This document shows positions 1 through 64,000 of a stretch of 64,000 bases of DNA, piece after piece. The first letter of the stretch is position 1, and every line of letters begins with the position of its first letter. The translations under genes and the position numbers were made by a program. The notes beneath the pieces are model-generated. The model did no database searches. It worked only from the letters and a program-made list of their open reading frames with translations, and had not been told where the DNA came from. Source of the stretch: Amycolatopsis jejuensis (GTDB lineage: Bacteria; Actinomycetota; Actinomycetes; Mycobacteriales; Pseudonocardiaceae); the NCBI RefSeq assembly GCF_000717335.1, contig NZ_JNYZ01000011.1:62001-126000 (forward strand). Direction: 5' to 3'.

Positions 1-54
1 CGGGTAACGCGCCCACACCTCACCGGTGACCGGGTCGGTACTCGCGATGGTCAC
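1..54 (-). CDS. aldehyde dehydrogenase, N-terminal fragment (gene runs off the left edge)
   Basis: Only the first 18 codons are inside the window. They read V-T-I-A-S-T-D-P-V-T-G-E-V-W-A-R-Y-P from a GTG. The D-P-V-T-G-E pattern followed by an aromatic residue is typical of the first beta strand of NAD(P)-dependent aldehyde dehydrogenases such as succinate-semialdehyde dehydrogenase. The GTG overlaps the stop of the ABM gene as GTGA, so the two are translationally coupled and this is the next gene of the same leftward operon. By context it would oxidise a semialdehyde released by ring cleavage. The family call rests on a short stretch. Confidence 0.55.
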   Translation of the reverse strand, partial: MTIASTDPVTGEVWARYP

Positions 55-347
55 GCCGGTTCCCACGTCTCGTAAAACCAGCGTTCCCGCGATTCGAGCA
101 GCGGAATGGCCGTACCGAAGCCCCATTTCTGGAAATGCTCCGAGCTGCCGTGCGCCTCATAGCCGGCTCGGTCGGCGTATTGCTCGTAGAAGAAGAACCG
201 GCGCGGGTCCTCGGGATCCCGGTGCGGCTGGTAGAACAGATTGCCCGGTTCGGCCCGCGACGGTTCCACGAGCTGCGCGACCGCCGCCGCCACCTCGTCC
301 TCCGCCCCGGCCTGCGCGGTCCACACCGCGGTCACGACGAATGCCAT
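51..347 (-). CDS. antibiotic biosynthesis monooxygenase (ABM) domain protein, putative quinol monooxygenase
   Basis: This 98-aa protein has the single ferredoxin-like ABM fold: an N-terminal beta strand (FVVTAVWTAQ), a helix with the E-P-G-N-L-F-Y-Q motif near residues 33-41, and the F-F-F-Y-E-Q-Y strand near 51-57 followed by H-F-Q-K-W. Small stand-alone ABM proteins usually work as dimers that oxidise quinols or phenolic compounds without a bound cofactor. Its start lies inside the end of the upstream FAH gene and its stop overlaps the aldehyde dehydrogenase start, so it is embedded in the catabolic operon. The substrate is unknown; it may remove a quinone by-product. Confidence 0.8.
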   Translation of the reverse strand: MAFVVTAVWTAQAGAEDEVAAAVAQLVEPSRAEPGNLFYQPHRDPEDPRRFFFYEQYADRAGYEAHGSSEHFQKWGFGTAIPLLESRERWFYETWEPA

Positions 348-1192
348 GTCGGCTGTCCTTTCTTCCCGATCTCGTTGGCGAGTACGCCGATTCCTTCGAT
401 CTCCATCTCGACGACGTCGCCGGGCCGGACCCAGCGGTCGATCTCGAGCCCGGACCCCGCCGCGGCCGTGCCCGAGCCGAGCAGTTCGCCGGGATACAGC
501 GTCTGGCCACGGGAGACGTAGTCGATCAGCTCGGGAAACCCGTGCTGCATCGTCGACGACCGGTCACGACCCCATTCCTCGCCGTTCACCCGCACCGCCA
601 TGGCCAGGTCCGTGCCGTCCACCTCGTCGGCGGTCACGATGCACGGCCCGAGCACGTTCGAACCGTCCCAGTCCTTCGCCTTACCCGGCCCGAGCGCCAG
701 CGGCAATTCCCGCGTCTGCACATCGCGTGCCGAGACGTCGTTCCAGATGGTCCAGCCGAAAATGTGCGAAGACGCGTCCGCCGCGGCAATATCCCGTCCC
801 GCCGAACCGATCACACACGCCAGTTCCAGCTCGTGATCGAGCCGTTCGGTATAGGCAGGCCAAGGAATCACGTCTCCCGGGCCGATCACCGTGTCCGGCA
901 TTCCCTTGTAATACGCCGGAACCGTGTAGAACTCGGCGGGAATCTCGCGGCCGAGCCGGGCGAACGCATTGTCGAGATGTCCTTTGAACTGCAGGAAATC
1001 CCGCATCGACCGCGGCCGCAATGGCGCAAGCAATCGGACGGCACCCACCGAATGCCACTGCCCGGCGGGTGCGCCCGCCTCGATGAACTCCACCATGTCT
1101 CCGTCGAACCCCGCGTCGGCAACCTCGCCGTCCACCAGCACGCCGACCCGCGACGCCCCGCCGCCCGCCGGGGCATAACGCACGTACTTCAC
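332..1192 (-). CDS. fumarylacetoacetate hydrolase (FAH) family protein, copy 1
   Basis: This 286-aa protein has an N-terminal cap region and the FAH catalytic fold. The metal site is visible as D-H-E-L-E-L near residue 120 and N-D-V-S-A-R-D further on, with the G-S-G-T turn before R-P-G-D-V-V-E-M-E-I-E-G-I-G near the C terminus. Family members hydrolyse C-C bonds in 1,3-diketo acids or decarboxylate, hydrate or isomerise enol acids made by aromatic ring cleavage. The start is GTG, overlapping the stop of copy 2 as GTGA. Two adjacent FAH proteins resemble the decarboxylase/isomerase or hydratase pairs of meta-cleavage routes, but the exact reaction cannot be read from sequence. Confidence 0.85.
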   Translation of the reverse strand: MKYVRYAPAGGGASRVGVLVDGEVADAGFDGDMVEFIEAGAPAGQWHSVGAVRLLAPLRPRSMRDFLQFKGHLDNAFARLGREIPAEFYTVPAYYKGMPDTVIGPGDVIPWPAYTERLDHELELACVIGSAGRDIAAADASSHIFGWTIWNDVSARDVQTRELPLALGPGKAKDWDGSNVLGPCIVTADEVDGTDLAMAVRVNGEEWGRDRSSTMQHGFPELIDYVSRGQTLYPGELLGSGTAAAGSGLEIDRWVRPGDVVEMEIEGIGVLANEIGKKGQPTWHSS

Positions 1193-2034
1193 TGGTCCGC
1201 ATCCCGCACGACGCGGTTGCGCATGACCCCGACGCCACCGATCCGGCTTTCGAGCACCTCGCCGTGCCGCAGGAATCGTTTCGGTTCACGCGCCGCCCCG
1301 ACACCTTCCGGGGTGCCGGTGAAAATGACGTCCCCGGGCAGCAGCGGGCAAATCGACGACAGTTTCTCGATCAGTTCCGGCACCGGGAAGATCATCTGCG
1401 CGGTCCGCGAAGACTGGACGCTTTCGCCGTCGATCGTGCATTCGATCGTCAGGTCGTCGCGATCGGGCAGCTCGTCGGGTGTGACGAGTTCTGGACCGGT
1501 CGGCGAAAACCCGGGAAACGATTTGCCGAGCGAGAACTGGGGTACCGGCGGTCGCAATTGGACAGTCCGCTCGCTGAGGTCCTGCCCCACGGTGACCCCG
1601 GCGACGTGGTCCCAGCCGTGCGCGGCGGACACGCGGTGCGCCCGCGCCCCGAGCACGACGACCAGCTCGACCTCCCAGTCGACAGTGTCGCTCGGCAGGC
1701 CGATTTCGTGGTACGCCCCGGTGAACGACGTGGGGAACTTCGTGAAGGTGGCCGGGAACTCCGGCTCGGCGAGCGCGGATTCCTCCGCGTGCGCCCGGTA
1801 GTTCAGCCCGATCGCGAACACCTGACGCGGCCGGGGCGCCGGCGGGCCGAGTGTGCCGGGCGCGATCGGGAGCAGGTCACCGCCGGCCGTGCGGGCCCAT
1901 TCGGTGAACTCCGCCCAGCGCTCGTAGACCTCCTGCGGGTCGGAGCCGAAGAGCCCCGAGCTCGCCTTCTCCACGTCGAGGCCCCCGCCGTCCCGCACGA
2001 GGACCAGCCGTCCGGCGTCGTTCGCGATCCGCAT
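1189..2034 (-). CDS. fumarylacetoacetate hydrolase (FAH) family protein, copy 2
   Basis: This 281-aa protein shows the FAH signature clearly: F-A-I-G-L-N-Y-R-A-H near residue 78, the metal ligands W-E-V-E-L near 116 and G-Q-D-L-S-E-R near 141, and T-G-T-P-E-G-V-G towards the C terminus. An upstream in-frame start exists at 2082, but M-R-I-A-N-D-A-G at 2034 fits the family N terminus. It is the first gene of the leftward FAH-FAH-ABM-aldehyde dehydrogenase operon and lies 101 bp from the gntR stop. The gap contains two ATCGAT-centred sites, suggesting control by the GntR protein. The likely substrate is an enol acid from ring fission. Confidence 0.85.
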   Translation of the reverse strand: MRIANDAGRLVLVRDGGGLDVEKASSGLFGSDPQEVYERWAEFTEWARTAGGDLLPIAPGTLGPPAPRPRQVFAIGLNYRAHAEESALAEPEFPATFTKFPTSFTGAYHEIGLPSDTVDWEVELVVVLGARAHRVSAAHGWDHVAGVTVGQDLSERTVQLRPPVPQFSLGKSFPGFSPTGPELVTPDELPDRDDLTIECTIDGESVQSSRTAQMIFPVPELIEKLSSICPLLPGDVIFTGTPEGVGAAREPKRFLRHGEVLESRIGGVGVMRNRVVRDADQ

Positions 2035-2060
2035 CCCGGCTCCTAGCGATTGTCGACCAC

Positions 2061-2069
2061 AGAATCGAT
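2061..2069. promoter_or_regulatory. candidate GntR operator, site 1
   Basis: The 9-mer AGAATCGAT lies 27 bp upstream of the first FAH gene. The same 9-mer occurs in the palindrome at 2123-2138, and its ATCGAT core recurs at 2875-2880 in front of the ring-cleavage gene. The distribution around gntR suggests operator sites; this is inferred, not tested. Confidence 0.4.
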
Positions 2070-2122
2070 AGGAACGTAGCACGCGAACAAGCGACTGGGA
2101 AGAGTGTAATCGAGTAGAGTGT

Positions 2123-2138
2123 TAAGAATCGATTCTTA
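2123..2138. promoter_or_regulatory. candidate GntR operator, site 2: 16-bp perfect palindrome overlapping the gntR stop codon
   Basis: TAAGAATC/GATTCTTA is a perfect 16-bp palindrome with an ATCGAT centre. It is AT-rich against a surrounding GC of about 65-70%, and its right end supplies the TAA stop of gntR on the minus strand. FCD-type GntR proteins bind short inverted repeats, so this is a good candidate site controlling the downstream FAH operon. Confidence 0.5.
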
Positions 2139-2819
2139 CGAGGAGGTGTCCCGCAGCGCCGGGATGTTACGCATCGCGATCTCCCTGGTCCGCCGGATGT
2201 GCTCGCCGAGCAGCTTCTCCGCCAGTTCGGCGTTGTGATCGAGGGCAGCGGCGGAGAGATCGCGGTGCTCCTGCCCGACGTCACGGCCGGACGGATCACC
2301 GTTCTCGTTCCAGCGGCGGTAAAGCTCGGCCATGTCGAACAGCGACGAGCAGATCCCGCGCAGCAGATCGTTGCCGCACGCCTCCAGCAGCGCCGCATGG
2401 AACTCCCCGTGCACCGCCAGCCAAGCCGGGTTGACCTGGCCGTCGTCGAGCCGGATCGGCGTGCGGTCCAGCCGGTGGTGCACGGCGAGCACCCGCGATT
2501 CCCAGTCGACATCCCCGCGTTCCACCGACATCCGGAGCGTGAGACCTTCGATGGCGCACCGCGCTTCGACCAGCGTGCGCAGGTGCTCGGCCGACAGCGG
2601 GGCGACGGAAAACCCGAGGTTCGGCTCGGCGTGGACCAGCCGCTGTTCGGCCAGCCGGGTGAGCGCCTCGCGGACCACCGAGAGGCTCACCTCGTAGCGT
2701 TCCCGCAGCTCCGTCGGCTTCAGCTTGCTGCCGGGCTCCACCTGTCCGCTCAGGATCGCATCCCGCAACTGTGCGTAGACGTCCAAGCTCAGGGTGTTCG
2801 CAGATCCTCGTCGTGCCAT
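2136..2819 (-). CDS. GntR family transcriptional regulator, FCD (FadR C-terminal) subfamily
   Basis: This 227-aa protein has an N-terminal winged helix (residues 10-75, with L-R-D-A-I-L-S-G-Q-V-E-P-G-S-K-L and S-L-S-V-V-R-E-A-L-T-R-L) and an FCD ligand domain. That domain contains the helical motif L-V-E-A-R-C-A-I-E-G near 97 and metal-site residues such as H-G-E-F-H and H-N-A-E-L near the C terminus. FCD regulators sense small carboxylic acids, often catabolic intermediates. The gene lies between the FAH operon and the divergent dioxygenase, with ATCGAT-centred sites in both intergenic regions. It probably represses the ring-cleavage genes until substrate is present. Confidence 0.9.
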   Translation of the reverse strand: MARRGSANTLSLDVYAQLRDAILSGQVEPGSKLKPTELRERYEVSLSVVREALTRLAEQRLVHAEPNLGFSVAPLSAEHLRTLVEARCAIEGLTLRMSVERGDVDWESRVLAVHHRLDRTPIRLDDGQVNPAWLAVHGEFHAALLEACGNDLLRGICSSLFDMAELYRRWNENGDPSGRDVGQEHRDLSAAALDHNAELAEKLLGEHIRRTREIAMRNIPALRDTSS

Positions 2820-2870
2820 CCGATAACGATATCAGCAAACCTCCAACGGCATGAAAAACGATACAGTCGC

Positions 2871-2884
2871 TAAAATCGATTGTG
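2871..2884. promoter_or_regulatory. candidate GntR operator, site 3, upstream of the ring-cleavage dioxygenase
   Basis: TAAAATCGATTGTG shares the ATCGAT core with sites 1 and 2 and lies 56 bp before the dioxygenase start, in the 120-bp divergent gap with gntR. That gap also holds CGATAACGATATC next to the gntR start. The shared core supports autoregulation plus control of the divergent gene. Confidence 0.4.
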
Positions 2885-2939
2885 CAACGAAGGCTCGGTT
2901 GTTAGCGTCGGCGCAGGTTCGGATGACGGGAGAACAGCG

Positions 2940-3842
2940 ATGGCCCTGCAGCGTTTGGTGGGGGTGACGATGGGAGTTCCCGACGTCGCCGCGACGCGGG
3001 AGTACTACCGGCAGTTCGGGCTCGACCCGCTGCCGGACGGTCGGCTCGCGACGGTGGACGGCGGCCCGCAGCTCACCGTGGTGCACGCGGACCGGCGGCG
3101 GCTGCTCGACCTGGTGGTCGGCGTCGACGACCAGGACGACCTCGACCGCATCACCCGGCAGCTGGCCGGGCTCGGCATCGACGCCACCAAGGGTGAAGAC
3201 GCGGTACGGGCGGCCGATCCGGGCACTGGCCTCACCGTCACCGCCCGGATCGCCGAGCGGATCCCGCCCGCGCCGGTACCCGGAGCCGCGCGGCCGGACA
3301 ACGAGCGCTCCCCCGCGGTCGAACGCACCGCGCAGGTCCGCCCGCGCAAGCTCGGGCACGTGGTGGTGGGCTCGCTCGACAACGAGGCCAGCGAGAAGTT
3401 CTTCCGCGAGGGCATCGGGTTCAAGCTGAGCGACTCGATCCGCGGCGAGGCGTCGTTCCTGCGGTGTTCCACCGACCACCACAACCTGCTGGTCGCGAAG
3501 GCGCCGGTGCGGTTCCTGCACCACACGGCGTGGGAGGTCGCCGATGCGGACGACGTCGGCCGCGGCGCCACCGCGATGCTCGACGGACACCCCGAGCGGC
3601 ACGCGTGGGGCATGGGGCGCCACCACATCGGGTCGAACATGTTCTGGTACCTGCGCGATCCGGCGGGCAACTTCTCCGAGTACTACAGCGATCTGGACTG
3701 CATCCTCGACGACGTGCGCTGGACCCCGGACGTCTTCGAGGGCGCGCAGTCGCTCTACAGCTGGGGCCCGCCGCCGCCCGCGGACTGGATGCTGCCCGAG
3801 GACATCGCCGCCGGGATGATGGGCCTGCACAGCGGCGGCTGA
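2940..3842 (+). CDS. VOC family ring-cleavage (extradiol) dioxygenase
   Basis: This 300-aa protein has two vicinal-oxygen-chelate modules: residues 1-110, starting L-V-G-V-T-M-G-V-P-D, and residues about 135-270. The C-terminal module carries the expected Fe(II) ligands: His in K-L-G-H-V-V-V-G, His in L-H-H-T-A-W-E-V and Glu in F-S-E-Y-Y-S-D. This is the layout of type I extradiol dioxygenases that open catechol-like rings. The ATG at 2940 has GGGAG upstream; the longer reading frame from 2880 has no ribosome site. It is divergent from gntR and the FAH operon and is followed by an amidase, consistent with a catabolic pathway. The ring substrate is unknown. Confidence 0.85.
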   Translation: MALQRLVGVTMGVPDVAATREYYRQFGLDPLPDGRLATVDGGPQLTVVHADRRRLLDLVVGVDDQDDLDRITRQLAGLGIDATKGEDAVRAADPGTGLTVTARIAERIPPAPVPGAARPDNERSPAVERTAQVRPRKLGHVVVGSLDNEASEKFFREGIGFKLSDSIRGEASFLRCSTDHHNLLVAKAPVRFLHHTAWEVADADDVGRGATAMLDGHPERHAWGMGRHHIGSNMFWYLRDPAGNFSEYYSDLDCILDDVRWTPDVFEGAQSLYSWGPPPPADWMLPEDIAAGMMGLHSGG

Positions 3843-3912
3843 GCGGGCTTGCGGTCCGGGGCATGGCTGGGCATGCTCGACGGGCACGGTCTTCGCGGCA
3901 GGAAGGAACCCA

Positions 3913-5325
3913 GTGAGCGCCGAGGAGATCTGCTTCCTTTCCGCCCGGCAGCTGGCCCGGCGGTTGCGCACGCGGCAGCTGTCCGCCCGCGAGGTGCTGC
4001 AGGCCCATCTCGACCGGATCGAGCAGGTCAACCCGCAGGTCAACGCCATCGTCACGCATACCGCCGAGCGCGCGATGGCCGAGGCCGCGGTTGCCGACGA
4101 GCGGCTCGCGCACCACGAGGAAGTCGGCCCGCTGCACGGGATTCCGGTGGCGCACAAGGACACGCACGACGTCGCCGGGGTGCGCACCACGTACGGGTCC
4201 CCAATTTTCACCGACCACGTACCGGAAAGCGACACGCTGGTCGTCGAACGGATGCGTGCGGCGGGCGCGATCTGCGTCGGCAAGACGAACGTGCCCGAGT
4301 TCGCTGCCGGATCGCACACGATGAACCCGGTGTTCGGGCCGACGCGCAATCCGTACCGGCTCGACCTGTCGGCGGGCGGCAGCAGCGGCGGGGCGGCCGC
4401 GGCGCTGGCGGCCGGGCTGGTCCCGCTGGCCGAGGGCAGCGACATGGGTGGCTCGCTGCGCAATCCGGCGTCGTTCTGCAACGTCGTCGGGCTGCGCCCG
4501 GCGCCCGGCCGCGTCCCGGCCTGGCCGGTTTCCCTTCCCTGGCAAGGGCTCGGCGTGCAAGGCCCGATGGGCCGGACGGTCGGCGACGTCGCGTTGCTCC
4601 TGTCGGCCATCGCCGGCCACGACGACCGCAACCCGATCGCGCTGGACCAGCCTGCCGAGCAGTTCGCCGGGCCGCTCGACGCCGACCTCACCGGCCTGCG
4701 CGTGGCGTGGGCCCCGGATCTGGGCGGTCTGCCGGTGGACCCGGCGGTGACCGCCGTGCTGGAACCGGCCGCGCGGGTGTTCACCGATCTGGGCTGCCGG
4801 GTGGAAGAAGCGTGCCCGGACCTGACGGCGGCCGACGAGGTGTTCCGCACCCTGCGCGGCTGGCTCTTCCAGGCCGAACTGGGCAGCGTACTCGAAGCGC
4901 ATCCCGGGCGGATGAAGAAGACGTTGGCCGACAACATCGCTTACGGCGCAACGCTTTCCGGCGCCGACGTGGCCCGCGCGCAGATCCGCCAAGCCCAGCT
5001 CATGGCTGTGGCCAAGGCGTTCTTCGCGCAGTACGACCTGCTGCTCGCGCCGGTGAGCCAGGTACCACCGTTCCCGGTGGAGTGGGAGTACCCGGAAACC
5101 GTTGCCGGACAGCCGATGCAGGACTATCTGGAGTGGATGCGTTCAGCGTACAGCATTTCGGCGACCTTCTGCCCGGCCATGTCGGTACCGGCGGGCTTCA
5201 CGGCCGACGGACGTCCGGTGGGATTGCAGATGATCGCGCCACATCGGGGTGAGCTGGGGCTGTTGCGCGCGGCGCACGCTTTCGAGCAGGCCACCGGGTA
5301 CGGGAACCGGCGGCCTGCCCTCTGA
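3913..5325 (+). CDS. amidase signature (AS) family amidase
   Basis: This 470-aa protein is of normal length for the family. It contains the catalytic triad Lys82 (I-P-V-A-H-K-D), the cis-Ser in G-G-S-S-G-G at 155-160, and the nucleophile Ser181 in G-S-D-M-G-G-S-L-R-N-P. These enzymes hydrolyse amides to acid plus ammonia. The start is GTG with a GGAAGGA site upstream. It lies 70 bp after the dioxygenase on the same strand and is probably co-transcribed. In this cluster it may release an aromatic or ring-opened amide, for example from an N-heterocyclic compound; that is inference. Confidence 0.9.
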   Translation: MSAEEICFLSARQLARRLRTRQLSAREVLQAHLDRIEQVNPQVNAIVTHTAERAMAEAAVADERLAHHEEVGPLHGIPVAHKDTHDVAGVRTTYGSPIFTDHVPESDTLVVERMRAAGAICVGKTNVPEFAAGSHTMNPVFGPTRNPYRLDLSAGGSSGGAAAALAAGLVPLAEGSDMGGSLRNPASFCNVVGLRPAPGRVPAWPVSLPWQGLGVQGPMGRTVGDVALLLSAIAGHDDRNPIALDQPAEQFAGPLDADLTGLRVAWAPDLGGLPVDPAVTAVLEPAARVFTDLGCRVEEACPDLTAADEVFRTLRGWLFQAELGSVLEAHPGRMKKTLADNIAYGATLSGADVARAQIRQAQLMAVAKAFFAQYDLLLAPVSQVPPFPVEWEYPETVAGQPMQDYLEWMRSAYSISATFCPAMSVPAGFTADGRPVGLQMIAPHRGELGLLRAAHAFEQATGYGNRRPAL

Positions 5326-5366
5326 ACCCCGTCCGGCAGAGACCGCGGCGGGTTCGATGACCCCGA

Positions 5367-6800
5367 TCAGTGCGTGGCCTCGCGGGCTTTCGCACTGCGC
5401 ACCAGGCCGGCGACCGCCCGGCTGCCCGGTACGAAACGCACCACCGCCAACGGAATCAGGACGAGCACGGCAGACAGGAAGAATCCGGTCCGGAAGGACG
5501 CTTCGCTGGGAAGGTGCGTCGAAGGATCGGCGCCCGCCGAAATGATCACCGCCGACAACTGCACCCCCAGCGACAACCCGATCCCGCGGGCGATGCCGTT
5601 GATCGCCGTCGCGACCCCGGTGTCGGCTGCCTCGACCGCATCGATCACCCCGGTGTACAGCGCGGTGAACGCGGCCCCGACGCCCAGCCCGATCGTCAGC
5701 AGCATGCTGACCACGATGTGCCACGGCGCGCTGTGCCAGAACGCCGCGAACACGATCCCGCACCCCGTCACCACCAGCCCGCCCGCCACGACGGCCCGCG
5801 AACCGACCCGGCGCACCAGCAGCCCGGTCACCGGACCGACGAGTACCGCCACCGCAACCGCCGGGAACAGGTACAAACTGATGACGCTGGCCGACGCACC
5901 GAAACCGAATCCGGCCACCGACGGCGGCATCGCGAGCAGCTGCGGGAAGAGGAAGTACGGCACCGCGTACCCCACCCCCAGCACGGCCGCGACGACGCTC
6001 GAACTCCACACTCCCCGACGCCCCAGCATCCGCAGGTCCACCATCGGATCGGCGACCCGGCGTTCCACGACCACCCAGGCTGTGCCGAACACGAGCGTCA
6101 GCACCAGCAGAATCCCCGTCGGAGCGGAAAACCAGCCGTTCTGCGGAATCCACGCCAGATTCAACGTCAACGCCGCGAGCGCACCAGCCAGCAGCACAGC
6201 GCCCGCCCAGTCCAGCCGGGCCGCCGACCCGGGACGAGCCGCCCGCCGGAACGCGAACTGCGCGACGAACGCCAGTACCGTGACCAGCAACGTCGGCAGC
6301 AGGAACATCCAGCGCCGGGACCACGCGTCGGCCAGCGGTCCGGCGGACAGGACCCCGACCCCGCCACCGACCGTGAAACACCCGGTGATCACCCCGACCG
6401 CCACCGCCATCCGCTCCGGGAACAACTCCCGCACCACCACGAACGACACCGGCACGACGGCAATCCCGAGGCCCTGCATGAACTGCCCGAACACCATCAA
6501 CGGCAGCGAACCGGCGAACGCGGACACCGCCCCGCCCACGACAATGCACCACGACAACGCCACCAGCACCCGCAACCCGCCGCGGGCGTCGGCAAGCTTG
6601 GCGATGATCGGCATCGTGACCGACCCGGTCAGCAGCAATGTCGTGGTGAGCAGCGCCGCCTGCGCCGGATCCAGCCCGAGCTCACGCTGGATCAGCGGCA
6701 AGGCAGGTATCGGCATGCTTTCCAGCGCACCGATCGCCACGGTGAGCGCGGCGAGCACGAAGATCGCCGCAGCTTTGGACCCCGAACGGGATTCAGGCAC
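5367..6800 (-). CDS. MFS transporter (DHA2-like drug:H+ antiporter type)
   Basis: This 477-aa integral membrane protein has about 12-14 predicted hydrophobic segments, beginning A-A-I-F-V-L-A-A-L-T-V-A-I-G and L-L-T-T-T-L-L-L-T-G-S-V. The motif A-K-L-A-D-A-R-G-G between helices 2 and 3 is the MFS motif A. Length and topology suggest a drug or metabolite exporter. The GTG start at 6800 has GAGGAGGA upstream. It converges on the amidase and lies 40 bp downstream of the M24 peptidase gene, with which it may be co-transcribed. Substrate unknown. Confidence 0.88.
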   Translation of the reverse strand: MPESRSGSKAAAIFVLAALTVAIGALESMPIPALPLIQRELGLDPAQAALLTTTLLLTGSVTMPIIAKLADARGGLRVLVALSWCIVVGGAVSAFAGSLPLMVFGQFMQGLGIAVVPVSFVVVRELFPERMAVAVGVITGCFTVGGGVGVLSAGPLADAWSRRWMFLLPTLLVTVLAFVAQFAFRRAARPGSAARLDWAGAVLLAGALAALTLNLAWIPQNGWFSAPTGILLVLTLVFGTAWVVVERRVADPMVDLRMLGRRGVWSSSVVAAVLGVGYAVPYFLFPQLLAMPPSVAGFGFGASASVISLYLFPAVAVAVLVGPVTGLLVRRVGSRAVVAGGLVVTGCGIVFAAFWHSAPWHIVVSMLLTIGLGVGAAFTALYTGVIDAVEAADTGVATAINGIARGIGLSLGVQLSAVIISAGADPSTHLPSEASFRTGFFLSAVLVLIPLAVVRFVPGSRAVAGLVRSAKAREATH

Positions 6801-6840
6801 AATTCCTCCTCAGGAACGAACGGACCCCCCGTTTTCGGCC

Positions 6841-8247
6841 TCATTCAGCGCAAGCGGCAACCCAGTCCTCGACGTCCCCGGCGGACGTCGGCAATGCAGC
6901 GGTCAGCACCTCGATACCGTCGGCTTCCACGACGACGTTGTCCTCGATCCGCACGCCAATCCCGCGTAGCTGCTCGGGCACGTACTCGTCGAACGGCGAG
7001 AAGTACAGCCCCGGCTCGATCGCGAGGACGTGCCCCGGCTCGATCGTCCCGGCGGCGTATTCCCCTGCCACCACAAGGCTGTCGTGCACGTCGGCGCCGA
7101 GCATGTGACTCGTGACGTGCAACGTCCATCGCCAGGGACGTTCCCCGGCGGCGAGACCGTCGAAGGCCGGATGGGGCAACACACCGAGGCTGCGCAGGCC
7201 TTCTCCCAGCACGCTTTGCGCCGCGTGGTGCGGGTCCATAAAGGACTTTCCCGGCCGCGCAGCATCGAGCGCGGCCTGATGAGCCGCGTGGACGATGTCG
7301 TAGACGTCCCGCTGGACGGAGCTGTAGCGACCGGACACCGGCATCGTCCGGGCAACGTCGGCGGCGTACAGCTCGGGGCCTTCGACACCGGCGTCGAGCA
7401 GGAGCAACTCCCCGGGTCCGATCGGCTGATCGTTGCGCTGCCAGTGAAGAATCGTCGCCCGGTGCCCGCCTCCGACGACGGGCGTGTACGCAAGTCCGCG
7501 GCCTCGCGTCCGGGCTTGCTGGGTGAAAACGCCTTCGATGAAAGCTTCGCCATACCGGACCGCTTCGGGCAAGGCTCGGGCCACCGCCGCGAAACCCTCG
7601 ACCGTCGCCTCTGCGGTCAAGCGCAGTTGCGCGATCTCGTACGCATCCTTGTGCAGCCGACGCCGGGCGAGCTGCTTCTCGAGTTCGCGGCCATCGTCCG
7701 CGACGAGGGCGTCGACGCGCGGATCGAGGCCGCGGACCGCCTTCGCCCCGGGGAGCCGCTGGTCGAGTTCGTCGAGCGGCCGGGTCTCGATCCCGAGCCG
7801 GATCGCCGCCGCCGCACGGGTCTCACGCGGGCCTTCGACGAGCGGTCCGTGCGCGCCGAGCACCGCCTTCGGGTCACCCAGCGGCGGTTGTTCGGCCAGG
7901 TAGAGCGCTTCGCCGTCCGGCCCGATGACCAGCACCGAGCCGGGTTCGGTCGGCCCGGCCAGCCACATGTGGTCCGTCCCCGGACGGAACGCGAAAGGCA
8001 GATCGTTCGTGCGCGTAGCCGGCCGCCCGGCCGGAACAACCAGCGTCGTCCCAGGGAAATCCGCCGCGATCAGCGCGCGCCGAGCCCGCCGGACGGCGGC
8101 GCCACTCCACTCCGTCGCGTCGCTCGCGGGTACCGACCAGCCTTGCGTCATGGCCCGCAGCAACCCCGGCGACATCCGGCCTGCCGCTGACGACTCTTCG
8201 AGCAGCGCGATGAGCTCGGCGTCACCCCAGATTTCCGGCATGGTCAC
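6841..8247 (-). CDS. M24 family metallopeptidase (Xaa-Pro aminopeptidase P-like)
   Basis: This 468-aa protein has a creatinase/prolidase-like N-terminal domain and the pita-bread catalytic domain. All five metal ligands can be seen in order: Asp in L-L-L-D-A-G-V and Asp in Y-A-A-D-V-A-R-T, His in T-S-H-M-L-G-A-D-V-H, Glu in L-A-I-E-P-G-L-Y, and Glu in G-V-R-I-E-D-N. It should remove N-terminal residues preceding proline, using two divalent metals. A GTG start with GGGAGG five bases upstream is preferred over the ATG two codons later. It lies 19 bp downstream of the serine hydrolase gene, indicating one transcript. Confidence 0.9.
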   Translation of the reverse strand: MTMPEIWGDAELIALLEESSAAGRMSPGLLRAMTQGWSVPASDATEWSGAAVRRARRALIAADFPGTTLVVPAGRPATRTNDLPFAFRPGTDHMWLAGPTEPGSVLVIGPDGEALYLAEQPPLGDPKAVLGAHGPLVEGPRETRAAAAIRLGIETRPLDELDQRLPGAKAVRGLDPRVDALVADDGRELEKQLARRRLHKDAYEIAQLRLTAEATVEGFAAVARALPEAVRYGEAFIEGVFTQQARTRGRGLAYTPVVGGGHRATILHWQRNDQPIGPGELLLLDAGVEGPELYAADVARTMPVSGRYSSVQRDVYDIVHAAHQAALDAARPGKSFMDPHHAAQSVLGEGLRSLGVLPHPAFDGLAAGERPWRWTLHVTSHMLGADVHDSLVVAGEYAAGTIEPGHVLAIEPGLYFSPFDEYVPEQLRGIGVRIEDNVVVEADGIEVLTAALPTSAGDVEDWVAACAE

Positions 8248-8266
8248 GTTTTCCTCCCTTCGGGGT

Positions 8267-9397
8267 TCAGTTCAGTGCCGAATAGACGGCGTTCAACACC
8301 GCGGCCTGGCGTCGGTCGAAGACTTCCGATCCGTAGCGTGTGGCCATCCAGCACAGGGCGAAACCGGCGTCGGGATCAGCCATGGCAAGCGAACCTCCTG
8401 CGCCACCGTGCCCGAATGCGCGCGGGCTCCGGCCGAGCGGATAGGTGGTGCTGGGCTTCTGGAAAGCCAACGCGAACGCGGTCTCCTGCGACAGCACGAC
8501 ATCGGTACCGTGCACGATCTCGGTCGTGGCCCGTTCGACAGCTTCGCGGGACCAGAGTGGTGACGGCTCGCCGCTCAACGCGGTGTTCAACGCGCCATAC
8601 AGGTGTGCGAAATCCCTTGCACTGGCGAACATGTTGGCCGCAGGCATGAAGGCCTCGCAGATGGCCTCGCCGTTGACCGCCGGCATCGGGTCGGGCAGTG
8701 ACTCCGGGATGTTGCGCGCGATTCGCGCGAACAAGCTGTCCGGGTCGGCCTCGATCACCGCCATCAGCGGTTCCGCGATGGCCCCGCCGGGCGCACCGAG
8801 CACGCGCGCAGCCCGATGTCGTTGCCCCACCGGCAATCCGACGTACATTTCGGTCCCGAGCGCGCCGGTGATGTCCTGCAACAGGCCCGCGAAACCGGTG
8901 CCGGACGCTCGCTCGAAGAGGAAGTCGGCGTAGTTCCCGAACGTCTGCGGGCTGTACCCGATCTTGGTCCCCGGTTCCCATGCCGGAGCTTGCGCGATCA
9001 GCGCCGCGGCGAGTTTCTCGCGGTCCGCAGTGAGGCCGAGGGGCATCGTGTCGTCCAGGTAGAGCAGGCCGGTCTGATGCGAAAGCAGTTGGGACACCGT
9101 GATTTCCCGCTTGTCCGGGGTCCCGAACTCGGGCCAGTACGACGCCACCCGCGCGTCCGGATCGAGCTGCCCGCGGGAGATCAGGAGCGCCGCGACCGCC
9201 CCGACCACGCCTTTGCCCATGCTCTGGGCGATCTGCAGCGTGTCGGCGGTGTACGGCGTCTCAGCGCCCGCCAGCCCCCACGTCTCGTTGAGGACTTCGA
9301 CCCCGCCGACCACAACGCACAGCGCCGCACCCCCTTCCGGGTCGCCCGCCAGCTGGGCGGCGGCGATCTCACGGACCTTCTCGGCATCGAATGTCAT
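8267..9397 (-). CDS. serine hydrolase, class C beta-lactamase/esterase family
   Basis: This 376-aa protein carries the penicillin-binding fold motifs: S-M-G-K (SxxK nucleophile) in I-A-Q-S-M-G-K-G near residue 68, Y-S-P as the YxN-like motif near 148, and H-G-G in F-G-H-G-G-A-G-G near 346. No signal peptide is seen, so it is probably a cytoplasmic esterase or amidase rather than a lactamase. The start ATG has GGGAG five bases upstream. It leads a leftward group with the M24 peptidase and MFS transporter. The substrate is not predictable. Confidence 0.88.
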   Translation of the reverse strand: MTFDAEKVREIAAAQLAGDPEGGAALCVVVGGVEVLNETWGLAGAETPYTADTLQIAQSMGKGVVGAVAALLISRGQLDPDARVASYWPEFGTPDKREITVSQLLSHQTGLLYLDDTMPLGLTADREKLAAALIAQAPAWEPGTKIGYSPQTFGNYADFLFERASGTGFAGLLQDITGALGTEMYVGLPVGQRHRAARVLGAPGGAIAEPLMAVIEADPDSLFARIARNIPESLPDPMPAVNGEAICEAFMPAANMFASARDFAHLYGALNTALSGEPSPLWSREAVERATTEIVHGTDVVLSQETAFALAFQKPSTTYPLGRSPRAFGHGGAGGSLAMADPDAGFALCWMATRYGSEVFDRRQAAVLNAVYSALN

Positions 9398-9508
9398 GCG
9401 GACTCCCGGCGTAGCGGCAACGGTCGTCCGATATTAACAGTGTAAATTTGAAGCGCAAGAGGGAACGACCGTCGATTCTTCAGTGCGGCAAAGGCTTCCA
9501 GCAGCCGG

Positions 9509-10174
9509 TCACCCGGCAGCGGACGGCATCAGCTCATGGAGGACGAGGTCCAGCTGCTTGTCGAAAGTCCGGGGATCTTCGGGCTGGGCCGCACTGCGCA
9601 GGTAGCCGTGGAGCACCGCGTACCGGTCGGCGTTCAAGTGGCGTTCGAGCCGGTCGTCAAGAGACACAGCACGAGGGCGCGCGTAGTTCGCGACACCGAT
9701 CGCGTCACCGATGCACAGGGTCACGACGGCGCGATAGATCAGGATCACGCGGTCCGGCGCCGCGCCCGCCTCGAGCAGGTCCGAGACGATCAGCTGGGCA
9801 CAGTCCATCTGCGCGGAAGGCACCTGCTCGGGGATGTAGCCGACGATCGCGGACAGGAGCCCCGGATGCTCGATCCCGGCCTTGCGCAGCCGCCGCGCAA
9901 CCACCCGGACCCGCTCGAGCGGCTCCCCGGCCCGCGGAAGCCGCCGCAGCACCTTCCGGAACACGAACGCATCGGCGACGGCGTCGAGCAGCTCGTCCCG
10001 GTCACGGACGTGGTTGTAGATCGCGGGCGCGCTGACCCCAAGCTCGGCCGCAACGGCCCGCAGGGACAACTTGGCGACCCCGGACCGCTCGGCAACGACC
10101 TCCGCAGCCGCGACAATGGCCTCCCGGGTAAGCCCGGCAGACTCCCCTCTGGTCCGGCGCGCCGGTTCTGCCAC
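9509..10174 (-). CDS. TetR/AcrR family transcriptional regulator
   Basis: This 221-aa protein has an N-terminal TetR helix-turn-helix (residues about 15-60: A-I-V-A-A-A-E-V-V, V-A-K-L-S-L-R-A-V-A-A-E-L-G-V-S, A-P-A-I-Y-N-H-V) and a helical ligand domain of the TetR_C type. The GTG at 10174 has GAGGGGG about five bases upstream, whereas the longer frame from 10210 has no ribosome site. It is upstream of, and co-oriented with, the serine hydrolase/M24/MFS group (111 bp away), so it may control that group. The ligand is unknown. Confidence 0.88.
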   Translation of the reverse strand: MAEPARRTRGESAGLTREAIVAAAEVVAERSGVAKLSLRAVAAELGVSAPAIYNHVRDRDELLDAVADAFVFRKVLRRLPRAGEPLERVRVVARRLRKAGIEHPGLLSAIVGYIPEQVPSAQMDCAQLIVSDLLEAGAAPDRVILIYRAVVTLCIGDAIGVANYARPRAVSLDDRLERHLNADRYAVLHGYLRSAAQPEDPRTFDKQLDLVLHELMPSAAG

Positions 10175-10489
10175 AGTGCCCCCTCGGTGCCATGTCGGTG
10201 TCCACTGCACACCTTACGGACCGGCCCGGTGGCCCGATCCCAGGCGCTTTTCGGGGCACCGATCAGCAACTTCGACAGGAGGCGTTGTACCGGGCGGCCG
10301 AGCAACTCGGAGAGCGTCTCTGCCTGCCCGGTCCAGGAGCGCCCGGTCTTGTCGAGCCGATGCGGCTCCATCCTCGATGGCTGCTGGGATTGCCGCTCCT
10401 CTCCTGGCCACCTTTGTCGAATGGCCACCTTCCGGTTACTCCGAGTTACTGCTGGTGCCTGTCTCCTTCCTACTGAGGCAAACGGGCCG
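10175..10489. other. gene-free stretch upstream of the TetR gene
   Basis: No convincing gene is present. A plus-strand frame around 10250-10400 has coding-like composition (Q-Q-L-R-Q-E-A-L-Y-R-A-A-E-Q-L-G-E-R) but lacks a supported start and loses coherence, so it may be a decayed fragment. The TetR promoter must lie at its left end. Confidence 0.4.
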
Positions 10490-10871
10490 GGGAACGAGAC
10501 GGGTCACGAAAGCGACGGTCTCCAACCACCCCATTCGCAGCCGGGGCGAGGTCGGTGCGCATTCTCACCGATTGTCCTCGCCGCTGCTGCGGTCGTCGTC
10601 ATGGTCGGCCTCGCGGTCACACTCACCGTCGTCCTCACCAGCAGCGATGACGCTGTCGATGCCATCCCGACGAAGCTGGTGTGCGTAGTCACCGATTCCG
10701 ATGGCACATTTCATCGGCCAGCGCGACGCCGAGACGACCAGCACACCGTGCGGATTCGACCTTCCTGCGATCAAGCGCGAGGGCGACTCCGCGCCTGGAG
10801 AGCTCGGTGCGACCATCACGCTCAAGCGGGTGCAGATCGGCCAGCCGCCGAGCCAGCTCACCAAACCCTGA
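10490..10871 (+). pseudogene. frameshifted remnant of a small membrane-anchored protein
   Basis: Reading frame 2 around 10560-10680 encodes one hydrophobic segment (S-P-I-V-L-A-A-A-A-V-V-V-M-V-G-L-A-V-T-L) followed by a polar S-S-D-D stretch, typical of a signal-anchor. Coding character then moves to frame 3 from 10701 (M-A-H-F-I-G-Q-R-D-A, later G-A-T-I-T-L-K-R-V-Q-I-G) and ends at a TGA at 10869-10871. A single one-base indel near 10695 would join the two halves. The reading as one broken gene is inferred; no family is recognised. Confidence 0.35.
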
Positions 10872-11112
10872 ACACGGCTTTCATACGGGTCCGACCGACG
10901 CCGAGGACGAGTTCGTCGGCAACCGGCGGCACCGCCGGGAATTCGTGCTGACGATGGGTTCCCGGATCGGCGAACTGCTGTCCGCAACGGGGGGAAACGT
11001 CATCGTCTAGGACGGCAAGGTGCGGGTCCTGATCCGCAAGCGCCTCGTTCGGCCGGACGGCCAAGGCCAGCGCGAGTTCGATTACCGGAGATTCGGCGAC
11101 GAGAAATCTTGA
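10872..11112 (+). pseudogene. remnant coding sequence with an internal TAG stop
   Basis: Frame 1 reads D-A-E-D-E-F-V-G-N-R-R-H-R-R-E-F, then M-G-S-R-I-G-E-L-L-S-A-T-G-G-N-V-I-V, a TAG at 11008-11010, and continues without loss of coding character as D-G-K-V-R-V-L-I-R-K-R-L-V-R-P-D-G to a TGA at 11110-11112. The same frame either side of the stop suggests a nonsense mutation in a formerly intact gene. The product is not recognised. Together with the preceding remnant it marks decayed, probably mobile, DNA beside the tRNA gene. Confidence 0.35.
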
Positions 11113-11410
11113 CCTTCTCGTTCCGGGATGGTCAGCGCCCACCTGACGACGCTTGAAGATCACAGACGACGCCAGCCCACTCTTCCCTTCGCCTGGAGTC
11201 GGATGGCAGGACCCACCAACGATGGGCCACCGGCTGCGCGGGGCGTTCGACCTGTGCGGCTTCGATGTTCTGAAGGCGGCTTGTCCGGTACGCCCCGAAT
11301 GAGGTCACCACAGCCGCGCTCGACGTGATCATGGTCGGCCCCGGCGAAGATCACGGCGAGCCGGTTACGGGCCCAGCGATCTGGAGAGTTTCTGGAGAGT
11401 CCGGCCTGCG
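11113..11410. other. gene-free, probably decayed stretch between pseudogenes and tRNA-Asn
   Basis: No intact gene is visible. Short fragments with coding composition change frame several times (H-R-L-R-G-A-F-D-L-C-G-F-D-V-L, then A-L-D-V-I-M-V-G-P-G-E-D-H). A direct repeat CTGGAGAGT-TT-CTGGAGAGT lies at about 11382-11401, just before the tRNA terminator. Consistent with a worn-out integrated element. Confidence 0.35.
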
Positions 11411-11446
11411 CGCAAAGAAAAAGCCCAGGCCGCCTGGCCTGGGCTT
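11411..11446 (-). terminator. Rho-independent terminator of tRNA-Asn
   Basis: A perfect 10-bp stem (AAGCCCAGGC at 11421-11430 with its complement at 11437-11446, 6-nt loop) is followed on the minus strand by TTTTTCTTT. It begins 4 nt after the tRNA 3' end, so it terminates the tRNA transcript. Confidence 0.9.
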
Positions 11447-11449
11447 GCG

Positions 11450-11522
11450 CTCCCCCGCTTGGACTCGAACCAAGAACCCTCCGGTTAACAGCCGAATGCT
11501 CTGCCAGTTGAGCTACAGGGGA
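11450..11522 (-). tRNA. tRNA-Asn (anticodon GTT)
   Basis: The 73-nt minus-strand sequence folds as a cloverleaf: acceptor TCCCCTG/CGGGGGA, a D arm with AGCTCAACTGGCAGAGC, anticodon stem TTCGG/CCGGA with loop CTGTTAA giving anticodon GTT, and T arm CTTGG-TTCGAGT-CCAAG. The 3' CCA is not encoded. A strong terminator follows immediately. tRNA genes are common integration sites, which fits the decayed DNA on its 3' side. Confidence 0.97.
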
Positions 11523-11686
11523 TTGTCGCTCCGCCGCCTGGATCTCTCCGGGCTGACAGGAAAGACTTTAACGCATGCCCGGCAGCTCGCGCGCAGGGGG
11601 GTCCGGTGCGGAGAGGGCCCGCGCACACTGGACTGTGCTGGATAATGGACAGTCGGAAGTCCTGCTGACGAGAGGGGTGGCCGCCG

Positions 11687-11866
11687 ATGAAGAAGTTCCT
11701 GCTGGGCGTGGGCCTGGGATACGTGCTGGGTACCAAGGCCGGCCGGGGACGGTACGAGCAGATCGTGCGCACCTACCGCAAACTGGCCGACCATCCGATG
11801 GTCCAGGGCGCCGCCGGAGTGGCGCGGGCGAAACTGGGCGAGAAGTTCAGCCGGGGAAACGGCTGA
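11687..11866 (+). CDS. 59-aa conserved small actinobacterial protein (unknown function)
   Basis: The frame encodes 59 residues beginning M-K-K-F-L-L-G-V-G-L-G-Y-V-L-G-T-K-A-G and continuing G-R-Y-E-Q-I-V-R-T-Y-R-K-L-A-D-H-P. It has a Gly-rich hydrophobic N-terminal segment of the glycine-zipper/YtxH-like type followed by a basic amphipathic helix. GAGAGGGG lies 9 bases before the ATG. The G-L-G-Y-V-L-G-T-K-A-G-R-x-R-Y pattern is familiar from short conserved actinobacterial proteins, so it is probably real. It may sit at the membrane; function unknown. Its 3' end is copied in the tandem repeat that follows. Confidence 0.75.
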   Translation: MKKFLLGVGLGYVLGTKAGRGRYEQIVRTYRKLADHPMVQGAAGVARAKLGEKFSRGNG

Positions 11867-11876
11867 CCGCACGACC

Positions 11877-12030
11877 GATCGGCCGGGCCAACGGCTGACC
11901 GGAGATCGCGCACCGATCGGCCGGGCCAACGGCTGACCGGAGATCGCGCACCGATCGGCCGGGCCAACGGCTGACCCGGGACCGCGCACCGTTCAGCCGG
12001 GCGGAACGGGCTGATCCCCGGGTCGCGGCG
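11877..12030. repeat. 38-bp tandem repeat, three clear copies plus a degenerate fourth
   Basis: The 38-bp unit starts GATCGGCCGGGCCAACGGCT and recurs at 11877-11914, 11915-11952 and 11953-11990; a diverged copy reaches about 12030. Units 1 and 2 are identical and unit 3 has a few changes. The AACGGCTGACCG segment equals the last codons and stop of the 59-aa gene, so the array may have grown from that gene's 3' end. It lies between convergent genes. Confidence 0.9.
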
Positions 12031-12038
12031 CGCGAAGG

Positions 12039-12617
12039 TCAGCCGGGCTTTTCCCAGGTCAGCGAGTACCGGCGGAGTACATGCCGCCGGTACCGCACGC
12101 CGGGCAGGAGCCGCGCAGCCGTCGACCGGACTTCGGCGTCGCTCATCTGCGGTGGCATCGCCGGCATGCCCTCCGGACCGCTGGCGCGGCGCACCACCTT
12201 GACCGTCCGCACGATCGGCGCCGCGGCGATCGTCACCGCCCAGTCCGCCACGCTTGCTTCCCGTGCGAGGCCGACCACCACCAGTCTGCCGCCGGGACGC
12301 AGCAGGTCGCGCATGCGCGACAGGGCGGCTTCGTAGTCCAGGTGATGGACGGTTGCCACCGAGCACACGAAGTCGTACCCCTCGACGGGCAGGTCAGCGG
12401 TCAGGAAATCGGCCTCGATGAACGTGCCGCCGAGTTCGCGGGCGCGGGCGATCATCTCGGGCGATTTGTCGATGCCGGTCACGTGCCGCGCCGGACCGGT
12501 CAGCTTGCGGACGAGCAGGCCGTCTCCGCAGCCGACGTCCAAGGCCGCGGCGCACTGCGCGGGTACGGCGCGCAGGATGTCCCGGTGCCGCGCGACGTTC
12601 GTGTTCCAGTACGGCAT
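12039..12617 (-). CDS. class I SAM-dependent methyltransferase
   Basis: This 192-aa protein has motif I (A-A-L-D-V-G-C-G-D-G-L-L near residues 24-35), an acidic end of beta 2 (V-T-G-I-D-K-S-P-E-M), motif II (E-A-D-F) and the post-loop V-H-H-L-D-Y. These are hallmarks of Rossmann-fold SAM methyltransferases of the UbiE/small-molecule type. Its ATG directly follows the TGA of the next methyltransferase gene with no spacer, so the two are translationally coupled. The methyl acceptor is unknown. Confidence 0.88.
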   Translation of the reverse strand: MPYWNTNVARHRDILRAVPAQCAAALDVGCGDGLLVRKLTGPARHVTGIDKSPEMIARARELGGTFIEADFLTADLPVEGYDFVCSVATVHHLDYEAALSRMRDLLRPGGRLVVVGLAREASVADWAVTIAAAPIVRTVKVVRRASGPEGMPAMPPQMSDAEVRSTAARLLPGVRYRRHVLRRYSLTWEKPG

Positions 12618-13385
12618 TCAGCCCGGAATCCGTGCCACGAAAAAGATCCGCCGGAATTCGAACCACGTCGTGCCGTCCGGGCGCGGCGGGTACGCCTCGT
12701 CGAGAAGCGGGGCGAGGTCGTCGCGGAATTCGTCCCACTCCGCGTCCCCGAGCGCGGCCCGGATGGGGCGCAGTGCGGTTCCGGTGATCCACTCCAGCAC
12801 CGCCCGCGGGCCGGAAAGTTGTTGTACGTACGTGGTTTCCCACGCATCCACCACGCAGCCCGCGTCGGCGAGGAGGTCCGCGTAGTCCCGTGGCGTACCC
12901 ACCGCGTCCTCGGCTCGCAGCGAAACGCCCGGCAGCCGCTCCGACCACTTCGGCGTGGCCGCCAGCTGACGGCTGATCGCGTGTGACGGAGCGGCGAAGT
13001 TACCCGGGACCTGCACCGCGAGCACCGCGTCCGGCGGCAGCTGCGTGGCCCAGCGGCGCAGCAGGTCCTCGTGTCCGGGCACCCACTGCAGGACCGCGTT
13101 CGACACCACCACGTCGGTGTCCGGCTTCGGCGTCCACGACCGCACGTCGCCGACCTCGGCGGCCACCCCGCGTTCCCGAGCCGCGGCGACCATCTCCGGC
13201 GAGCTGTCCACCGCCTCCAGCAGTGCGCCGGGCCAGCGGCGGGCCAGGTCGAGCGTGAGCGTGCCCGGACCGCAGCCCAGGTCCGTCACCCGTCGGGGGG
13301 CTTCCGCCGAAATCCGCCCGATCAGGTCAAAAAACGGCCGTCCGCGCAGGTCGGAGTAGTCGAGGTACTTCGCCGGATCCCACAT
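12618..13385 (-). CDS. tam: trans-aconitate 2-methyltransferase
   Basis: This 255-aa protein matches Tam closely: the start M-W-D-P-A-K-Y-L-D-Y-S-D-L-R-G-R-P-F-F, motif I V-T-D-L-G-C-G-P-G-T-L-T-L-D-L-A, and later N-A-V-L-Q-W-V-P-G-H. Tam methylates trans-aconitate, a toxic by-product of the citrate cycle that inhibits aconitase, using SAM. An upstream extension of the frame to 13547 lacks family similarity, so the ATG at 13385 is chosen. It is followed immediately by a second methyltransferase gene. The protein should be cytoplasmic and monomeric. Confidence 0.88.
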   Translation of the reverse strand: MWDPAKYLDYSDLRGRPFFDLIGRISAEAPRRVTDLGCGPGTLTLDLARRWPGALLEAVDSSPEMVAAARERGVAAEVGDVRSWTPKPDTDVVVSNAVLQWVPGHEDLLRRWATQLPPDAVLAVQVPGNFAAPSHAISRQLAATPKWSERLPGVSLRAEDAVGTPRDYADLLADAGCVVDAWETTYVQQLSGPRAVLEWITGTALRPIRAALGDAEWDEFRDDLAPLLDEAYPPRPDGTTWFEFRRIFFVARIPG

Positions 13386-13411
13386 CGCTGCCTCCCAGTA
13401 CGAGCGTACTG

Positions 13412-13933
13412 CTATTCCGCCCGGGGAGCCAGCTTCTCCGCGACCTCCGCCGCGACCGCCTCGACCAGCGCCGGGTCGGTCCCCGGATCGGGCCGTACCT
13501 GCAGTTCGACGCCGTCGCGGCCGGGTACCTTGCGCTGCACGAACCACGCGCCGCCGTCGGGGAACTCGTGCCGGTGCCGCGACCGCACCGAACTGTCGAC
13601 CCGCAGGCGGACCTGCTGCGGCAGCTTTCCCGGCTGTGGCAGCCGGAACCGCACCGGCTCGCGGTCGGCGAGGATCGCGACCGGCCCGGCCCGCCCGGTC
13701 TCCTCCGATTCGGTGAGCGTGAACACCCCGTCACCCCAGGTCGCCTTGCCCACCAGATGCCAGCCGACCCGGCGCGCGCCGTCGCCGGACGGGATCCACA
13801 GGCCCAGCGTGGTCACCACGAGGTGGCCGCCGGACTCCACCGCTGCCGTGGCGATCAGTTCCTCGCCCCGCACCAGTTCGCCGGGGAACCCGTCCGGGAG
13901 TCCCCGGCCCAGCAGCCGGTTCAGCAGGCCCAC
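13412..13933 (-). CDS. conserved actinobacterial protein of unknown function downstream of dnaG
   Basis: This 173-aa protein starts M-G-L-L-N-R-L-L-G-R-G-L-P-D-G-F-P and shows alternating strands (H-L-V-V-T-T-L-G-L-W-I-P, V-G-W-H-L-V-G-K-A-T-W) with no signal peptide or membrane segment. It looks like a small beta-rich cytoplasmic protein. It starts 1 bp after the dnaG stop, so it is co-transcribed with primase. A similar protein is common next to dnaG in actinomycetes; a role in replication is possible only by association. Confidence 0.75.
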   Translation of the reverse strand: MGLLNRLLGRGLPDGFPGELVRGEELIATAAVESGGHLVVTTLGLWIPSGDGARRVGWHLVGKATWGDGVFTLTESEETGRAGPVAILADREPVRFRLPQPGKLPQQVRLRVDSSVRSRHRHEFPDGGAWFVQRKVPGRDGVELQVRPDPGTDPALVEAVAAEVAEKLAPRAE

Positions 13934-13934
13934 G

Positions 13935-15848
13935 TCACTCCCACCCGCTCGCCGCCTGCTCGCGCAGCGACTTCCGGTACTGCTCGAGCGCGACGAGGTC
14001 GCCGAACAGCGCGCGGTAGTCGTCCGGCGCCTCCACCGGGGACAGCCGCTGCAGCTTGGACTTGATCTCGCCGATCTGCCTGCCGACCAGGTTCTCCTGC
14101 ACCCCGGCGAGCACGCCCGAGATGTAGCGCGAATCCACTTCTCCCAAGGCGCGCAACGGTTCCACGGCCAGTTCGCTGAGCACCCGGCGGACGGTCCCTT
14201 CCGCGCAGTGCTTGGCCGCGGCGTCGAGCAGCGCGGGCCCGGTGAGCCCCGACGCCGCCCCGCCCGCCTTCAGCACGGCCAGGTGCACCGCGATGTATAC
14301 CGGATGCGTGAACGCCTCTTCCGGCAGCGAGTCGTACTCCGGGCCCGCGATCGCCGGTTGTTGCAGCGCGGCCTTGAGCGCCTCCCGCTGTCCGATGAAC
14401 CGCGGGTCGTTCGGCGCCGGCCGTGGCAGATCCTGCTTCTCCGGCTCGGGCGCCGGGGCCTCCTGGCGCGCCGCCGCACGCCGCTGCTGCGGTTCGGCCG
14501 GACCTCGCCGCGCCGCCGCCCCGGCCGCGCCGCGCACCCGGTTGACCACCTGCGCGACGTCCTGCCAGCCCACCCACCAGGCGAGCTTCGAGGCGTACCC
14601 GTCACGGCTCGCCCGGTCCTTGATCGCCGCGACCATCGGCACCGTCCGCTGCAGCGCGGAAACTTGGCCGTCGACCGCGTCGAGGTCGAACTGCTTCAGC
14701 ATGCTCTTGATCACGAACTCGAAGAGCGGCGTGCGCCGGGCCACGAGGTCGCGCACCGCCGCGTCACCCTTCGCGATGCGCAGCTCGCACGGGTCCATCC
14801 CGTCCGGCGCGACCGCGATGTAGGTCTGCCCGGCAAACGTCTGGTCGCCCTCGAACGCCTTGAGCGCGGCCTTCTGACCTGCCTCGTCGCCGTCGAAGGT
14901 GAAGATCACCTCGCCGCGGAAGGCGTCGTCGTCCATCATCAGCCGGCGCAGCACCTTCATGTGGTCCTCGCCGAACGCCGTGCCGGACGACGCGACCGCG
15001 GTCGGCACCCCTGCCGCATGCATCGCCATCACGTCGGTGTAGCCCTCGACCACCACGACCTGGTGCCGCTTCGCGATCTCGCGTTTGGCCTGGTCGAGGC
15101 CGAACATGACGTGCGATTTCTTGTAGATCTGCGTTTCGGCGGTGTTGAGGTACTTCGCCGAGATCCGGTCGTCGTCGAAGAGCCGCCGCGCACCGAAGCC
15201 GACGACGTCGTTGCCGACGTCCCGGATCGGCCACACGAGCCGCCGGTGGAACCGGTCCATCGGCCCGCGCTGGCCCTCTTTCGACAAGCCGGACGCGAGC
15301 AGTTCCTTGACCTCGAAACCGCGGTTGAGCAGGTGTTTCGTGAGCTTGTCCCAGCCGCCGGGGGCGAACCCGCAGCCGAACTGCTTGGCCGCGGCGGCGT
15401 CGAAGCCACGCTCGGACAGGAAGTCCCGCGCCGCCCGTGCGTCGTCGGTGACCAGCTGCTCGACGTAGAACTCCGCCGCCGCGCGGTGCGCCTCGATCAG
15501 CCGGGACCGGGTCCCTCGGTCGCGCTGGACCGAAGCGCCGCCGCCCTCGTACGTGAGCCGGATGCCGACCCGGTCCGCGAGCCGCTCGACCGCCTCGACG
15601 AACGAGATGAGGTCGATCTTCTGGATGAATTTGATGACGTCGCCGCCCTCGCCACAGCCGAAGCAGTGGAAGGTGCCGTGGGTGGGGCGCACGTTGAACG
15701 ACGGGGTCTTCTCGTTGTGGAAGGGGCACAGGCCTTTCAGGCTGCCCCCGCCGGCGCGCCTGAGCGCGACGTACTCCCCCACGACCTCGTCGATCCGGTT
15801 GCGCTCACGCACCTCCGCGATGTCGCTCTCCCGAATCCGTCCTGCCAC
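13935..15848 (-). CDS. dnaG: DNA primase DnaG
   Basis: DnaG makes RNA primers at the replication fork. The N-terminal zinc finger (C-P-F-H-N-E-K-T-P-S-F, then F-H-C-F-G-C-G-E-G-G-D near residues 41-66), the catalytic core and the TOPRIM domain (V-V-V-V-E-G-Y-T-D-V-M-A-M, later F-T-F-D-G-D-E-A-G) are all present. An Ala/Pro/Gln-rich linker leads to the DnaB-binding C-terminal domain. About 637 aa is normal. The GTG at 15848 gives V-A-G-R-I-R-E-S-D-I-A as in relatives. A GTG three codons upstream (15857) has GGGAG at ideal spacing and is an equally possible start. It diverges from the sigma factor gene. Confidence 0.96.
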   Translation of the reverse strand: MAGRIRESDIAEVRERNRIDEVVGEYVALRRAGGGSLKGLCPFHNEKTPSFNVRPTHGTFHCFGCGEGGDVIKFIQKIDLISFVEAVERLADRVGIRLTYEGGGASVQRDRGTRSRLIEAHRAAAEFYVEQLVTDDARAARDFLSERGFDAAAAKQFGCGFAPGGWDKLTKHLLNRGFEVKELLASGLSKEGQRGPMDRFHRRLVWPIRDVGNDVVGFGARRLFDDDRISAKYLNTAETQIYKKSHVMFGLDQAKREIAKRHQVVVVEGYTDVMAMHAAGVPTAVASSGTAFGEDHMKVLRRLMMDDDAFRGEVIFTFDGDEAGQKAALKAFEGDQTFAGQTYIAVAPDGMDPCELRIAKGDAAVRDLVARRTPLFEFVIKSMLKQFDLDAVDGQVSALQRTVPMVAAIKDRASRDGYASKLAWWVGWQDVAQVVNRVRGAAGAAARRGPAEPQQRRAAARQEAPAPEPEKQDLPRPAPNDPRFIGQREALKAALQQPAIAGPEYDSLPEEAFTHPVYIAVHLAVLKAGGAASGLTGPALLDAAAKHCAEGTVRRVLSELAVEPLRALGEVDSRYISGVLAGVQENLVGRQIGEIKSKLQRLSPVEAPDDYRALFGDLVALEQYRKSLREQAASGWE

Positions 15849-15900
15849 GGGAACCACAATAGTTCTCCCTCCCGTCCGGCCGTGCGGCACACTCGGGGAC

Positions 15901-16839
15901 ATGGGCACACCGACTGCACTGGAGGGGTACGCCGCCGAGTTCGCCGAGCACCGGCCGCACCTGATCGGGGTGGCCTACCGGCTCACCGGCACCCGCGCGG
16001 ACGCCGAGGACGCCACGCAGGAAGCCTGGCTGCGGCTGTCCGGCCTCGACGACCCAGGCCGGGCCGCGATCCGCGACCTGCGCGGCTGGCTGACCACCGT
16101 GGTCGGCCGGATCTGCCTCGACCGGCTGCGCTCGGCGGCGGTGCAGCGGGAGCGGTACGTGGGCGAATGGCTGCCGGAGCCGATCGTCACGCCGCTCGGG
16201 GTACCGGCGTCGGAGGACCCGCTCGAGATCGCGGTGCGTGACGACGGGCTGCGGATGGCGGCGCTGGTGGTGCTCGATCGGTTGACGCCGGAACAGCGGG
16301 TGGCGTTCGTGCTGCATGACGCGTTCGCGCTGCCGTTCGCCGAGATCGCGGACATTCTGGGCTGCTCTCCGGCCGCTGCGCGCCAGCATGCGTCCCGGGG
16401 GCGACGGGCGGTCGATCATGCCGATCCGCCGCGCCGGGCGGACCTGGTGGAACAGCAGGAGGTGCTGGAGAAGTTCGTCGCGGCGCTGGTGGCCGGGGAC
16501 ATCGCGGCGGTGACCGAGCTGCTGCACCCGGAGGTGGTGATGATCGGCGATTCGAACGGGAAGGGGCGGACCACCCGGCGGCTTATCGCAGGGCCGGACA
16601 AGCTGGCTCGTTTCCTTGTCGGACTTGTGCGCAAATACGAACCGGGGCTGCTCACGCGGGGGCTGCCGGTGCTCGTCAACGGGGATCTCGGGCTGTGGCT
16701 GCCGAAGATGCCCGGACGGGAGGGGTTCCTGGCGGTCGACGAGCACGTCCAGGGGGTCAGTTTGCGGGACGGGCTCATCGTCGCGGTTTACGACGTCGTC
16801 AACCCGGAGAAGCTCACCCGGATCAACCGGCCCGCTTGA
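15901..16839 (+). CDS. ECF41-type RNA polymerase sigma factor (SigJ-like)
   Basis: This 312-aa protein has sigma region 2 (residues 15-85, with D-A-E-D-A-T-Q-E-A-W-L-R-L), sigma region 4 (115-175, with L-T-P-E-Q-R-V-A-F-V-L-H and I-A-D-I-L-G-C-S-P-A-A-A-R-Q) and a C-terminal SnoaL-like domain (about 190-310). The fused SnoaL domain defines the ECF41 group, in which it acts as an internal regulator in place of an anti-sigma factor. The gene next door encodes a carboxymuconolactone decarboxylase-like protein, the usual ECF41 partner, though here it is convergent. The likely output is a redox or detoxification response. Confidence 0.9.
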   Translation: MGTPTALEGYAAEFAEHRPHLIGVAYRLTGTRADAEDATQEAWLRLSGLDDPGRAAIRDLRGWLTTVVGRICLDRLRSAAVQRERYVGEWLPEPIVTPLGVPASEDPLEIAVRDDGLRMAALVVLDRLTPEQRVAFVLHDAFALPFAEIADILGCSPAAARQHASRGRRAVDHADPPRRADLVEQQEVLEKFVAALVAGDIAAVTELLHPEVVMIGDSNGKGRTTRRLIAGPDKLARFLVGLVRKYEPGLLTRGLPVLVNGDLGLWLPKMPGREGFLAVDEHVQGVSLRDGLIVAVYDVVNPEKLTRINRPA

Positions 16840-16860
16840 CCTTGTCCCGGCGGGTGAACG

Positions 16861-16913
16861 TCCGTGAAGGGAACCATCACGGAATCAGATTCCCTCATGG
16901 TTCCCTTCACGGA
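16861..16913. repeat. nested palindromic (REP-like) element acting as a bidirectional terminator
   Basis: Perfect 17-bp arms (16861-16877 and 16897-16913, beginning TCCGTGAAGGGAACCAT) enclose a second palindrome GGAATC-A-GATTCC. It lies between convergent genes, ending 2 bp from the stop of the CMD-like gene, so it can terminate both. The GAAGGG(A/T)CC core recurs in the 29.1-kb array and, in related form, at 34.8 kb, suggesting a dispersed repeat family rather than an ordinary terminator. Confidence 0.85.
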
Positions 16914-16915
16914 CT

Positions 16916-17482
16916 TCACGGGATCGGCACCCGGCAAGCGTCGCCGGAGGTGAAGCCCTGGTCGACGATGCCCAGTGCGCTGTTCATCCTCGCGCGGGAG
17001 TTCTCCAAGCCGATTTGGTAGGTCAGTTCCACAACGCCGTCCTCGCCGAATTCCCTTACCAGCTCGGCGATTTGTTCGTCCGTGACCGTGACGGTCGGAC
17101 CCGACATTGCGTCGGCCAGTGCGATGGCCAAACGCTCTTGGCGGGTGAATGCGGGAGAAGTCGCGTATTCGTCGATGTGCTTCAGGCGTTCGATGTCCAG
17201 GCCTTCGTGGCGCTGGAGCATCGTGCCGAAGTCGACGCACCACGAGCAGCCGATCTGGATGGCGACGCGGTATACCGCCAGGTCACGCACGCTTGCGGGC
17301 AGATGCTTGGACGCCTTTTCCGCCATCAGCTCGTGGACGACGCTGGTGCGCAGCAAACCGCGGTGATGCGCCACCACGGCCATCGGTTCCGGCACCGCGC
17401 CGTACCGTTTCCCGGCGATCCGGTAGAAGAGCTTCAGCACCGGGCCGGCTTCGCCGGCTCGCTTGACCGCGATACGAGGCAT
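16916..17482 (-). CDS. carboxymuconolactone decarboxylase/AhpD-like protein
   Basis: This 188-aa protein carries the AhpD-like redox motif G-C-S-W-C-V-D-F-G near residues 78-86 with a downstream His (M-L-Q-R-H-E-G), and the helices D-L-A-V-Y-R-V-A-I-Q-I and R-Q-E-R-L-A-I-A-L-A-D-A typical of the CMD fold. Such proteins act as thiol-dependent peroxidases or detoxify reactive carbonyls. AAGGAGGA lies just upstream of the ATG. It faces the ECF41 sigma gene, and CMD proteins are the standard ECF41 targets, so that sigma factor probably drives it. True decarboxylase activity is unlikely given the CxxC. Confidence 0.88.
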   Translation of the reverse strand: MPRIAVKRAGEAGPVLKLFYRIAGKRYGAVPEPMAVVAHHRGLLRTSVVHELMAEKASKHLPASVRDLAVYRVAIQIGCSWCVDFGTMLQRHEGLDIERLKHIDEYATSPAFTRQERLAIALADAMSGPTVTVTDEQIAELVREFGEDGVVELTYQIGLENSRARMNSALGIVDQGFTSGDACRVPIP

Positions 17483-17545
17483 GATGGGTCCTCCTTCTGA
17501 GTGGTTCGAGGAGGGAACGAGACGGCGCTTCCGGATGTGACAGCG

Positions 17546-19360
17546 TCAGCGCCGCGCTGTGAGCGGGCGCACATCCCAGATCCACACCCCGTCAATGTAC
17601 TGCCCGGGTTTGCGCAGCAGCAGGTCGACAGTGGCGCGGTACGCATCTCCACGATCGCGCGGGATCAGCACCAGCACGCTGGCATTCCAGTACCGCAGGT
17701 CGGCGATTGCCTGGTCCCGGTCGGCGTCGGAAACCGCCTGGACCTGGCCGGAATCGCGGACCCGGTCGAACAGCAGCGACGTCGGGCGCTGGTACGAGCC
17801 GTAGCGGCCGCGTTTGTCGTTCGGGCCCTGCGGGCCGACGAAGTATCCCTCCGGCATCGCGTACTGCAGACCCGCATCCACCTGCCAATGCAGTGGCTCC
17901 GACTCCCCCGAGCTGGGCAGCGGGACCGGCACGACGGTGCCGCCGGGAGACACGTACGTGCGCCAGGTGCCGTCGGCGAAGAACGCCGGGGTGTGCGGCC
18001 GCTGCTGGACCACCAGCTGGGTCGGCGCGATCGGCAGCAGCACCGCCGCGACCGCGCCCAGCCAGATCAGCCGGATCGGCAAGCGCTGGTCGCGCTTGCC
18101 GGCCGCGGTGAAGACCCGGTCGGTCGCGATGGCCAGCAGCGCACCCACCGCGGGTACACAGGCCATCGCCAGCCGCGATTCCAGCAGCGACTCGAACAAC
18201 GGCAGGTTCGCGAGCAGCTTCCACGGCCCGGCCAGGCCGATCTGCTCGTGCAGCACGGTGATCTCGGACCCGAGCGACAGCCAGGCCAGCAGGAACATCG
18301 AGATCGCGATCGAGCGGGCCACGACCTCGCGCCACAGCCACGCGGTGACCACGACCATCAGCACGATGAGCGGCCAGCCGAAGAACGCGTTCTCCTCGGT
18401 GCGGTTCATCGACACCGCGGCCGCCGCCTCCGGCTGCCCGGACACCGACTGCGTGGCGAACCGCGTGAACGCGGCGGTGTCGTTGCCGACCTGGCCGTGC
18501 TCCAGCGCCAGGTAGCTCTGCGGCCCGAAGAACTGCCACCACAGCGGGAACGCGACGAGCACCAGCGTGAGCACGACCGCAATCCCGCCGCCGAGCGCGA
18601 CCGGGCGCACCATCGCCCGCACCTCGCCCGGACGCGAAACGCAGTACGCGATCGCGAAAACCAGGAACCCGAGCGCGAAGATCAGGAGCGGCTCTTCGCC
18701 GAGAAAGATCTGGTACGCGGTGAGCACGCCGAGCCAGATCCCGTTGCGCACCGGGCGTTTCCCTTGCGCGAGATGGATCACCTTGAGCGCGAGGAACGGC
18801 AAAACGAACCACGCGACGAAGTTCGGATGCGCGTTCGCGTGCGAGATCATCGGCGGCGCGAACCCGGCGAACGCGCCACCGACCGCCGCGGACACGCGGT
18901 GGCGCACCAGATGCCGCGAGAACACCCAGTACCAGGCGGCCGCGGTACCGGCGAGCCCGCCGGTGAGCGCGATCGCCCAGGTGACCGTGGGCCCGAAGGC
19001 GAGCGTGATCGGCGCGAGCGGGATCCCGAGGCCGAGCATGGCCGTGTTGGCCATCATGTTCACGCCGAGCGGGTAGTTCTGCAGTGCGCTGGTGAGCGGG
19101 TTTTCCAGGTGCTGCACGGATTTCGCGGTGGCCGCGAAGAACCATTCCCACAGGTTCTGGTCCGACGCGCTGTTCCACAGGTACCCCTGGCCGAGGTCGG
19201 TCCACAGCCCGCCGAACAGCAGCACCGCGAAGGCAAGGTACGCGCCGATGATCCCGGCATCGGCCCAGGAGCGGCGCATCCGCGGCTCGGCGATCCGGTG
19301 CTTCGGTTCGCGGGTGGTGGGGGGCACTTCGGTTTTCGCTTCCGGTCTCGCGACGCTCAC
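17546..19360 (-). CDS. polytopic membrane protein, probable GT-C-type glycosyltransferase
   Basis: This 604-aa protein has a cytoplasmic N terminus, about 11-13 hydrophobic segments up to residue ~450 and a soluble extracytoplasmic C-terminal domain (G-T-W-R-T-Y-V-S-P-G-G-T-V-V-P-V-P onward). The first loop contains W-T-D-L-G-Q-G-Y and S-D-Q-N-L-W-E-W-F, resembling the acidic first loop of lipid-sugar-dependent GT-C enzymes; this is an inference from topology. Its GTG start overlaps the serpin stop as GTGA. It may add sugars to the envelope or to exported molecules. No donor or acceptor can be named. Confidence 0.65.
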   Translation of the reverse strand: MSVARPEAKTEVPPTTREPKHRIAEPRMRRSWADAGIIGAYLAFAVLLFGGLWTDLGQGYLWNSASDQNLWEWFFAATAKSVQHLENPLTSALQNYPLGVNMMANTAMLGLGIPLAPITLAFGPTVTWAIALTGGLAGTAAAWYWVFSRHLVRHRVSAAVGGAFAGFAPPMISHANAHPNFVAWFVLPFLALKVIHLAQGKRPVRNGIWLGVLTAYQIFLGEEPLLIFALGFLVFAIAYCVSRPGEVRAMVRPVALGGGIAVVLTLVLVAFPLWWQFFGPQSYLALEHGQVGNDTAAFTRFATQSVSGQPEAAAAVSMNRTEENAFFGWPLIVLMVVVTAWLWREVVARSIAISMFLLAWLSLGSEITVLHEQIGLAGPWKLLANLPLFESLLESRLAMACVPAVGALLAIATDRVFTAAGKRDQRLPIRLIWLGAVAAVLLPIAPTQLVVQQRPHTPAFFADGTWRTYVSPGGTVVPVPLPSSGESEPLHWQVDAGLQYAMPEGYFVGPQGPNDKRGRYGSYQRPTSLLFDRVRDSGQVQAVSDADRDQAIADLRYWNASVLVLIPRDRGDAYRATVDLLLRKPGQYIDGVWIWDVRPLTARR

Positions 19361-20430
19361 GCGGGGCGCACCACCCGCGCGAAGAAGTACACCGCGCCGC
19401 TGCCCGCGTGCCGCACGAGCAGGAGGAACGGCCGGTCGACCGTCACTTCGAGCGGGTCGGCGACGGTGAGCGACATGGTGCGCATCTGGATCGCGGTGGC
19501 CGCGGCGCCTTCGAGACCCTGCTCATCGAGCCGCAGGACGGCCTGGTGCAGGATGCTGTCGACCCACAGCGGACGGTCCGGGGTGAGGCCGGTGAGGTCG
19601 GCGTCCTGGGTGAACAGCTCGTGCACGCCGAGGCCCTGCAACGCGCGCTCGAGGTCGGCCCGCAGGTCCAGGTCGATCTTCGGCAGTGACAGCCGGACCT
19701 TGCGCCGCTTCGGGCTTTCCAGGAGCCGCTGCAGCGTTTCGGGGTCGAGCGCGGCTTCGGCGGCTGCAAGGTCACCGTCGGGCAGCAGGATCACGGCCTC
19801 GACGCCGCCCTCCGCCGCGAGCGTGACCACCTGCCAGCCGTCTTCGTGCGCATGCCCGACGGTTTCTTCCAGGTGCATCGTGGGCACTTGGCGCACGCCG
19901 TCGGGGGTGTGGAAATCCGCCGGTGCAGTGGCGTGCTCGGCGAACGGGTGCCGCCAGGCAGTTTTGAGGTAGAGCGCGTTGACCAGGCTGGCGCGCGTGT
20001 ACGCGTGAATCGACCCGGACGGCAGCAGCTCCGGGATCAGGCCGTGCGTGGTCTGGTCCACATCGGCGTTGATCCGCCTCCGCGCGTCCTCGGGGTCGGT
20101 GGCGAACGGCGCGGTCTCGGCTTTGCCGCCGGGCCAGCGGGTCAATTCTGTCCGGAAGCTGTCCTGGACGGTGATCGTGTCCGAGGCCCACAACGTGTTC
20201 GCGACGGCCAGCCGGACGTCGTCACCCAGCTCCGCCGCGACGCGCAACAGCTCGCTCTGATCGGCACCCAGCACCGCGCTCAACTCCTCGGCCGTCCGGC
20301 CTCGCGCGGCGCGTTCGGCCAGGCCAAGCGCACTGGCCGCGGAGTACGGCGACAGGCAGGCGTCGGCACCCGCCGGCGCGGTCGCGCCGTGCAGGGCCAG
20401 CGTGAAGGCGAGGTGGCTGTGCTGGGCCAT
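19357..20430 (-). CDS. serpin family serine protease inhibitor
   Basis: This 357-aa protein matches the serpin fold: N-S-P-like start L-S-P-Y-S-A-A-S-A-L-G-L, breach/shutter residues N-A-L-Y-L-K-T-A-W, R-V-x-L-S-L-P-K-I-D-L, and the C-terminal V-D-R-P-F-L-L-L-V-R-H. The reactive-loop hinge reads E-Q-G-L-E-G-A-A-A-T-A, the small-residue pattern needed for loop insertion, so it is probably inhibitory. The scissile bond is likely around A-I-Q-M-R-T-M-S-L. No signal peptide is seen, suggesting a cytoplasmic target. The upstream extension to 20535 is spurious. It overlaps the GT-C-like gene by GTGA. Confidence 0.88.
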   Translation of the reverse strand: MAQHSHLAFTLALHGATAPAGADACLSPYSAASALGLAERAARGRTAEELSAVLGADQSELLRVAAELGDDVRLAVANTLWASDTITVQDSFRTELTRWPGGKAETAPFATDPEDARRRINADVDQTTHGLIPELLPSGSIHAYTRASLVNALYLKTAWRHPFAEHATAPADFHTPDGVRQVPTMHLEETVGHAHEDGWQVVTLAAEGGVEAVILLPDGDLAAAEAALDPETLQRLLESPKRRKVRLSLPKIDLDLRADLERALQGLGVHELFTQDADLTGLTPDRPLWVDSILHQAVLRLDEQGLEGAAATAIQMRTMSLTVADPLEVTVDRPFLLLVRHAGSGAVYFFARVVRPA

Positions 20431-20464
20431 GCGGCGACCGTACCGGAACGGGTGAGGCCCCGAC

Positions 20465-21748
20465 TCACGGTTCGGCAGGCGGCGCCGTGCCGTGCCGCCC
20501 GGTGTGCCAGCGGTGCCACTCGTGCGCCTGCGCATCGGTGAGCGACGCCACCTGGTCGACCACCACCCGCAGCCGCGCCGCGTCGTCGGACGCCGCCTGC
20601 CAGGCCGGGACCAGCAGCGGGTCGAGCGCGTCCGGCGCGCGGCGGCACAGCGCGGCCACCAGCTCGGTGATCAGTTCCCGCTGCCCGTCCTGCATCGCGA
20701 GCCGCCGCCGGTCGCTCATCACATACCGCAGCGCCAGCGCCTTGAGCAGCGCGACCTCCGCCGCAACCTGGTCGGGCACCGCCAGCCGCGCGCCATACCG
20801 CGTGAGCGGGCCCTCGCCGTAACCCGCGCGCGTTCCGGTGACCGCCGCCGACGCGAACCGGCCGACCAGCTCGCTGGTGAGCCGTTTCAACGCGACCTGT
20901 GCCCTTAGTGACCCGTCCGGCGCCGTCTGCACCAGCTCCGCGACCACCGGCAGGTCGAGCAGTTCCTTCGCCGCACCCTCCAAAGTGGACACCGACAGCG
21001 TGGAGAAATGCCGGGCCGCGGCCTCGGCGACCGCGGCCCGCTCGTCCGGGTCGGCCAGCACCCGCAGCCGGATGCGCCCGGCCAGCACGCCGTCCTCGAC
21101 GTCGTGCACCGAGTACGCCACGTCGTCGGCCCAGTCCATGATCTGCGCTTCCAGGCACCGGCGCAGGCCCGGCGCACCCTCGCGGATCCAGCCGAACACC
21201 GCCGTGTCATCCGGGTACACGCCGTACTTCGGCTCCCCGGACCGGCGCGGCCACGGGTATTTCGTGGTGGCGTCGAGGCATGCCCGGGTGAGGTTGAGCC
21301 CGGCCGTGACCATCTTGGGCTCCAGCCGGGTGAGGATGCGCAACGTCTGCGCATTGCCCTCGAACCCGCCGCACGGCTGGGCGACCTGGTCGAGCGCGTG
21401 TTCGCCGTTGTGCCCGAACGGCGGGTGCCCGATGTCGTGCGCCAGCCCCGCGGTGTCGACCAGATCCGGGTCGGCCCCCAGCTCCTCGGCGATCCCGCGG
21501 CCGATCTGCGCGACCTCCAGCGAATGCGTGAGCCGGGTGCGCGGCGCGCCGCTGACCTCCGCGCCCTCCCCCGGCCCGACGACCTGCGTTTTCCCCGCGA
21601 GCCGGCGCAGCGCGGCCGAATGCAGCACGCGCGCGCGGTCGCGGGCGAACGCACTGCGCCCGTCCGGGCGTGCGCCGTCCAGCGCCGCGCCCTTGGGTTC
21701 CTCGGCCAGCACGCGGGCGCGGTCGTGCTCGCGGTAGCCGTCGTTCAC
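20465..21748 (-). CDS. dgt: deoxyguanosinetriphosphate triphosphohydrolase-like protein
   Basis: This 427-aa HD-domain enzyme removes triphosphate from dNTPs, lowering or balancing nucleotide pools. The HD motif is complete: [10 protein letters not shown], then [19 protein letters not shown] near residues 105-122, with the late Asp in [11 protein letters not shown]. Start [19 protein letters not shown] matches the family. In actinobacteria dgt and dnaG are normally close; here four genes separate them, so this is a local rearrangement of the usual order. Confidence 0.94.
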
Positions 21749-21778
21749 CCTGCCAGCTTAAGCGGGGGGTCTGACAAT

Positions 21779-22435
21779 TCAGCTCATGCTCGTGCCGAAC
21801 AGATCGTCCGCGGGCGACTTCGTCAGCTCGTAGAACAGCAAGGCGCCGGTCTCACGGAAGATGTAGCGCGCCTGGGTGGAGCGTTCCTGCACGACCGGCC
21901 CGCTGTGCGTCGGCGCGGCCCACGCGTCCAGCCCGAGGTCCTGGGCCATCGTCCGGGCGCGGTAGGAATGCCATGGGTCGCTCACGAGCACCACCGACCG
22001 CCAGCCGTGCGCCTTGACCTGGTCGGCGACCGCCCGGAGGCTGCGCAGGGTGTCGTTGCCCTCGCCGACCGGCAGCGTCGCCGCCTCGGGGACGCCGTGT
22101 TTGGTGAGCCAGCGCGCACCCGCCTGCGCCTCGGTGAAGTTGTCCGCCGCCTTCTTGCCCCCGGCGGTGACGATCGTCTTGGCGACCCCGCCGGCGTACA
22201 GCTGACGCGCTTTCTCCAGCCGCGCGGTGAAGATCTCCGACGGTTTCCCGTTGTACTGCGCGGCCCCCAGCACGACAATGGCGTCCGCCGGCGTGCGGTC
22301 GTTGTCCCGCGCGACCTGCCACACCCGGAACGCAGTCCCCGCAATCACCACGACGAGCACCAGAACCGCGCCGAACACGATCCGGCGCACCCAGTTCGCC
22401 GTCGACGGTCCCGTGCGCGCTTTCACGCCCGCCAT
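21779..22435 (-). CDS. YdcF/SanA family (DUF218) membrane protein
   Basis: This 218-aa protein has one N-terminal membrane segment (R-I-V-F-G-A-V-L-V-L-V-V-V-I-A-G-T-A-F) and a DUF218 domain beginning A-D-A-I-V-V-L-G-A-A-Q-Y-N-G-K-P-S, followed by I-V-T-A-G-G and S-D-P-W-H-S-Y-R-A. Members are linked to envelope barrier function and polysaccharide or lipid carrier metabolism. The ATG at 22435 gives a normal N terminus; the longer frame overlaps the response regulator. It lies 40 bp downstream of that gene on the same strand and may belong to its transcript. Confidence 0.88.
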   Translation of the reverse strand: MAGVKARTGPSTANWVRRIVFGAVLVLVVVIAGTAFRVWQVARDNDRTPADAIVVLGAAQYNGKPSEIFTARLEKARQLYAGGVAKTIVTAGGKKAADNFTEAQAGARWLTKHGVPEAATLPVGEGNDTLRSLRAVADQVKAHGWRSVVLVSDPWHSYRARTMAQDLGLDAWAAPTHSGPVVQERSTQARYIFRETGALLFYELTKSPADDLFGTSMS

Positions 22436-22475
22436 CCTTACAGAGGTGGTGTTCGGACTTCGGGAGGCACCCCGC

Positions 22476-23081
22476 TCAGAGCCAGCCCCGTTCCTCCGAC
22501 AACCGCACCGCCTCGGCCCGCGTACGCGCCCCGGTCTTGCCGATCGCGGACGACAGATGGTTGCGCACCGTCCCATCGGACAGGAAAAGCGCCTTGGCGA
22601 TGTCCGCGACAGTGCGGCCGTCCTTGGCCGCACTGAGCACGTCCCGCTCCCGGCCGGTGAGCGGACTGGTGCCGGTGGCCAGCGATTCGGCCGCGAGCGC
22701 CGGGTCGACCACCCGCAGTCCACTGTGGACCCGCCGGACCGCCTCGACGAGCTGCTCCGGCGGCGCATCCTTGACCACGAACCCGGCGGCCCCCGCGGCC
22801 ATCGCCCGCGCCAGGTATCCCGGACGGCCGAAGGTGGTGCAGATGATCACCCGGCAGGCCGGCAGCGCAGCCTTCAGCTCGGCGGCCGCGGTGAGGCCGT
22901 CGATCCCGGGCATTTGGACGTCGAGCAGCGCGAGATCAGGTCGCGACTGCCGGGCCGCGGCCACGACCTCGTCCCCACTGCCGACCTGGGCGACCACCTC
23001 GATGTCCGGCTCGAGGTCCAGCACCGTGGCCAGCGCGCCGCGCACCATGGCCTGATCGTCGGCGAGCAGTACCCGGATCAC
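22476..23081 (-). CDS. NarL/LuxR family response regulator
   Basis: This 201-aa protein has a receiver domain (I-R-V-L-L-A-D-D-Q-A-M-V-R, phospho-acceptor in L-A-L-L-D-V-Q-M-P-G, conserved Lys in F-V-V-K-D-A-P) and a C-terminal LuxR helix-turn-helix (L-T-G-R-E-R-D-V-L, I-A-K-A-L-F-L-S-D-G-T-V-R-N-H). The GTG start overlaps the kinase stop as GTGA, so kinase and regulator are coupled. It should be phosphorylated by the adjacent histidine kinase and probably controls the upstream ABC exporter genes of the same cluster, as in DesKR/LiaRS-type modules. Confidence 0.95.
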   Translation of the reverse strand: MIRVLLADDQAMVRGALATVLDLEPDIEVVAQVGSGDEVVAAARQSRPDLALLDVQMPGIDGLTAAAELKAALPACRVIICTTFGRPGYLARAMAAGAAGFVVKDAPPEQLVEAVRRVHSGLRVVDPALAAESLATGTSPLTGRERDVLSAAKDGRTVADIAKALFLSDGTVRNHLSSAIGKTGARTRAEAVRLSEERGWL

Positions 23082-24940
23082 GCGCTTCCTCCCGCAGATT
23101 CGGCCGCTCCACTCGGGCCCGGCTCCGGGACCTCGGCCCGGACCACCCATCCTCCCCCGAGCCGCCGCCGGATCACGAGCGTGCCCCCGACAGCGGCGAG
23201 CCGCTCGGAAAGCCCCCGCAACCCGTTCCCGGGCACGACTTCCTGCCCGAGGCCGGTGGTGGCGCTGTCCTCGGTTGTCCCGTGTGGTGCCTCCTGCCCG
23301 GCAGCTTCGCTGTTGTGGGCCTGCTGGCTCACCCCATTCCGTACTTCTCGCCCGGCGACCCGTCCGCTGGCCGGCCCGCTCGCCCCATCCCGGTCCTCTC
23401 GCCCGGTAACCCGGCCGTCGCCGACCCTCTCGCCCACTCCTTCCCGGGCCTCTCGCCCAGCAACCCCGCCTTCCTCATCCCGGGCCTCCCGCCCCGCAAC
23501 CCTGCCTTCCTCATCCCGGGCCTCCCGCCCAGCTCCGCCCTCCCCGCCCGGTTCCTCCCGCCCAGCACATCCGCCGTCACCGGCCCGCCCACGCACCCCG
23601 TCCCGGGCCTCTCGCCCGGCAACCCGGCCGCTGGCCAGCCCACTCACCACATCCCGGGCCTCCCGCCCAGCAACCCCGCCCTCCCCGGACCGCTCGCCCA
23701 CTCCGCCCTGCGTTTCCTGCCCAACACCTCCGCCGTCCCTGCCTGACCTCTCCCATGCCTCTCGCCCGGCAACCCCGCCCTCCCCGGCCTGCTCGCCCAC
23801 CCCGTCCTGCGTTTCCTCCCGAGCCACCCGGCGGTCACCGGCCTCGCCCACCCCACCCCGCACGTCCCGCCCGGCAACCCCACTCGCCAAGGCCTCCCGT
23901 CCAGCGCCGCCGTCGTCCTCCACCTCCAGCCAGTCACTCCCCAGCCGCACCCGCACCCGGTTCGCGCCCGAATGCCGCAGCACATTCGTGACCGCCTCGC
24001 GCAGCACGTAGCCGAACGTGCTCTGCAAGTCGGCGCGTACGTTGTCGGCCGCGTGTGGCAGTTCGGCGTCGATCTCGGCTGCGCGCAACGCCGCCCGCGC
24101 ACCCGCGATCTCGGCAGGTAGCGAAACTTCCCGATATTCCGACACCGTAGCGCGCACGTCCGACAAAACCGTGCGCGTGAGCCCCTCGACCTCGCGGATC
24201 TCTTGCACCGCACGGGGAATGTCCCCGGAGCTCTCCAGCACCCGCCGCGCGACCCCGGCCTTCACGGTGATCGTGGTGAGGCTGTGCCCGAGCAGGTCGT
24301 GCAGATCGCGGGCGACGCGTTCGCGCTCGTTGGCCACCGCCAGCGCCGCGATCTCCCGGTTCGCCTGCTCGAGCCGGCGGATCGCCCGGACCAGGTTGGC
24401 CATGAAGAACATCGCGAGCGTGATCGACGCCACGCTGATCAGGTCACCCCAGCTGCCCGCGAGCCGCCCGTCGATCTGCAGCACCAGCGCGACCAGGACG
24501 AACGCCGACAGGTCCAGCATCGCCGCCCAGGCAGGCGGAAACAGGAACGCAAGGCAGGCCGTGGCGTAGAGCAGGACGTACGGGCTGGTGTCGACGACCA
24601 GCGTGCACAGCAGGCCCAGCGCCAGCATCACCACCCCGAACCGCAGCTTCACCTGCCGGGGCCTGCCGAACACCAACGGGAACACGATGTAGCACGCACC
24701 GTAGGTGTAGAGCACGAGCCCGAGCAGGACCCGCGCCCACAGCGGCCCGGTGTCGTGCACGAGGCCGCGGGTGGCCGGGATCAGGAAAGGCAGCAGGAAC
24801 AAGACCGCGAAAATCGGCCAGCGGACCTTGTTCGGGCCGCCTTTCGGGTCCGGCGGCGGATCGTCCCACCAGGACTGCCTGCCGATGAGCGCGAACCGGA
24901 ACCGGCCGATCCCGGTCGCGGCAGGATCCATGGGCCACAC
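23078..24940 (-). CDS. sensor histidine kinase (HisKA_3/NarL type) with a large repeat insertion in the ATPase domain
   Basis: This protein has 620 residues, against about 400 for the family. Order: five or six membrane segments (residues 42-180), HisKA_3 dimerisation helix with phospho-acceptor His214 (A-R-D-L-H-D-L-L-G-H), N box L-R-E-A-V-T-N-V-L-R-H-S at 313-324, G1 box E-D-D-G-G at 341-345, then about 215 residues of Gly/Arg/Glu repeats (G-V-A-G-R-E-A-R-D), then the G2 box G-N-G-L-R-G-L-S-E-R-L at 571-581. The insertion therefore replaces the flexible ATP lid. All canonical motifs flank it intact, so the kinase may still work. A GTG at 24940 with a GGAAGGGG site is preferred; ATG 24931 is possible. 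It forms an operon with an ABC exporter upstream and its regulator downstream. Confidence 0.92.
   Translation of the reverse strand: MWPMDPAATGIGRFRFALIGRQSWWDDPPPDPKGGPNKVRWPIFAVLFLLPFLIPATRGLVHDTGPLWARVLLGLVLYTYGACYIVFPLVFGRPRQVKLRFGVVMLALGLLCTLVVDTSPYVLLYATACLAFLFPPAWAAMLDLSAFVLVALVLQIDGRLAGSWGDLISVASITLAMFFMANLVRAIRRLEQANREIAALAVANERERVARDLHDLLGHSLTTITVKAGVARRVLESSGDIPRAVQEIREVEGLTRTVLSDVRATVSEYREVSLPAEIAGARAALRAAEIDAELPHAADNVRADLQSTFGYVLREAVTNVLRHSGANRVRVRLGSDWLEVEDDGGAGREALASGVAGRDVRGGVGEAGDRRVAREETQDGVGEQAGEGGVAGREAWERSGRDGGGVGQETQGGVGERSGEGGVAGREARDVVSGLASGRVAGREARDGVRGRAGDGGCAGREEPGGEGGAGREARDEEGRVAGREARDEEGGVAGREAREGVGERVGDGRVTGREDRDGASGPASGRVAGREVRNGVSQQAHNSEAAGQEAPHGTTEDSATTGLGQEVVPGNGLRGLSERLAAVGGTLVIRRRLGGGWVVRAEVPEPGPSGAAESAGGSA
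23252..23884. repeat. in-frame imperfect minisatellite inside the histidine kinase gene
   Basis: About 13 units cover codons 353-563. The protein consensus is (G/R)-V-A-G-R-E-A-R-D-G-V-G-x-x-A-G-D-G. Most units are 17-18 codons (51-54 bp) and some are shortened to 11-15 codons, for example two with G-R-E-A-R-D-E-E-G. Every length is a multiple of three, and no stop arises. Units diverge at many positions, so the array is not a recent assembly artefact. The opposite strand is also stop-free over long stretches because of the GC-rich repeat. Confidence 0.93.
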
Positions 24941-24964
24941 GCCGACCTACCCCTTCCCGTCCGG

Positions 24965-25705
24965 TCAGACCCGGGCGCTGTCCTTACGGTAACGCCTGAT
25001 CACCAAGGTTCCGAGCACCACGGACCAGGCGCCGAGCACGGCCACCGCGGCCGGGAAGCCCACGAGCATCTCGCTCGTCACCGCGGGCCGGGCCAGCCCG
25101 ATCACCCAGTAGGTCGGCATGAGCTGCGCGACGTCGTGCATCCACGACGGCATGCTCTCCACCGGAATCCACAGCCCGCCGAGGAAACCCATGCCCAGCA
25201 TGACGATCATGCTGACCGGCTGCATCGACTCCGGTGTGCCGAACTGGCCGAGCACCAGCCCCAGCAGGACCAGCGGGATCGTGCCGAGCCAGATCCCCGC
25301 GACGATCCGCAGCCATGCCTCCGGGCCGAGGTGCACGCCCTGGGTGAGCGCCGCGAGCAGCGGGACCAGGATCAGTGCGGGCAGCCCGGCGAGCATTCCG
25401 GCCAGCGCCTTGCCGCCCAGGTAGGACATCCCGGACAGCGGTGTCAGCCGGAGCTGCCGCTGCCAGCCGCCTGCCCGTTCGACGGCGAGCCGCGTGCCGT
25501 TGGTCGTGGCCGCGGCGAACGTCCCGAACGCCATCATGTTGATCATCACCGCAGCCACCACCTGGACGTGGCCCGGGTCGCTTGCCTTGGTGAACACGTT
25601 GGCCTGCAACAAGAACATCAGGACCGGGAACGCGACGACGAAGATCAGGAACCGCGGCGAGCGCAGCAGCCGGCGGATTTCGGCGACCAGGTAGGCGGGG
25701 TTCAT
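24965..25705 (-). CDS. ABC-2 type transporter permease
   Basis: This 246-aa membrane protein has six hydrophobic segments, starting R-F-L-I-F-V-V-A-F-P-V-L-M-F-L-L and ending in the ABC-2 layout with W-I-P-V-E-S-M-P before the last helices. It pairs with the ATPase encoded just upstream; the stop/start overlap is ATGA. Such two-gene exporters next to a kinase and regulator often export or sense lipids, peptides or antibiotics (compare DrrAB, LiaFSR or DesKR-linked transporters). The cargo is unknown. Confidence 0.9.
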   Translation of the reverse strand: MNPAYLVAEIRRLLRSPRFLIFVVAFPVLMFLLQANVFTKASDPGHVQVVAAVMINMMAFGTFAAATTNGTRLAVERAGGWQRQLRLTPLSGMSYLGGKALAGMLAGLPALILVPLLAALTQGVHLGPEAWLRIVAGIWLGTIPLVLLGLVLGQFGTPESMQPVSMIVMLGMGFLGGLWIPVESMPSWMHDVAQLMPTYWVIGLARPAVTSEMLVGFPAAVAVLGAWSVVLGTLVIRRYRKDSARV

Positions 25706-26619
25706 CGGACTGCTTCCGTTTCGTCTTCGGCGGTCAGGGAAAGGAAGGCGCCTTCGAGGCCGACGGCGCCGATTTCGATGTCGTGCACGGCAGGAGCGGC
25801 GCTGAGGAGGGCGCGGAGGGTGACGTCGGAGTCCGAACTGGACAGCGAAACCCGGTCGCCCCGCAGTTCGAAGGCGGTGACTGCAGGAAGAGCCGCGACC
25901 AGGCTGTCGGTGACTTCGGGCAGTACGGCACGAATGGTCCGTCCACCGGCGAGCGCGCGGACCTGCGCCACGGACCCGTCCGCGACGATCCGCCCGGCCC
26001 GCATCAGCACGACGCGGTCGGCGAATTCCTCCGCCTCCTCGAGGTAATGCGTCGCAAACAGCACCGTGCGGCCGGTGTCGGTGAAGGAATACATCGACTT
26101 CCAGAACTCGCGCCTGCTACCGACGTCCATCGCCGCGGTCGGCTCGTCGAGCACGAGCAGATCCGGGTCGGACACGAGGGCGACCGCAAACCGGACCCGC
26201 TGTTTCTGGCCGCCGGACAGCTTGTTCGCCCGCCGCTCGGCAATGTCCTCGATCCCGGCCCGGCGCAACGCATCCGGTACCGGCAGGGGCCGCCGGTGGA
26301 GCTTCGCGACGAGACCGACGGTTTCGCGCACGGTGAGGTCGTCGAGCAGCGTGCCGCCCTGCAGCATCGCCCCGATCATCCCGGCGCGCACCGCGTCGCC
26401 GGGCGCCCGGCCGAACACCGAAACGGTGCCGTCGTCCGGCTTCGTGAGCCCCAGCATCATGTCCACTGTGGTCGATTTGCCCGCCCCGTTGGGTCCGAGC
26501 AACGCCACGACTTCCCCCGGTGCGATGGTGAGGTCGACGCTCTCGACGGCCCGCACGTCGCCGTACCGCTTTGCCACGCCGCGCAGCCGGATCGCCGCTC
26601 CGTCCTGTGTGTTGTCCAT
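25702..26619 (-). CDS. ABC transporter ATP-binding protein
   Basis: This 305-aa protein has a complete nucleotide-binding domain: Walker A G-P-N-G-A-G-K-S-T-T near residue 42, Q-loop A-M-L-Q-G-G-T-L, signature K-L-S-G-G-Q-K-Q-R-V, Walker B L-L-V-L-D-E-P-T, and the switch His in L-F-A-T-H-Y-L-E-E-A. A C-terminal extension of about 80 residues is typical of DrrA-like exporter ATPases. It is the first gene of the leftward group ATPase-permease-kinase-regulator, so the two-component system probably controls its own exporter. Confidence 0.94.
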   Translation of the reverse strand: MDNTQDGAAIRLRGVAKRYGDVRAVESVDLTIAPGEVVALLGPNGAGKSTTVDMMLGLTKPDDGTVSVFGRAPGDAVRAGMIGAMLQGGTLLDDLTVRETVGLVAKLHRRPLPVPDALRRAGIEDIAERRANKLSGGQKQRVRFAVALVSDPDLLVLDEPTAAMDVGSRREFWKSMYSFTDTGRTVLFATHYLEEAEEFADRVVLMRAGRIVADGSVAQVRALAGGRTIRAVLPEVTDSLVAALPAVTAFELRGDRVSLSSSDSDVTLRALLSAAPAVHDIEIGAVGLEGAFLSLTAEDETEAVR

Positions 26620-26700
26620 GCTGAGCAGCGTGCCGGTGCGCGGTGGCCGAGACGCAGGCCGAGCGTCACGTCCTGACCGTGACAGGTGTCAGGGGTGCAG

Positions 26701-26734
26701 AACGGCCCTCCCCCGGATGTGGGAGAGGGCCGTT
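26701..26734 (-). terminator. hairpin terminator after glyS
   Basis: A perfect 10-bp stem (AACGGCCCTC at 26701-26710 with its complement at 26725-26734, 14-nt loop) lies 14 bp past the glyS stop. No long T-tract follows, which is common for actinobacterial terminators. Confidence 0.75.
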
Positions 26735-26747
26735 CGTCACGCGGTTT

Positions 26748-28136
<1,389 letters not shown>

Positions 28137-28221
28137 TCCACGCTCCGGAAGCATGCGGGGACGGTTATCGGAAGGTCCAGCGTATCCGGCCGCCTCCGCG
28201 GGCCTCCGCCCAGGTCGCGGG

Positions 28222-28884
28222 TCACGAACGGGTGACCGGCGTCGCCGTCACCACCCGGTTGTCGTCGTAGCCCTCCTGACCGCCCACGTAGTCCCCGCCA
28301 CAGGTCACGAGCACCAGCCGATGCGGCCCCTCGGGGGCGAAGAGCTTGGCGGACTCGGCGGCGAGGTCGGACTTGTGGATGGTGCGCACGTCGTCGACCC
28401 GGTACTCCCACGGTTTGCCCGACGTGTCGGTGACCGTGACGGTCTCCCCCGGTTTCATCCGCCAGAGCTGCTCGAACGGCCCGGTCTTGCCCTTCCAGTT
28501 GACGTGCCCGGACAGCAGCGTGACCCCCTGCTGCGCCCCCACGCCGGACCCCCACCAGGCCGCCTCGGCGAGACTCTTGGGAATCGGCAGAGCGCCGTCC
28601 TCGCCGACCTCCTCCGGGACGAGCGTCGCCTGCCCACCGGCGGGAAGCTTGACCGTGCCCGGGGTACTCCCGGGGTCGGTCTGATTGCTGTTTTGCCGAT
28701 CTTGGCCGGTGCCGGTTTGCCCGGCCTGCTGACTGGTGTGCGCGTCGGCCGCCCCCGCGACAGCAGCGTCGTCCTTGCCGGTGAAGAAGATCAATATCGC
28801 GGCGACCACCGCCGCGATCACGGCAACCGCCACGACGATCAGCACCCCGCGGTTGCGCTTCGCCTGCTCCGGTGTCCCCTGCAT
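28222..28884 (-). CDS. class F-type sortase, copy 1
   Basis: This 220-aa protein has one N-terminal membrane anchor ([20 protein letters not shown]) and a sortase domain. The triad is visible: His in L-L-S-G-H-V-N-W, Cys in [10 protein letters not shown], Arg in D-D-N-R-V-V-T. The [16 protein letters not shown] motif is characteristic of actinobacterial class F sortases. ATG 28884 has GGGAG four bases upstream; the frame extending to 29430 runs into a minisatellite. It should cleave sorting signals at the outer face of the membrane. A paralogue lies 730 bp upstream. Confidence 0.9.
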
Positions 28885-29613
28885 CGTGCTCCCTGCGTCC
28901 GGTGAGTTCTCGAGGAGAGACATGCACCTGGGCGGGTGCGGGGTTGCATCGGAGTTCGGGCTGCGTTGGATTGGGCCGCGCGGGGGGTTGGGCGGCGGTT
29001 GGGCTGGGCCGCGCCGGGGGGTGGCAGCGGGGCGAGCTGAATCTGGGCGGGGGTGTGGGTTCGGCTGCGTGGGCTCGACCGCGTGGGCTCGACGGCAATC
29101 GGCACCGCACCAACGCCACCCGCACGAAGGGTCCCCTCGCAACGCACCACCCGCACGAAGGGTCCCCTCGCAACGCACCACCCGCACGAAGGGTCCCCTC
29201 GCGACACACCACCCGCACGAAGGGACCATTCGCAACTCCCCGCCCGCGAACGGACCACTCACAACCCACCACCCGCACGAACGGACCACTCGCGCCAAGC
29301 ACCGTTCCCTCCGCGCGACTGGCTCACGCAACCGGCGCGACCCCGCCGCTCGCACGAGGGGACCTCTCGCGACCAACCATCCGGCAGCGCCACCCACACG
29401 AAGGAACCGCTCGCGATACGAGGGGACCACTCGCGATCGAGGTCACGCATTCGCGCGCAACGAGCCATTCGCGGACCGTCACCGGCCCCGGCATCCGCAC
29501 GAAAGGTCCCTTCACAACCAACGCCGCCCCGGCCGCCGGGTGAGGGGGCCACTCGCGACCGGCTGGCCCACGCGGCCGCCACCGGGCCGGGACGACCAAG
29601 CCCCGGCAGTCGG
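28885..29613. other. gene-free interval between two sortase genes, filled with minisatellite DNA
   Basis: No supported gene is present. All long frames here come from the repeat (H-P-H-E-G and similar). The right half, 29119 to about 29530, is a tandem array; the left part, 28925-29110, is G-rich (many GGGCCGCG and GGTTGGG tracts) on the plus strand. The promoter of sortase copy 1 must lie near 28890-28930. Confidence 0.6.
29119..29300. repeat. 31-bp minisatellite with GAAGGGTCCCCTCGC core
   Basis: Units of 31 bp starting CCCGCACGAAGGGTCCCCTC occur at 29119-29149, 29150-29180 and 29181-29211 almost unchanged. They continue as diverged copies at 29212-29242 and 29243-29271, and further to about 29530 (for example CACGAAGGAACCGCTCGCG). 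The unit core is a short palindrome-like GAAGGG-TCC-CCTC related to the elements at 16861 and 34836. There are no unique spacers, so it is not a CRISPR array. Confidence 0.92.
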
Positions 29614-30252
29614 TCAGTCCGGCCGGGAAACCAGGTCTGCGGTCACGATGCGGTTCTCGTCGTAGCCCTCGGTGCCGCCGACGTAGTCGCCGCCGCACGT
29701 CACCAGTACCAGGCGGTGCGGGCCGGTCTGCGCGAACCAGCCCGGGGCCTGTGCGGGGAGCTGCTCTTTCGGGATGGTCGTCGCGCCGGTGATGCGGTAC
29801 AGCCAGCGGCCGCCGGATGCGTCGACGATGCTGACGTTGTCGCCGGTGCGCACGCGCCACAGGTCGTCGAACGGGCCCTTCGTGCCGGCCCAGTTCACGT
29901 GCCCGGACAGCACTGCCGCGCCCTGCGCCGCGCCCAGGCGGGCGCCCCACCAGGCGGCGTCGTCCAGGCCGCGCGGGATCGGCAGCACGCCTTCCTGGGT
30001 GACCTCCGTGCGCTTCAGCCGCGCTTCGGACCCGTCCGGCAGCCGCACGCTGCCGGGGCGTTGCTGGCCGACAGCCTGGCCGTCCGCGGGCAGTGCAGCG
30101 GGTGCGCCGTCCTCGCCCGGCAAGGAGCCGGGCGGGGGTTCGGCTGCGGCAGCCGGCACCGGCGCGGGAACCCAGGTCAGCACGATCACGCCCGCCGCAA
30201 CCGCCAGGACGGCGATCACCGCCGACGCGATCGCCAGCGCGGTCCGCGGCAC
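29614..30252 (-). CDS. class F-type sortase, copy 2
   Basis: This 212-aa protein has an N-terminal anchor (A-L-A-I-A-S-A-V-I-A-V-L-A-V-A-A-G-V), a Pro/Ala-rich stalk and a sortase domain: G-V-L-P-I-P-R-G-L-D-D-A-A-W-W-G, His in L-S-G-H-V-N-W, Cys in [13 protein letters not shown], Arg in D-E-N-R-I-V-T. It is highly similar to copy 1 over the whole catalytic domain, so the two arose by duplication. It starts 9 bp after the surface-protein gene, implying that the two are co-transcribed and that this sortase may act on that protein. Confidence 0.9.
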   Translation of the reverse strand: MPRTALAIASAVIAVLAVAAGVIVLTWVPAPVPAAAAEPPPGSLPGEDGAPAALPADGQAVGQQRPGSVRLPDGSEARLKRTEVTQEGVLPIPRGLDDAAWWGARLGAAQGAAVLSGHVNWAGTKGPFDDLWRVRTGDNVSIVDASGGRWLYRITGATTIPKEQLPAQAPGWFAQTGPHRLVLVTCGGDYVGGTEGYDENRIVTADLVSRPD

Positions 30253-30261
30253 GGCCGGGAC

Positions 30262-31392
30262 CTACTCGCCGCGCGTACGAGCCGCGCGGCTGCCCAGCAC
30301 GATCTCGCCGCGCGAACGAACCGCGCGGCGGCGGCCCAGCACGATCGCGAGCGCGCCGAACACGAGCCCACCGCCCAGGAGTCCCAGGCCCAGCGGCACA
30401 CGCAGGTCGTCGGCCGGTGCCGCGGCCGCTCCGAGGTAACCGGCCGGGACCTCGGTGGGCACCGACGGCTGTTGCACCGTGCCACCGGACCCGGTCCCGT
30501 TACCGGCCACCGGGACGAAGCTCTTCGGGATCGAGCAGCTGACCCCGCCGAGCACGATCGTGGTCTGCACGTCCTGGAGCTGCGTGTTCTTGGCGTCACG
30601 CGCGTGGGTGGTGAGCTGGACCCGCCAGCCGGCCTGGGTGGTGACGTCGCCGGAGCGCCAGCCGTCCTGCTTGATCAGCTGGTCGAAGCCGGTGACGCGG
30701 GAGAGGACGAGGTCCGTGCGGGTCGTCCCGTGGTCCGCCTGCGGCACGGCGCCGGGGGCACCCATCTTGAGGTTGGTGACGCTGAGTGACCCGCTCGCCG
30801 GCATCGCGACCTGGCGCAGCTGGTCGTCCTCGCCCCGCACCCAGACGCGCGCGACGGAGCTGGTGCCGGTGATCTTGCCGGGCCCTTCGCAGGCGACCGC
30901 AGAGCGCGCGCCTTCGAGGACGAGCATGGTGTTCTCGACCGGCTGGTCCTCGCCGCGGGCGTTGTCGCGCAGCGCGTAGTTCGTCTCGGCGACCGCGGTG
31001 GGCACGTCGTTGGGCTGCAATGCGGCGATGACCTGGTGGTCCCGGCTGGCGATGCCCTGCGGGTACGGGCTCACCCTGGCGTTGTCGTACTTGCCGAGGT
31101 CGATCTCGTAGTTGCCCCCGAAAGTGGCCCGCTCGCTGTCGTTCTTGGGTACGGCGACGCGATCGGTGCCGAGCTGCGACTGTCCAGGGCTGAGCGGGGA
31201 CCGCTGGGTCTCGGTGATGAGCGCACCACCGTGCTGCGGGTCGCCGCCGAGCCGGACCGAGGCGACGTTGGCGAACGACACGGGACCGGTTTTCTCGTCC
31301 ACGGCCTGGGAAGTCTGCGCCGCCGCGGCGGGAGCGAGCACCGGCAGTGCCACCAGTGCCGCCACCGCGGCCTTCGTCACGAAACGAGTCAT
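30262..31392 (-). CDS. secreted, C-terminally membrane-anchored surface protein linked to sortase
   Basis: This 376-aa protein has a signal peptide (A-A-V-A-A-L-V-A-L-P-V-L-A-P-A-A-A-A-Q), a long extracellular region with two Cys (V-A-C-E-G and V-S-C-S-I), a Pro/Gly/Thr linker, and a C-terminal hydrophobic helix (V-P-L-G-L-G-L-L-G-G-G-L-V-F-G-A-L) followed by an Arg-rich tail. That is the layout of a sortase substrate, but no L-P-x-T-G or L-A-x-T-G is visible before the helix. The cytoplasmic tail contains a tandem duplication (I-V-L-G-R-R-R-A-V-R-S-R-G-E then I-V-L-G-S-R-A-A-R-T-R-G-E; DNA 30265-30345). Function unknown. Confidence 0.78.
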   Translation of the reverse strand: MTRFVTKAAVAALVALPVLAPAAAAQTSQAVDEKTGPVSFANVASVRLGGDPQHGGALITETQRSPLSPGQSQLGTDRVAVPKNDSERATFGGNYEIDLGKYDNARVSPYPQGIASRDHQVIAALQPNDVPTAVAETNYALRDNARGEDQPVENTMLVLEGARSAVACEGPGKITGTSSVARVWVRGEDDQLRQVAMPASGSLSVTNLKMGAPGAVPQADHGTTRTDLVLSRVTGFDQLIKQDGWRSGDVTTQAGWRVQLTTHARDAKNTQLQDVQTTIVLGGVSCSIPKSFVPVAGNGTGSGGTVQQPSVPTEVPAGYLGAAAAPADDLRVPLGLGLLGGGLVFGALAIVLGRRRAVRSRGEIVLGSRAARTRGE

Positions 31393-31734
31393 GTCTCCCC
31401 ACTGCCCTCCGGCACACCTCAGGCGAATCCGCCACCCTTGCGAGACGCGGCGAAACGCCCCCGCGACAACCTTGCACCGTCCGCTACGACTTGCGAAGCC
31501 GACAAGCCAAATCTTCACGAACTCACCCGATCGGGTCAATCCGGAATCCGGGTCGCCGCCGCCCCGGTGATCGCCGCCCCCGGCACCGGGAACACTACGA
31601 TGGCGGTGACGGTTATCGGCAATGACATCCGCCTTCGGAAACGGCGTCCGCCCGGACGCCGGACCTGCGGCTGCACGACGTGCGGCACGCCGGGGGTGCC
31701 GAGGCAGGACGGCGGGACGCGAGTGGAGGCAGCG
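31393..31734. other. divergent intergenic region between the surface protein and the ArsR gene
   Basis: It should hold promoters for both genes. The plus-strand frame of the ArsR gene stays open across it and includes an earlier ATG at 31600, but the best ribosome site belongs to the ATG at 31735. A weakly AT-richer stretch TTATCGGCAATGACA lies near 31613-31627. No clear Zur or SmtB operator could be recognised. Confidence 0.4.
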
Positions 31735-32379
31735 ATGGCATCGGCAACCTCGAGCGCCCTGTCGGCAGGAACGGATCCCACGGACGCAACGTCGGCCGGA
31801 TCGCCGGGCAGTGCTTCACCCACCGTGGGCCCGGCATCCAAGGGTCCGGCATCGACGACCGCAGCTCCGGCCGCACGCACCACCGGCCCGGGCGCCGCGG
31901 ACAGCGCCGACGCCTCCGCGCAGGCCAGTGCCGCCGAGGGCCATGGCCATAGCGAACGGTCGGCGCTTCCTCCGGATCCGCCGCATCCGGCCGGTTCGGC
32001 CAGCCCCGGCTCCCCCAGCGCGGCTGGCACGCCCGACAACGCCGGCACGCCCGACAACGCTGGCATGCCCGGCGACGCTGGCATGCCCGGCGACGCTGGC
32101 ATGCCCGGCGACGCTGGCATGCCCGGCGACGCTGGCATGCCCGGCGACGCTGGGATCGCTATCGTGCTCCAGTTGCGGGAGGCGGACCGGTGCGTGCACG
32201 AGCTCGTGGATGCGCTCGACGTCGCCCAGCCGTTGATCAGCCAGCACCTCCGTGTCCTCAAGACCGCGGGCGTGGTGCAGGGTGAGCGGCGTGGCCGCGA
32301 GGTCGTCTACCGGCTGGTGGACGATCACCTGGCGCACATCGTCGTCGATGCGGTCACTCACGTGCAGGAAGGGAAGTGA
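31735..32379 (+). CDS. ArsR/SmtB family metalloregulator with a repeat-expanded N terminus
   Basis: This 214-aa protein is about twice the usual ArsR length. Residues 1-97 are Ala/Ser/Gly/Pro-rich, residues 98-139 are seven six-residue repeats (G-T-P-D-N-A or G-M-P-G-D-A), and the winged helix begins abruptly at I-A-I-V-L-Q-L-R-E-A-D-R-C-V-H-E-L, with the recognition helix Q-P-L-I-S-Q-H-L-R-V-L-K and wing G-E-R-R-G-R-E-V-V-Y-R-L. The first helix and the usual L-x-D-P-x-R segment are missing. GGAGG five bases before ATG 31735 fixes the start. Its stop overlaps the zur region, as in mycobacterial smtB-zur (Rv2358-Rv2359), so a zinc-sensing role is likely. Confidence 0.85.
   Translation: MASATSSALSAGTDPTDATSAGSPGSASPTVGPASKGPASTTAAPAARTTGPGAADSADASAQASAAEGHGHSERSALPPDPPHPAGSASPGSPSAAGTPDNAGTPDNAGMPGDAGMPGDAGMPGDAGMPGDAGMPGDAGIAIVLQLREADRCVHELVDALDVAQPLISQHLRVLKTAGVVQGERRGREVVYRLVDDHLAHIVVDAVTHVQEGK
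32026..32151. repeat. 18-bp in-frame tandem repeat in the ArsR gene, seven copies
   Basis: Two units GGCACGCCCGACAACGC(C/T) are followed by five identical units GGCATGCCCGGCGACGCT, from 32026 to 32151. They encode (G-T-P-D-N-A)2 (G-M-P-G-D-A)5. Five exact copies indicate a recently expanding, potentially length-variable tract directly in front of the DNA-binding domain. Confidence 0.97.
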
Positions 32380-32381
32380 CG

Positions 32382-32795
32382 ATGTCCCCGGTCTCCAAAC
32401 CGGCTCCGGTGCCCGGCCGGCGTTCGACGAAGCAGCGGGCGGCGGTGGTGGACCTGCTGAACGCCGTCGACGACTTCCGCTCCGCCCAGGAGCTGCACGA
32501 CGAACTGCGCAAGCGCGGCGACGGCATCGGCCTGACGACCGTGTACCGGACACTGCAGTCGCTCTCCGAGGCCGGCGAGATCGACGTCCTGCGCACCGAC
32601 TCCGGCGAGGCCATCTATCGCCGTTGTTCGTCACACCATCACCACCACCTCGTGTGCCGGGTGTGCGGCCGAACCGTGGAGGTGGAGGGTCCGGCGGTGG
32701 AGCGCTGGGCGGAAAAGATCGCGACGGACCACGGGTTCACCGACATCAGCCACACCGTGGAGATCACCGGTACCTGCGCCGAGCACGCGAGCTGA
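32382..32795 (+). CDS. zur: Fur family zinc uptake regulator Zur
   Basis: This 137-aa protein has the winged helix (residues 10-75, with T-T-V-Y-R-T-L-Q-S-L) and the metal domain with S-S-H-H-H-H-H-L-V-C-R-V-C-G at 84-96. ATG 32382 has GGAAGGGA at good spacing; a GTG at 32376 overlapping the ArsR stop is the alternative. The position after an ArsR/SmtB gene is diagnostic of actinobacterial Zur (FurB). One oddity: the structural zinc site is normally two C-x-x-C pairs, but the second pair reads C132-A-E-H135, giving Cys3His. Zur with zinc represses uptake genes, perhaps including the neighbouring permease pair. Confidence 0.92.
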   Translation: MSPVSKPAPVPGRRSTKQRAAVVDLLNAVDDFRSAQELHDELRKRGDGIGLTTVYRTLQSLSEAGEIDVLRTDSGEAIYRRCSSHHHHHLVCRVCGRTVEVEGPAVERWAEKIATDHGFTDISHTVEITGTCAEHAS

Positions 32796-32844
32796 CGTCG
32801 TCGGCGGTCCCCGCTCCGGAAAGGTCGCGCGTGGGCTCCTCCTC

Positions 32845-33768
32845 TCAGTACTCATAGGGATCCTTGGGTGCACTGATGCGCTCGACGGTCGCCGGGACGA
32901 GGTCGGGCGTGTAGCTGTTCGCCTCGGTCGCGGTGCCCGGGACGACCTGCCCGGTGACGCGCAGCCACGTATCGCTCGGGAACCGGTCCGCGCCCTGTTT
33001 GAGATGGACTGTGACCGGTGCCGCGTCGGCCGCGCAGCAGCTGATCACCAGGCGTGCCAACAGGGTTTGGCCTCCCGCGTGGACGACGAAGCCGGAGAGC
33101 TCGACGGTGCGCCCGTTCAATGTGCCGTTGGCATCCCAGCCGGCGCGCGTGACGACCTCGTTCATCGCCATCGGAACCACCGCCCCGGCGGGAAGCGGCG
33201 GGAACGCTGCCGCCGACGTGGTGGCGGCGCTCGCGGGCAGCCGCGCCTCGGTGCGGGTGACGGAATCCGCGCCGAGGGCGGGCGGCGCCACGAGGAAGAC
33301 CGCGAGCACGGGGACGACGAGCAGCCACGCCGAGCGGGCCGGGTGGTGGTGGCCGTGTGTGTCGGTGGCTGGGTGCGTCACGTCGGTGGATAAGCGGGTC
33401 ACGCTGCTGGCTGGGTGGGTCACGTCGGCGGACAGGTGCGTAACGTTGGTGGGTGAGTGGGTCTCGCCGGGTGGATGCGGGGTCGGGTCGGCAGGTGGGG
33501 GCTGTTGCAGCGGGTGCGCGCGGGGATGCTGGTCGGCGGCTGGATTTCCGGTGGGGGCATAGGTTTCCGCTGACTTGGCGGCGCTGCGTGCGGCGAGCAG
33601 GTCGCGGATGACGGCGGCTGCGCCCAGCAGGATCATGACTGCGCCACCCGCGATGATCCATGGTTGCTGGGCCGGTTTGACGTAGCGCAGGTAGTCGCCG
33701 TTGAGCGCGATCTTCACGAGGGCTCCGCCGAGCAGGATGAGGAGGACGTTCTGCGTTTCGCGTCTCAT
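32845..33768 (-). CDS. YcgQ-like/TIGR03943 family membrane protein (putative permease subunit)
   Basis: This 307-aa protein has two N-terminal membrane helices (L-L-I-L-L-G-G-A-L-V-K-I and I-I-A-G-G-A-V-M-I-L-L-G-A), a Pro/His/Thr-rich cytoplasmic linker with five heptads (T-H-x-x-x-x-V, residues 103-137) and H-G-H-H-H at 138-142, a third helix (W-L-L-V-V-P-V-L-A-V-F-L-V-A-P), and a C-terminal domain with V-V-H-A-G-G-Q-T-L-L-A-R and the conserved S-C-C-A-A-D-A. The family works with a YcgR-type permease, encoded immediately upstream with an ATGA overlap, and is often zinc-regulated. The His-rich linker suggests metal binding. The gene converges on zur. Confidence 0.85.
   Translation of the reverse strand: MRRETQNVLLILLGGALVKIALNGDYLRYVKPAQQPWIIAGGAVMILLGAAAVIRDLLAARSAAKSAETYAPTGNPAADQHPRAHPLQQPPPADPTPHPPGETHSPTNVTHLSADVTHPASSVTRLSTDVTHPATDTHGHHHPARSAWLLVVPVLAVFLVAPPALGADSVTRTEARLPASAATTSAAAFPPLPAGAVVPMAMNEVVTRAGWDANGTLNGRTVELSGFVVHAGGQTLLARLVISCCAADAAPVTVHLKQGADRFPSDTWLRVTGQVVPGTATEANSYTPDLVPATVERISAPKDPYEY
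33358..33462. repeat. 21-bp in-frame tandem repeat encoding His/Thr heptads
   Basis: Five 21-bp units encode T-H-S-P-T-N-V, T-H-L-S-A-D-V, T-H-P-A-S-S-V, T-R-L-S-T-D-V and T-H-P-A-T-D-T in the linker of the YcgQ-like protein. Units have diverged but keep the frame and the T-H...V pattern. Confidence 0.85.
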
Positions 33769-34814
33769 CGCACACCACCGAGGAACACCACGCCTGCGAC
33801 GGTGCCGCAAGCGATCGCGACCACAAAGGTGACGGGAGCGAACCGTGCTGCGAACGAGCGGCCGAAAGTGCCTGCTTGCAAGGCGAACAGCTTGACGTCG
33901 ATGGCAGGGCCGACCACCAGGAACACCAGTTTCGGCAGCAATGGCACCGCAGTGAGAGACGCGGCGACGAACGCGTCCGCTTCGCTGCAGAGGGCCAGCA
34001 CCACGGCCAGCGTCGCCATCACCACGATGCCGACGATGACCTGTCCCGCCAATACTTCGAACCACTGTGCGGGCACGAGGACGTTGAGCGAAGCGGAAAT
34101 CAGCGCGCCGAGGACGAGAAACCCGCCGGCTTCAACGAGATCGGTGCGGGCGGTTTCGGCGAAGACACGCCATCGCTGTCCTGGCGCGACATCAGGCAGC
34201 CGGCGCAGCGCGCGTTCGGTGATCCACGACAGTTTGCCCCAGCGCGCCCAGATCCAGCCCATCGCCATGGCCGTGGCGAGTGAGCCGGCGAACCGGGCGA
34301 ACACCATTTCCGGGCGTCCGGGGAAGGCGACTGCCGTGGCCACGAGGACGACCGGGTTCACCGCAGGTGCGGCGAGGAGGAAGGTGAGCGCTGCGGCAGG
34401 CGCGACGCCCTGGCCGATCAGCCGCCGTGCCACCGGGACCGACGCACATTCGCAGCCGGGCAACGCCACTCCGGCGAGCCCCGCGACCCCGACCGCCGCC
34501 AACGCCCGCCGGGGCAGCACCCGTTCCAGCGCGCGGGCGGGCACGAAGGCCGCGATCGCACCGCTGATCAGCACGCCGAGTACGAGGAACGGCAGCGCTT
34601 GCACGCATACCGCGACGAACACGGTCGAGCCGGTGCGGAGAGCGGGCACGTCGAAGAGGTCCTGGAGCCGGCTTTGCGCGAGGATCGCGACGAGCAGCAC
34701 GGCACACAGGATCTCGATCGAGCTGATCCGGAACCGCCGTGTGCGCGGCCGCTCCTGGGTGGCGTTGTTGGAAAGGGTTTCCACGAAGGCGATGATGCCA
34801 GCAGGGTCCGACAA
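33765..34814 (-). CDS. permease of the DUF318/ArsP (YcgR-like) family
   Basis: This 349-aa protein has about eight to ten membrane helices. The hallmark P-G-C-E-C-A-S-V-P-V-A-R-R-L lies near residue 120, and a similar C-S-E-A-D-A-F-V-A occurs in the second half, indicating an internal repeat of the two membrane halves. It pairs with the TIGR03943 protein (stop/start ATGA). Its location next to zur suggests metal or metal-complex transport. The reading frame starts at TTG 34814; no strong ribosome site is visible and a GTG at 34784 is possible, so the start is uncertain. Confidence 0.85.
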   Translation of the reverse strand: MSDPAGIIAFVETLSNNATQERPRTRRFRISSIEILCAVLLVAILAQSRLQDLFDVPALRTGSTVFVAVCVQALPFLVLGVLISGAIAAFVPARALERVLPRRALAAVGVAGLAGVALPGCECASVPVARRLIGQGVAPAAALTFLLAAPAVNPVVLVATAVAFPGRPEMVFARFAGSLATAMAMGWIWARWGKLSWITERALRRLPDVAPGQRWRVFAETARTDLVEAGGFLVLGALISASLNVLVPAQWFEVLAGQVIVGIVVMATLAVVLALCSEADAFVAASLTAVPLLPKLVFLVVGPAIDVKLFALQAGTFGRSFAARFAPVTFVVAIACGTVAGVVFLGGVR

Positions 34815-35253
34815 AACCCCAGCCGCGGGTGGAGTGAGGGGACCCCTCGCGCCGGATTCACGCGGATGTCACCCGATCGGGAGGGAGGAAACGGCGGATT
34901 TCGGGCGAGTGCAGGGGGCGGGAGGGCGACGAGGCGCGGCTAGGGGGTTCGAGGGTGAAAGGTTGGTGGGGGCCGGAGGCCTGGAGGGCGAACACGGCAG
35001 GACCAAGGCTGGCGGCGGTGCGACTGAGCTGATCGCGGGGAAGCGGGGCGGAACGGAGCCCCGCGGAGCGGAGCAGGGCCGAGCGAGCAGAACCAGGCGG
35101 GACAGGTCCGGCGGGCCGGGCTGGCCCGCCGGGACAGGGCCTGGCGGGACAGGGGCCAGCGGAACGGGGTGCAAAGCGACGCGAGCGAAGCCGACGACAA
35201 ATGGGGAACGGCGAGGCCTTGCCGAAGGAGCCCGGAGCGACACCAAACCCCCG
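34815..35253. other. gene-free interval between the permease and the uppS group
   Basis: Nothing convincing is encoded. The minus-strand 125-codon frame is Pro/Ser/Arg-rich and lacks family features. The interval contains a GAGGGG-A-CCCCTC palindrome at 34836-34848 related to the 29.1-kb repeats, and a strong hairpin at 35108-35132. The promoter of the permease pair should lie near 34820-34880; no clear Zur box is visible. Confidence 0.6.
35108..35132 (-). terminator. hairpin terminator downstream of the era-recO-uppS side genes
   Basis: A perfect 10-bp GC stem (CCGGCGGGCC at 35108-35117, complement 35123-35132) with a 5-nt loop lies about 120 bp past the stop of the last gene of the leftward group. 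There is no T-tract. Confidence 0.55.
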
Positions 35254-35673
35254 TCAGGCGTCCACCCCGGGAAGTTCCGTCCGCAGTTGCGAAGCCGTTG
35301 ACACCACCAGCATCAGCAACGTTCCCAGCGGTGACGGGTCCATTCCTTCCGCCGGGAATGCATAGCGCAGCGTCACATCCACCCCCCGGTCCGTGTGACC
35401 CACGCCCAGCGTGCCGAACAGGCCCTGTCCTGCCCGCTCGGCCACTGCGACGGCCAGTGCGGGGTCATCGGGGAGGTCCCAGGCCACCACGCAGGTCAGG
35501 CTGAGCACCGTGAGCCCGTCGGCAAGGCGGGTGGCCTGGATGACGCACGGGACGTCCGCGTGGGAGAACGTGATTGCGCCGTCGTCGTCGACGTGGACTT
35601 CCAGGTATCGCTCCAGCGCTTCCCGTGCGGCGGTCAGCAGGGCGCCGGTTTCGGCGGCTTCCGTTGTGCTCAT
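35254..35673 (-). CDS. conserved YbjN-like protein (Rv2360c-type), unknown function
   Basis: This 139-aa soluble protein begins [10 protein letters not shown] and has an alternating helix/strand pattern with [17 protein letters not shown] and [12 protein letters not shown], resembling the YbjN/type III chaperone-like fold. The ATG at 35673 overlaps the uppS stop as ATGA, so translation is coupled. The same position relative to uppS is occupied by Rv2360c in M. tuberculosis; equivalence is inferred from synteny. No catalytic residues are evident. Confidence 0.8.
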
Positions 35674-36488
35674 GCCGGGCCTCCTGCTTGGTCCACTGCG
35701 GCGCCGAAACGGCGGTCTCGTTTGGCGAACTCCAGGCATGCGCGCCACAGATGAGTGCGGTCGAAGTCCGGGAACAGTGTGTCCTGGTACACCATTTCCG
35801 CGTACGCCGATTGCCACACCAGGAAGTTCGACGTGCGCTGCTCCCCCGATGGGCGCAGGAACAGGTCCACGTCAGGCATTTCCGGCTGGTACAGGTACTT
35901 CCCGATGGTGCGCTCGTCGATCTTGTCCGGGTTGATCTTGCCCGCTGCCACGTCCTGGCCGATGCGGCGCATGGCGTCGCCCAGTTCGGCGCGGCCGCCG
36001 TAGTTCACGCACATCGTCATGTTGAGCTTGGTGTTGTTCTTCGTCTTCTCTTCGGCGACCTGCAGTTCCTTGATCACGCTCGCCCACAGCTTCGGCCGCC
36101 GTCCCGCCCAGCGGATGCGGACGCCGATCGAGCCGAGGTAGTCGACCTGGCGGCGGATGGTGTCGCGGTTGAAGCCCATCAGGAACCGCACTTCTTCCGG
36201 GCTGCGCTTCCAGTTCTCCGTCGAGAACGCGTACACCGAAAGCCACTTCACGCCGAGCTCGACCGCGCCGCTCGCGACGTCGATCATCACCGCCTCGCCG
36301 CGTTTGTGGCCCTCGATCCGGGGCAGGCCGCGCTGGTTGGCCCAGCGGCCGTTGCCGTCCATGACGAGGGCGACGTGCTTCGGCACCAGGTCCGCGGGGA
36401 TTTCCGGCGGTTTCGCCCCGGACGGATGCGGATCCGGCGCCCGCAGCTCGTACCCCGGCGACGCGGTCGCCCGTCCCCTGCGCAGCAC
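35670..36488 (-). CDS. uppS: isoprenyl transferase (undecaprenyl/decaprenyl diphosphate synthase)
   Basis: This 272-aa cis-prenyltransferase makes the lipid carrier for cell-wall synthesis. Motifs: [12 protein letters not shown] with the catalytic Asp near residue 44, [16 protein letters not shown], and the C-terminal [18 protein letters not shown]. The length and motifs match the long-chain actinobacterial enzyme (Rv2361c type). It follows recO by 28 bp and is coupled to the YbjN-like gene. Confidence 0.95.
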
Positions 36489-36516
36489 TTCGCGGCCTCC
36501 CGAACGAGTGGACTTC

Positions 36517-37293
36517 CTACCCGGCCGACCCTACTGGGCCCGGCCCGGCGGTCTCCCGAGCCCGCCGCTCCACGAGCGGCAGCGACCGCAGCTGCCGTTC
36601 CAGATGCCACTGCAGATGCGCCGCGACCAGGCCGGATGCGTCCCGGCGGGTGATCCCCGGCGCGGCCTCGGCGACCGGCCACTCCCCGTGCAGCAACGCG
36701 TCCAGCAGGGTGAGCACCTCGGGCGCGGGATGCACCGACCCGGCGATCCGGCAGTCCGGGCACATCGAACCGCCCGCGGCGACGTTGAACGCGGCGTGCG
36801 GACCCGGCAGGCCGCACCGGGCGCATTCGGTGATCGCGGGCGCCCAGCCGGCGTACGCCATCGCGCGCAGGAAGAACGCGTCGAGCACCAGTGACGCGTC
36901 CCGCTCCCCCGCGGCCAGCGCGCGCAATGCGCCCACGACCAGCAGGTACAGCTTCAGTACCGGCTCACCCTCTTCGGCCGACAGCCGGTCGGCCGTCTCC
37001 GCGATGGCGCTCGCCGCGGTGTAGCGCTGGTAGTCGGCGACCAGCGGCAGCGCGAACGCGTCCACGGTCTCGACCTGGGTGATCACGTCCAGTGAACGCC
37101 CGGGGTAGAACTGCACGTCCACGTGCCCGAACGGCTCCAGCCGCGCCCCGAACCGCGACGACGTGCGCCGGACGCCCTTCGCCACGGCGCGGACCTTGCC
37201 GTGCCGCCGCGTGATCAGCGTGACGATCCGGTCGGCCTCGCCGAGCTTGTGCGTGCGCAGCACCACCCCGGTGTCGCGGTAGAGGTTCACCAC
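36517..37293 (-). CDS. recO: DNA repair protein RecO
   Basis: This 258-aa protein has the N-terminal OB fold ([20 protein letters not shown]), [10 protein letters not shown], and a C-terminal helical domain with a zinc finger formed by C-A-R-C near 160 and C-P-D-C near 178. RecO loads RecA on SSB-coated DNA in recombinational repair. Gene order recO-uppS is the actinobacterial standard. Confidence 0.95.
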
Positions 37294-37342
37294 CCCGACA
37301 TCGTCCCACTTCGCAGGCGATGCCGGGGCGGGACACCCTGGT

Positions 37343-37762
37343 TCAGCAGTAATACCCGGTGCAGTACCGGTGCACCTCGGCCGCGGCGGTCAGCCCGATG
37401 ATCAGGAACACGATGCCGAGCACCCATGCGACGGCACCGATGACGGTCGCGACGAGGCACAGCGTCTTCGTGGTGTCCGAGGCCTGCTGGGCCATCGCGT
37501 AGTTGCCCTGCATCTTGTACGTCTGGACTTCGTTCGACTTCATGATCGCGAAGATCGCGATGATCCACATCAGGAAGATGCAGCCGATCGCCCAGCCCTT
37601 GTAGTCCTTGATGGCGTTGGGGTCTCCGCCGGGCATCCCGTAGCCGGGCTGGCCGTACGGCTGCCCGTAAGGCTGGCCATACGGAGGCATCCCGCTGTAA
37701 GACTGCTGCGCGTACGGCTGCTGCCCGTAAGGCTGCTGGGGCTGTCCGTAGGGATTGGTCAC
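37343..37762 (-). CDS. CD225/dispanin family membrane protein, copy 1
   Basis: This 139-aa protein has an N-terminal Pro/Tyr/Gly/Gln-rich tail with repeated P-Y-G-Q units (residues 4-45), then the dispanin core: a first membrane segment (W-A-I-G-C-I-F-L-M-W-I-I-A-I-F-A-I), the linker S-N-E-V-Q-T-Y-K-M-Q-G-N-Y-A-M-A-Q-Q-A-S, and a second segment. Bacterial dispanins are small membrane proteins of unknown function. It forms a group with a DUF2752 gene and a second dispanin between recO and era. Confidence 0.85.
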   Translation of the reverse strand: MTNPYGQPQQPYGQQPYAQQSYSGMPPYGQPYGQPYGQPGYGMPGGDPNAIKDYKGWAIGCIFLMWIIAIFAIMKSNEVQTYKMQGNYAMAQQASDTTKTLCLVATVIGAVAWVLGIVFLIIGLTAAAEVHRYCTGYYC

Positions 37763-37837
37763 GGTGGGTTCCCCCGAGTTTCTCGTACCGACAGTGATCG
37801 CGCGGGAGCGTACCCCGTCACGGAAAACGCGGCGAAC

Positions 37838-38275
37838 TCAGACGAACAAGCCGGAAAACGGGGCGAACGGCAGGTTGCGTACCACGAACCACAGCGAGAA
37901 CACCACGGCCACCACGTGCGGCGTCCAGCGCCACTGCAGCCACGTCCGGATCGGGTGACCCCGCACGCGACCCAGCGTCCACGCCACCCCGCTCCACGCG
38001 AACAGCCCGACGAACACCAGCGCGACGGCGTTGTAGTGCAGTGCCGCGGGAAAATCGCCGTGCAGCAAGCTGTATGCCATCCGGAGGCCGCCGCAGCCGG
38101 GGCAGTCGATGCCGAAGAGCAGCTTGGTGGGACACACCGGAAGCGGGCCGCCGGGCGTCGTCGGATCACCCAGCCACACCGCCACGCACGCGACGCCGAG
38201 CCCACCGACTACCGCGGCCGGAGCGGCGAGCGCACGGGCGACCCCGGGTGCTCCAGGGTGGCTCAATGCACCCAC
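37838..38275 (-). CDS. DUF2752 family membrane protein
   Basis: This 145-aa protein contains the DUF2752 core C-P-T-K-L-L-F-G-I-D-C-P-G-C-G-G-L-R-M, followed by L-L-H-G-D-F-P-A-A-L-H-Y-N, plus three or four membrane helices. The conserved Cys cluster is characteristic, though its role is unknown. A GTG at 38275 (overlapping the end of the second dispanin gene by 13 bp) is the most upstream plausible start; a TTG at 38266 is an alternative. The longer frame to 38665 is antisense-like sequence in the dispanin gene. Confidence 0.8.
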   Translation of the reverse strand: MGALSHPGAPGVARALAAPAAVVGGLGVACVAVWLGDPTTPGGPLPVCPTKLLFGIDCPGCGGLRMAYSLLHGDFPAALHYNAVALVFVGLFAWSGVAWTLGRVRGHPIRTWLQWRWTPHVVAVVFSLWFVVRNLPFAPFSGLFV

Positions 38276-38595
38276 CAGATCGCCCGTCCCGCGACGAGCA
38301 GCACGATCAGCACCACCAGCAGGTACACCCCGATCAGGATGGCGATGCTGAGCGCAGACCACATCGCCCACTTGCGGGCCTCGTCCGCGGCCTGGTGCGC
38401 TTCCGCCGCGAAACCCTGGTACCACAGGGTGTTCACCTGGCTCGCCTTCACGATTGCGACGATGCCCAGCGGCAGGCAGCAGAAGACGGTGGCGAGGATC
38501 GCCCACACCAGGTTGCTGTCCGGCGGCGGGTAGTACCCGTACGGGCGGGGCGGGTACGGACCATAGGGCCCAGGCGGCGGGTACGGGCCGGTCAT
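38263..38595 (-). CDS. CD225/dispanin family membrane protein, copy 2
   Basis: This 110-aa protein has a Pro/Tyr/Gly-rich head (G-P-Y-P-P-P-G-P-Y-G-P-Y-P-P), a first membrane helix ending C-C-L-P-L-G-I-V-A-I-V-K-A-S-Q-V, the dispanin linker with A-A-E-A-H-Q-A-A-D-E-A-R-K-W, and a second helix. It overlaps the DUF2752 gene, so the two are probably produced together. Together with copy 1 it encloses that gene. Function is unknown in bacteria. Confidence 0.85.
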   Translation of the reverse strand: MTGPYPPPGPYGPYPPRPYGYYPPPDSNLVWAILATVFCCLPLGIVAIVKASQVNTLWYQGFAAEAHQAADEARKWAMWSALSIAILIGVYLLVVLIVLLVAGRAIWWVH

Positions 38596-38661
38596 GCGGT
38601 TCCCCTCGGCGATCGGCGGCGGTCCGGGAAGACGCTACCCGGCAAACCGGGCATCCGTGGG

Positions 38662-39561
38662 TCAAAAGCCAAGACGGCGCAGTTGTTTCGGGTCACGCTG
38701 CCAGTCCTTGGCCACTTTCACGTGCAGGTCGAGGTACACCTTCGAGCCCAGCAGCCGCTCGATGTGCTGGCGTGCGGTCGCCCCCACCTCGCGCAGCCGC
38801 TCGCCCTTGTGCCCGAGGATGATCCCCTTCTGGCTGGGCCGTTCCACGTACAGCAGCGCGTGCACGTCGATGAGGTCGTCCCGGTCTTCCCGCGGCAGCA
38901 TCTCCTCGACGGTCACGGCAATGGAGTGCGGCAGCTCGTCGCGCACGCCCTCCAGCGCGGCCTCGCGGATCAGCTCGGCGACCAGCGTCTGCTCGGGCTC
39001 GTCGGTGAGCTCGCCACCCGGGTACAACTGTGGTCCCTCGGGCAGCCGCTGCACCAGCAGGTCGGCGACCGTCTGCACCTGGAAACCGTCCACAGCGGAC
39101 ACCGGGACGAGGTCGGTGAAGTCCATTACCTGCTGCAGCGCAAGCAACTGCTCGGCGACCTGCTCGGGCTTCACCAGGTCGGTCTTCGTGACGACCCCGA
39201 GCACCGGCGTACGCCGCGCGATCTTCTTCAGCTCCGCGGCGATGAACCGGTCGCCGGGACCGATTTTCTCGTTCGCGGGCACGCACAACCCGACGACGTC
39301 CACTTCGGACCACGTCTCGTGCACGACGTCGTTGAGCCGCTGGCCGAGCAGCGTGCGCGGGCGGTGCAGGCCGGGCGTGTCGATGATCACGAGCTGCGCG
39401 TCCTCGCGGTGCACGATGCCGCGGATGGCGTGCCGGGTGGTCTGCGGCTTGCTGGACGTGATCGCGACCTTCGTGCCGACGAGCGCGTTCGTGAGCGTGG
39501 ACTTCCCCGCGTTGGGCCGCCCGACGAAACAGGCGAAGCCGGACCGGTGCGGCCCGGTCAC
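38662..39561 (-). CDS. era: GTPase Era
   Basis: Era binds the 16S rRNA 3' end and helps 30S assembly. This 299-aa protein has G1 G-R-P-N-A-G-K-S-T-L, G3 D-T-P-G-L-H-R-P, G4 T-K-T-D-L-V and a C-terminal KH domain (L-R-E-V-G-A-T-A-R-Q-H-I-E, L-D-L-H-V-K-V-A-K-D-W). The GTG start overlaps the stop of the deaminase-like gene as GTGA. The order ybeY, CBS protein, deaminase-like, era is conserved in actinobacteria. Confidence 0.96.
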   Translation of the reverse strand: MTGPHRSGFACFVGRPNAGKSTLTNALVGTKVAITSSKPQTTRHAIRGIVHREDAQLVIIDTPGLHRPRTLLGQRLNDVVHETWSEVDVVGLCVPANEKIGPGDRFIAAELKKIARRTPVLGVVTKTDLVKPEQVAEQLLALQQVMDFTDLVPVSAVDGFQVQTVADLLVQRLPEGPQLYPGGELTDEPEQTLVAELIREAALEGVRDELPHSIAVTVEEMLPREDRDDLIDVHALLYVERPSQKGIILGHKGERLREVGATARQHIERLLGSKVYLDLHVKVAKDWQRDPKQLRRLGF

Positions 39562-39888
39562 GGACGCAGCACCTCGACCACCGCACCGGCCGGGTCGGCG
39601 AAGATGATCGGCGCCGCCTTGGTGACGTCGCGGACCGCGTGCACGGACGCCTCGGCCACCAGCGCGTCGGCGGTCACCACGGCCGCTGCTTCAAGCCCTT
39701 CGGCACCGCTGGACAACGCCGCGGCGACAGCTGCCTGCACGGCGGTGAGCTGGAACGACGGCTGCTCGACGGTGGCGGCGGCGTACGTGCGGCCGTCGCT
39801 GTCGCGGACCGCGGCGCCTTCCGCCGCACCGGTGCGGGCGCGGGCCGAGCGGGCCAGCGTGACCAGCTTCTGGTCCTCGGCGTCGAGG

Positions 39889-39896
<8 letters not shown>
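39558..39896 (-). CDS. cytidine deaminase-like fold protein without a zinc site (Rv2365c-type)
   Basis: This 112-aa protein resembles the cytidine deaminase fold (K-L-V-T-L-A-R-S-A-R-A-R-T-G-A, then Q-L-T-A-V-Q-A-A-V-A-A-A-L-S). The catalytic H/C-A-E and P-C-x-x-C zinc motifs are absent, so it cannot be an ordinary deaminase. It lies between the CBS-domain protein and era with overlaps on both sides, exactly where M. tuberculosis has Rv2365c. A non-catalytic role linked to ribosome assembly or membrane proteins is possible but unproven. Confidence 0.75.
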
Positions 39897-41217
<1,321 letters not shown>

Positions 41218-41223
41218 GGTGTC

Positions 41224-41775
41224 CTAGGGCGTTTCCCCGGGCGGCGGCGCATCGAGCCCGGCGATACCGAGGACGCGGTCGTCGGCGTCGCGCTGCGCGT
41301 CGCGGGCCTCGAGCGCGGCGACCGCGGACTGGAACTCGCCGAGAATGCGCTTCTGGAGCCCGAACATCTCGCGTTCCTCGGCGGGTTCGGCGTGGTCGTA
41401 GCCGAGGAGGTGCAGGCAGCCGTGGACGGTGAGCAGGTGCAGCTCGTCGATCAGCGCGTGCCCCGCGGTTTTCGCCTGGTCCTTCGCGAACGCCGGGCAC
41501 AGCACGATGTCGCCGAGCAGCGCCGGGGACGAGTCGGGCGCGTCGGGGCGGCGGGACGAGTCGAGCTCGTCCATCGGGAACGCCATGACGTCGGTGGGCC
41601 CCGGCAGGTCCATCCAGCGTTCGTGGAGGTCTTCCATCACGTCGAGGGTGACGAGCAGGACGGACAGCTCGGCGATCGGGCTGACCTCCATCTTGTCGAG
41701 CGTGAACCGCGCGGCGGACACGATGGACGCCTCGTCGACGTCGACGCCGGACTCGTTGGCGATCTCGATGCTCAT
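41224..41775 (-). CDS. ybeY: endoribonuclease/rRNA maturation factor YbeY
   Basis: This 183-aa protein has the UPF0054 zinc motif [11 protein letters not shown] near residue 120 and the upstream P-T-D-V-M-A-F-P. YbeY takes part in 16S rRNA 3' end maturation and ribosome quality control. ATG 41775 ([10 protein letters not shown]) overlaps the phoH stop as ATGA, the usual coupling of the two genes. The longer frame to 41835 is phoH sequence in another frame. Confidence 0.94.
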
Positions 41776-43745
41776 CGGCGGCCGCCTTTCCATCCGCCGT
41801 TCTGCTGCTCCTGCGCGTCCTGCACGGCCTGCCACTTCTCGTACGCGTCGACGATGTCGCCGACCAGCCGGTGCCGGACCACGTCCTGGCTGGTGAGCTC
41901 AGCGAAGTGGACGTCCTCGACCCCGTCGAGGATTTCGCGCACGACCCGCAGCCCGCTGCGCTGCCCACCCGGCAGGTCGATCTGGGTGATGTCCCCGGTG
42001 ACGACGATCTTCGCCCCGAACCCGAGGCGGGTGAGGAACATCTTCATCTGCTCGGGCGTGGTGTTCTGCGCCTCGTCGAGGATGATGAAGGCGTCGTTCA
42101 GCGTGTTGTGCGTGACCAGGTAGTCCTCGGTCACGTAGAGCGAATCGGCGGCAGCCACCTGGATGCACACCGCCTCGGCGCGGCCGGCCGGTTCGATGCG
42201 GTCGATGAACCGCATAGGACGACCGCCGCCGCCTTCAGCGTGGTACCGCTCCCGTTTGCGCGCGAGACGGAATGGCTCGACGCCCTGCGGCAGCCGGATG
42301 TCGATGAGGTTCGCGGCACGGGTCTTGACCGAGGCAGTACCGCCCAGCGAGCGCACCAGCTCGATCACGGTGTCACGCAACCGGGGCGAGGCGGCGCGGT
42401 ACTGGATACGGCCACGTCGCCCGATCGCGCCGACGGTGGAATCGAGAAGGCCTTGCAGCACCGCGAGCCGGATGGCTGCCGAATTGCGGAGGTAGAGCTC
42501 CGGGACCGAGTCCGGCAGCAACCGGGACGCGACCGGTTCCAGCGTCTGCAGCACACCGGCCACCTGCGTGGTACGCCCCCGGCGAGGTGCCGGATCGACG
42601 ACGCGCGTTGCCTGCTCGGTGATGCATCCGTCACCGAGCAGGAGCCCCAGTGCGTAGGGGTCCATCGGGACTTCTCGCTCGGGATGGCAGGCCGGTGCGC
42701 TGAGCATCGGCAGTTCGTACCGGCGGGCGTGGGCCGCGCGGAGCTTGCCGAGCATCTGCTTGGTCTCGAGGACTCGCCACGGCTTGCCCCGGCGCTTGTC
42801 CGATGCGGTCTTGACCGCCCACAGGTGGTCGCCGCAGCAGAGGGTCGAGGAGCCATCGCCCGCGGTGAGCCGGTAGATGTCCTTCTCCCCCTGCGGGTAG
42901 ACACCGAGGACCGGCGTGGGTTCGCCGTTCGAGCCGATCACCAGGTCACCCACCTGCAGTTCGCCGATGGGGCGGAAACCGTCCGGGGTGAGGACCGGCG
43001 TGCCGACCGGCTGCGCGCGCCCACGCATGTATGCCAATGGCGCGATCTCGATCGTGCCCGCTTGCATCAGGCGGGGGATCGACTCGGGTTCGACCATGTC
43101 GTGCAGGGCGTCGTACAGCGGGCGCAGGTACGGGTCGATCTTCTCGTTCAGCGTGCCCGGCAGGTAGCCGAGGCGTTCGCCTGCTTCGACGGCCGGGCGG
43201 GTGAGCACGATGCGGGTGACCTGTTTCGACTGCAGGGCCTGCACGGCTTTCGCCATCGCGAGGTACGTCTTTCCGGTGCCGGCGGGGCCGATGCCGAAGA
43301 CGATGGTGTGCTTGTCGATGGCGTCGACGTAGCGTTTCTGGTTCAGCGTCTTCGGCCGGATCGTCTTGCCGCGGCGGGAGACGATGTTGAGGCTCAGCAC
43401 TTCGGCCGGGGATGCGTCGCCGCTGGAGAGCATGCCGATGGTGCGGCGCACGGTGTCCGGCCCGACCTGCTGCCCGCCGGCGGCGAGCTGGACCAGTTCG
43501 GTGAAGACGCGTTCGGCGAAGGCGACGTCGGCGGGGGTGCCGGTGAGGGTCACCTCGTTGCCGCGGACGTGCACGTCGGCGGCCAGCAGGTCTTCGGCGA
43601 CGCGCAGGTTCTCGTCGCGGGAGCCGAGCAGGCTGAGAGCGGCGGCGCCGGGGATCGGGAAGCGGGATTGGGCCACGCCGGTGGCCGGGGCGTCCTCGGA
43701 CGCGACGTCGGGTCGGGCGGCTCCACCCGGTTCGGTTCCGGCCAC
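41772..43745 (-). CDS. phoH: PhoH family ATPase interrupted by an intein
   Basis: This 657-aa precursor is about 300 residues longer than normal PhoH. The N-terminal part has Walker [11 protein letters not shown] at 151-160 and ends [10 protein letters not shown]243. The C-terminal part resumes T548[13 protein letters not shown] with Walker B. Joining the two gives the unbroken PhoH motif across the insertion and a normal 353-aa protein. PhoH proteins are P-loop ATPases with RNA-related roles, fitting the coupling to ybeY. The GTG start follows the HIT gene by about 96 bp. Activity should depend on protein splicing. Confidence 0.95.
42105..43016 (-). other. class 3-type intein (304 aa) in PhoH with a degenerate DOD endonuclease
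   Basis: Residues 244-547 of the precursor. The intein starts with Ala ([14 protein letters not shown]) rather than Cys or Ser and ends V-T-H-N before Thr548. Block B reads G-D-H-L-W-A-V (Trp), block F reads A-V-C-I-Q-V (Cys), block G reads L-V-T-H-N (Thr): the W-C-T set that marks class 3 inteins. The endonuclease domain has motif [11 protein letters not shown], but the second motif reads L-L-D-S-T-V-G-A instead of D-x-D-G, so a catalytic acid may be lost. It inserts next to the ATPase active site. Confidence 0.93.
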
Positions 43746-43841
43746 GTGGCCTCTGGCCTGCTTTCTGCGCGGTTCGCTGGTCTTGGTTACCTGGACACTT
43801 CGATGCTACTGGGCGACGGTCCCGCCCCGCAGTCCGGTTTC

Positions 43842-44204
43842 CTACCGGTGCCCGCTCCCGAACAGCGCCAGCTGCTCCCCGCCAAGCACATGCGCATGGA
43901 CGTGAAACACCGTCTGCCCAGCGTCAGCACCGGTGTTGAACACGACCCGATACCCGGATTCCCCGATCCCCTCGAGCTCCGCCACCTTGCGGCAGGCACT
44001 CAGCACATCCGCCAGCAACTGCGGATCCGCCGCCGCCAGCTCCCCCACGTTCCGGTACCTCTTCCGAGGCACCACGAGCACATGCACCCGCGCCTGCGGA
44101 TTGATGTCCCGAAACGCAAACGTGGTCGCGTCCTGATGCACCACGTCAGCCGGAATCTCCCCGGCAATGATCCGCTCGAACAACGTCTCGGCGCCATCAC
44201 TCAT
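43842..44204 (-). CDS. HIT family protein (histidine triad nucleotide-binding)
   Basis: This 120-aa protein has the histidine triad H-V-H-A-H-V near residue 100 and the family features I-I-A-G-E-I-P-A, F-R-D-I-N-P-Q-A and V-L-V-V-P-R-K. HIT (Hint-like) proteins hydrolyse AMP-lysine and related phosphoramidates. ATG 44204 has AGGG seven bases upstream, better than the GTG two codons before it. It is upstream of phoH on the same strand. Confidence 0.92.
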   Translation of the reverse strand: MSDGAETLFERIIAGEIPADVVHQDATTFAFRDINPQARVHVLVVPRKRYRNVGELAAADPQLLADVLSACRKVAELEGIGESGYRVVFNTGADAGQTVFHVHAHVLGGEQLALFGSGHR

Positions 44205-44354
44205 GAACACACCCTACAAACCCACAACGATGGTGACCGACGCACCACGCGGCTCCGCCGCTACGCGCTTTTCCGTCGCCACGCCGACTCGGCTCGGCCG
44301 CTCCGCGGCACGCCGCTCTTCGGCCGCCAGACCCTCACGCACCCACCGCACCAC

Positions 44355-44480
44355 GCGGCTCCGCCACTACGCACCCTGCGGCTCCGCCACTACGCACTAT
44401 GCGGCTCCGCCACTACGCAACCGACGCTCCACACGGCTCCGCCGCAACGCACCACGCGGCTCCGCCGCAACGCAACCGAC
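44355..44480. repeat. 23-bp minisatellite (GCGGCTCCGCCACTACGC core)
   Basis: Near-identical 23-bp units lie at 44355-44377, 44378-44400 and from 44401, followed by copies reading GGCTCCGCCGCAACGCACC to about 44480. A diverged copy lies near 44246. The GGCTCCGCC half is itself part of a GGC/GCC inverted pattern. Confidence 0.88.
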
Positions 44481-44510
44481 CCTCGGGACGCAACCACCGC
44501 ACCGTGGGGG

Positions 44511-44531
44511 TCCGGGGGGTCGCCCCCCGGA
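44511..44531. terminator. GC-rich hairpin, probable terminator
   Basis: TCCGGGGGG (44511-44519), a 3-nt loop TCG and CCCCCCGGA (44523-44531) form a perfect 9-bp stem. It lies downstream of rsmE on the minus strand, about 280 bp past its stop. The type is common in actinomycete intergenic DNA. Confidence 0.6.
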
Positions 44532-44812
44532 AAGATACGCGGAACAAGCGGCGGCGAAGGAGGGCCGCCAGGCCCTACGAAGACGCCGCGGCGCGGTGGA
44601 GCCTGGGGGTCGCTCCACCGCCGCCGCGGCTCCGCCGGACCGAGGGGGGAGGTGCCCGGCGGGGTTCGGGTTCGCGTTCCCGAGGGTAATGCCCACCGGG
44701 TGGCGGGGTGAAACCCTCGGGTTCGGACGTTGCCGTGCACAGTAGCTGGCGGGGGTGGGGTGCGCCATCTTCCGGCGTGATCCGGACGGGAGTTCTGTCA
44801 CTTTCGCCCGGT

Positions 44813-45565
44813 TCAGCGCCAGCGTCCGGTGAGGACTCCCAGCGCGCCGAGGGCGACCGCCGCCGCCGTGGAAGTCCGCAGGACGGTGGGGCCGAGCCGG
44901 ATCGGGATGGCGCCCGCGGCTTCCAGTGCAGCGAGCTCGTCGTCGGTGATGCCGCCTTCGGGGCCGACGATCAGCAGGACGTCGCCGCCGTCGGGCAGGT
45001 CGACGTCGGCGAGCCGTCCGGCGACGCCGGATTCCAGCACGAGCGTGCGTGACATCGTGGCGGCGAGCTGGGCGAGTTCGCGGGTGCCGACGGGTTCGGT
45101 GACGTCGGGCACGTGGGCGCGGCGAGCCTGTTTCGCGGCGGAGCGGGCGGTGGCCCGCCAGCGCGCGAGGGCTTTCTCGCCGCGTGGCCCGTCGTCCCAG
45201 CGCGCAACGCTGCGGGCGGCGCGCCAGGGCACGACGGAGTCCGCCCCGGCCTCGGTGGCCAGTTCGACGGCGAGTTCTCCACGGTCGCCCTTGGCGAGCG
45301 CCTGCGCCACGTGCACTCGCAGCGCCGGAGGTTCCTCGTTCCAGCGTTCGACCACGGTGAGCGTGACCGTCGCCGCCCGTCCGGTTTCGACGGCGTCCAC
45401 GGTGCACCGTGCCATCGCACCCGCGCCGTCGGAGAGCACGAGCTGCTCCCCCACCCGCAGGCGGCGGACGGTGGCCGCATGCCGGGCTTCCTCACCCTCC
45501 AGCAGCGCCTGACCTGCGCCAGGCACCGCCGGGGCGAGGAAAACCGGCAGCGTGGTGTCCGGCAC
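44813..45565 (-). CDS. rsmE: 16S rRNA (uracil(1498)-N(3))-methyltransferase
   Basis: This 250-aa SPOUT methyltransferase methylates U1498 of 16S rRNA. N-terminal PUA-like domain (G-E-E-A-R-H-A-A-T-V-R-R-L-R-V-G-E), then the knotted SAM domain with E-L-A-V-E-L-A-T-E-A-G, V-L-L-I-V-G-P-E-G-G-I-T-D-D-E and the end motif L-G-P-T-V-L-R-T-S-T-A-A. It starts 3 bp after the dnaJ stop; the dnaJ-rsmE pairing is standard in actinobacteria (Rv2373c-Rv2372c). Confidence 0.95.
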   Translation of the reverse strand: MPDTTLPVFLAPAVPGAGQALLEGEEARHAATVRRLRVGEQLVLSDGAGAMARCTVDAVETGRAATVTLTVVERWNEEPPALRVHVAQALAKGDRGELAVELATEAGADSVVPWRAARSVARWDDGPRGEKALARWRATARSAAKQARRAHVPDVTEPVGTRELAQLAATMSRTLVLESGVAGRLADVDLPDGGDVLLIVGPEGGITDDELAALEAAGAIPIRLGPTVLRTSTAAAVALGALGVLTGRWR

Positions 45566-45568
45566 GGG

Positions 45569-46741
45569 TCAGCGGTTCTTCGCACGCAGCTTGGAGAACA
45601 GGCCGCCGTGCTTGCTGCCGTTGGCCGCCAGCGTCGGGACCTCCTCGCCGCGCTGCTGCGCCAGCTCCACCAGCAGGTCGCGCTGGGCCTCGTCGAGCTT
45701 GGTGGGCACCACCACGTCGATGTGCACGTGCAGGTCACCACGCCCGTCCACGCGTCCGGACGACCGCAGCCGCGGCATGCCCTTGCCGGTGAGCACGAGC
45801 TCGGTGTTGGGCTGGGTGCCGGGTTCGACGTCGAGCTCGTAATCGCCGTCGACGAGCGTGGTGATGGGGACCGTCGCGCCGAGGGCGGCGGTGGTCATCG
45901 GGATGCGGAAGTTGCAGTGCAGGTCGTTGCCCTCGCGGACGAACACCTCGTGCGGCGCCTCGTCGATCTCCACGTACAGGTCGCCGGCCGGGCCACCGCC
46001 GGGACCGACCTCGCCCTGCCCGGACAGCCGGATGCGCATGCCGTCGCCGACGCCCGGCGGGATCTTCGCCGTGACGTTGCGCCGGGCGCGGATCCGCCCG
46101 TCGCCGCCGCACTGGCGGCACGGATCGGGGATGACCTCGCCGAACCCGCGGCACACCGGGCACGGCCGCGCGGTGACGACCTGGCCGAGGAACGACCGCT
46201 GCACCGACTGGACCTCGCCCGCGCCGCCGCAGGTGTCGCACGTCTTGGTGCTGGTGCCCTCCGCCGTTCCGCCGCCGCGGCACAGGTCGCAGACGACCGC
46301 GGTGTCGACGGTGATCTCGCGGTCGGACCCGGTGGCGCATTCCTCCAGGCTGAGCCCCAGCCGGATGAGCGCGTCGGACCCGGGCTGCACGCGGCTGCGC
46401 GGCCCGCGGCCCCGTCCGCCGCCGCCACCGGCGGCGCCACCGGCGGCGCCGAAGAAGGCGTCCATGATGTCGCCGAGCCCGCCGAACCCGGCGAACGGGT
46501 CGCCGCCCCCGCCGCGCGCCCCCGAGTCCATCGGGTCGCCGCCGAGGTCGACGATCTTGCGCTTCTGCGGGTCGGAGAGCACCTCGTAGGCGGTGGTCAC
46601 CTCGCCGAAGCGGTGCTGGGCGTCCTCCGACGGGTTCACGTCGGGGTGCAGCTCACGGGCCAGCTTGCGGTACGCGCGCTTGATCTCCTGATCGCTCGCG
46701 TTCTTGGCCACCCCGAGGATCCCGTAGTAGTCCCTCGCCAC
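45569..46741 (-). CDS. dnaJ: molecular chaperone DnaJ (DnaJ2 type)
   Basis: This 390-aa Hsp40 has a J domain with H-P-D at 32-34, a Gly/Phe-rich region rich in G-G-G (residues 75-110), four C-x-x-C-x-G-x-G zinc repeats ([32 protein letters not shown]) and the C-terminal substrate domains. It delivers unfolded proteins to DnaK. It follows hrcA by 41 bp, as is usual, and so is under the same heat-shock control. Confidence 0.96.
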
Positions 46742-46782
46742 GTTGCTCTGCCTTCTCCTTCGTGTTCCGCCACGGCCGCCGG

Positions 46783-47808
46783 TCAGCGGCCGGACAGGAT
46801 CTGCCCCACGTAGTTGGCGACCGCGCGGACCGCCGCGATGGTGCCGGGGTAGTCCATCCGGGTCGGCCCGACGACGCCCATCCCCCCGAGCAGCATGTCG
46901 TTCCGGCCGTAGCCGATCGACACGACCGAGGTGCTGCGCATCTGCTCGTCCTCATTTTCCTCACCGATGAGGACGGTGACCGCACCGGGGTTGCGCGCGG
47001 CGGCGAGCAGCTTGAGGACCACGACCTGTTCCTCGAGTGCTTCGAGCACCTGCCGCAGCGATCCGGGGAAGTCCGCGACGTTGCGCGTGAGGTTGCCGGT
47101 CCCGCCGAGCACGATCCGCTCCTCCGGGTGCTCGACCAGCGATTCGACGAGCGTGGTGCAGATCCGGGTGAGGTGGTCGCGCAGGTCGGCGGGCGCGGCT
47201 TCGGGCAGCTCGGCGACCGCCGTCGCGGCGTCCATCAGCCGCCGCCCGGACAGCGCGCCGTTCAGCACCGTACGCAGCCGCAGCACGGTCTCCTCGGTGA
47301 CCACGTCGCCGAGGTCGACCGTGCGCTGGTCGACCCGGCCGGAGTCGGTGATCAGCACGAGCATCAGCCGCGCGGGCGTGAGCGGGACCACCTCGAGGTG
47401 GCGCGCCACGGTGTTGGTGAGCATCGGGTACTGCACCACCGCGACCTGCCGGGTGAGCTGCGCGAGCAGCCGGACCGAGCGGCGCAGCACGTCGTCGAGG
47501 TCGGTGCCGGAGTCGAGGAAGCTGGTGATGGCGCGCCGTTCGGCCGGGGACAGCGGCTTGATCTCCGAGAGCCGGTCCACGAAGAGCCGGTAGCCCTTGT
47601 CGGTGGGGATCCGCCCGGCGCTGGTGTGCGGCTGGGCGATGTACCCCTCTTCCTCGAGCACGGCCATGTCGTTGCGCACGGTGGCACTCGAAACGCCGAG
47701 GTTGTGCCGTTCGACGATCGTCTTCGACCCGACCGGCTCCTGGTTGGAGACGTAGTCGGCGACGATCGCGCGCAGCACCTCGAAGCGACGCTCGTCCGTG
47801 TTCGCCAC
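46783..47808 (-). CDS. hrcA: heat-inducible transcriptional repressor HrcA
   Basis: This 341-aa repressor has an N-terminal winged helix ([25 protein letters not shown]) and the [10 protein letters not shown] signature, followed by GAF-like and inserted dimerisation domains. AAGGAGG lies five bases before the GTG at 47808 and overlaps the alternative GTG at 47814, deciding the start. HrcA represses chaperone genes at CIRCE elements. No CIRCE inverted repeat is visible directly upstream, so autoregulation is not evident here. Confidence 0.95.
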
Positions 47809-47996
47809 CGGCACCTCCTTACGGTCCGCCTGACCCTCACAACGAGTTTACGGACCCGGGAGTGCCCGGCGCCGGACCCCGCCGCACCAGGCCCGGGTAA
47901 ACGGCCGTTAAACGCTTGTCAATAAAGACCAATCGGGCAACTCGGATCTTCGCTTGCACCGGGAACCGGAACCCGGTTTTCTGCCTCGGAAAGACC

Positions 47997-48032
47997 ATGA
48001 GCCGATCAATGCGAAAGCAGCCGCCGACATGA
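47997..48032 (+). CDS. possible 11-aa leader peptide coupled to the YbaB-like gene
   Basis: A short frame ATG...TGA encodes M-S-R-S-M-R-K-Q-P-P-T. GGAAAGA precedes its ATG, and its TGA overlaps the ATG of the next gene (ACATGAAT). The YbaB-like gene itself lacks a good ribosome site, so its translation may depend on this leader. Small and unproven. Confidence 0.35.
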   Translation: MSRSMRKQPPT

Positions 48033-48496
48033 ATGCACTTTCTCCCGAAATCGCCGAAATCCGGCAGCGGGCCCTCGATGCGCAGGAGCGGCTGAAACAC
48101 GTCGCGGCGACCGCCACGAGCCAGGACGGCGCCGTGACCGTCACCGTCAACACCGCCGGAGCGCTGCAGAAACTCGAGTTCGGCAGCCGCGCGGACGAGC
48201 TGCCGCGGGCCGTGCTCGCCGCCGCGGTGGTGACGACCGCGCAGCGCGCACAGGCACAGGCGGCACAGCAGCTGACCGCGATCATGGCGCCGGTGATCGG
48301 CGAAAACAGCGACGCGATGAAATTCCTCGAGGAACAAATACCGGCACCGGAAATTCCGGACGAACCGGCCCCTTCGGAATCCGGGCGGCAATTCTTCGAC
48401 ACGACCGAGGAACCGGCTCCGCGGCCGGTCCGCCGTCCGGCTCCGGCCGCCGAGGACGACGACTACTACGGCGGCCCGCTCCTGGGGAGGGACTGA
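48029..48496 (+). CDS. YbaB/EbfC-like protein in a type VII secretion cassette
   Basis: This 155-aa protein has a YbaB/EbfC-like core: helix A-E-I-R-Q-R-A-L-D-A-Q-E-R-L, strands S-Q-D-G-A-V-T-V-T-V-N-T-A-G-A-L-Q-K-L-E-F and a long Ala/Gln helix, followed by an acidic Pro-rich tail ending D-D-D-Y-Y-G-G-P-L. Proteins like this commonly precede WXG100-type genes in Amycolatopsis-like genomes. It is the first main gene of a rightward group in which each stop overlaps the next start. A chaperone or DNA-binding role is possible. Confidence 0.8.
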   Translation: MNALSPEIAEIRQRALDAQERLKHVAATATSQDGAVTVTVNTAGALQKLEFGSRADELPRAVLAAAVVTTAQRAQAQAAQQLTAIMAPVIGENSDAMKFLEEQIPAPEIPDEPAPSESGRQFFDTTEEPAPRPVRRPAPAAEDDDYYGGPLLGRD

Positions 48497-48816
48497 TGAC
48501 CGGTTCGAAGGTGGACCTCCCGGCGCTGCGGGCGCACCAGGGCGAGGTCGAGGACATCGCGGCGGGCGTGCACACCGCGGCGCAGGCGACCGCGTCCGGC
48601 CAGTCGTTCGGCGACGACGCGTTCGGTCTCGTCGGGCAGGTGTTCGCCGCGCCGCTGCAGATCTGGATGTCGGTGGCGACGTCGTTCGTGCAGGACGTGG
48701 CGGGTGCGGCCGACAGCATCGCGGACCGGCTGAAGCAGGCCCACGACCACTTCGACCACCACGAGAAGCAGACCGTCGGCCACATCAAAGGCCTCGGCAA
48801 GGAGCTGCCGGAATGA
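48496..48816 (+). CDS. EspC/DUF2580-like type VII secretion target
   Basis: This 106-aa protein is predicted to be two helices: V-D-L-P-A-L-R-A-H-Q-G-E-V-E-D-I-A-A-G-V-H-T-A and F-V-Q-D-V-A-G-A-A-D-S-I-A-D-R-L-K-Q-A-H-D, joined by F-G-D-D-A-F-G-L-V-G-Q. This is the EspC (ESX-1 secretion-associated, DUF2580) pattern, distantly related to WXG100 proteins. It overlaps the YbaB-like gene by one base (TGATG) and the next gene by ATGA. It is probably exported or forms a secretion complex with the next product. Confidence 0.85.
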   Translation: MTGSKVDLPALRAHQGEVEDIAAGVHTAAQATASGQSFGDDAFGLVGQVFAAPLQIWMSVATSFVQDVAGAADSIADRLKQAHDHFDHHEKQTVGHIKGLGKELPE

Positions 48817-50003
48817 CCGAGACGCAGGAGAACCCGCTGGTCGCGAAGGCCGAGTCGCCGAGCGGCCCGACCACGAACATGGGGTCGTCGGCGAACGAGC
48901 TGGACAACGTCAACGCCCAGACGTCCGGCGCCGGCATCTTCAACGACGCGGCGGCCACCCTCACCGACGCGCGCAAGGGCGACTGGGGCAACCTCGCGGT
49001 CGACGGCCTCACCGACGGACTCGACCTGCTCGGCGCGGCGATGGACCCGCTCGGCACCCTCGCCAGCGCGGGGGTCGGCTGGCTGATCGAGCACATCAGC
49101 TTCCTCAAGGAAGGCCTCGACCAGCTCGCGGGCAACCCGGAGGCGGTCACGGCCAAGGCGGTGACCTGGTCGAACATCTCGAAGCAGCTGTCCGAGAGCG
49201 CGGATCAGTACGAGCAGGCCGCGGGTAAGGTCGCGCCGCATTTCCAGGGCCAGGGCGGACAGGCGTACCAGGCCACCGCGAAGAGCTACGCCGAGACGCT
49301 GCGGGGCGCTGCCGGGCACGCGAGCAGCGCGTCCACTGGCATGAACGTCGCCGCCGCGCTGGTCGGCACGGAACGCGGGCTGATCCGCGACATGATCTCG
49401 TCGTTCGTCGGCGAGCTGATCATCAAGGGCCTGGCCGCGCTGGCGTCGTCGTGGTGCACCTTCGGCGGTACGGTGGCCGCGTTCATCGCCGACACCGTCA
49501 TCGAGGGCGGGATTCTCGCGGAGAAGATCGGCACCCGGATCGCGAAGGTCGTGGCGAAGCTGGACAAGCTCGCGGAGAGCGCGGGCAAGTCGAAGGCCGC
49601 GATCGAGCAGGCGGCGAACGCGCTGCGGAAGGTCGGGAAGGCGGCGGGGAAGGTCACCGACAAGAGCGTCGACCTGGCTGCCGGGCTGGAGAAGAAGGCC
49701 GGGGACCTCAAGGAAGCCGGACGCGCGGAGTCGGCGGCGCAGAAGGCGGAGCGCTGGACCAACTCGGCCAAGGACAAGGTGCCGGGGCGCGAGCACTTCG
49801 AGGGGGCAGGCGAGAGTTACTCGGAGGACGGGCGCAAGTTCTTCAAGCTCCAGGAGTGGCAGAAGGAAGGCGGGCGGCCGCCGTTCACCTCGGCGGACTA
49901 CACCGGCGCGGTCACCGAGGGGCGGCGGCAGGAGAACGAGCAGTACGACCGGTACGCCGAAGGGTCGGAGGCGTACGAGAAGGAACACGAGGAAGGCGAG
50001 TGA
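48813..50003 (+). CDS. WXG100-superfamily/PPE-like putative type VII secretion substrate
   Basis: This 396-aa protein has an N-terminal disordered head, a helical WXG100-like region (residues 95-195) containing T-W-S-N-I-S-K-Q-L and H-F-Q-G-Q-G-G-Q-A-Y-Q-A-T-A-K-S-Y, a hydrophobic segment (L-I-I-K-G-L-A-A-L-A-S-S-W-C-T-F-G-G-T-V-A-A-F), a Lys/Ala-rich helical part, and a distinct charged C-terminal region (about 325-396; F-F-K-L-Q-E-W-Q-K-E-G-G-R-P-P-F). That architecture is typical of LXG/WXG-type effectors, but no toxin family is recognised in the C terminus. Confidence 0.75.
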   Translation: MTETQENPLVAKAESPSGPTTNMGSSANELDNVNAQTSGAGIFNDAAATLTDARKGDWGNLAVDGLTDGLDLLGAAMDPLGTLASAGVGWLIEHISFLKEGLDQLAGNPEAVTAKAVTWSNISKQLSESADQYEQAAGKVAPHFQGQGGQAYQATAKSYAETLRGAAGHASSASTGMNVAAALVGTERGLIRDMISSFVGELIIKGLAALASSWCTFGGTVAAFIADTVIEGGILAEKIGTRIAKVVAKLDKLAESAGKSKAAIEQAANALRKVGKAAGKVTDKSVDLAAGLEKKAGDLKEAGRAESAAQKAERWTNSAKDKVPGREHFEGAGESYSEDGRKFFKLQEWQKEGGRPPFTSADYTGAVTEGRRQENEQYDRYAEGSEAYEKEHEEGE

Positions 50004-50578
50004 CGCAGGAAGCCGTACAAGCAGCCGCTGACCAGGCCAACCGGGCTGGCCGGTTGCATCCGTCCCAACGCGGGAAGGTGCTGGACAGCACGTTCTGGGT
50101 GTGCGGGCTGCTCACGGCCGTCGCGATCGCGGCAGCCGTGCTCGCCCCGGTCGCCCTGGGAGTCAGCAGCGCGGAGCGGGCGAATCTGAACACGGTCAAC
50201 GCGGCGATCGGGCGCGCGCCGGTGTCGTACTGGTCGCTGAACTGGCAGCTGTACCTGCTCACCGCACTGCTCCTGGCAGTCGCGGTGGTCCCCGGGCGGG
50301 CGGTCCGGCGGCGGCTGGCGGAAGTGCGCAGCGGCAAGCTCGACCAGGTCACCGGCTGGACGCACGATTACGGCCACGTCCACCAACGGCCCACCGGCGG
50401 CCGGCATGCGATGTACCTGTTCGAGGCGACCGACCGGATGACGTTCACCTACCTCGTCGTCAACGGCAAGACGTACCGGCTCGATCACGAGCTGACGAGC
50501 CGGGTGCTCGGCAATCGCACCAACACCGCGTTGTTCACGCCGCGGAGCAAGATCCTGGTGAACGTGATCCCGGCATGA
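50000..50578 (+). CDS. two-helix membrane protein, T7SS-cassette paralogue A
   Basis: This 192-aa protein starts at a GTG overlapping the effector-like gene's stop as GTGA. After the motif N-R-A-G-R-L-H-P-S-Q-R-G-K-V-L-D come two membrane segments (F-W-V-C-G-L-L-T-A-V-A-I-A-A-A-V-L-A and L-Y-L-L-T-A-L-L-L-A-V-A-V-V) and a cytoplasmic C-terminal domain with L-V-V-N-G-K-T-Y-R-L-D. It is paralogous to the next product. An immunity or anchoring role for the preceding protein is an inference from position. Confidence 0.75.
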   Translation: MTQEAVQAAADQANRAGRLHPSQRGKVLDSTFWVCGLLTAVAIAAAVLAPVALGVSSAERANLNTVNAAIGRAPVSYWSLNWQLYLLTALLLAVAVVPGRAVRRRLAEVRSGKLDQVTGWTHDYGHVHQRPTGGRHAMYLFEATDRMTFTYLVVNGKTYRLDHELTSRVLGNRTNTALFTPRSKILVNVIPA

Positions 50579-51039
50579 GCGTCCACGTCGATCCCGGCGA
50601 GGTGGCGGCGGCCAACCTCGCCGGGCGGCTGCACCCGAGCCAGCGCGGGATGGTGCTGGACGGGCTCTTCTGGGGCCTCGCGGCGATCACCGGTTTCGTT
50701 GTGGTGACCACGGTTTTCGCCGTGGTCAAGACCGGCTTCACGGTGCCGGTGGTGATGGCGGTCGTGGCCTGCCTGGCGCTTCTGGCCGGGGCGATCCGCT
50801 TCGGTACCAAGCGGCTGGCCGAGTTCCGCGAGCCGCTGACCGTGATCACCGGACCGGCGCACGACTTCGGCACCGGTCCGATCACCGACGACCACCCGAT
50901 CGGCATCAAGCACAGCAAGGGGAAATGGCTGGTGCGGGCGGGTGGCCGCACCTACCGCGCCGACCGCGAAAACCTGGTTGCCGGGCAGATCACTGCCGTC
51001 TGCATCCTGGCGAGCAGGCGGCTGGTCAACGTGCTCTGA
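50575..51039 (+). CDS. two-helix membrane protein, T7SS-cassette paralogue B
   Basis: This 154-aa protein shares N-L-A-G-R-L-H-P-S-Q-R-G-M-V-L-D-x-x-F-W with paralogue A, has two membrane segments (L-A-A-I-T-G-F-V-V-V-T-T-V-F-A-V and V-V-M-A-V-V-A-C-L-A-L-L-A-G) and a C-terminal domain with V-R-A-G-G-R-T-Y-R-A-D and R-R-L-V-N-V-L. Its ATG overlaps the stop of paralogue A. It ends 3 bp from the convergent mmsA gene, closing the cassette. Function unknown. Confidence 0.75.
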   Translation: MSVHVDPGEVAAANLAGRLHPSQRGMVLDGLFWGLAAITGFVVVTTVFAVVKTGFTVPVVMAVVACLALLAGAIRFGTKRLAEFREPLTVITGPAHDFGTGPITDDHPIGIKHSKGKWLVRAGGRTYRADRENLVAGQITAVCILASRRLVNVL

Positions 51040-51042
51040 AAA

Positions 51043-52536
51043 TCAGGAATTCTTCGGGAAGCCCAGGTTCACGCCCGCATGCGAGGTGTCCGGCCACCTC
51101 GACGTGACCACCTTCGTGCGCGTGAAGAAGTGGAAGCCTTCCGGGCCGTACGCGTGCGTGTCGCCGAAGAGGGAGTCCTTCCAGCCGCCGAAGGAGTAGT
51201 AGCCGACGGGCACCGGGATCGGCACGTTGACGCCGACCATGCCCACCTCCACCTCGCTCTGGAAACGCCGCGCCGCACGGCCGTCGCCGGTGAAGATGGC
51301 GGTGCCGTTGCCGTACGGGTTGGCGTTGATGAGGGCGAGCGCGTCGTCGAAGCTCGCGGTGCGCGCGACGGACAGCACCGGGCCGAAGATCTCGTCGGTG
51401 TACACCTGCATCCCGGGCAGGACGCGGTCGAAAAGCGTGGGGCCGAGCCAGAAGCCGGCCTCGGCACCGTCGGCCTCGACGCCCCGGCCGTCCACCACCA
51501 GCTCGGCGCCTTCGGCCACTCCGGTGTCCACATAGGACGAAACCCGCTCGTGGTGCGCCCGCGTGACGAGCGGGCCCATCTCGGACTCCGGCTTGCGCCC
51601 GTCGCCGACGCGCAGCCGCCCCATCCGTTCGGCGATCTTGGCCACGAGCTCGTCGGCGATCGGATCGACCGCGACCACTACGGACACCGCCATGCACCGC
51701 TCCCCCGCCGACCCGAAACCGGCCGACACGGCGGCGTCCGCGGCGAGGTCGAGGTCGGCGTCCGGGAGAACGACCATGTGGTTCTTGGCGCCGCCGAGCG
51801 CCTGTACGCGCTTGCCGTGGCCGGTGCCGGTTTCGTAGACGTAGCGGGCAATCGGCGTGGATCCGACGAAGGAAATGGCCCTGACCTCCGGATGCGCCAG
51901 CAACCCGTCGACCGCGGCTTTGTCGCCCTGCAGCACGTTGAACGCGCCAGCCGGGAGCCCCGCCTCGGCGAGCAGTTCGGCGATGAACAGCGCCGCCGAC
52001 GGGTCCTTCTCGCTCGGCTTGAGCACGACAGTGTTGCCGCACGCCAGCGCGTTGGGCACGAACCACAACGGCACCATCGCGGGGAAGTTGAACGGGGAAA
52101 TCACGCCGACGACGCCGAGTGGCTGGGCGATCGAGTAGACGTCGACGCCGGTGGAAGCGTTCTCACTGAACCCACCCTTGAGCAATTGTGCTGCGCCACA
52201 AGCATATTCGACGTTCTCGATCGCGCGCGCGACCTCGCCCGCGGCATCGGATTCGACCTTGCCGTGCTCGCTCGTGACGATTTTCGCCAGCTCGTGCTTA
52301 CGCGCCTGCAGCAGCTCGCGGAACGCGAACAACACGCGCGTGCGCCCGGCGAGCGACGTACCCTGCCAGCCCGGCAACGCAGCGGACGCGGCGGCCACCG
52401 CCTGGTCCACCTCGGCTGGTCCGGCGAAGTCGACCTGCGCGCGGACCTGCCCGGTGGCCGGGTCGAAGACGTCGCCGGTGCGTCCGGAGCCGGCGACCGG
52501 CTTGCCGTCGATCCAATGGCTGATGCGGTCGGTCAC
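51043..52536 (-). CDS. mmsA: CoA-acylating methylmalonate/malonate-semialdehyde dehydrogenase
   Basis: This 497-aa aldehyde dehydrogenase has I-S-P-F-N-F-P-A-M-V-P, N-K-like K-N-H-M-V-V-L-P-D-A-D, catalytic Cys in S-A-G-E-R-C-M-A-V-S, and the MmsA-specific P-I-P-V-P-V-G-Y-Y-S-F-G-G-W-K. It converts malonate semialdehyde to acetyl-CoA, the last step of beta-alanine and pyrimidine breakdown (or methylmalonate semialdehyde to propionyl-CoA). GTG 52536 with AAGGAG is chosen over upstream codons. It is divergent from pucR and probably controlled by it. Confidence 0.94.
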   Translation of the reverse strand: MTDRISHWIDGKPVAGSGRTGDVFDPATGQVRAQVDFAGPAEVDQAVAAASAALPGWQGTSLAGRTRVLFAFRELLQARKHELAKIVTSEHGKVESDAAGEVARAIENVEYACGAAQLLKGGFSENASTGVDVYSIAQPLGVVGVISPFNFPAMVPLWFVPNALACGNTVVLKPSEKDPSAALFIAELLAEAGLPAGAFNVLQGDKAAVDGLLAHPEVRAISFVGSTPIARYVYETGTGHGKRVQALGGAKNHMVVLPDADLDLAADAAVSAGFGSAGERCMAVSVVVAVDPIADELVAKIAERMGRLRVGDGRKPESEMGPLVTRAHHERVSSYVDTGVAEGAELVVDGRGVEADGAEAGFWLGPTLFDRVLPGMQVYTDEIFGPVLSVARTASFDDALALINANPYGNGTAIFTGDGRAARRFQSEVEVGMVGVNVPIPVPVGYYSFGGWKDSLFGDTHAYGPEGFHFFTRTKVVTSRWPDTSHAGVNLGFPKNS

Positions 52537-52608
52537 GACGTCCGCTCCTTCCGGTCGGGTGCCTCCCGAGTCTCCGGGCGAACGGCACGCGGACGCCATC
52601 GACAACGT

Positions 52609-52642
52609 GTACGGACTACCCCGTCCCGCCGTACAGTCTGTG
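52609..52642. promoter_or_regulatory. candidate PucR operator region between mmsA and pucR
   Basis: An inverted repeat GTACGG (52609-52614) ... CCGTAC (52629-52634) runs into ACAGTCTGTG (52633-52642). The same 10-mer occurs at 54876-54885 before the NCS1 transporter gene. Location in the divergent promoter and in front of a pathway gene supports a regulator site; not tested. Confidence 0.45.
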
Positions 52643-52667
52643 CCCTGCCGGCCAGCAAGGGGGACCG

Positions 52668-54314
52668 ATGTACCCGACCGTCGCCGACGTGCTCGCGCTG
52701 CCGGTGCTGCGCCAGGGCCATCCGCGGGTGGTCGCGGGCAGCGCCGGGCTCGACCGGCGCGTGCGCTGGGCCCATGCCGCCGAGGTGGCCGACATCGCGC
52801 ACCTGCTGCGCGGCGGCGAGCTCGTGCTCACCACGGGGGTCGCGCTGCCCGACGACGCCGCCGCGCTGAGCCGGTACGTCACCGATCTGGCCGAGGTGGG
52901 CGTGTCCGGCGTGGTGATCGAACTGGTGCGGCACTGGAACGACCAGCTGCCGCGGGCGCTCGTGTCCGCGGCCGAGGAATGCGGGTTGCCGCTGGTCACG
53001 CTGTCCCGCGAGACGCGCTATGTGGCGGTGACCGAGGCGGTGAACGGCATGATCGTGGATGCGCAGGTCGCCGAACTGCGCGCCGCCGAACGCGTGCACG
53101 AGACGTTCACGTCGCTGACTGTCGCGGGCGCCGAGCCGAGCGCGGTGCTGGCCGAGGTCGCGCGGCTGACCGAGCAGCCGGTCGTCCTGGAGACGCTGGA
53201 ACACGAGGTACTGGCCTACGACACCGCCGGTACCGACCCGGGCGAGCTGCTGACCGGCTGGCCCGCGCGGTCGCGAGTGGTGCAGGTCGGCGAGCGCACC
53301 GGGTACCACGCGGCGGCGGGCTGGCTGACCACCGTGGTCGGCGCCCGCGGCCACGACTGGGGACGGCTGGTGCTGGTCTGCGCCGAACCGCCGCCGCGCC
53401 GGTACCGAGTGGTCGCCGAACGGGCCGCGTCGGCGCTCGCGGTACACCGGCTGGTCACCCGGGATTCCGACACTCTCGAACGCCAAGCGCACCGCGCGGT
53501 TTTGGTGGAACTGCTGAATTCGCCTGCGCCGTCGGCGGAAATCCTGGCCCGGGCTTCCGCGCTGGCCGTCCCTTTGACCGGACGCCGCCTGGTCGGCTTG
53601 GCATTGCGCCCGCGGATCACGGCCACCACGCGGCCTTCGCTTTCCACGCCTCCGTTACTGCGGGAACTCGCCGAGACGACTGCCCTCGCGGCGCGGCGGG
53701 CGAAGGTGTCCGCGCTGGTGTCCACCGATGAGACCGCGGTACGCGCCCTTCTCGCGCTTTCCTTGGACGCCAACGTCGATGCGGTCCTGCACCGCCTCGC
53801 GACCGACATCCACGACGCCCGGCTGGCCGCTCCGGCAGTCCTCGGAGTCGGCACCACGGTCACCGGCCCGGCCGACGCACAACGCACTCTGGTCGAAGCC
53901 GCCCACGTGGCCGCCGCTGCCCTGGACGATGCCGTTCATCGCCCGCTGCACCACCTGAAGGACGTCCGCCTCCGTGGTCTACTCCACCTCCTGGCCGACG
54001 ACGAACGCGTCCGCGCTTTCGCCGCCCGCGAGCTGGGCCCCCTGCTGGAGCGGGATGCCGCGTCGGGCAGCCGCCTGGTGTCGGCCCTGCGGCACTACTG
54101 CGCCCACGGCGGCAACAAGTCCGCCGCGGCCGTCGCCGCCCACACCTCGAGGACGGCGTACTACCAGCAGCTGGCCCGGATCGAACAGGTGCTGGGCGTG
54201 CGACTGGAAGATCCGGAGTCGATGCTGTCGCTGTACGTGGCTTTGCTGGCCCATGATCTCTCCGCGGCCACCCGTCCGAGCGAGGAAACCCCACCCGGAC
54301 GAGGAGCACAGTGA
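52668..54314 (+). CDS. PucR family transcriptional regulator
   Basis: This 548-aa protein has the N-terminal PucR domain (residues 5-120; V-A-D-V-L-A-L-P-V-L-R-Q-G-H-P-R-V-V-A-G, then L-L-R-G-G-E-L-V-L-T-T-G), a central GGDEF-like helical region and the C-terminal PucR helix-turn-helix (H-G-G-N-K-S-A-A-A-V-A-A-H-T-S-R-T-A-Y-Y). PucR proteins control purine, pyrimidine or related nitrogen catabolism. It is divergent from mmsA and upstream of the NCS1-nitrilase-hydantoinase genes, so it is the likely activator of the cluster. Confidence 0.93.
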   Translation: MYPTVADVLALPVLRQGHPRVVAGSAGLDRRVRWAHAAEVADIAHLLRGGELVLTTGVALPDDAAALSRYVTDLAEVGVSGVVIELVRHWNDQLPRALVSAAEECGLPLVTLSRETRYVAVTEAVNGMIVDAQVAELRAAERVHETFTSLTVAGAEPSAVLAEVARLTEQPVVLETLEHEVLAYDTAGTDPGELLTGWPARSRVVQVGERTGYHAAAGWLTTVVGARGHDWGRLVLVCAEPPPRRYRVVAERAASALAVHRLVTRDSDTLERQAHRAVLVELLNSPAPSAEILARASALAVPLTGRRLVGLALRPRITATTRPSLSTPPLLRELAETTALAARRAKVSALVSTDETAVRALLALSLDANVDAVLHRLATDIHDARLAAPAVLGVGTTVTGPADAQRTLVEAAHVAAAALDDAVHRPLHHLKDVRLRGLLHLLADDERVRAFAARELGPLLERDAASGSRLVSALRHYCAHGGNKSAAAVAAHTSRTAYYQQLARIEQVLGVRLEDPESMLSLYVALLAHDLSAATRPSEETPPGRGAQ

Positions 54315-54342
54315 TCGGGTCCGGCGTGCCGATATCGATGGC

Positions 54343-54774
54343 ATGGTGTTGACGTCTTTGGCTTCGGTTGCGGTGGTTGCGCTCGGACTGGGTGGGGCGG
54401 CTCCCGCGGCCGCGGTGGAGTCGGTTCCGGTGGAATCGCTGTCGCCGGGGTCTTCGTTCCTGCAGCCGATCCTGCCGGAATCCACCCTGCAGCTGACCAT
54501 GCACGAAAACTCGGGCGCCGTCCGCAGCGCAACCCTGACCTGCCAGCCCACCGGCGGCACCCACCGCAACCGGGACGCCGCATGCGCCACCCTGACCACC
54601 GCAAACGGCGACTTCACCCGCATCACCCCGCGGCGCCAGAAGTGCACGATGATCTACTCCCCGGTGGACGTCACGGCAGTCGGCACCTGGCGGGGCACCC
54701 CGGTCGCCTTCCGCACGACCTATCCGAACAAATGCGCCGCCGACAGCCAGTCGGCCAGCGTCTTCGCGTTCTGA
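54343..54774 (+). CDS. subtilisin inhibitor-like (SSI family) secreted protein
   Basis: This 143-aa protein has a signal peptide (S-L-A-S-V-A-V-V-A-L-G-L-G-G-A-A-P-A-A-A) and the SSI domain: L-T-C-Q-P-T-G-G-T-H, D-A-A-C-A-T-L-T-T-A-N-G-D-F, the reactive-loop region R-R-Q-K-C-T-M-I-Y, then G-T-W-R-G-T-P-V and N-K-C. The four Cys needed for both disulphides are present. SSIs inhibit extracellular subtilisin or trypsin-like proteases. The P1 site is normally just after the C-T-M-I-Y cysteine, so specificity depends on that loop. The start is uncertain (ATG 54343 or GTG 54346); no good ribosome site is visible. Confidence 0.88.
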   Translation: MVLTSLASVAVVALGLGGAAPAAAVESVPVESLSPGSSFLQPILPESTLQLTMHENSGAVRSATLTCQPTGGTHRNRDAACATLTTANGDFTRITPRRQKCTMIYSPVDVTAVGTWRGTPVAFRTTYPNKCAADSQSASVFAF

Positions 54775-54831
54775 CCACCTGCTCGTGGACCGGACCAGCA
54801 GGTGTGACGCAGGTCATGCACCCCCGCGCCG

Positions 54832-54859
54832 CTCGGCGCAATCGACAGACTGCGCCGAG
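54832..54859 (+). terminator. hairpin terminator after the subtilisin-inhibitor gene
   Basis: CTCGGCGCA (54832-54840) pairs perfectly with TGCGCCGAG (54851-54859) over a 10-nt loop, 58 bp past the stop. No T-tract follows. Part of it overlaps the candidate PucR site to the right. Confidence 0.55.
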
Positions 54860-54885
54860 GGCGGTGCAACAGTGAACAGTCTGTG
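54845..54885. promoter_or_regulatory. candidate PucR operator upstream of the NCS1 transporter
   Basis: ACAGACTG (54845-54852) and CAGTCTGT (54877-54884) form an inverted repeat. The right half extends to ACAGTCTGTG (54876-54885), identical to the 10-mer between mmsA and pucR. It lies 38 bp before the transporter start. A shared regulator is inferred. Confidence 0.45.
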
Positions 54886-54923
54886 TCTGCCCCCGCCCCC
54901 CGCCCGGCGCGCACCATTCCGCA

Positions 54924-56459
54924 ATGGAGCCGACGACACGTGAGCACAGCCGGGTGGACCTCGGCGACGTGCGGGCGCTGCAAGGCAGCCGGTTCTTCAA
55001 CGACGAACTGGCCCCGGTCCCGGTCGAAAAGCGAACCTGGACGACTTACAACTATTTTGCCCTCTGGATGGGCATGGCTCACAATATCCCGAGCTACGCC
55101 CTCGCGGCATCATTGATCGCGCTCGGCATGAATTGGCTGCAAGCGCTCATCACCATCACCATCGGGAACCTTGTCGTACTCGCTCCGATGCTGCTCAACA
55201 GCCATGCGGGCACGAAATACGGTATTCCGTTCCCGGTCTTCGCCCGCGCATTCTACGGCCTGCGCGGCGCCAATCTCGCGGCATTGCTGCGCGCATTCAT
55301 CGCATGCGGCTGGTTCGGTATTCAGACGTGGGTCGGCGGCGAGGCGATTTATGTGATCGTCGGCAGGCTCGCCGGGTCCGGCTGGCGCGATTCCGCGATG
55401 ATCGCCGGGCAGCATTGGACGCTGTGGCTGTCGTTCGCGGTGTTCTGGGTCGTGCAGATGCTGATCATCTGGCGCGGGATGGAGGCGGTCCGGCGGTTCG
55501 AGAACTGGACCGCGCCGCTGGTGTCGGTCGGGTTCCTGATCCTGCTCGGGTACGTGCTGGTGAAGGCGGGCGGCCTCGGCCCGATCCTGCAGGACAGCGG
55601 CAAGCTCGGCTGGGGACCGGACTTCTGGAAGGTCTTCGCCCCGTCCCTGATGGCGATGATCGCATTCTGGTCGACGCTGTCGCTCAACATGCCGGACTTC
55701 ACGCGCTTCGGCGGCAGCCAGCGCAAGCAGATGCGCGGGCAGATCCTCGGCCTGCCGACCACGATGACGTTCATCGCGATCGTCGCCATCCTCACCACGT
55801 CCGGCGGGCACGTCCTCTACGGCCAGGACATCTGGGACCCCGCGCAGCTCGCGGACCGCTTCTCCAGCCCGGTCGTGGTGGTGGTCGCGCTGGTGGCGCT
55901 GGTGCTGGCCACGATCTCGGCGAACCTCGCGGCCAACGTCGTGAGCCCGTCGTACGACTTCTCCAACGCGTTCCCGAAGCGGATCACCTTCGCCCTCGGC
56001 GGGCTGATCACCGGCGTGATCGGCGTCGTGATCCAGCCGTGGCGCCTGTACTCCGACCCGGACATCTACATTTTCGCCTGGCTCGGGTTCTACGGCGGCG
56101 TGCTCGGCTCGGTCGCCGGGGTCCTCATCGCCGGGTACTGGGTGATCAACCGGACCCGGCTCAAGCTGGCCGATCTGTACCTGCCCGGCGGCGCGTACTG
56201 GTTCACCGCAGGCTGGCACTGGCGGGCGGTGGTCGCGACGCTGGTCGGCGCAGTGCTCGCGGTGGGCGGCGCGTACGGCGGGCCGTTCCCTGCCGACGGG
56301 CTGATCCCGTTCCTGAAGCCGCTGTACGACTACAACTGGGTGGTGGGCCTGGCCGGCGCCTTCATCAGCTACCTGCTGCTCAACACTCGCGCGAACAAGG
56401 AGGAAACCAGTGACCGAGACGGTCCGAGCCGGATTGATCCAGCAGCGGTGGACGGGTGA
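54924..56459 (+). CDS. NCS1 family nucleobase/hydantoin:cation symporter
   Basis: This 511-aa protein has about 12 membrane helices. The family features are the N-terminal R-x-W-T-T-Y-N-Y-F-A-L-W-M-G-M-A-H-N-I and G-I-P-F-P-V-F-A-R-A-F-Y-G-L-R-G, followed by W-F-G-I-Q-T-W-V-G-G. NCS1 proteins such as Mhp1, PucI or FurE import uracil, allantoin or 5-substituted hydantoins with sodium or protons. Its 3' end overlaps the nitrilase-family gene by 50 bp, indicating one transcript with the catabolic enzymes. The neighbours point to uracil/thymine or hydantoin as cargo. Confidence 0.93.
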   Translation: MEPTTREHSRVDLGDVRALQGSRFFNDELAPVPVEKRTWTTYNYFALWMGMAHNIPSYALAASLIALGMNWLQALITITIGNLVVLAPMLLNSHAGTKYGIPFPVFARAFYGLRGANLAALLRAFIACGWFGIQTWVGGEAIYVIVGRLAGSGWRDSAMIAGQHWTLWLSFAVFWVVQMLIIWRGMEAVRRFENWTAPLVSVGFLILLGYVLVKAGGLGPILQDSGKLGWGPDFWKVFAPSLMAMIAFWSTLSLNMPDFTRFGGSQRKQMRGQILGLPTTMTFIAIVAILTTSGGHVLYGQDIWDPAQLADRFSSPVVVVVALVALVLATISANLAANVVSPSYDFSNAFPKRITFALGGLITGVIGVVIQPWRLYSDPDIYIFAWLGFYGGVLGSVAGVLIAGYWVINRTRLKLADLYLPGGAYWFTAGWHWRAVVATLVGAVLAVGGAYGGPFPADGLIPFLKPLYDYNWVVGLAGAFISYLLLNTRANKEETSDRDGPSRIDPAAVDG

Positions 56460-57252
56460 CAAGGACTCGATGATCGCCAATGCCGTCGACGCGATCGGCA
56501 AGGCGGCCTCGCAGGGCGCCCAGGTGATCTGCCTGCAGGAACTGTTCTACGGCCCGTATTTCTGCCAGGTACAGGACGCGGACTTCTACTCCTACACCGA
56601 GGCGATCCCGGACGGTCCCACCACGAGGCTCATGCAGGAGGTCGCCGAGCGGCACGGCGTGGTGCTCGTGGTGCCGATGTACGAACAGGAACAGCCGGGC
56701 GTCTACTACAACACCGCAGCCGTGATCGACGCCGACGGCAAGTACCTCGGCATGCACCGCAAGAACCACATCCCGCAGGTCAAGGGGTTCTGGGAGAAGT
56801 TCTACTTCCGTCCCGGCAACCTCGGCTACCCGGTGTTCGACACCGCGGTCGGCCGGATCGGCGTGTACATCTGCTACGAGCGGCACTTCCCCGAGGGCTG
56901 GCGTGCGCTGGGGCTGGCCGGGGCGAAGATCGTGTTCAACCCGTCGGCGACGAGCCGCGGGCTGTCGGAGTACCTGTGGCGGCTGGAGCAGCCCGCCGCC
57001 GCGGTGGCGAACGAGTACTACGTCGGCACGATCAACCGGGTCGGCGTGGAACCCTTGGGAGACAACGACTTCTACGGTCAGTCGTACTTCGCGGACCCGC
57101 GCGGGCAGCTCGTCGGCGAGGCCGCGTCGGACACCGAGGAGGAGATCGTGGTGCGCGACCTCGACATGGGCCGCCTCGCCGAGGTCCGTGACCTCTGGGC
57201 GTTCTACCGCGACCGCCGCCCGGACAGCTACGGCCCGCTCACGGAGGCCTGA
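56410..57252 (+). CDS. nitrilase-superfamily N-carbamoyl-beta-alanine amidohydrolase (beta-ureidopropionase)
   Basis: This 280-aa protein has the Glu-Lys-Cys triad: E44 (C-L-Q-E-L-F-Y-G-P-Y), K118 (M-H-R-K-N-H-I-P-Q), C155 (Y-I-C-Y-E-R-H-F-P-E-G). The Y-x-C-Y-E-R-H-F-P-E motif and the acidic-Phe region match beta-ureidopropionase/N-carbamoylputrescine-type enzymes. It would hydrolyse N-carbamoyl-beta-alanine to beta-alanine, CO2 and ammonia, the third step of reductive pyrimidine degradation. The GTG start lies inside the transporter gene; its stop overlaps the hydantoinase start. Confidence 0.9.
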   Translation: MTETVRAGLIQQRWTGDKDSMIANAVDAIGKAASQGAQVICLQELFYGPYFCQVQDADFYSYTEAIPDGPTTRLMQEVAERHGVVLVVPMYEQEQPGVYYNTAAVIDADGKYLGMHRKNHIPQVKGFWEKFYFRPGNLGYPVFDTAVGRIGVYICYERHFPEGWRALGLAGAKIVFNPSATSRGLSEYLWRLEQPAAAVANEYYVGTINRVGVEPLGDNDFYGQSYFADPRGQLVGEAASDTEEEIVVRDLDMGRLAEVRDLWAFYRDRRPDSYGPLTEA

Positions 57253-58634
57253 TGACCACGCTGATCCGAGGCGGGCAGGTCGTCTCGCCGTCCGGCGCGG
57301 TCACCGCCGACGTGCTGGTGGACGGCGAGACCATCGCGGCGGTGGGCGCGCCCGGCACGCTCACCGGGGACGAGACGATCGACGCCACCGGGAAGTACGT
57401 GCTGCCCGGCGGCATCGACGCGCACACGCACATGGAAATGCCGTTCGGCGGCACGCATTCGGTGGACACCTTCGAGACCGGTACCACCGCCGCGGCATGG
57501 GGCGGGACCACGACGATCATCGACTTCGCCGTACAGGCCAAGGGCACGTCACTTCTGTCCACCTTGGACAAATGGCACTCCAAAGCGGACGGCAACTGCG
57601 CGATCGACTACGGGTTCCACATGATCGTGTCCGACGTCAACGATTCCACGCTCAAGGAAATGCAGGCGTGCGCGGACGGCGGGGTCGGCAGCTTCAAGAT
57701 GTTCATGGCGTACCCGGGCGTTTTCTATTCCACCGACGGGGAAATCCTGCGTGCCATGCAGCAGGCCCGCGAAATCGGCGCGACGATCATGATGCACGCC
57801 GAGAACGGCATCGCGATCGACGAGCTGGCCGCGCAGGCGGTCGCGGCCGGACGCGTCGAGCCGGTACAGCACGGTCTCACCCGGCCGCCGGAGCTGGAGG
57901 GCGAGGCGACGTCGCGGGCAATCCGGCTCGCCCAGGTGACCGGATGTCCGCTGTACATCGTGCATTTGTCGGCGTCGCAGGCACTTGCCGCGGTTGCCGA
58001 GGCGCGGGACGACGGGCGGAACGTGTTCGCCGAAACCTGTCCGCAGTACCTCTATCTGTCCATTGAGGACCTCGCGAAGCCGGACTTCGAGGGGGCGAAG
58101 TACGTCGCTTCCCCGCCGCTCCGGGACAAATCGCACCAACCCGATTTGTGGCGCGGGCTCCGCACAAACGACCTGTCCGTGGTCTCGACCGACCATTGCC
58201 CGTTCTGTTTCAAGGACCAGAAAGAACTGGGCCGCGGCGATTTCCGTGCGATTCCCAACGGGATTCCGGGGGTCGAGCACCGGATGGATCTGCTGCACCA
58301 AGGGGTCGTGGCGGGTGAGATTTCGCTGGGCCGCTGGGTGGAGACGTGCTCCGCGACGCCCGCGCGGATGTTCGGCCTGTACCCGCGTAAAGGCGTGATC
58401 GCGGCGGGCTCGGACGCGGACATCGTGGTGTACGACCCGGCGGCGACCCAGACGTTGTCGGCGGAATCGCATCACATGAACGTGGATTACTCGGCGTACG
58501 AAGGCTTCGAGCTCGCCGGGAAGGTCCACACTGTCCTGTCGCGTGGCCGGGTCGTGGTGTCGCCGGACGGGTTCTCCGGGGCAGCCGGGCACGGGAAGTT
58601 CCTGTCCCGCGGGCTCAATCAGTACCTGAACTAG
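57252..58634 (+). CDS. hydA: dihydropyrimidinase / D-hydantoinase
   Basis: This 460-aa cyclic amidohydrolase has Zn ligands H58 and H60 (D-A-H-T-H-M-E), carbamylated Lys149 (G-S-F-K-M-F-M-A-Y-P-G), His in M-M-H-A-E-N-G, His in Y-I-V-H-L-S and Asp in S-T-D-H-C-P-F. It opens dihydrouracil or dihydrothymine (or hydantoins) to N-carbamoyl amino acids. The start overlaps the upstream stop by one base. With the nitrilase-family and MmsA enzymes it forms the core of pyrimidine breakdown. Confidence 0.95.
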   Translation: MTTLIRGGQVVSPSGAVTADVLVDGETIAAVGAPGTLTGDETIDATGKYVLPGGIDAHTHMEMPFGGTHSVDTFETGTTAAAWGGTTTIIDFAVQAKGTSLLSTLDKWHSKADGNCAIDYGFHMIVSDVNDSTLKEMQACADGGVGSFKMFMAYPGVFYSTDGEILRAMQQAREIGATIMMHAENGIAIDELAAQAVAAGRVEPVQHGLTRPPELEGEATSRAIRLAQVTGCPLYIVHLSASQALAAVAEARDDGRNVFAETCPQYLYLSIEDLAKPDFEGAKYVASPPLRDKSHQPDLWRGLRTNDLSVVSTDHCPFCFKDQKELGRGDFRAIPNGIPGVEHRMDLLHQGVVAGEISLGRWVETCSATPARMFGLYPRKGVIAAGSDADIVVYDPAATQTLSAESHHMNVDYSAYEGFELAGKVHTVLSRGRVVVSPDGFSGAAGHGKFLSRGLNQYLN

Positions 58635-58644
58635 GGAGTCCGCC

Positions 58645-59643
58645 ATGGATTTCGGCATCGTGCTGCAGACCGACCCGCCCGCGACGGAGGTCGTGCGGTT
58701 GATGAAGGCGGCCGAGGACGCCGGGTTCCGCTACGGCTGGACGTTCGACTCGTGCGTGCTGTGGCAGGAGCCGTTCGTGATCTACTCACGGATCCTGGCG
58801 GCGACGTCGGCGCTGGTGGTGGGCCCGATGGTGACCAGCCCGGGTACGCGGGACTGGTCGGTGATGGCCTCGACCTTCGCCACGCTCAACGACATGTACG
58901 GCAACCGCACGGTCTGCGGCATCGGCCGCGGCGACTCCGCGCACCGGGTGGTCGGCCGCCCACCGTCCACTTTGGCCACCGTACGCGACTGCATGCGCGT
59001 GGTGAAAGACCTCGCCGAGGGCCGCGAGGTCACAATGAACGACACCGCGGTGCGCATCCCGTGGATCCGCGGCGGGCGGCTGGAAATGTGGATGGCCGGG
59101 TACGGACCGAAAGCGCTGCAGACCGTCGGCGAACACGCGGACGGGTTCATCCTGCAGTGCGCGGACCCGGCAATCGCCCGCTGGACCATCGGCGCGGTCC
59201 GGGACGCCGCCCGGGCCGCCGGACGAGACCCGGGCGGGATCACGATCTGCGTCGCAGCTCCGGCATACGTCGGCGAAGACCTTGCGCATCAACGGGAACA
59301 GCTCCGCTGGTTCGGCGGGATGGTGGGGAATCACGTGGCCGATCTGGTGTCCCGCTACGGCTCGTCGGGCCCGGTGCCCCACGAGCTGACTGACTACATC
59401 CGCGAGCGCGAGGGCTACGACTACTCCCACCACGGCCGCGCGGGAAACCCGTCGACCGCCTTCGTACCGGACGAGATCGTCGACCGGTTCTGCCTGCTCG
59501 GCCCAGCCGCGGCGCACGTCGCACGGCTGGAAGAACTGGCGGACCTGGGCGTGGACCAGTTCGCGCTGTACCTGATGCACGACGAACGAGAGGAAACGCT
59601 GGCAAGCTACGGGACGCAGGTGATCTCGAAGCTCACCACGTAA
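58645..59643 (+). CDS. LLM class oxidoreductase (TIGR03842-like, probably F420-dependent)
   Basis: This 332-aa TIM-barrel protein of the luciferase-like family begins M-D-F-G-I-V-L-Q-T-D-P-P and contains G-R-G-D-S-A-H-R-V-V-G, W-M-A-G-Y-G-P-K-A-L-Q, the phosphate-site features and V-P-D-E-I-V-D-R-F-C-L-L-G. Actinobacterial members usually use F420; FMN use cannot be excluded. GGGAG precedes the ATG, 10 bp after the hydantoinase stop, so it belongs to the operon. No dihydropyrimidine dehydrogenase gene is present, and this protein could supply the pyrimidine reduction (or a related oxidation) step. That role is a hypothesis. Confidence 0.88.
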   Translation: MDFGIVLQTDPPATEVVRLMKAAEDAGFRYGWTFDSCVLWQEPFVIYSRILAATSALVVGPMVTSPGTRDWSVMASTFATLNDMYGNRTVCGIGRGDSAHRVVGRPPSTLATVRDCMRVVKDLAEGREVTMNDTAVRIPWIRGGRLEMWMAGYGPKALQTVGEHADGFILQCADPAIARWTIGAVRDAARAAGRDPGGITICVAAPAYVGEDLAHQREQLRWFGGMVGNHVADLVSRYGSSGPVPHELTDYIREREGYDYSHHGRAGNPSTAFVPDEIVDRFCLLGPAAAHVARLEELADLGVDQFALYLMHDEREETLASYGTQVISKLTT

Positions 59644-60865
59644 TGGCCTGGTACACCAGCTGCCGAAGCTGCTGCCGGATCGGGTGTGTGCTCGACGGCA
59701 GCAGCTGGGTGTAGAACGCCACCGTCAGGTCCTCGTCCGGATCCACCCAGAACGCCGTCGATGCCGCCCCGCCCCAGGCGTACTCCCCCGGCGTGGACAG
59801 GGTTTTCGCCTTCACCGAGTCGATCAGCACCGAAAAGCCCAGGCCGAACCCGTACCCGTCGAAGGGCATTTCGGCGAACAGCGGGCGGCCGTACTCCTCC
59901 AGGTCGACGTGGCCGGGCAGGTGGTTGGCCGTCATCAGGTCGACCGTGCGGGGGCTCAGCACGCGCACGCCGTCGAGCTCTCCGCGGCGCAGGAGCATTT
60001 GCGTGAACCGATGGTAGTCGGCGGCCGTGGACACCAGGCCGCCACCACCGGAGAAACATGCAGGCCGCGACGTGCCAAGCGCACCGAAGGCGTCGTTGCG
60101 GACCAGCTGTTTCGTCTTCGGCGCGGGCAGGTACAGGGCGGCCAGCCGGTCGGTGTCCTCGGTCCAGAAACCGGTGTCCGGCATGCCCAGCGGGTCGAAG
60201 ATCCGCTCCGCGAACACCTCGTCGAGCGGCTTTCCGGCCAGCACCTCCACGAGTCGGCCGAGTACGTCGGTGGCCACCGAATAATTCCACTCACTGCCGG
60301 GCTGGAACACGAGCGGGAACTGCGCCCACGCGCGGGTGCACTCGGCGAGGTCCGCGCCCGGCGGCGTCCCCCATTCGTAGCCGCTGGCGCGGTAGATCGC
60401 GTCGACCGGATGTGCGTGGTGGAAGCCGTACGTGAGACCCGCGGTGTGCGAAAGCAGGTGCCACAAACGGATCGGCTCGATCGCCGGTTCCGTGAGCGGA
60501 GCCAGCGCCGAGCCCTTGACGTACACCTGCGGCTCGGCGAATTCCGGCAGCCAGCGCGAAATCGGGTCGGTGAGGTCGATCCGCCCCTCCTCGACGAACG
60601 TCAGCGCGGCCACCGAGGTGACCGGTTTCGTCATCGAGAAGATTCGCCAGATCGTGTCAGTCTCCACGGGCGCTCCCGCTTCGACGTCCCGCGCGCCGTG
60701 CGAGGCCACGTGCACGATCCGCCCGTGCCTGCTCACCACCGCGAGGAATCCGGGCAGCAACCCGTCTTCGACGTACCTGGTGAAATGCCGGTCGATCCGC
60801 CGCAGCCGTGCCTCGTCGAAACCCGCGCCGGCCGGATCGGCCTCCACCTTCACCTCGGTCGCCAT
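59633..60865 (-). CDS. serine hydrolase, class C beta-lactamase family
   Basis: This 410-aa protein has SxxK as F-S-M-T-K-P-V-T-S-V near residue 77, Y-S-V in W-N-Y-S-V-A-T-D near 195, and a late G-x-G region E-Y-A-W-G-G-A-A-S-T in place of H-x-G. This resembles EstB/LovD-like esterases rather than lactamases. No signal peptide is seen. Its 3' end overlaps the LLM gene tail by 11 bp in convergent orientation. It is unrelated by operon to the other beta-lactamase-like gene at 8.3 kb. Confidence 0.88.
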   Translation of the reverse strand: MATEVKVEADPAGAGFDEARLRRIDRHFTRYVEDGLLPGFLAVVSRHGRIVHVASHGARDVEAGAPVETDTIWRIFSMTKPVTSVAALTFVEEGRIDLTDPISRWLPEFAEPQVYVKGSALAPLTEPAIEPIRLWHLLSHTAGLTYGFHHAHPVDAIYRASGYEWGTPPGADLAECTRAWAQFPLVFQPGSEWNYSVATDVLGRLVEVLAGKPLDEVFAERIFDPLGMPDTGFWTEDTDRLAALYLPAPKTKQLVRNDAFGALGTSRPACFSGGGGLVSTAADYHRFTQMLLRRGELDGVRVLSPRTVDLMTANHLPGHVDLEEYGRPLFAEMPFDGYGFGLGFSVLIDSVKAKTLSTPGEYAWGGAASTAFWVDPDEDLTVAFYTQLLPSSTHPIRQQLRQLVYQAITW

Positions 60866-60875
60866 GCCGGCGACA

Positions 60876-61694
60876 TTACGCCGATTCCAGCGCCTTCCGC
60901 TCGGCTGCTTTCTCCTCGCGCCAGGCCTCGTCGGTCTTGCCCTCGCGCCAATATCCGGACAGCGACACCGAATCCCGTGCGACCCCGCGCTCGTCGAACA
61001 GGTACCGCCGCAGATCCCGGACGAAACCGGCCTCGCCGTGGACGAACGCGTGCACGTCGTCGCTCGGCCATGGCAGCGCCTTCACCGCCGCTACGAGGTC
61101 GTCGCCGCGCGAGCGGTGCAGCCACCGGACCTGCGCATCGGCCTTGGTCGCGAGCGGCTGGTGCTCCGCCTGATCCGAGACCAGCAGGAACACGTGCGCC
61201 GGTACCCCCGCGGGCAGCGCCTCCAGTGCCGTGGCAATGGCCGGCAACGCCGACTCGTCCCCCACCAGCAGGTGCCACCCAGCTTCGGCGCTCGGCGCGT
61301 ACGCCCCGCCCGGACCGGCCAGCAGCAGCTCGTCGCCCGGTTGCGCCCGTTGCGCCCACGGCCCGGCCAGGCCCTCGTCGCCATGCACCACGAAGTCGAG
61401 CACCAGCTCACCGGCCGCCTCGTCGTACCCGCGGACGGTGTACGTGCGCATCCGTGGCGCGTGCTCACGCGGCAGTTCCTCGCGGATCCGCTGCACGTCG
61501 AACGGTTCCGGGTACTCGACGCCGGGGACCTTGAAGATCACCTTGACGTAGGCGTCGGTGAACTCGTTGGGACGGAAATCGCGCAACCCGGCGCCGCCGG
61601 CGACGATCCGGATCATGTGCGGGGTGAGGCTTTCCTTGCGCAGCACCTCGAGGCGCACGGCAGGCCTCGCCTTGCGTGCCGGAGCTCCGGCCAT
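60876..61694 (-). CDS. siderophore-interacting protein (FAD-dependent ferric-siderophore reductase)
   Basis: This 272-aa SIP-family protein has an N-terminal FAD domain (R-M-R-T-Y-T-V-R-G-Y near residue 81, G-P-G-G-A-Y-A near 126) and a C-terminal NAD(P)H domain (L-L-V-G-D-E-S-A-L-P-A-I, V-H-G-E-A-G-F-V-R, end S-G-Y-W-R-E-G-K-T-D-E-A-W). It reduces Fe(III)-siderophores in the cytoplasm to release iron. A palindromic iron box lies 19 bp upstream, supporting IdeR/DmdR control. No siderophore synthesis or uptake genes are adjacent. Confidence 0.93.
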   Translation of the reverse strand: MAGAPARKARPAVRLEVLRKESLTPHMIRIVAGGAGLRDFRPNEFTDAYVKVIFKVPGVEYPEPFDVQRIREELPREHAPRMRTYTVRGYDEAAGELVLDFVVHGDEGLAGPWAQRAQPGDELLLAGPGGAYAPSAEAGWHLLVGDESALPAIATALEALPAGVPAHVFLLVSDQAEHQPLATKADAQVRWLHRSRGDDLVAAVKALPWPSDDVHAFVHGEAGFVRDLRRYLFDERGVARDSVSLSGYWREGKTDEAWREEKAAERKALESA

Positions 61695-61712
61695 TCGAAC
61701 ACCGCCATTCAG

Positions 61713-61731
61713 ATCAGTAAGGCTTACCTAA
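61713..61731 (-). promoter_or_regulatory. IdeR/DmdR-type iron box
   Basis: On the minus strand the site reads TTAGGTAAGCCTTACTGAT, matching 13 of 19 positions of the actinobacterial iron-box consensus, with the TTAGGT half intact. It lies 19 bp before the siderophore-interacting protein start, so Fe-bound IdeR/DmdR would repress the gene. Confidence 0.7.
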
Positions 61732-61768
61732 GCCACCGTACGCGCCTGTCCCCCATTTCGCCCAGTCC

Positions 61769-62158
61769 TCACCACGGCTTCGAGATCCGGGTGTTCTGGA
61801 ACGCCGTGATCTGCCAGCCGTCACCACCCTTGACCAGCACATACGTGACCGTGCTCGCCCGGCCCTCGGCACTGCCGTCCACCGAAGAACCACCACCGGC
61901 GACCACGATCGCGACGTCCTGGCCGGGAAACCGCACGCTCGGCTCGCTGAACCCGGTGAGCTTCGACCCCTTCAGCGGGCCCTCGAACAGCTCCCGGTGC
62001 GAGGTCACGATCGCCTCGCGGCCCACCGCCCGGTAGCCGAAGAACGTGACGTAGTCGGCGTCCTCGGTGAACACCTCGCCATATGCCGTGGCATCGCCGC
62101 GGTTCCAGGCGTCGGTGAGGCGCGCGAGGACAGTGAGGACAGCTTCTTTCTCGGACAT
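61769..62158 (-). CDS. SgcJ/EcaC family SnoaL-like protein
   Basis: This 129-aa NTF2-like protein begins E-A-V-L-T-V-L-A-R-L-T-D-A-W-N-R-G-D-A-T-A-Y and has F-T-E-D-A-D-Y-V-T-F-F-G, G-R-E-A-I-V-T-S-H-R-E-L-F and the end W-Q-I-T-A-F-Q-N-T. Members occur in antibiotic pathways and as stand-alone proteins; enzymatic activity is rarely defined. It is divergent from a TetR gene with two palindromes between them, so that regulator probably controls it. Confidence 0.88.
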   Translation of the reverse strand: MSEKEAVLTVLARLTDAWNRGDATAYGEVFTEDADYVTFFGYRAVGREAIVTSHRELFEGPLKGSKLTGFSEPSVRFPGQDVAIVVAGGGSSVDGSAEGRASTVTYVLVKGGDGWQITAFQNTRISKPW

Positions 62159-62171
62159 CTCGACTCCTTAA

Positions 62172-62184
62172 CGAACGTCGTTCG
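62172..62184. promoter_or_regulatory. candidate TetR operator 1
   Basis: CGAACG-T-CGTTCG is a perfect 13-bp palindrome located 14 bp upstream of the SnoaL-like gene start, between it and the divergent tetR. It shares the CGAAC...GTTCG half-sites with operator 2. Confidence 0.65.
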
Positions 62185-62204
62185 CTTACGGACCCAGTCT
62201 CACT

Positions 62205-62223
62205 GACGAACACTGTTCGCGTC
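62205..62223. promoter_or_regulatory. candidate TetR operator 2
   Basis: GACGAACACTGTTCGCGTC contains CGAAC-ACT-GTTCG with near-symmetric flanks. The centre-to-centre distance to operator 1 is about 35 bp. Two sites in one divergent promoter suggest repression of both genes. Confidence 0.65.
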
Positions 62224-62250
62224 AAGGGGAGGTCGGCTAGGCTTCCGGGA

Positions 62251-62958
62251 ATGACCGTCCCGCCCCCGCCGTGGCGCCGGACGCCGAGCCCGCGCCGGCG
62301 TGCCGCGAAGCCGATGCTGTCGCAGGAGCTGGTCGTGAAGACCGCGCTCGAAATCCTTGCGGCGGAAGGCATCGACGCCGTCTCGATGCGCCGGGTCGCC
62401 CAGCAGCTGGACACCGGACCGGCGTCGCTCTACGCGTACGTGGCGAACAAGGGCGAGCTCGACGAGCTGATGCTCGACGCCGCATTGGGCGAGGTGCCCT
62501 GTCCGGAACCGGATCCGGCGCGCTGGACCGAGCAGGTCAAGGAGCAGATACGGCACCAGATCAGCGCGATGATGGCGTACCCGGGGATCGCGAAGGTGGC
62601 GTGGCAGACCCCGATCCCGGTCACGCCGAATTCCTTGCTGCAGGGCGAAATCATGCTCCGGCTACTGCGTGCGGGCGGCCTGGATTTACGGCAGGCGACG
62701 TTCGCCGGGGACGCGTTGGGCACGTACGCCAAGGCTTTCGCCTACGAGGCGAGCGGCTGGACGTTCGGCGACTACGATCCGGCCGAGATGGACGAACGCG
62801 GACAGCAGATGTCGGCGTACATGCAGTCCTTGCCTGCGGATATGTTCGCGAACCTGTTGCAGGCCGGGCAGTTCTTCAACGCGGACACCAGCGAAGCCCG
62901 GCTCGAGTTCGCCCTGGAGGCGTTCGTGGCCGGGCTCGCGGCGATGGTCAAACGGTAA
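62251..62958 (+). CDS. TetR family regulator (TetR_C_1-type)
   Basis: This 235-aa protein has a Pro/Arg-rich head, a TetR helix-turn-helix (residues 23-70: V-V-K-T-A-L-E-I-L-A-A-E-G, V-S-M-R-R-V-A-Q-Q-L-D-T-G-P-A-S-L-Y-A-Y-V) and a C-terminal ligand domain like that of TetR proper. It is divergent from the SnoaL-like gene and overlaps the tail of the convergent oxidoreductase gene by 11 bp. It probably autoregulates through the CGAAC palindromes. Confidence 0.92.
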   Translation: MTVPPPPWRRTPSPRRRAAKPMLSQELVVKTALEILAAEGIDAVSMRRVAQQLDTGPASLYAYVANKGELDELMLDAALGEVPCPEPDPARWTEQVKEQIRHQISAMMAYPGIAKVAWQTPIPVTPNSLLQGEIMLRLLRAGGLDLRQATFAGDALGTYAKAFAYEASGWTFGDYDPAEMDERGQQMSAYMQSLPADMFANLLQAGQFFNADTSEARLEFALEAFVAGLAAMVKR

Positions 62959-63862
62959 GGACGATCTTGCCGCGCGTGTGTCCCTTTTCCAGCTCGCGAT
63001 AGGCGGCCTGGACCTCGCTCAGCGGGTACGTGGCGGCGATCGGCACGTCGAGCAATCCCTTGTCCACCAACGCCGCAACGTCGCGCAGCACCTCGGCGCT
63101 GGACGCGTCCTTGTTGCCCTCGGTCTTCACCTGATATTGCGCCGCAGCAGCGAAATCGGCGACGGTGTCGATCCGTCCAGGGTACACACCCAGCCGCAGC
63201 GCCAGATCCACGTAACCGTTGCCGGCGGTGTCGATGAACGCGTGCACCTGGTCGAGTTCGCGCAGCCGATCTTCAAGACCTTCGCCGTACGCGATCGGGA
63301 CGACATCGTGCTCACGCAGCCACGCGTGGTTCGCTTCACTGGCAATGCCGATCACGGTGGCGCCGGTGAGTTTCGCCAGCTGCACCGCGAGCGACCCGAC
63401 GCCGCCCGCCGCGCCCGACACCACCACTGTCTCGCCTTCGCGCGGGCACACCGCCCGGACCGCGGCGTACGCGGTGGTGCCGACCACGAACAACCCGCCC
63501 GCGACCTCCCAGGACACACCGCTCGGCTTCGGCGTGAGGTCCGCGGCCTCCACCACGACGTACTCCGCCTGGCTGGACCGGGTCTCCACGAAGCCGATGA
63601 CCTCGTCCCCCACCTCGATCTCCACGACGTCCGCACCGAGTTCAGCGACGATTCCGGCCAGGTCACTGCCCTGGCCGGACGGGAAGGTCGACGGCCATCT
63701 CTCCGCGAACGCGCCTTGGCGGATCTTCGCTTCCCCCGGATTGATGCCTGCGGCCCGGACCTGCACGAGCACCTGCCCGGATCCCGGTGCCGGACGGGGC
63801 ACCTCCGCCGTCTGCAGCACCTCGATCCCGCCGTGTTCGCTGTACCTGACCGCCTTCGGCAT
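62948..63862 (-). CDS. NADP-dependent zinc-lacking alcohol dehydrogenase/quinone oxidoreductase
   Basis: This 304-aa MDR-family protein has a GroES-like N-terminal domain (V-R-A-A-G-I-N-P-G-E-A-K-I, G-S-D-L-A-G-I-V) and the Rossmann motif G-A-A-G-G-V-G-S-L-A-V-Q-L-A-K near residue 143. The structural and catalytic zinc Cys residues are absent, so it is a quinone oxidoreductase-like enzyme. It may reduce quinones or alpha,beta-unsaturated carbonyls. It is convergent with tetR; the product may belong to the same stress response. Confidence 0.9.
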   Translation of the reverse strand: MPKAVRYSEHGGIEVLQTAEVPRPAPGSGQVLVQVRAAGINPGEAKIRQGAFAERWPSTFPSGQGSDLAGIVAELGADVVEIEVGDEVIGFVETRSSQAEYVVVEAADLTPKPSGVSWEVAGGLFVVGTTAYAAVRAVCPREGETVVVSGAAGGVGSLAVQLAKLTGATVIGIASEANHAWLREHDVVPIAYGEGLEDRLRELDQVHAFIDTAGNGYVDLALRLGVYPGRIDTVADFAAAAQYQVKTEGNKDASSAEVLRDVAALVDKGLLDVPIAATYPLSEVQAAYRELEKGHTRGKIVLTV

Positions 63863-63932
63863 ACGCGTCTCCCTCGCTCGTGTGCTTAGTTCAACAAACG
63901 ATCGGCCGCGGTTATGCCCAGCGGGCGGGAAT

Positions 63933-64000
63933 TCAGCCCGCGAGCCGCCGGACCACGCCGTCGGCCAGCAGCCGCCCGCGATCAGTGAGCACCACCCGAC
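63933..64000 (-). CDS. hemW: HemW-like radical SAM protein, C-terminal fragment (gene runs off the right edge)
   Basis: The last 22 codons read R-V-V-L-T-D-R-G-R-L-L-A-D-G-V-V-R-R-L-A-G before a TGA. L-T-x-R-G-R-L-L-A-D-x-V-V-R matches the C terminus of actinobacterial HemW (oxygen-independent coproporphyrinogen oxidase-like heme chaperone). In many actinomycetes hemW lies directly upstream of hrcA, which fits the strand and implies that 47.8-63.9 kb is inserted between them. The call rests on a short fragment. Confidence 0.6.
   Translation of the reverse strand, partial: RVVLTDRGRLLADGVVRRLAG

Follow-up and report, generated by a model that had tools for sequence, protein, structure and literature searches.

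The ATP lid of a DesK/NarL-type sensor histidine kinase encoded in this 64,000-nucleotide window (the whole stretch of Amycolatopsis DNA that was analysed) is interrupted by 226 residues that carry diverged, in-frame repeats. The expansion of the lid by repeats that keep the reading frame is confirmed, and one lineage is so far known to have it. The features on which the analysis rests, all on the minus strand, are as follows.

22476..23081, minus: LuxR/NarL-type response regulator, cognate to the kinase (Response_reg and GerE Pfam matches)
23078..24940, minus: DesK/NarL-type sensor histidine kinase with a swollen ATP lid (open reading frame, HisKA_3 Pfam match, 119 listed relatives)
23198..23230, minus: G2 box and start of the next helix, residues 571-581, GNGLRGLSERL (alignment)
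23231..23908, minus: ATP-lid insert, residues 345-570, with 14 diverged repeat cores (TRF, core scan, comparison with 119 relatives)
23908, 23878, 23827, 23773, 23728, 23674, 23623, 23569, 23536, 23500, 23464, 23410, 23359 and 23305, minus: first bases of the repeat cores
23906..23920, minus: G1 box EDDGG, residues 341-345 (alignments)
24122..24328, minus: HisKA_3 dimerisation/phosphoacceptor domain, residues 205-273 (Pfam PF07730, E 2e-15)
24299-24301, minus: codon of His214 (invariant across 120 alignment rows)
24965..25705, minus: ABC-2 permease, DrrB-like (Pfam; NCBIfam below cut-off)
25702..26619, minus: ABC transporter ATPase, DrrA-like (Pfam; NCBIfam below cut-off)

The kinase reading frame (23078-24940, minus strand) opens with a GTG that is aligned with the start of several relatives, and it encodes 620 residues, of which the N-terminal half is helical and of membrane type. 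An alignment of 120 rows, comprising the window kinase and the 119 relatives listed of 1768 matches (60–75% identity), shows H214, N319, D342/G344 and G571-N-G-L (571-574) to be invariant; the phosphoacceptor histidine, N box, G1 (341-345) and G2 (571-581) named in the preliminary description are thus all in place. Among the matches listed, the named sequences nearest to it come from Amycolatopsis and are mostly 70–75% identical outside the insert, with the nearest orthologues at about 75%. The HATPase_c profile (PF02518) stays below the Pfam cut-off (22.3 vs 26.4 bits) and covers only residues 310-345, ending at G1. Because many of the listed short-lid orthologues likewise go without PF02518 in precomputed annotation, its absence is a weak mark, and membership among the HisKA_3 kinases therefore rests on the HisKA_3 domain, the boxes and the fold. 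In a predicted structure the ATP-domain fold aligns with that of DesK (3ehg), a single DesK-like ATP domain surrounding a disordered tract with both halves folding together.

Between G344 and G571 the window kinase has 226 residues, whereas 101 of the 119 listed relatives have 7 and the other 18 have 8. This comparison bears out the earlier placement of the insertion exactly in the ATP lid, between G1 and G2, and it disposes of the prospect, raised at the same time, that all orthologues carry one and the same unrelated domain at this position. Lid-like residues are kept at both ends of the insert (DDG-GAGRE ... GLGQEVVP-GNGL), so the lid is interrupted and not replaced; the original account of about 210 residues replacing the lid was right about a large insert in the lid, but the insert spans 226 residues (345-570) and leaves the lid ends standing. 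TRF reports five overlapping or adjacent arrays within 23327-23810 (scores 56-163; stretches 23327-23533, 23554-23680 and 23776-23810), and a core scan finds 14 cores from residue 345 to residue 546 with the consensus GG-VAGREARDG. Successive cores are 30, 51, 54, 45, 54, 51, 54, 33, 36, 36, 54, 51 and 54 nucleotides apart, or 10-18 codons, and 13/13 spacings are multiples of 3. Arrays and spacings together describe the head-to-tail, in-frame units of a coding tandem repeat: the frame is kept throughout, as had been claimed, and the approximately 13 units of 11-18 codons first counted become 14 cores at 10-18 codons. By composition the insert is 26% Gly with 32 basic and 44 acidic residues (net charge -12); its coding strand is 53% G, and its third-position GC is 0.757 vs 0.907 in the part before the insert.

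The genes around the kinase are conserved in arrangement. The GTG start of the regulator overlaps the TGA stop of the kinase (GTGA), and such a stop-start overlap occurs in 11/11 named Amycolatopsis loci (of 17 loci found), with regulator identities of 87–94%. All 11 also have the order ATPase, permease, kinase and regulator, with an ElyC-like gene next in line. A frame-breaking change within the array would eliminate G2, and it could also disturb the regulator. The insert itself was found in 1/80 genomes of the genus, its own, and in none of the 79 congeners. Of the 7979 word-sharing candidates scored in a word-based search of 5.8 billion proteins, the window's own protein was the sole one to pass, and neither those candidates nor the 80 genomes gave any sign of a known domain in the insert.

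Comparison of the units with one another gives a pN/pS in the kinase frame of 0.58-0.60 when all 13 units that follow the first core are used and of 0.41-0.46 for the 8 clearest, vs 0.80-1.47 in the two other sense frames; the units compared are not independent, and all these distances are uncorrected. One register on the antisense strand, which has its wobble positions in common with the kinase frame, yields values just as low (0.39-0.57). Silent changes are thus favoured in the kinase frame (0.41-0.60 vs 0.80-1.47), in keeping with the preliminary suggestion that the diverged units are under selection for an open frame. Phase alone is no proof of selection, since a survey of prokaryote satellites (PMC6749651) reports a unit that is a multiple of 3 nt for most families, and the protection of the frame may simply be due to what lies beyond the array, namely the rest of the ATP domain and the regulator gene that overlaps the kinase. 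The uncorrected synonymous difference between units (pS 0.35-0.44) is similar to the one that separates the kinase core from its nearest orthologues (pS 0.33-0.43), for which pN is only 0.054-0.071. By this measure the array would date from roughly the time at which the nearest of the sampled species diverged, with the core constrained meanwhile; the age would be a rough one, since codon composition differs.

The remainder of the kinase looks intact. Against the 14 nearest of 40 orthologue rows (9 genomes, some in two collections), the core from the His box to G1 has a pN/pS of ~0.15-0.21, which is purifying selection. Of the columns conserved to at least 98% in the other rows, the window kinase breaks none in residues 21-195 or 571-605 and one each in 196-270 and 271-344, and 8/119 and 12/119 of the others break as many. 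Counted against an intact kinase are a C-terminal piece whose pN, set against that of the core, is slightly raised (the ratio averages 2.16, and 1.83 for other pairs) and an end branch of 0.16 in a 37-row tree, twice the median of 0.077; other lone rows of that tree have comparable branches (P0003, 0.17; P0026, 0.25). Judged by the conserved operon, the kinase/regulator overlap, the unbroken columns after the insert and the predicted ATP domain, the window kinase looks functional.

As to how the expansion arose, the lid of one relative reads EDDGGAGDVVPGNGLR, and the insert starts EDDGGAGREA and ends GLGQEVVPGNGL. Because the ends of the insert resemble this lid, the simplest origin would be duplication of the lid segment itself. 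At the DNA level, the first core agrees with the unit consensus at 17/23 bases, which one other place in the gene also attains, and the best consensus match at the last lid residues is 13/23 and out of phase; a copy of the unit at the edge is, on these scores, within reach of chance.

Several particular causes were considered and set aside. The unit is not a dispersed DNA element: the core pattern, with up to 3 mismatches, has 7 matches in the gene and 3 elsewhere in 10.1 Mb (scattered, and each with 3 mismatches), where a control has 1. Loss of NucS does not apply, as NucS was found in 80/80 genomes, this one included. Nor is the genome repeat-rich: strong arrays (score 100 or more) number 16 in 400 kb (4.0 per 100 kb), sampled as 20 stretches of which L092 was picked because it holds the second kinase described below, vs 1.0-6.0 per 100 kb in eight congeners sampled at 100 kb each. 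The window holds 8 strong arrays in 64 kb (12.5 per 100 kb), about three times the figure for the sampled rest of the genome. By a crude test that leaves the array of the second kinase uncounted, strong arrays fall inside gene-like reading frames in 1/16 cases here and 5/30 in the congeners. G-quadruplexes were rejected as well: the insert has 7 such motifs, yet 44/500 shuffles reach 7. No Rfam match at gathering score was found for a structured RNA in 21700-26700. Local slippage or unequal exchange by recombination in the G-rich lid-coding DNA is the ordinary cause that remains, and we infer that it produced the array.

Some further repeat features were seen along the way. Tandem arrays at 11874-12002, 29116-29293, 32023-32153, 33361-33492 and 44347-44501 of the window have periods of 38, 31, 18, 21-63 and 23-55, and by codon-position GC these five fall in no gene-like reading frame. 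The dispersed motif AAGGGAACC[AT]TCAC has 12 matches in 464 kb of this genome (in L090, L094, L096, L097, L098, L105 and the window) but none in eight congeners (800 kb in all); some tandem arrays with units of 30-32 bp have a consensus with similar letters, and the motif is possibly a lineage-specific repeat family. One congener (G043:C11:108297-130378) has its NucS_C match in three pieces, possibly a disrupted gene or an assembly break.

We propose, with somewhat better than even confidence, that this is a working DesK-type kinase in which the ATP lid has been amplified in situ and the insert is tolerated as a surface loop. A short ancestral lid like those of the relatives (e.g. EDDG-GAGxEVVP-GNGL) would have undergone repeated in-frame tandem duplication, and subsequent point divergence would have left the 14 recognisable cores. 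The product would be a long, Gly-rich, acidic and disordered loop, around which the flanking halves of the ATP-binding domain could still close because the lid ends adjoin each other on the surface; kinase activity would be retained, and the loop need have no specific role. Out-of-frame changes would be purged, because they would abolish everything in the ATP domain beyond the lid and interfere with the overlapping regulator gene. Toleration would follow from the lid being a surface loop, one that can apparently accommodate a long disordered insert. We count against this proposal that two lid inserts in one genome exceed what blind toleration would lead one to expect.

That second insert lies in another, only distantly related HisKA_3 kinase of the same genome (L066; G000:C11:421700-424897), which has 170 residues between G1 (NDGG) and G2 (GSGYGIAGM) and is an independent, partly repetitive case. 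TRF finds a tandem repeat over about 225 of the 510 bases (44%), with a 54-bp unit in 3.7 copies. Four cores match at 17-20/20 bases in steps of 54, later weak matches (13-14/20) are partly out of phase, and the remainder of the insert is of low complexity without a clear repeat. By eye, the unit has no motif in common with that of the window. The insert has 28% Gly, a net charge of -14, a coding strand of 48% G and a third-position GC of 0.66. Upstream of the gene there is a separate 33-bp tandem array (L092 14243-14454). The seven nearest congeneric relatives of L066 (52–56% identity) have short lids of ~8-12 residues. Of its 119 relatives listed of 3119 matches, 14 have at least 494 residues, and the 8 of these 14 that were read by eye have no long lid: seven contain a second kinase unit, whole or in part, and one (500 aa) has a longer membrane part. 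Five chains of 657-806 aa (P0133, P0139, P0143, P0154 and P0164; ena, jgi) have two HisKA_3 units each, and in some of them one ATP domain is, by eye, missing or shortened.

Altogether 30 HisKA_3 kinases were found in the genome; the window kinase and L066 have lid inserts, and the other 28 lids are short by eye (in L081 the extra length falls after G2). Among the 75 HATPase_c matches listed for the genome, from which the window kinase is absent, that of L066 alone ends at G1 (4-54 of 111), and three further matches end early (at 80, 92 and 93). One HATPase_c match (L312; G000:C16:85929-86252) contains an in-frame TGA and is possibly a decayed kinase. In five congeners, 0/110 HisKA_3 kinases have a comparable insert, as none exceeds 239 residues from HisKA_3 start to stop; these are 110/196 HisKA_3 matches (6/48, 34/49, 16/21, 28/36 and 26/42), mostly the stronger ones, and one of them, L245, stops before G2. 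The difference between 2/30 and 0/110 (Fisher p 0.045) weakly suggests an excess of lid inserts in this genome over its congeners. From other genera of the class, 29 kinases were compared: in 28 of them the stretch between phosphoacceptor motif and stop is no longer than 237 residues, and in the remaining one (L327) the lid is short. The longest lid of the 29, in L341, has at least ~35 low-complexity residues. A kinase of genome G009 (L189) has a lid of ~36 low-complexity residues with DDGTGF at both ends, which suggests a local duplication around G1.

The occurrence of two kinases in one genome with inserts of 226 and 170 residues that resemble each other in composition (26% and 28% Gly; net charges of -12 and -14) speaks for an adaptive role, which we nonetheless hold to be rather unlikely: a length-variable, acidic, entropic loop that alters how tightly ATP binds, how the lid closes or how fast the kinase phosphorylates itself, the number of units thereby tuning the response of the ABC-transporter cluster. 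Conservation of the unit sequence in the coding frame would fit this idea, as would the mobility and varying length of known ATP lids (39-61 residues from N box to G2 among the kinases compared in PMC10017428). However, no intermediate lid is seen (119/119 listed relatives have 7-8 residues), G-rich coding DNA alone could give a similar composition, and the conservation of the units may reflect no more than the removal by selection of residues that are hydrophobic or promote aggregation. Regulatory tuning of autophosphorylation, as first suggested, is possible, but toleration of a disordered loop fits the data at least as well, and the insert is most likely tolerated rather than regulatory. 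The broader idea that HisKA_3 lids in this lineage are subject to recurrent in-frame repeat growth, their acidic loops serving as tunable entropic gates whose length sets the gain in at least two systems, strikes us as doubtful, the more so because only ~44% of the L066 insert is recognisable repeat.

We consider it distinctly unlikely that the insert has crippled ATP use, leaving a kinase that is mainly a phosphatase or a dead sensor and whose frame is maintained solely so that the regulator is made through the GTGA overlap. The HATPase_c match that ends at G1 below the cut-off, the absence of the gene from the genome's listed matches and the overlap with the regulator in all 11 loci would agree with this. 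The HATPase_c point is weakened by the short-lid orthologues that also lack the match, and the conserved columns that survive (all of those in 571-605, all but one in each of 196-270 and 271-344), the purifying selection on the core and the predicted model that folds both halves together argue against it. Very improbable is an assembly or sequencing artefact concealing a gene with a short lid: the assembly is a draft of 136 contigs and the insert is found in one sequence on one contig, but its units are diverged and in frame, the longest exact repeat inside the array is 27 bp and no array 31-mer occurs a second time in either strand of the window, so that ordinary short reads should place the array uniquely and misassembly is unlikely.

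A long-lid DesK-type kinase appears to be new, as no precedent was found in the proteins searched, and a search of the open-licence PMC literature turned up none that describes repeats of this type within the ATP lid of a histidine kinase. The lid is the most variable part of kinase ATP domains (PMC10017428). Two natural kinases with ~160-220 extra lid residues, one of them with signs of constraint, offer a direct test of how lid length and order affect autophosphorylation, phosphotransfer and phosphatase activities. Such lids also suggest a site at which a disordered tag or sensor might be placed in a histidine kinase, and a way in which the amplification of repeats can lengthen a catalytic loop while the enzyme is not evidently lost.

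Among known systems, the DesK/NarL-type kinases, such as DesK of B. subtilis (PDB 3ehg, 3gig, 5ium), share the HisKA_3 domain with its His, the N, G1 and G2 boxes, a membrane-type helical N-terminal half and a LuxR-type neighbour; the lid of DesK is short, like those of the 119 listed relatives, whereas that of the window kinase has 226 residues with repeats. The Amycolatopsis clusters of a DrrAB-like exporter and a two-component system have the same gene order in the 11 loci compared, but of the 80 genomes this one alone has the insert. Most known intragenic tandem repeats sit in surface or linker proteins. Bacterial intragenic repeats resemble the present array in their short in-frame unit, low complexity and confinement to one lineage; unlike them, the window array lies inside a kinase ATP domain. 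MaeK of Lactobacillales, which has an ATP domain without boxes and lid (PMC5457438), is likewise a sensor kinase with an odd ATP-lid region. There the ATP motifs have gone, whereas in the window kinase the motifs are kept and it is the lid that has grown.
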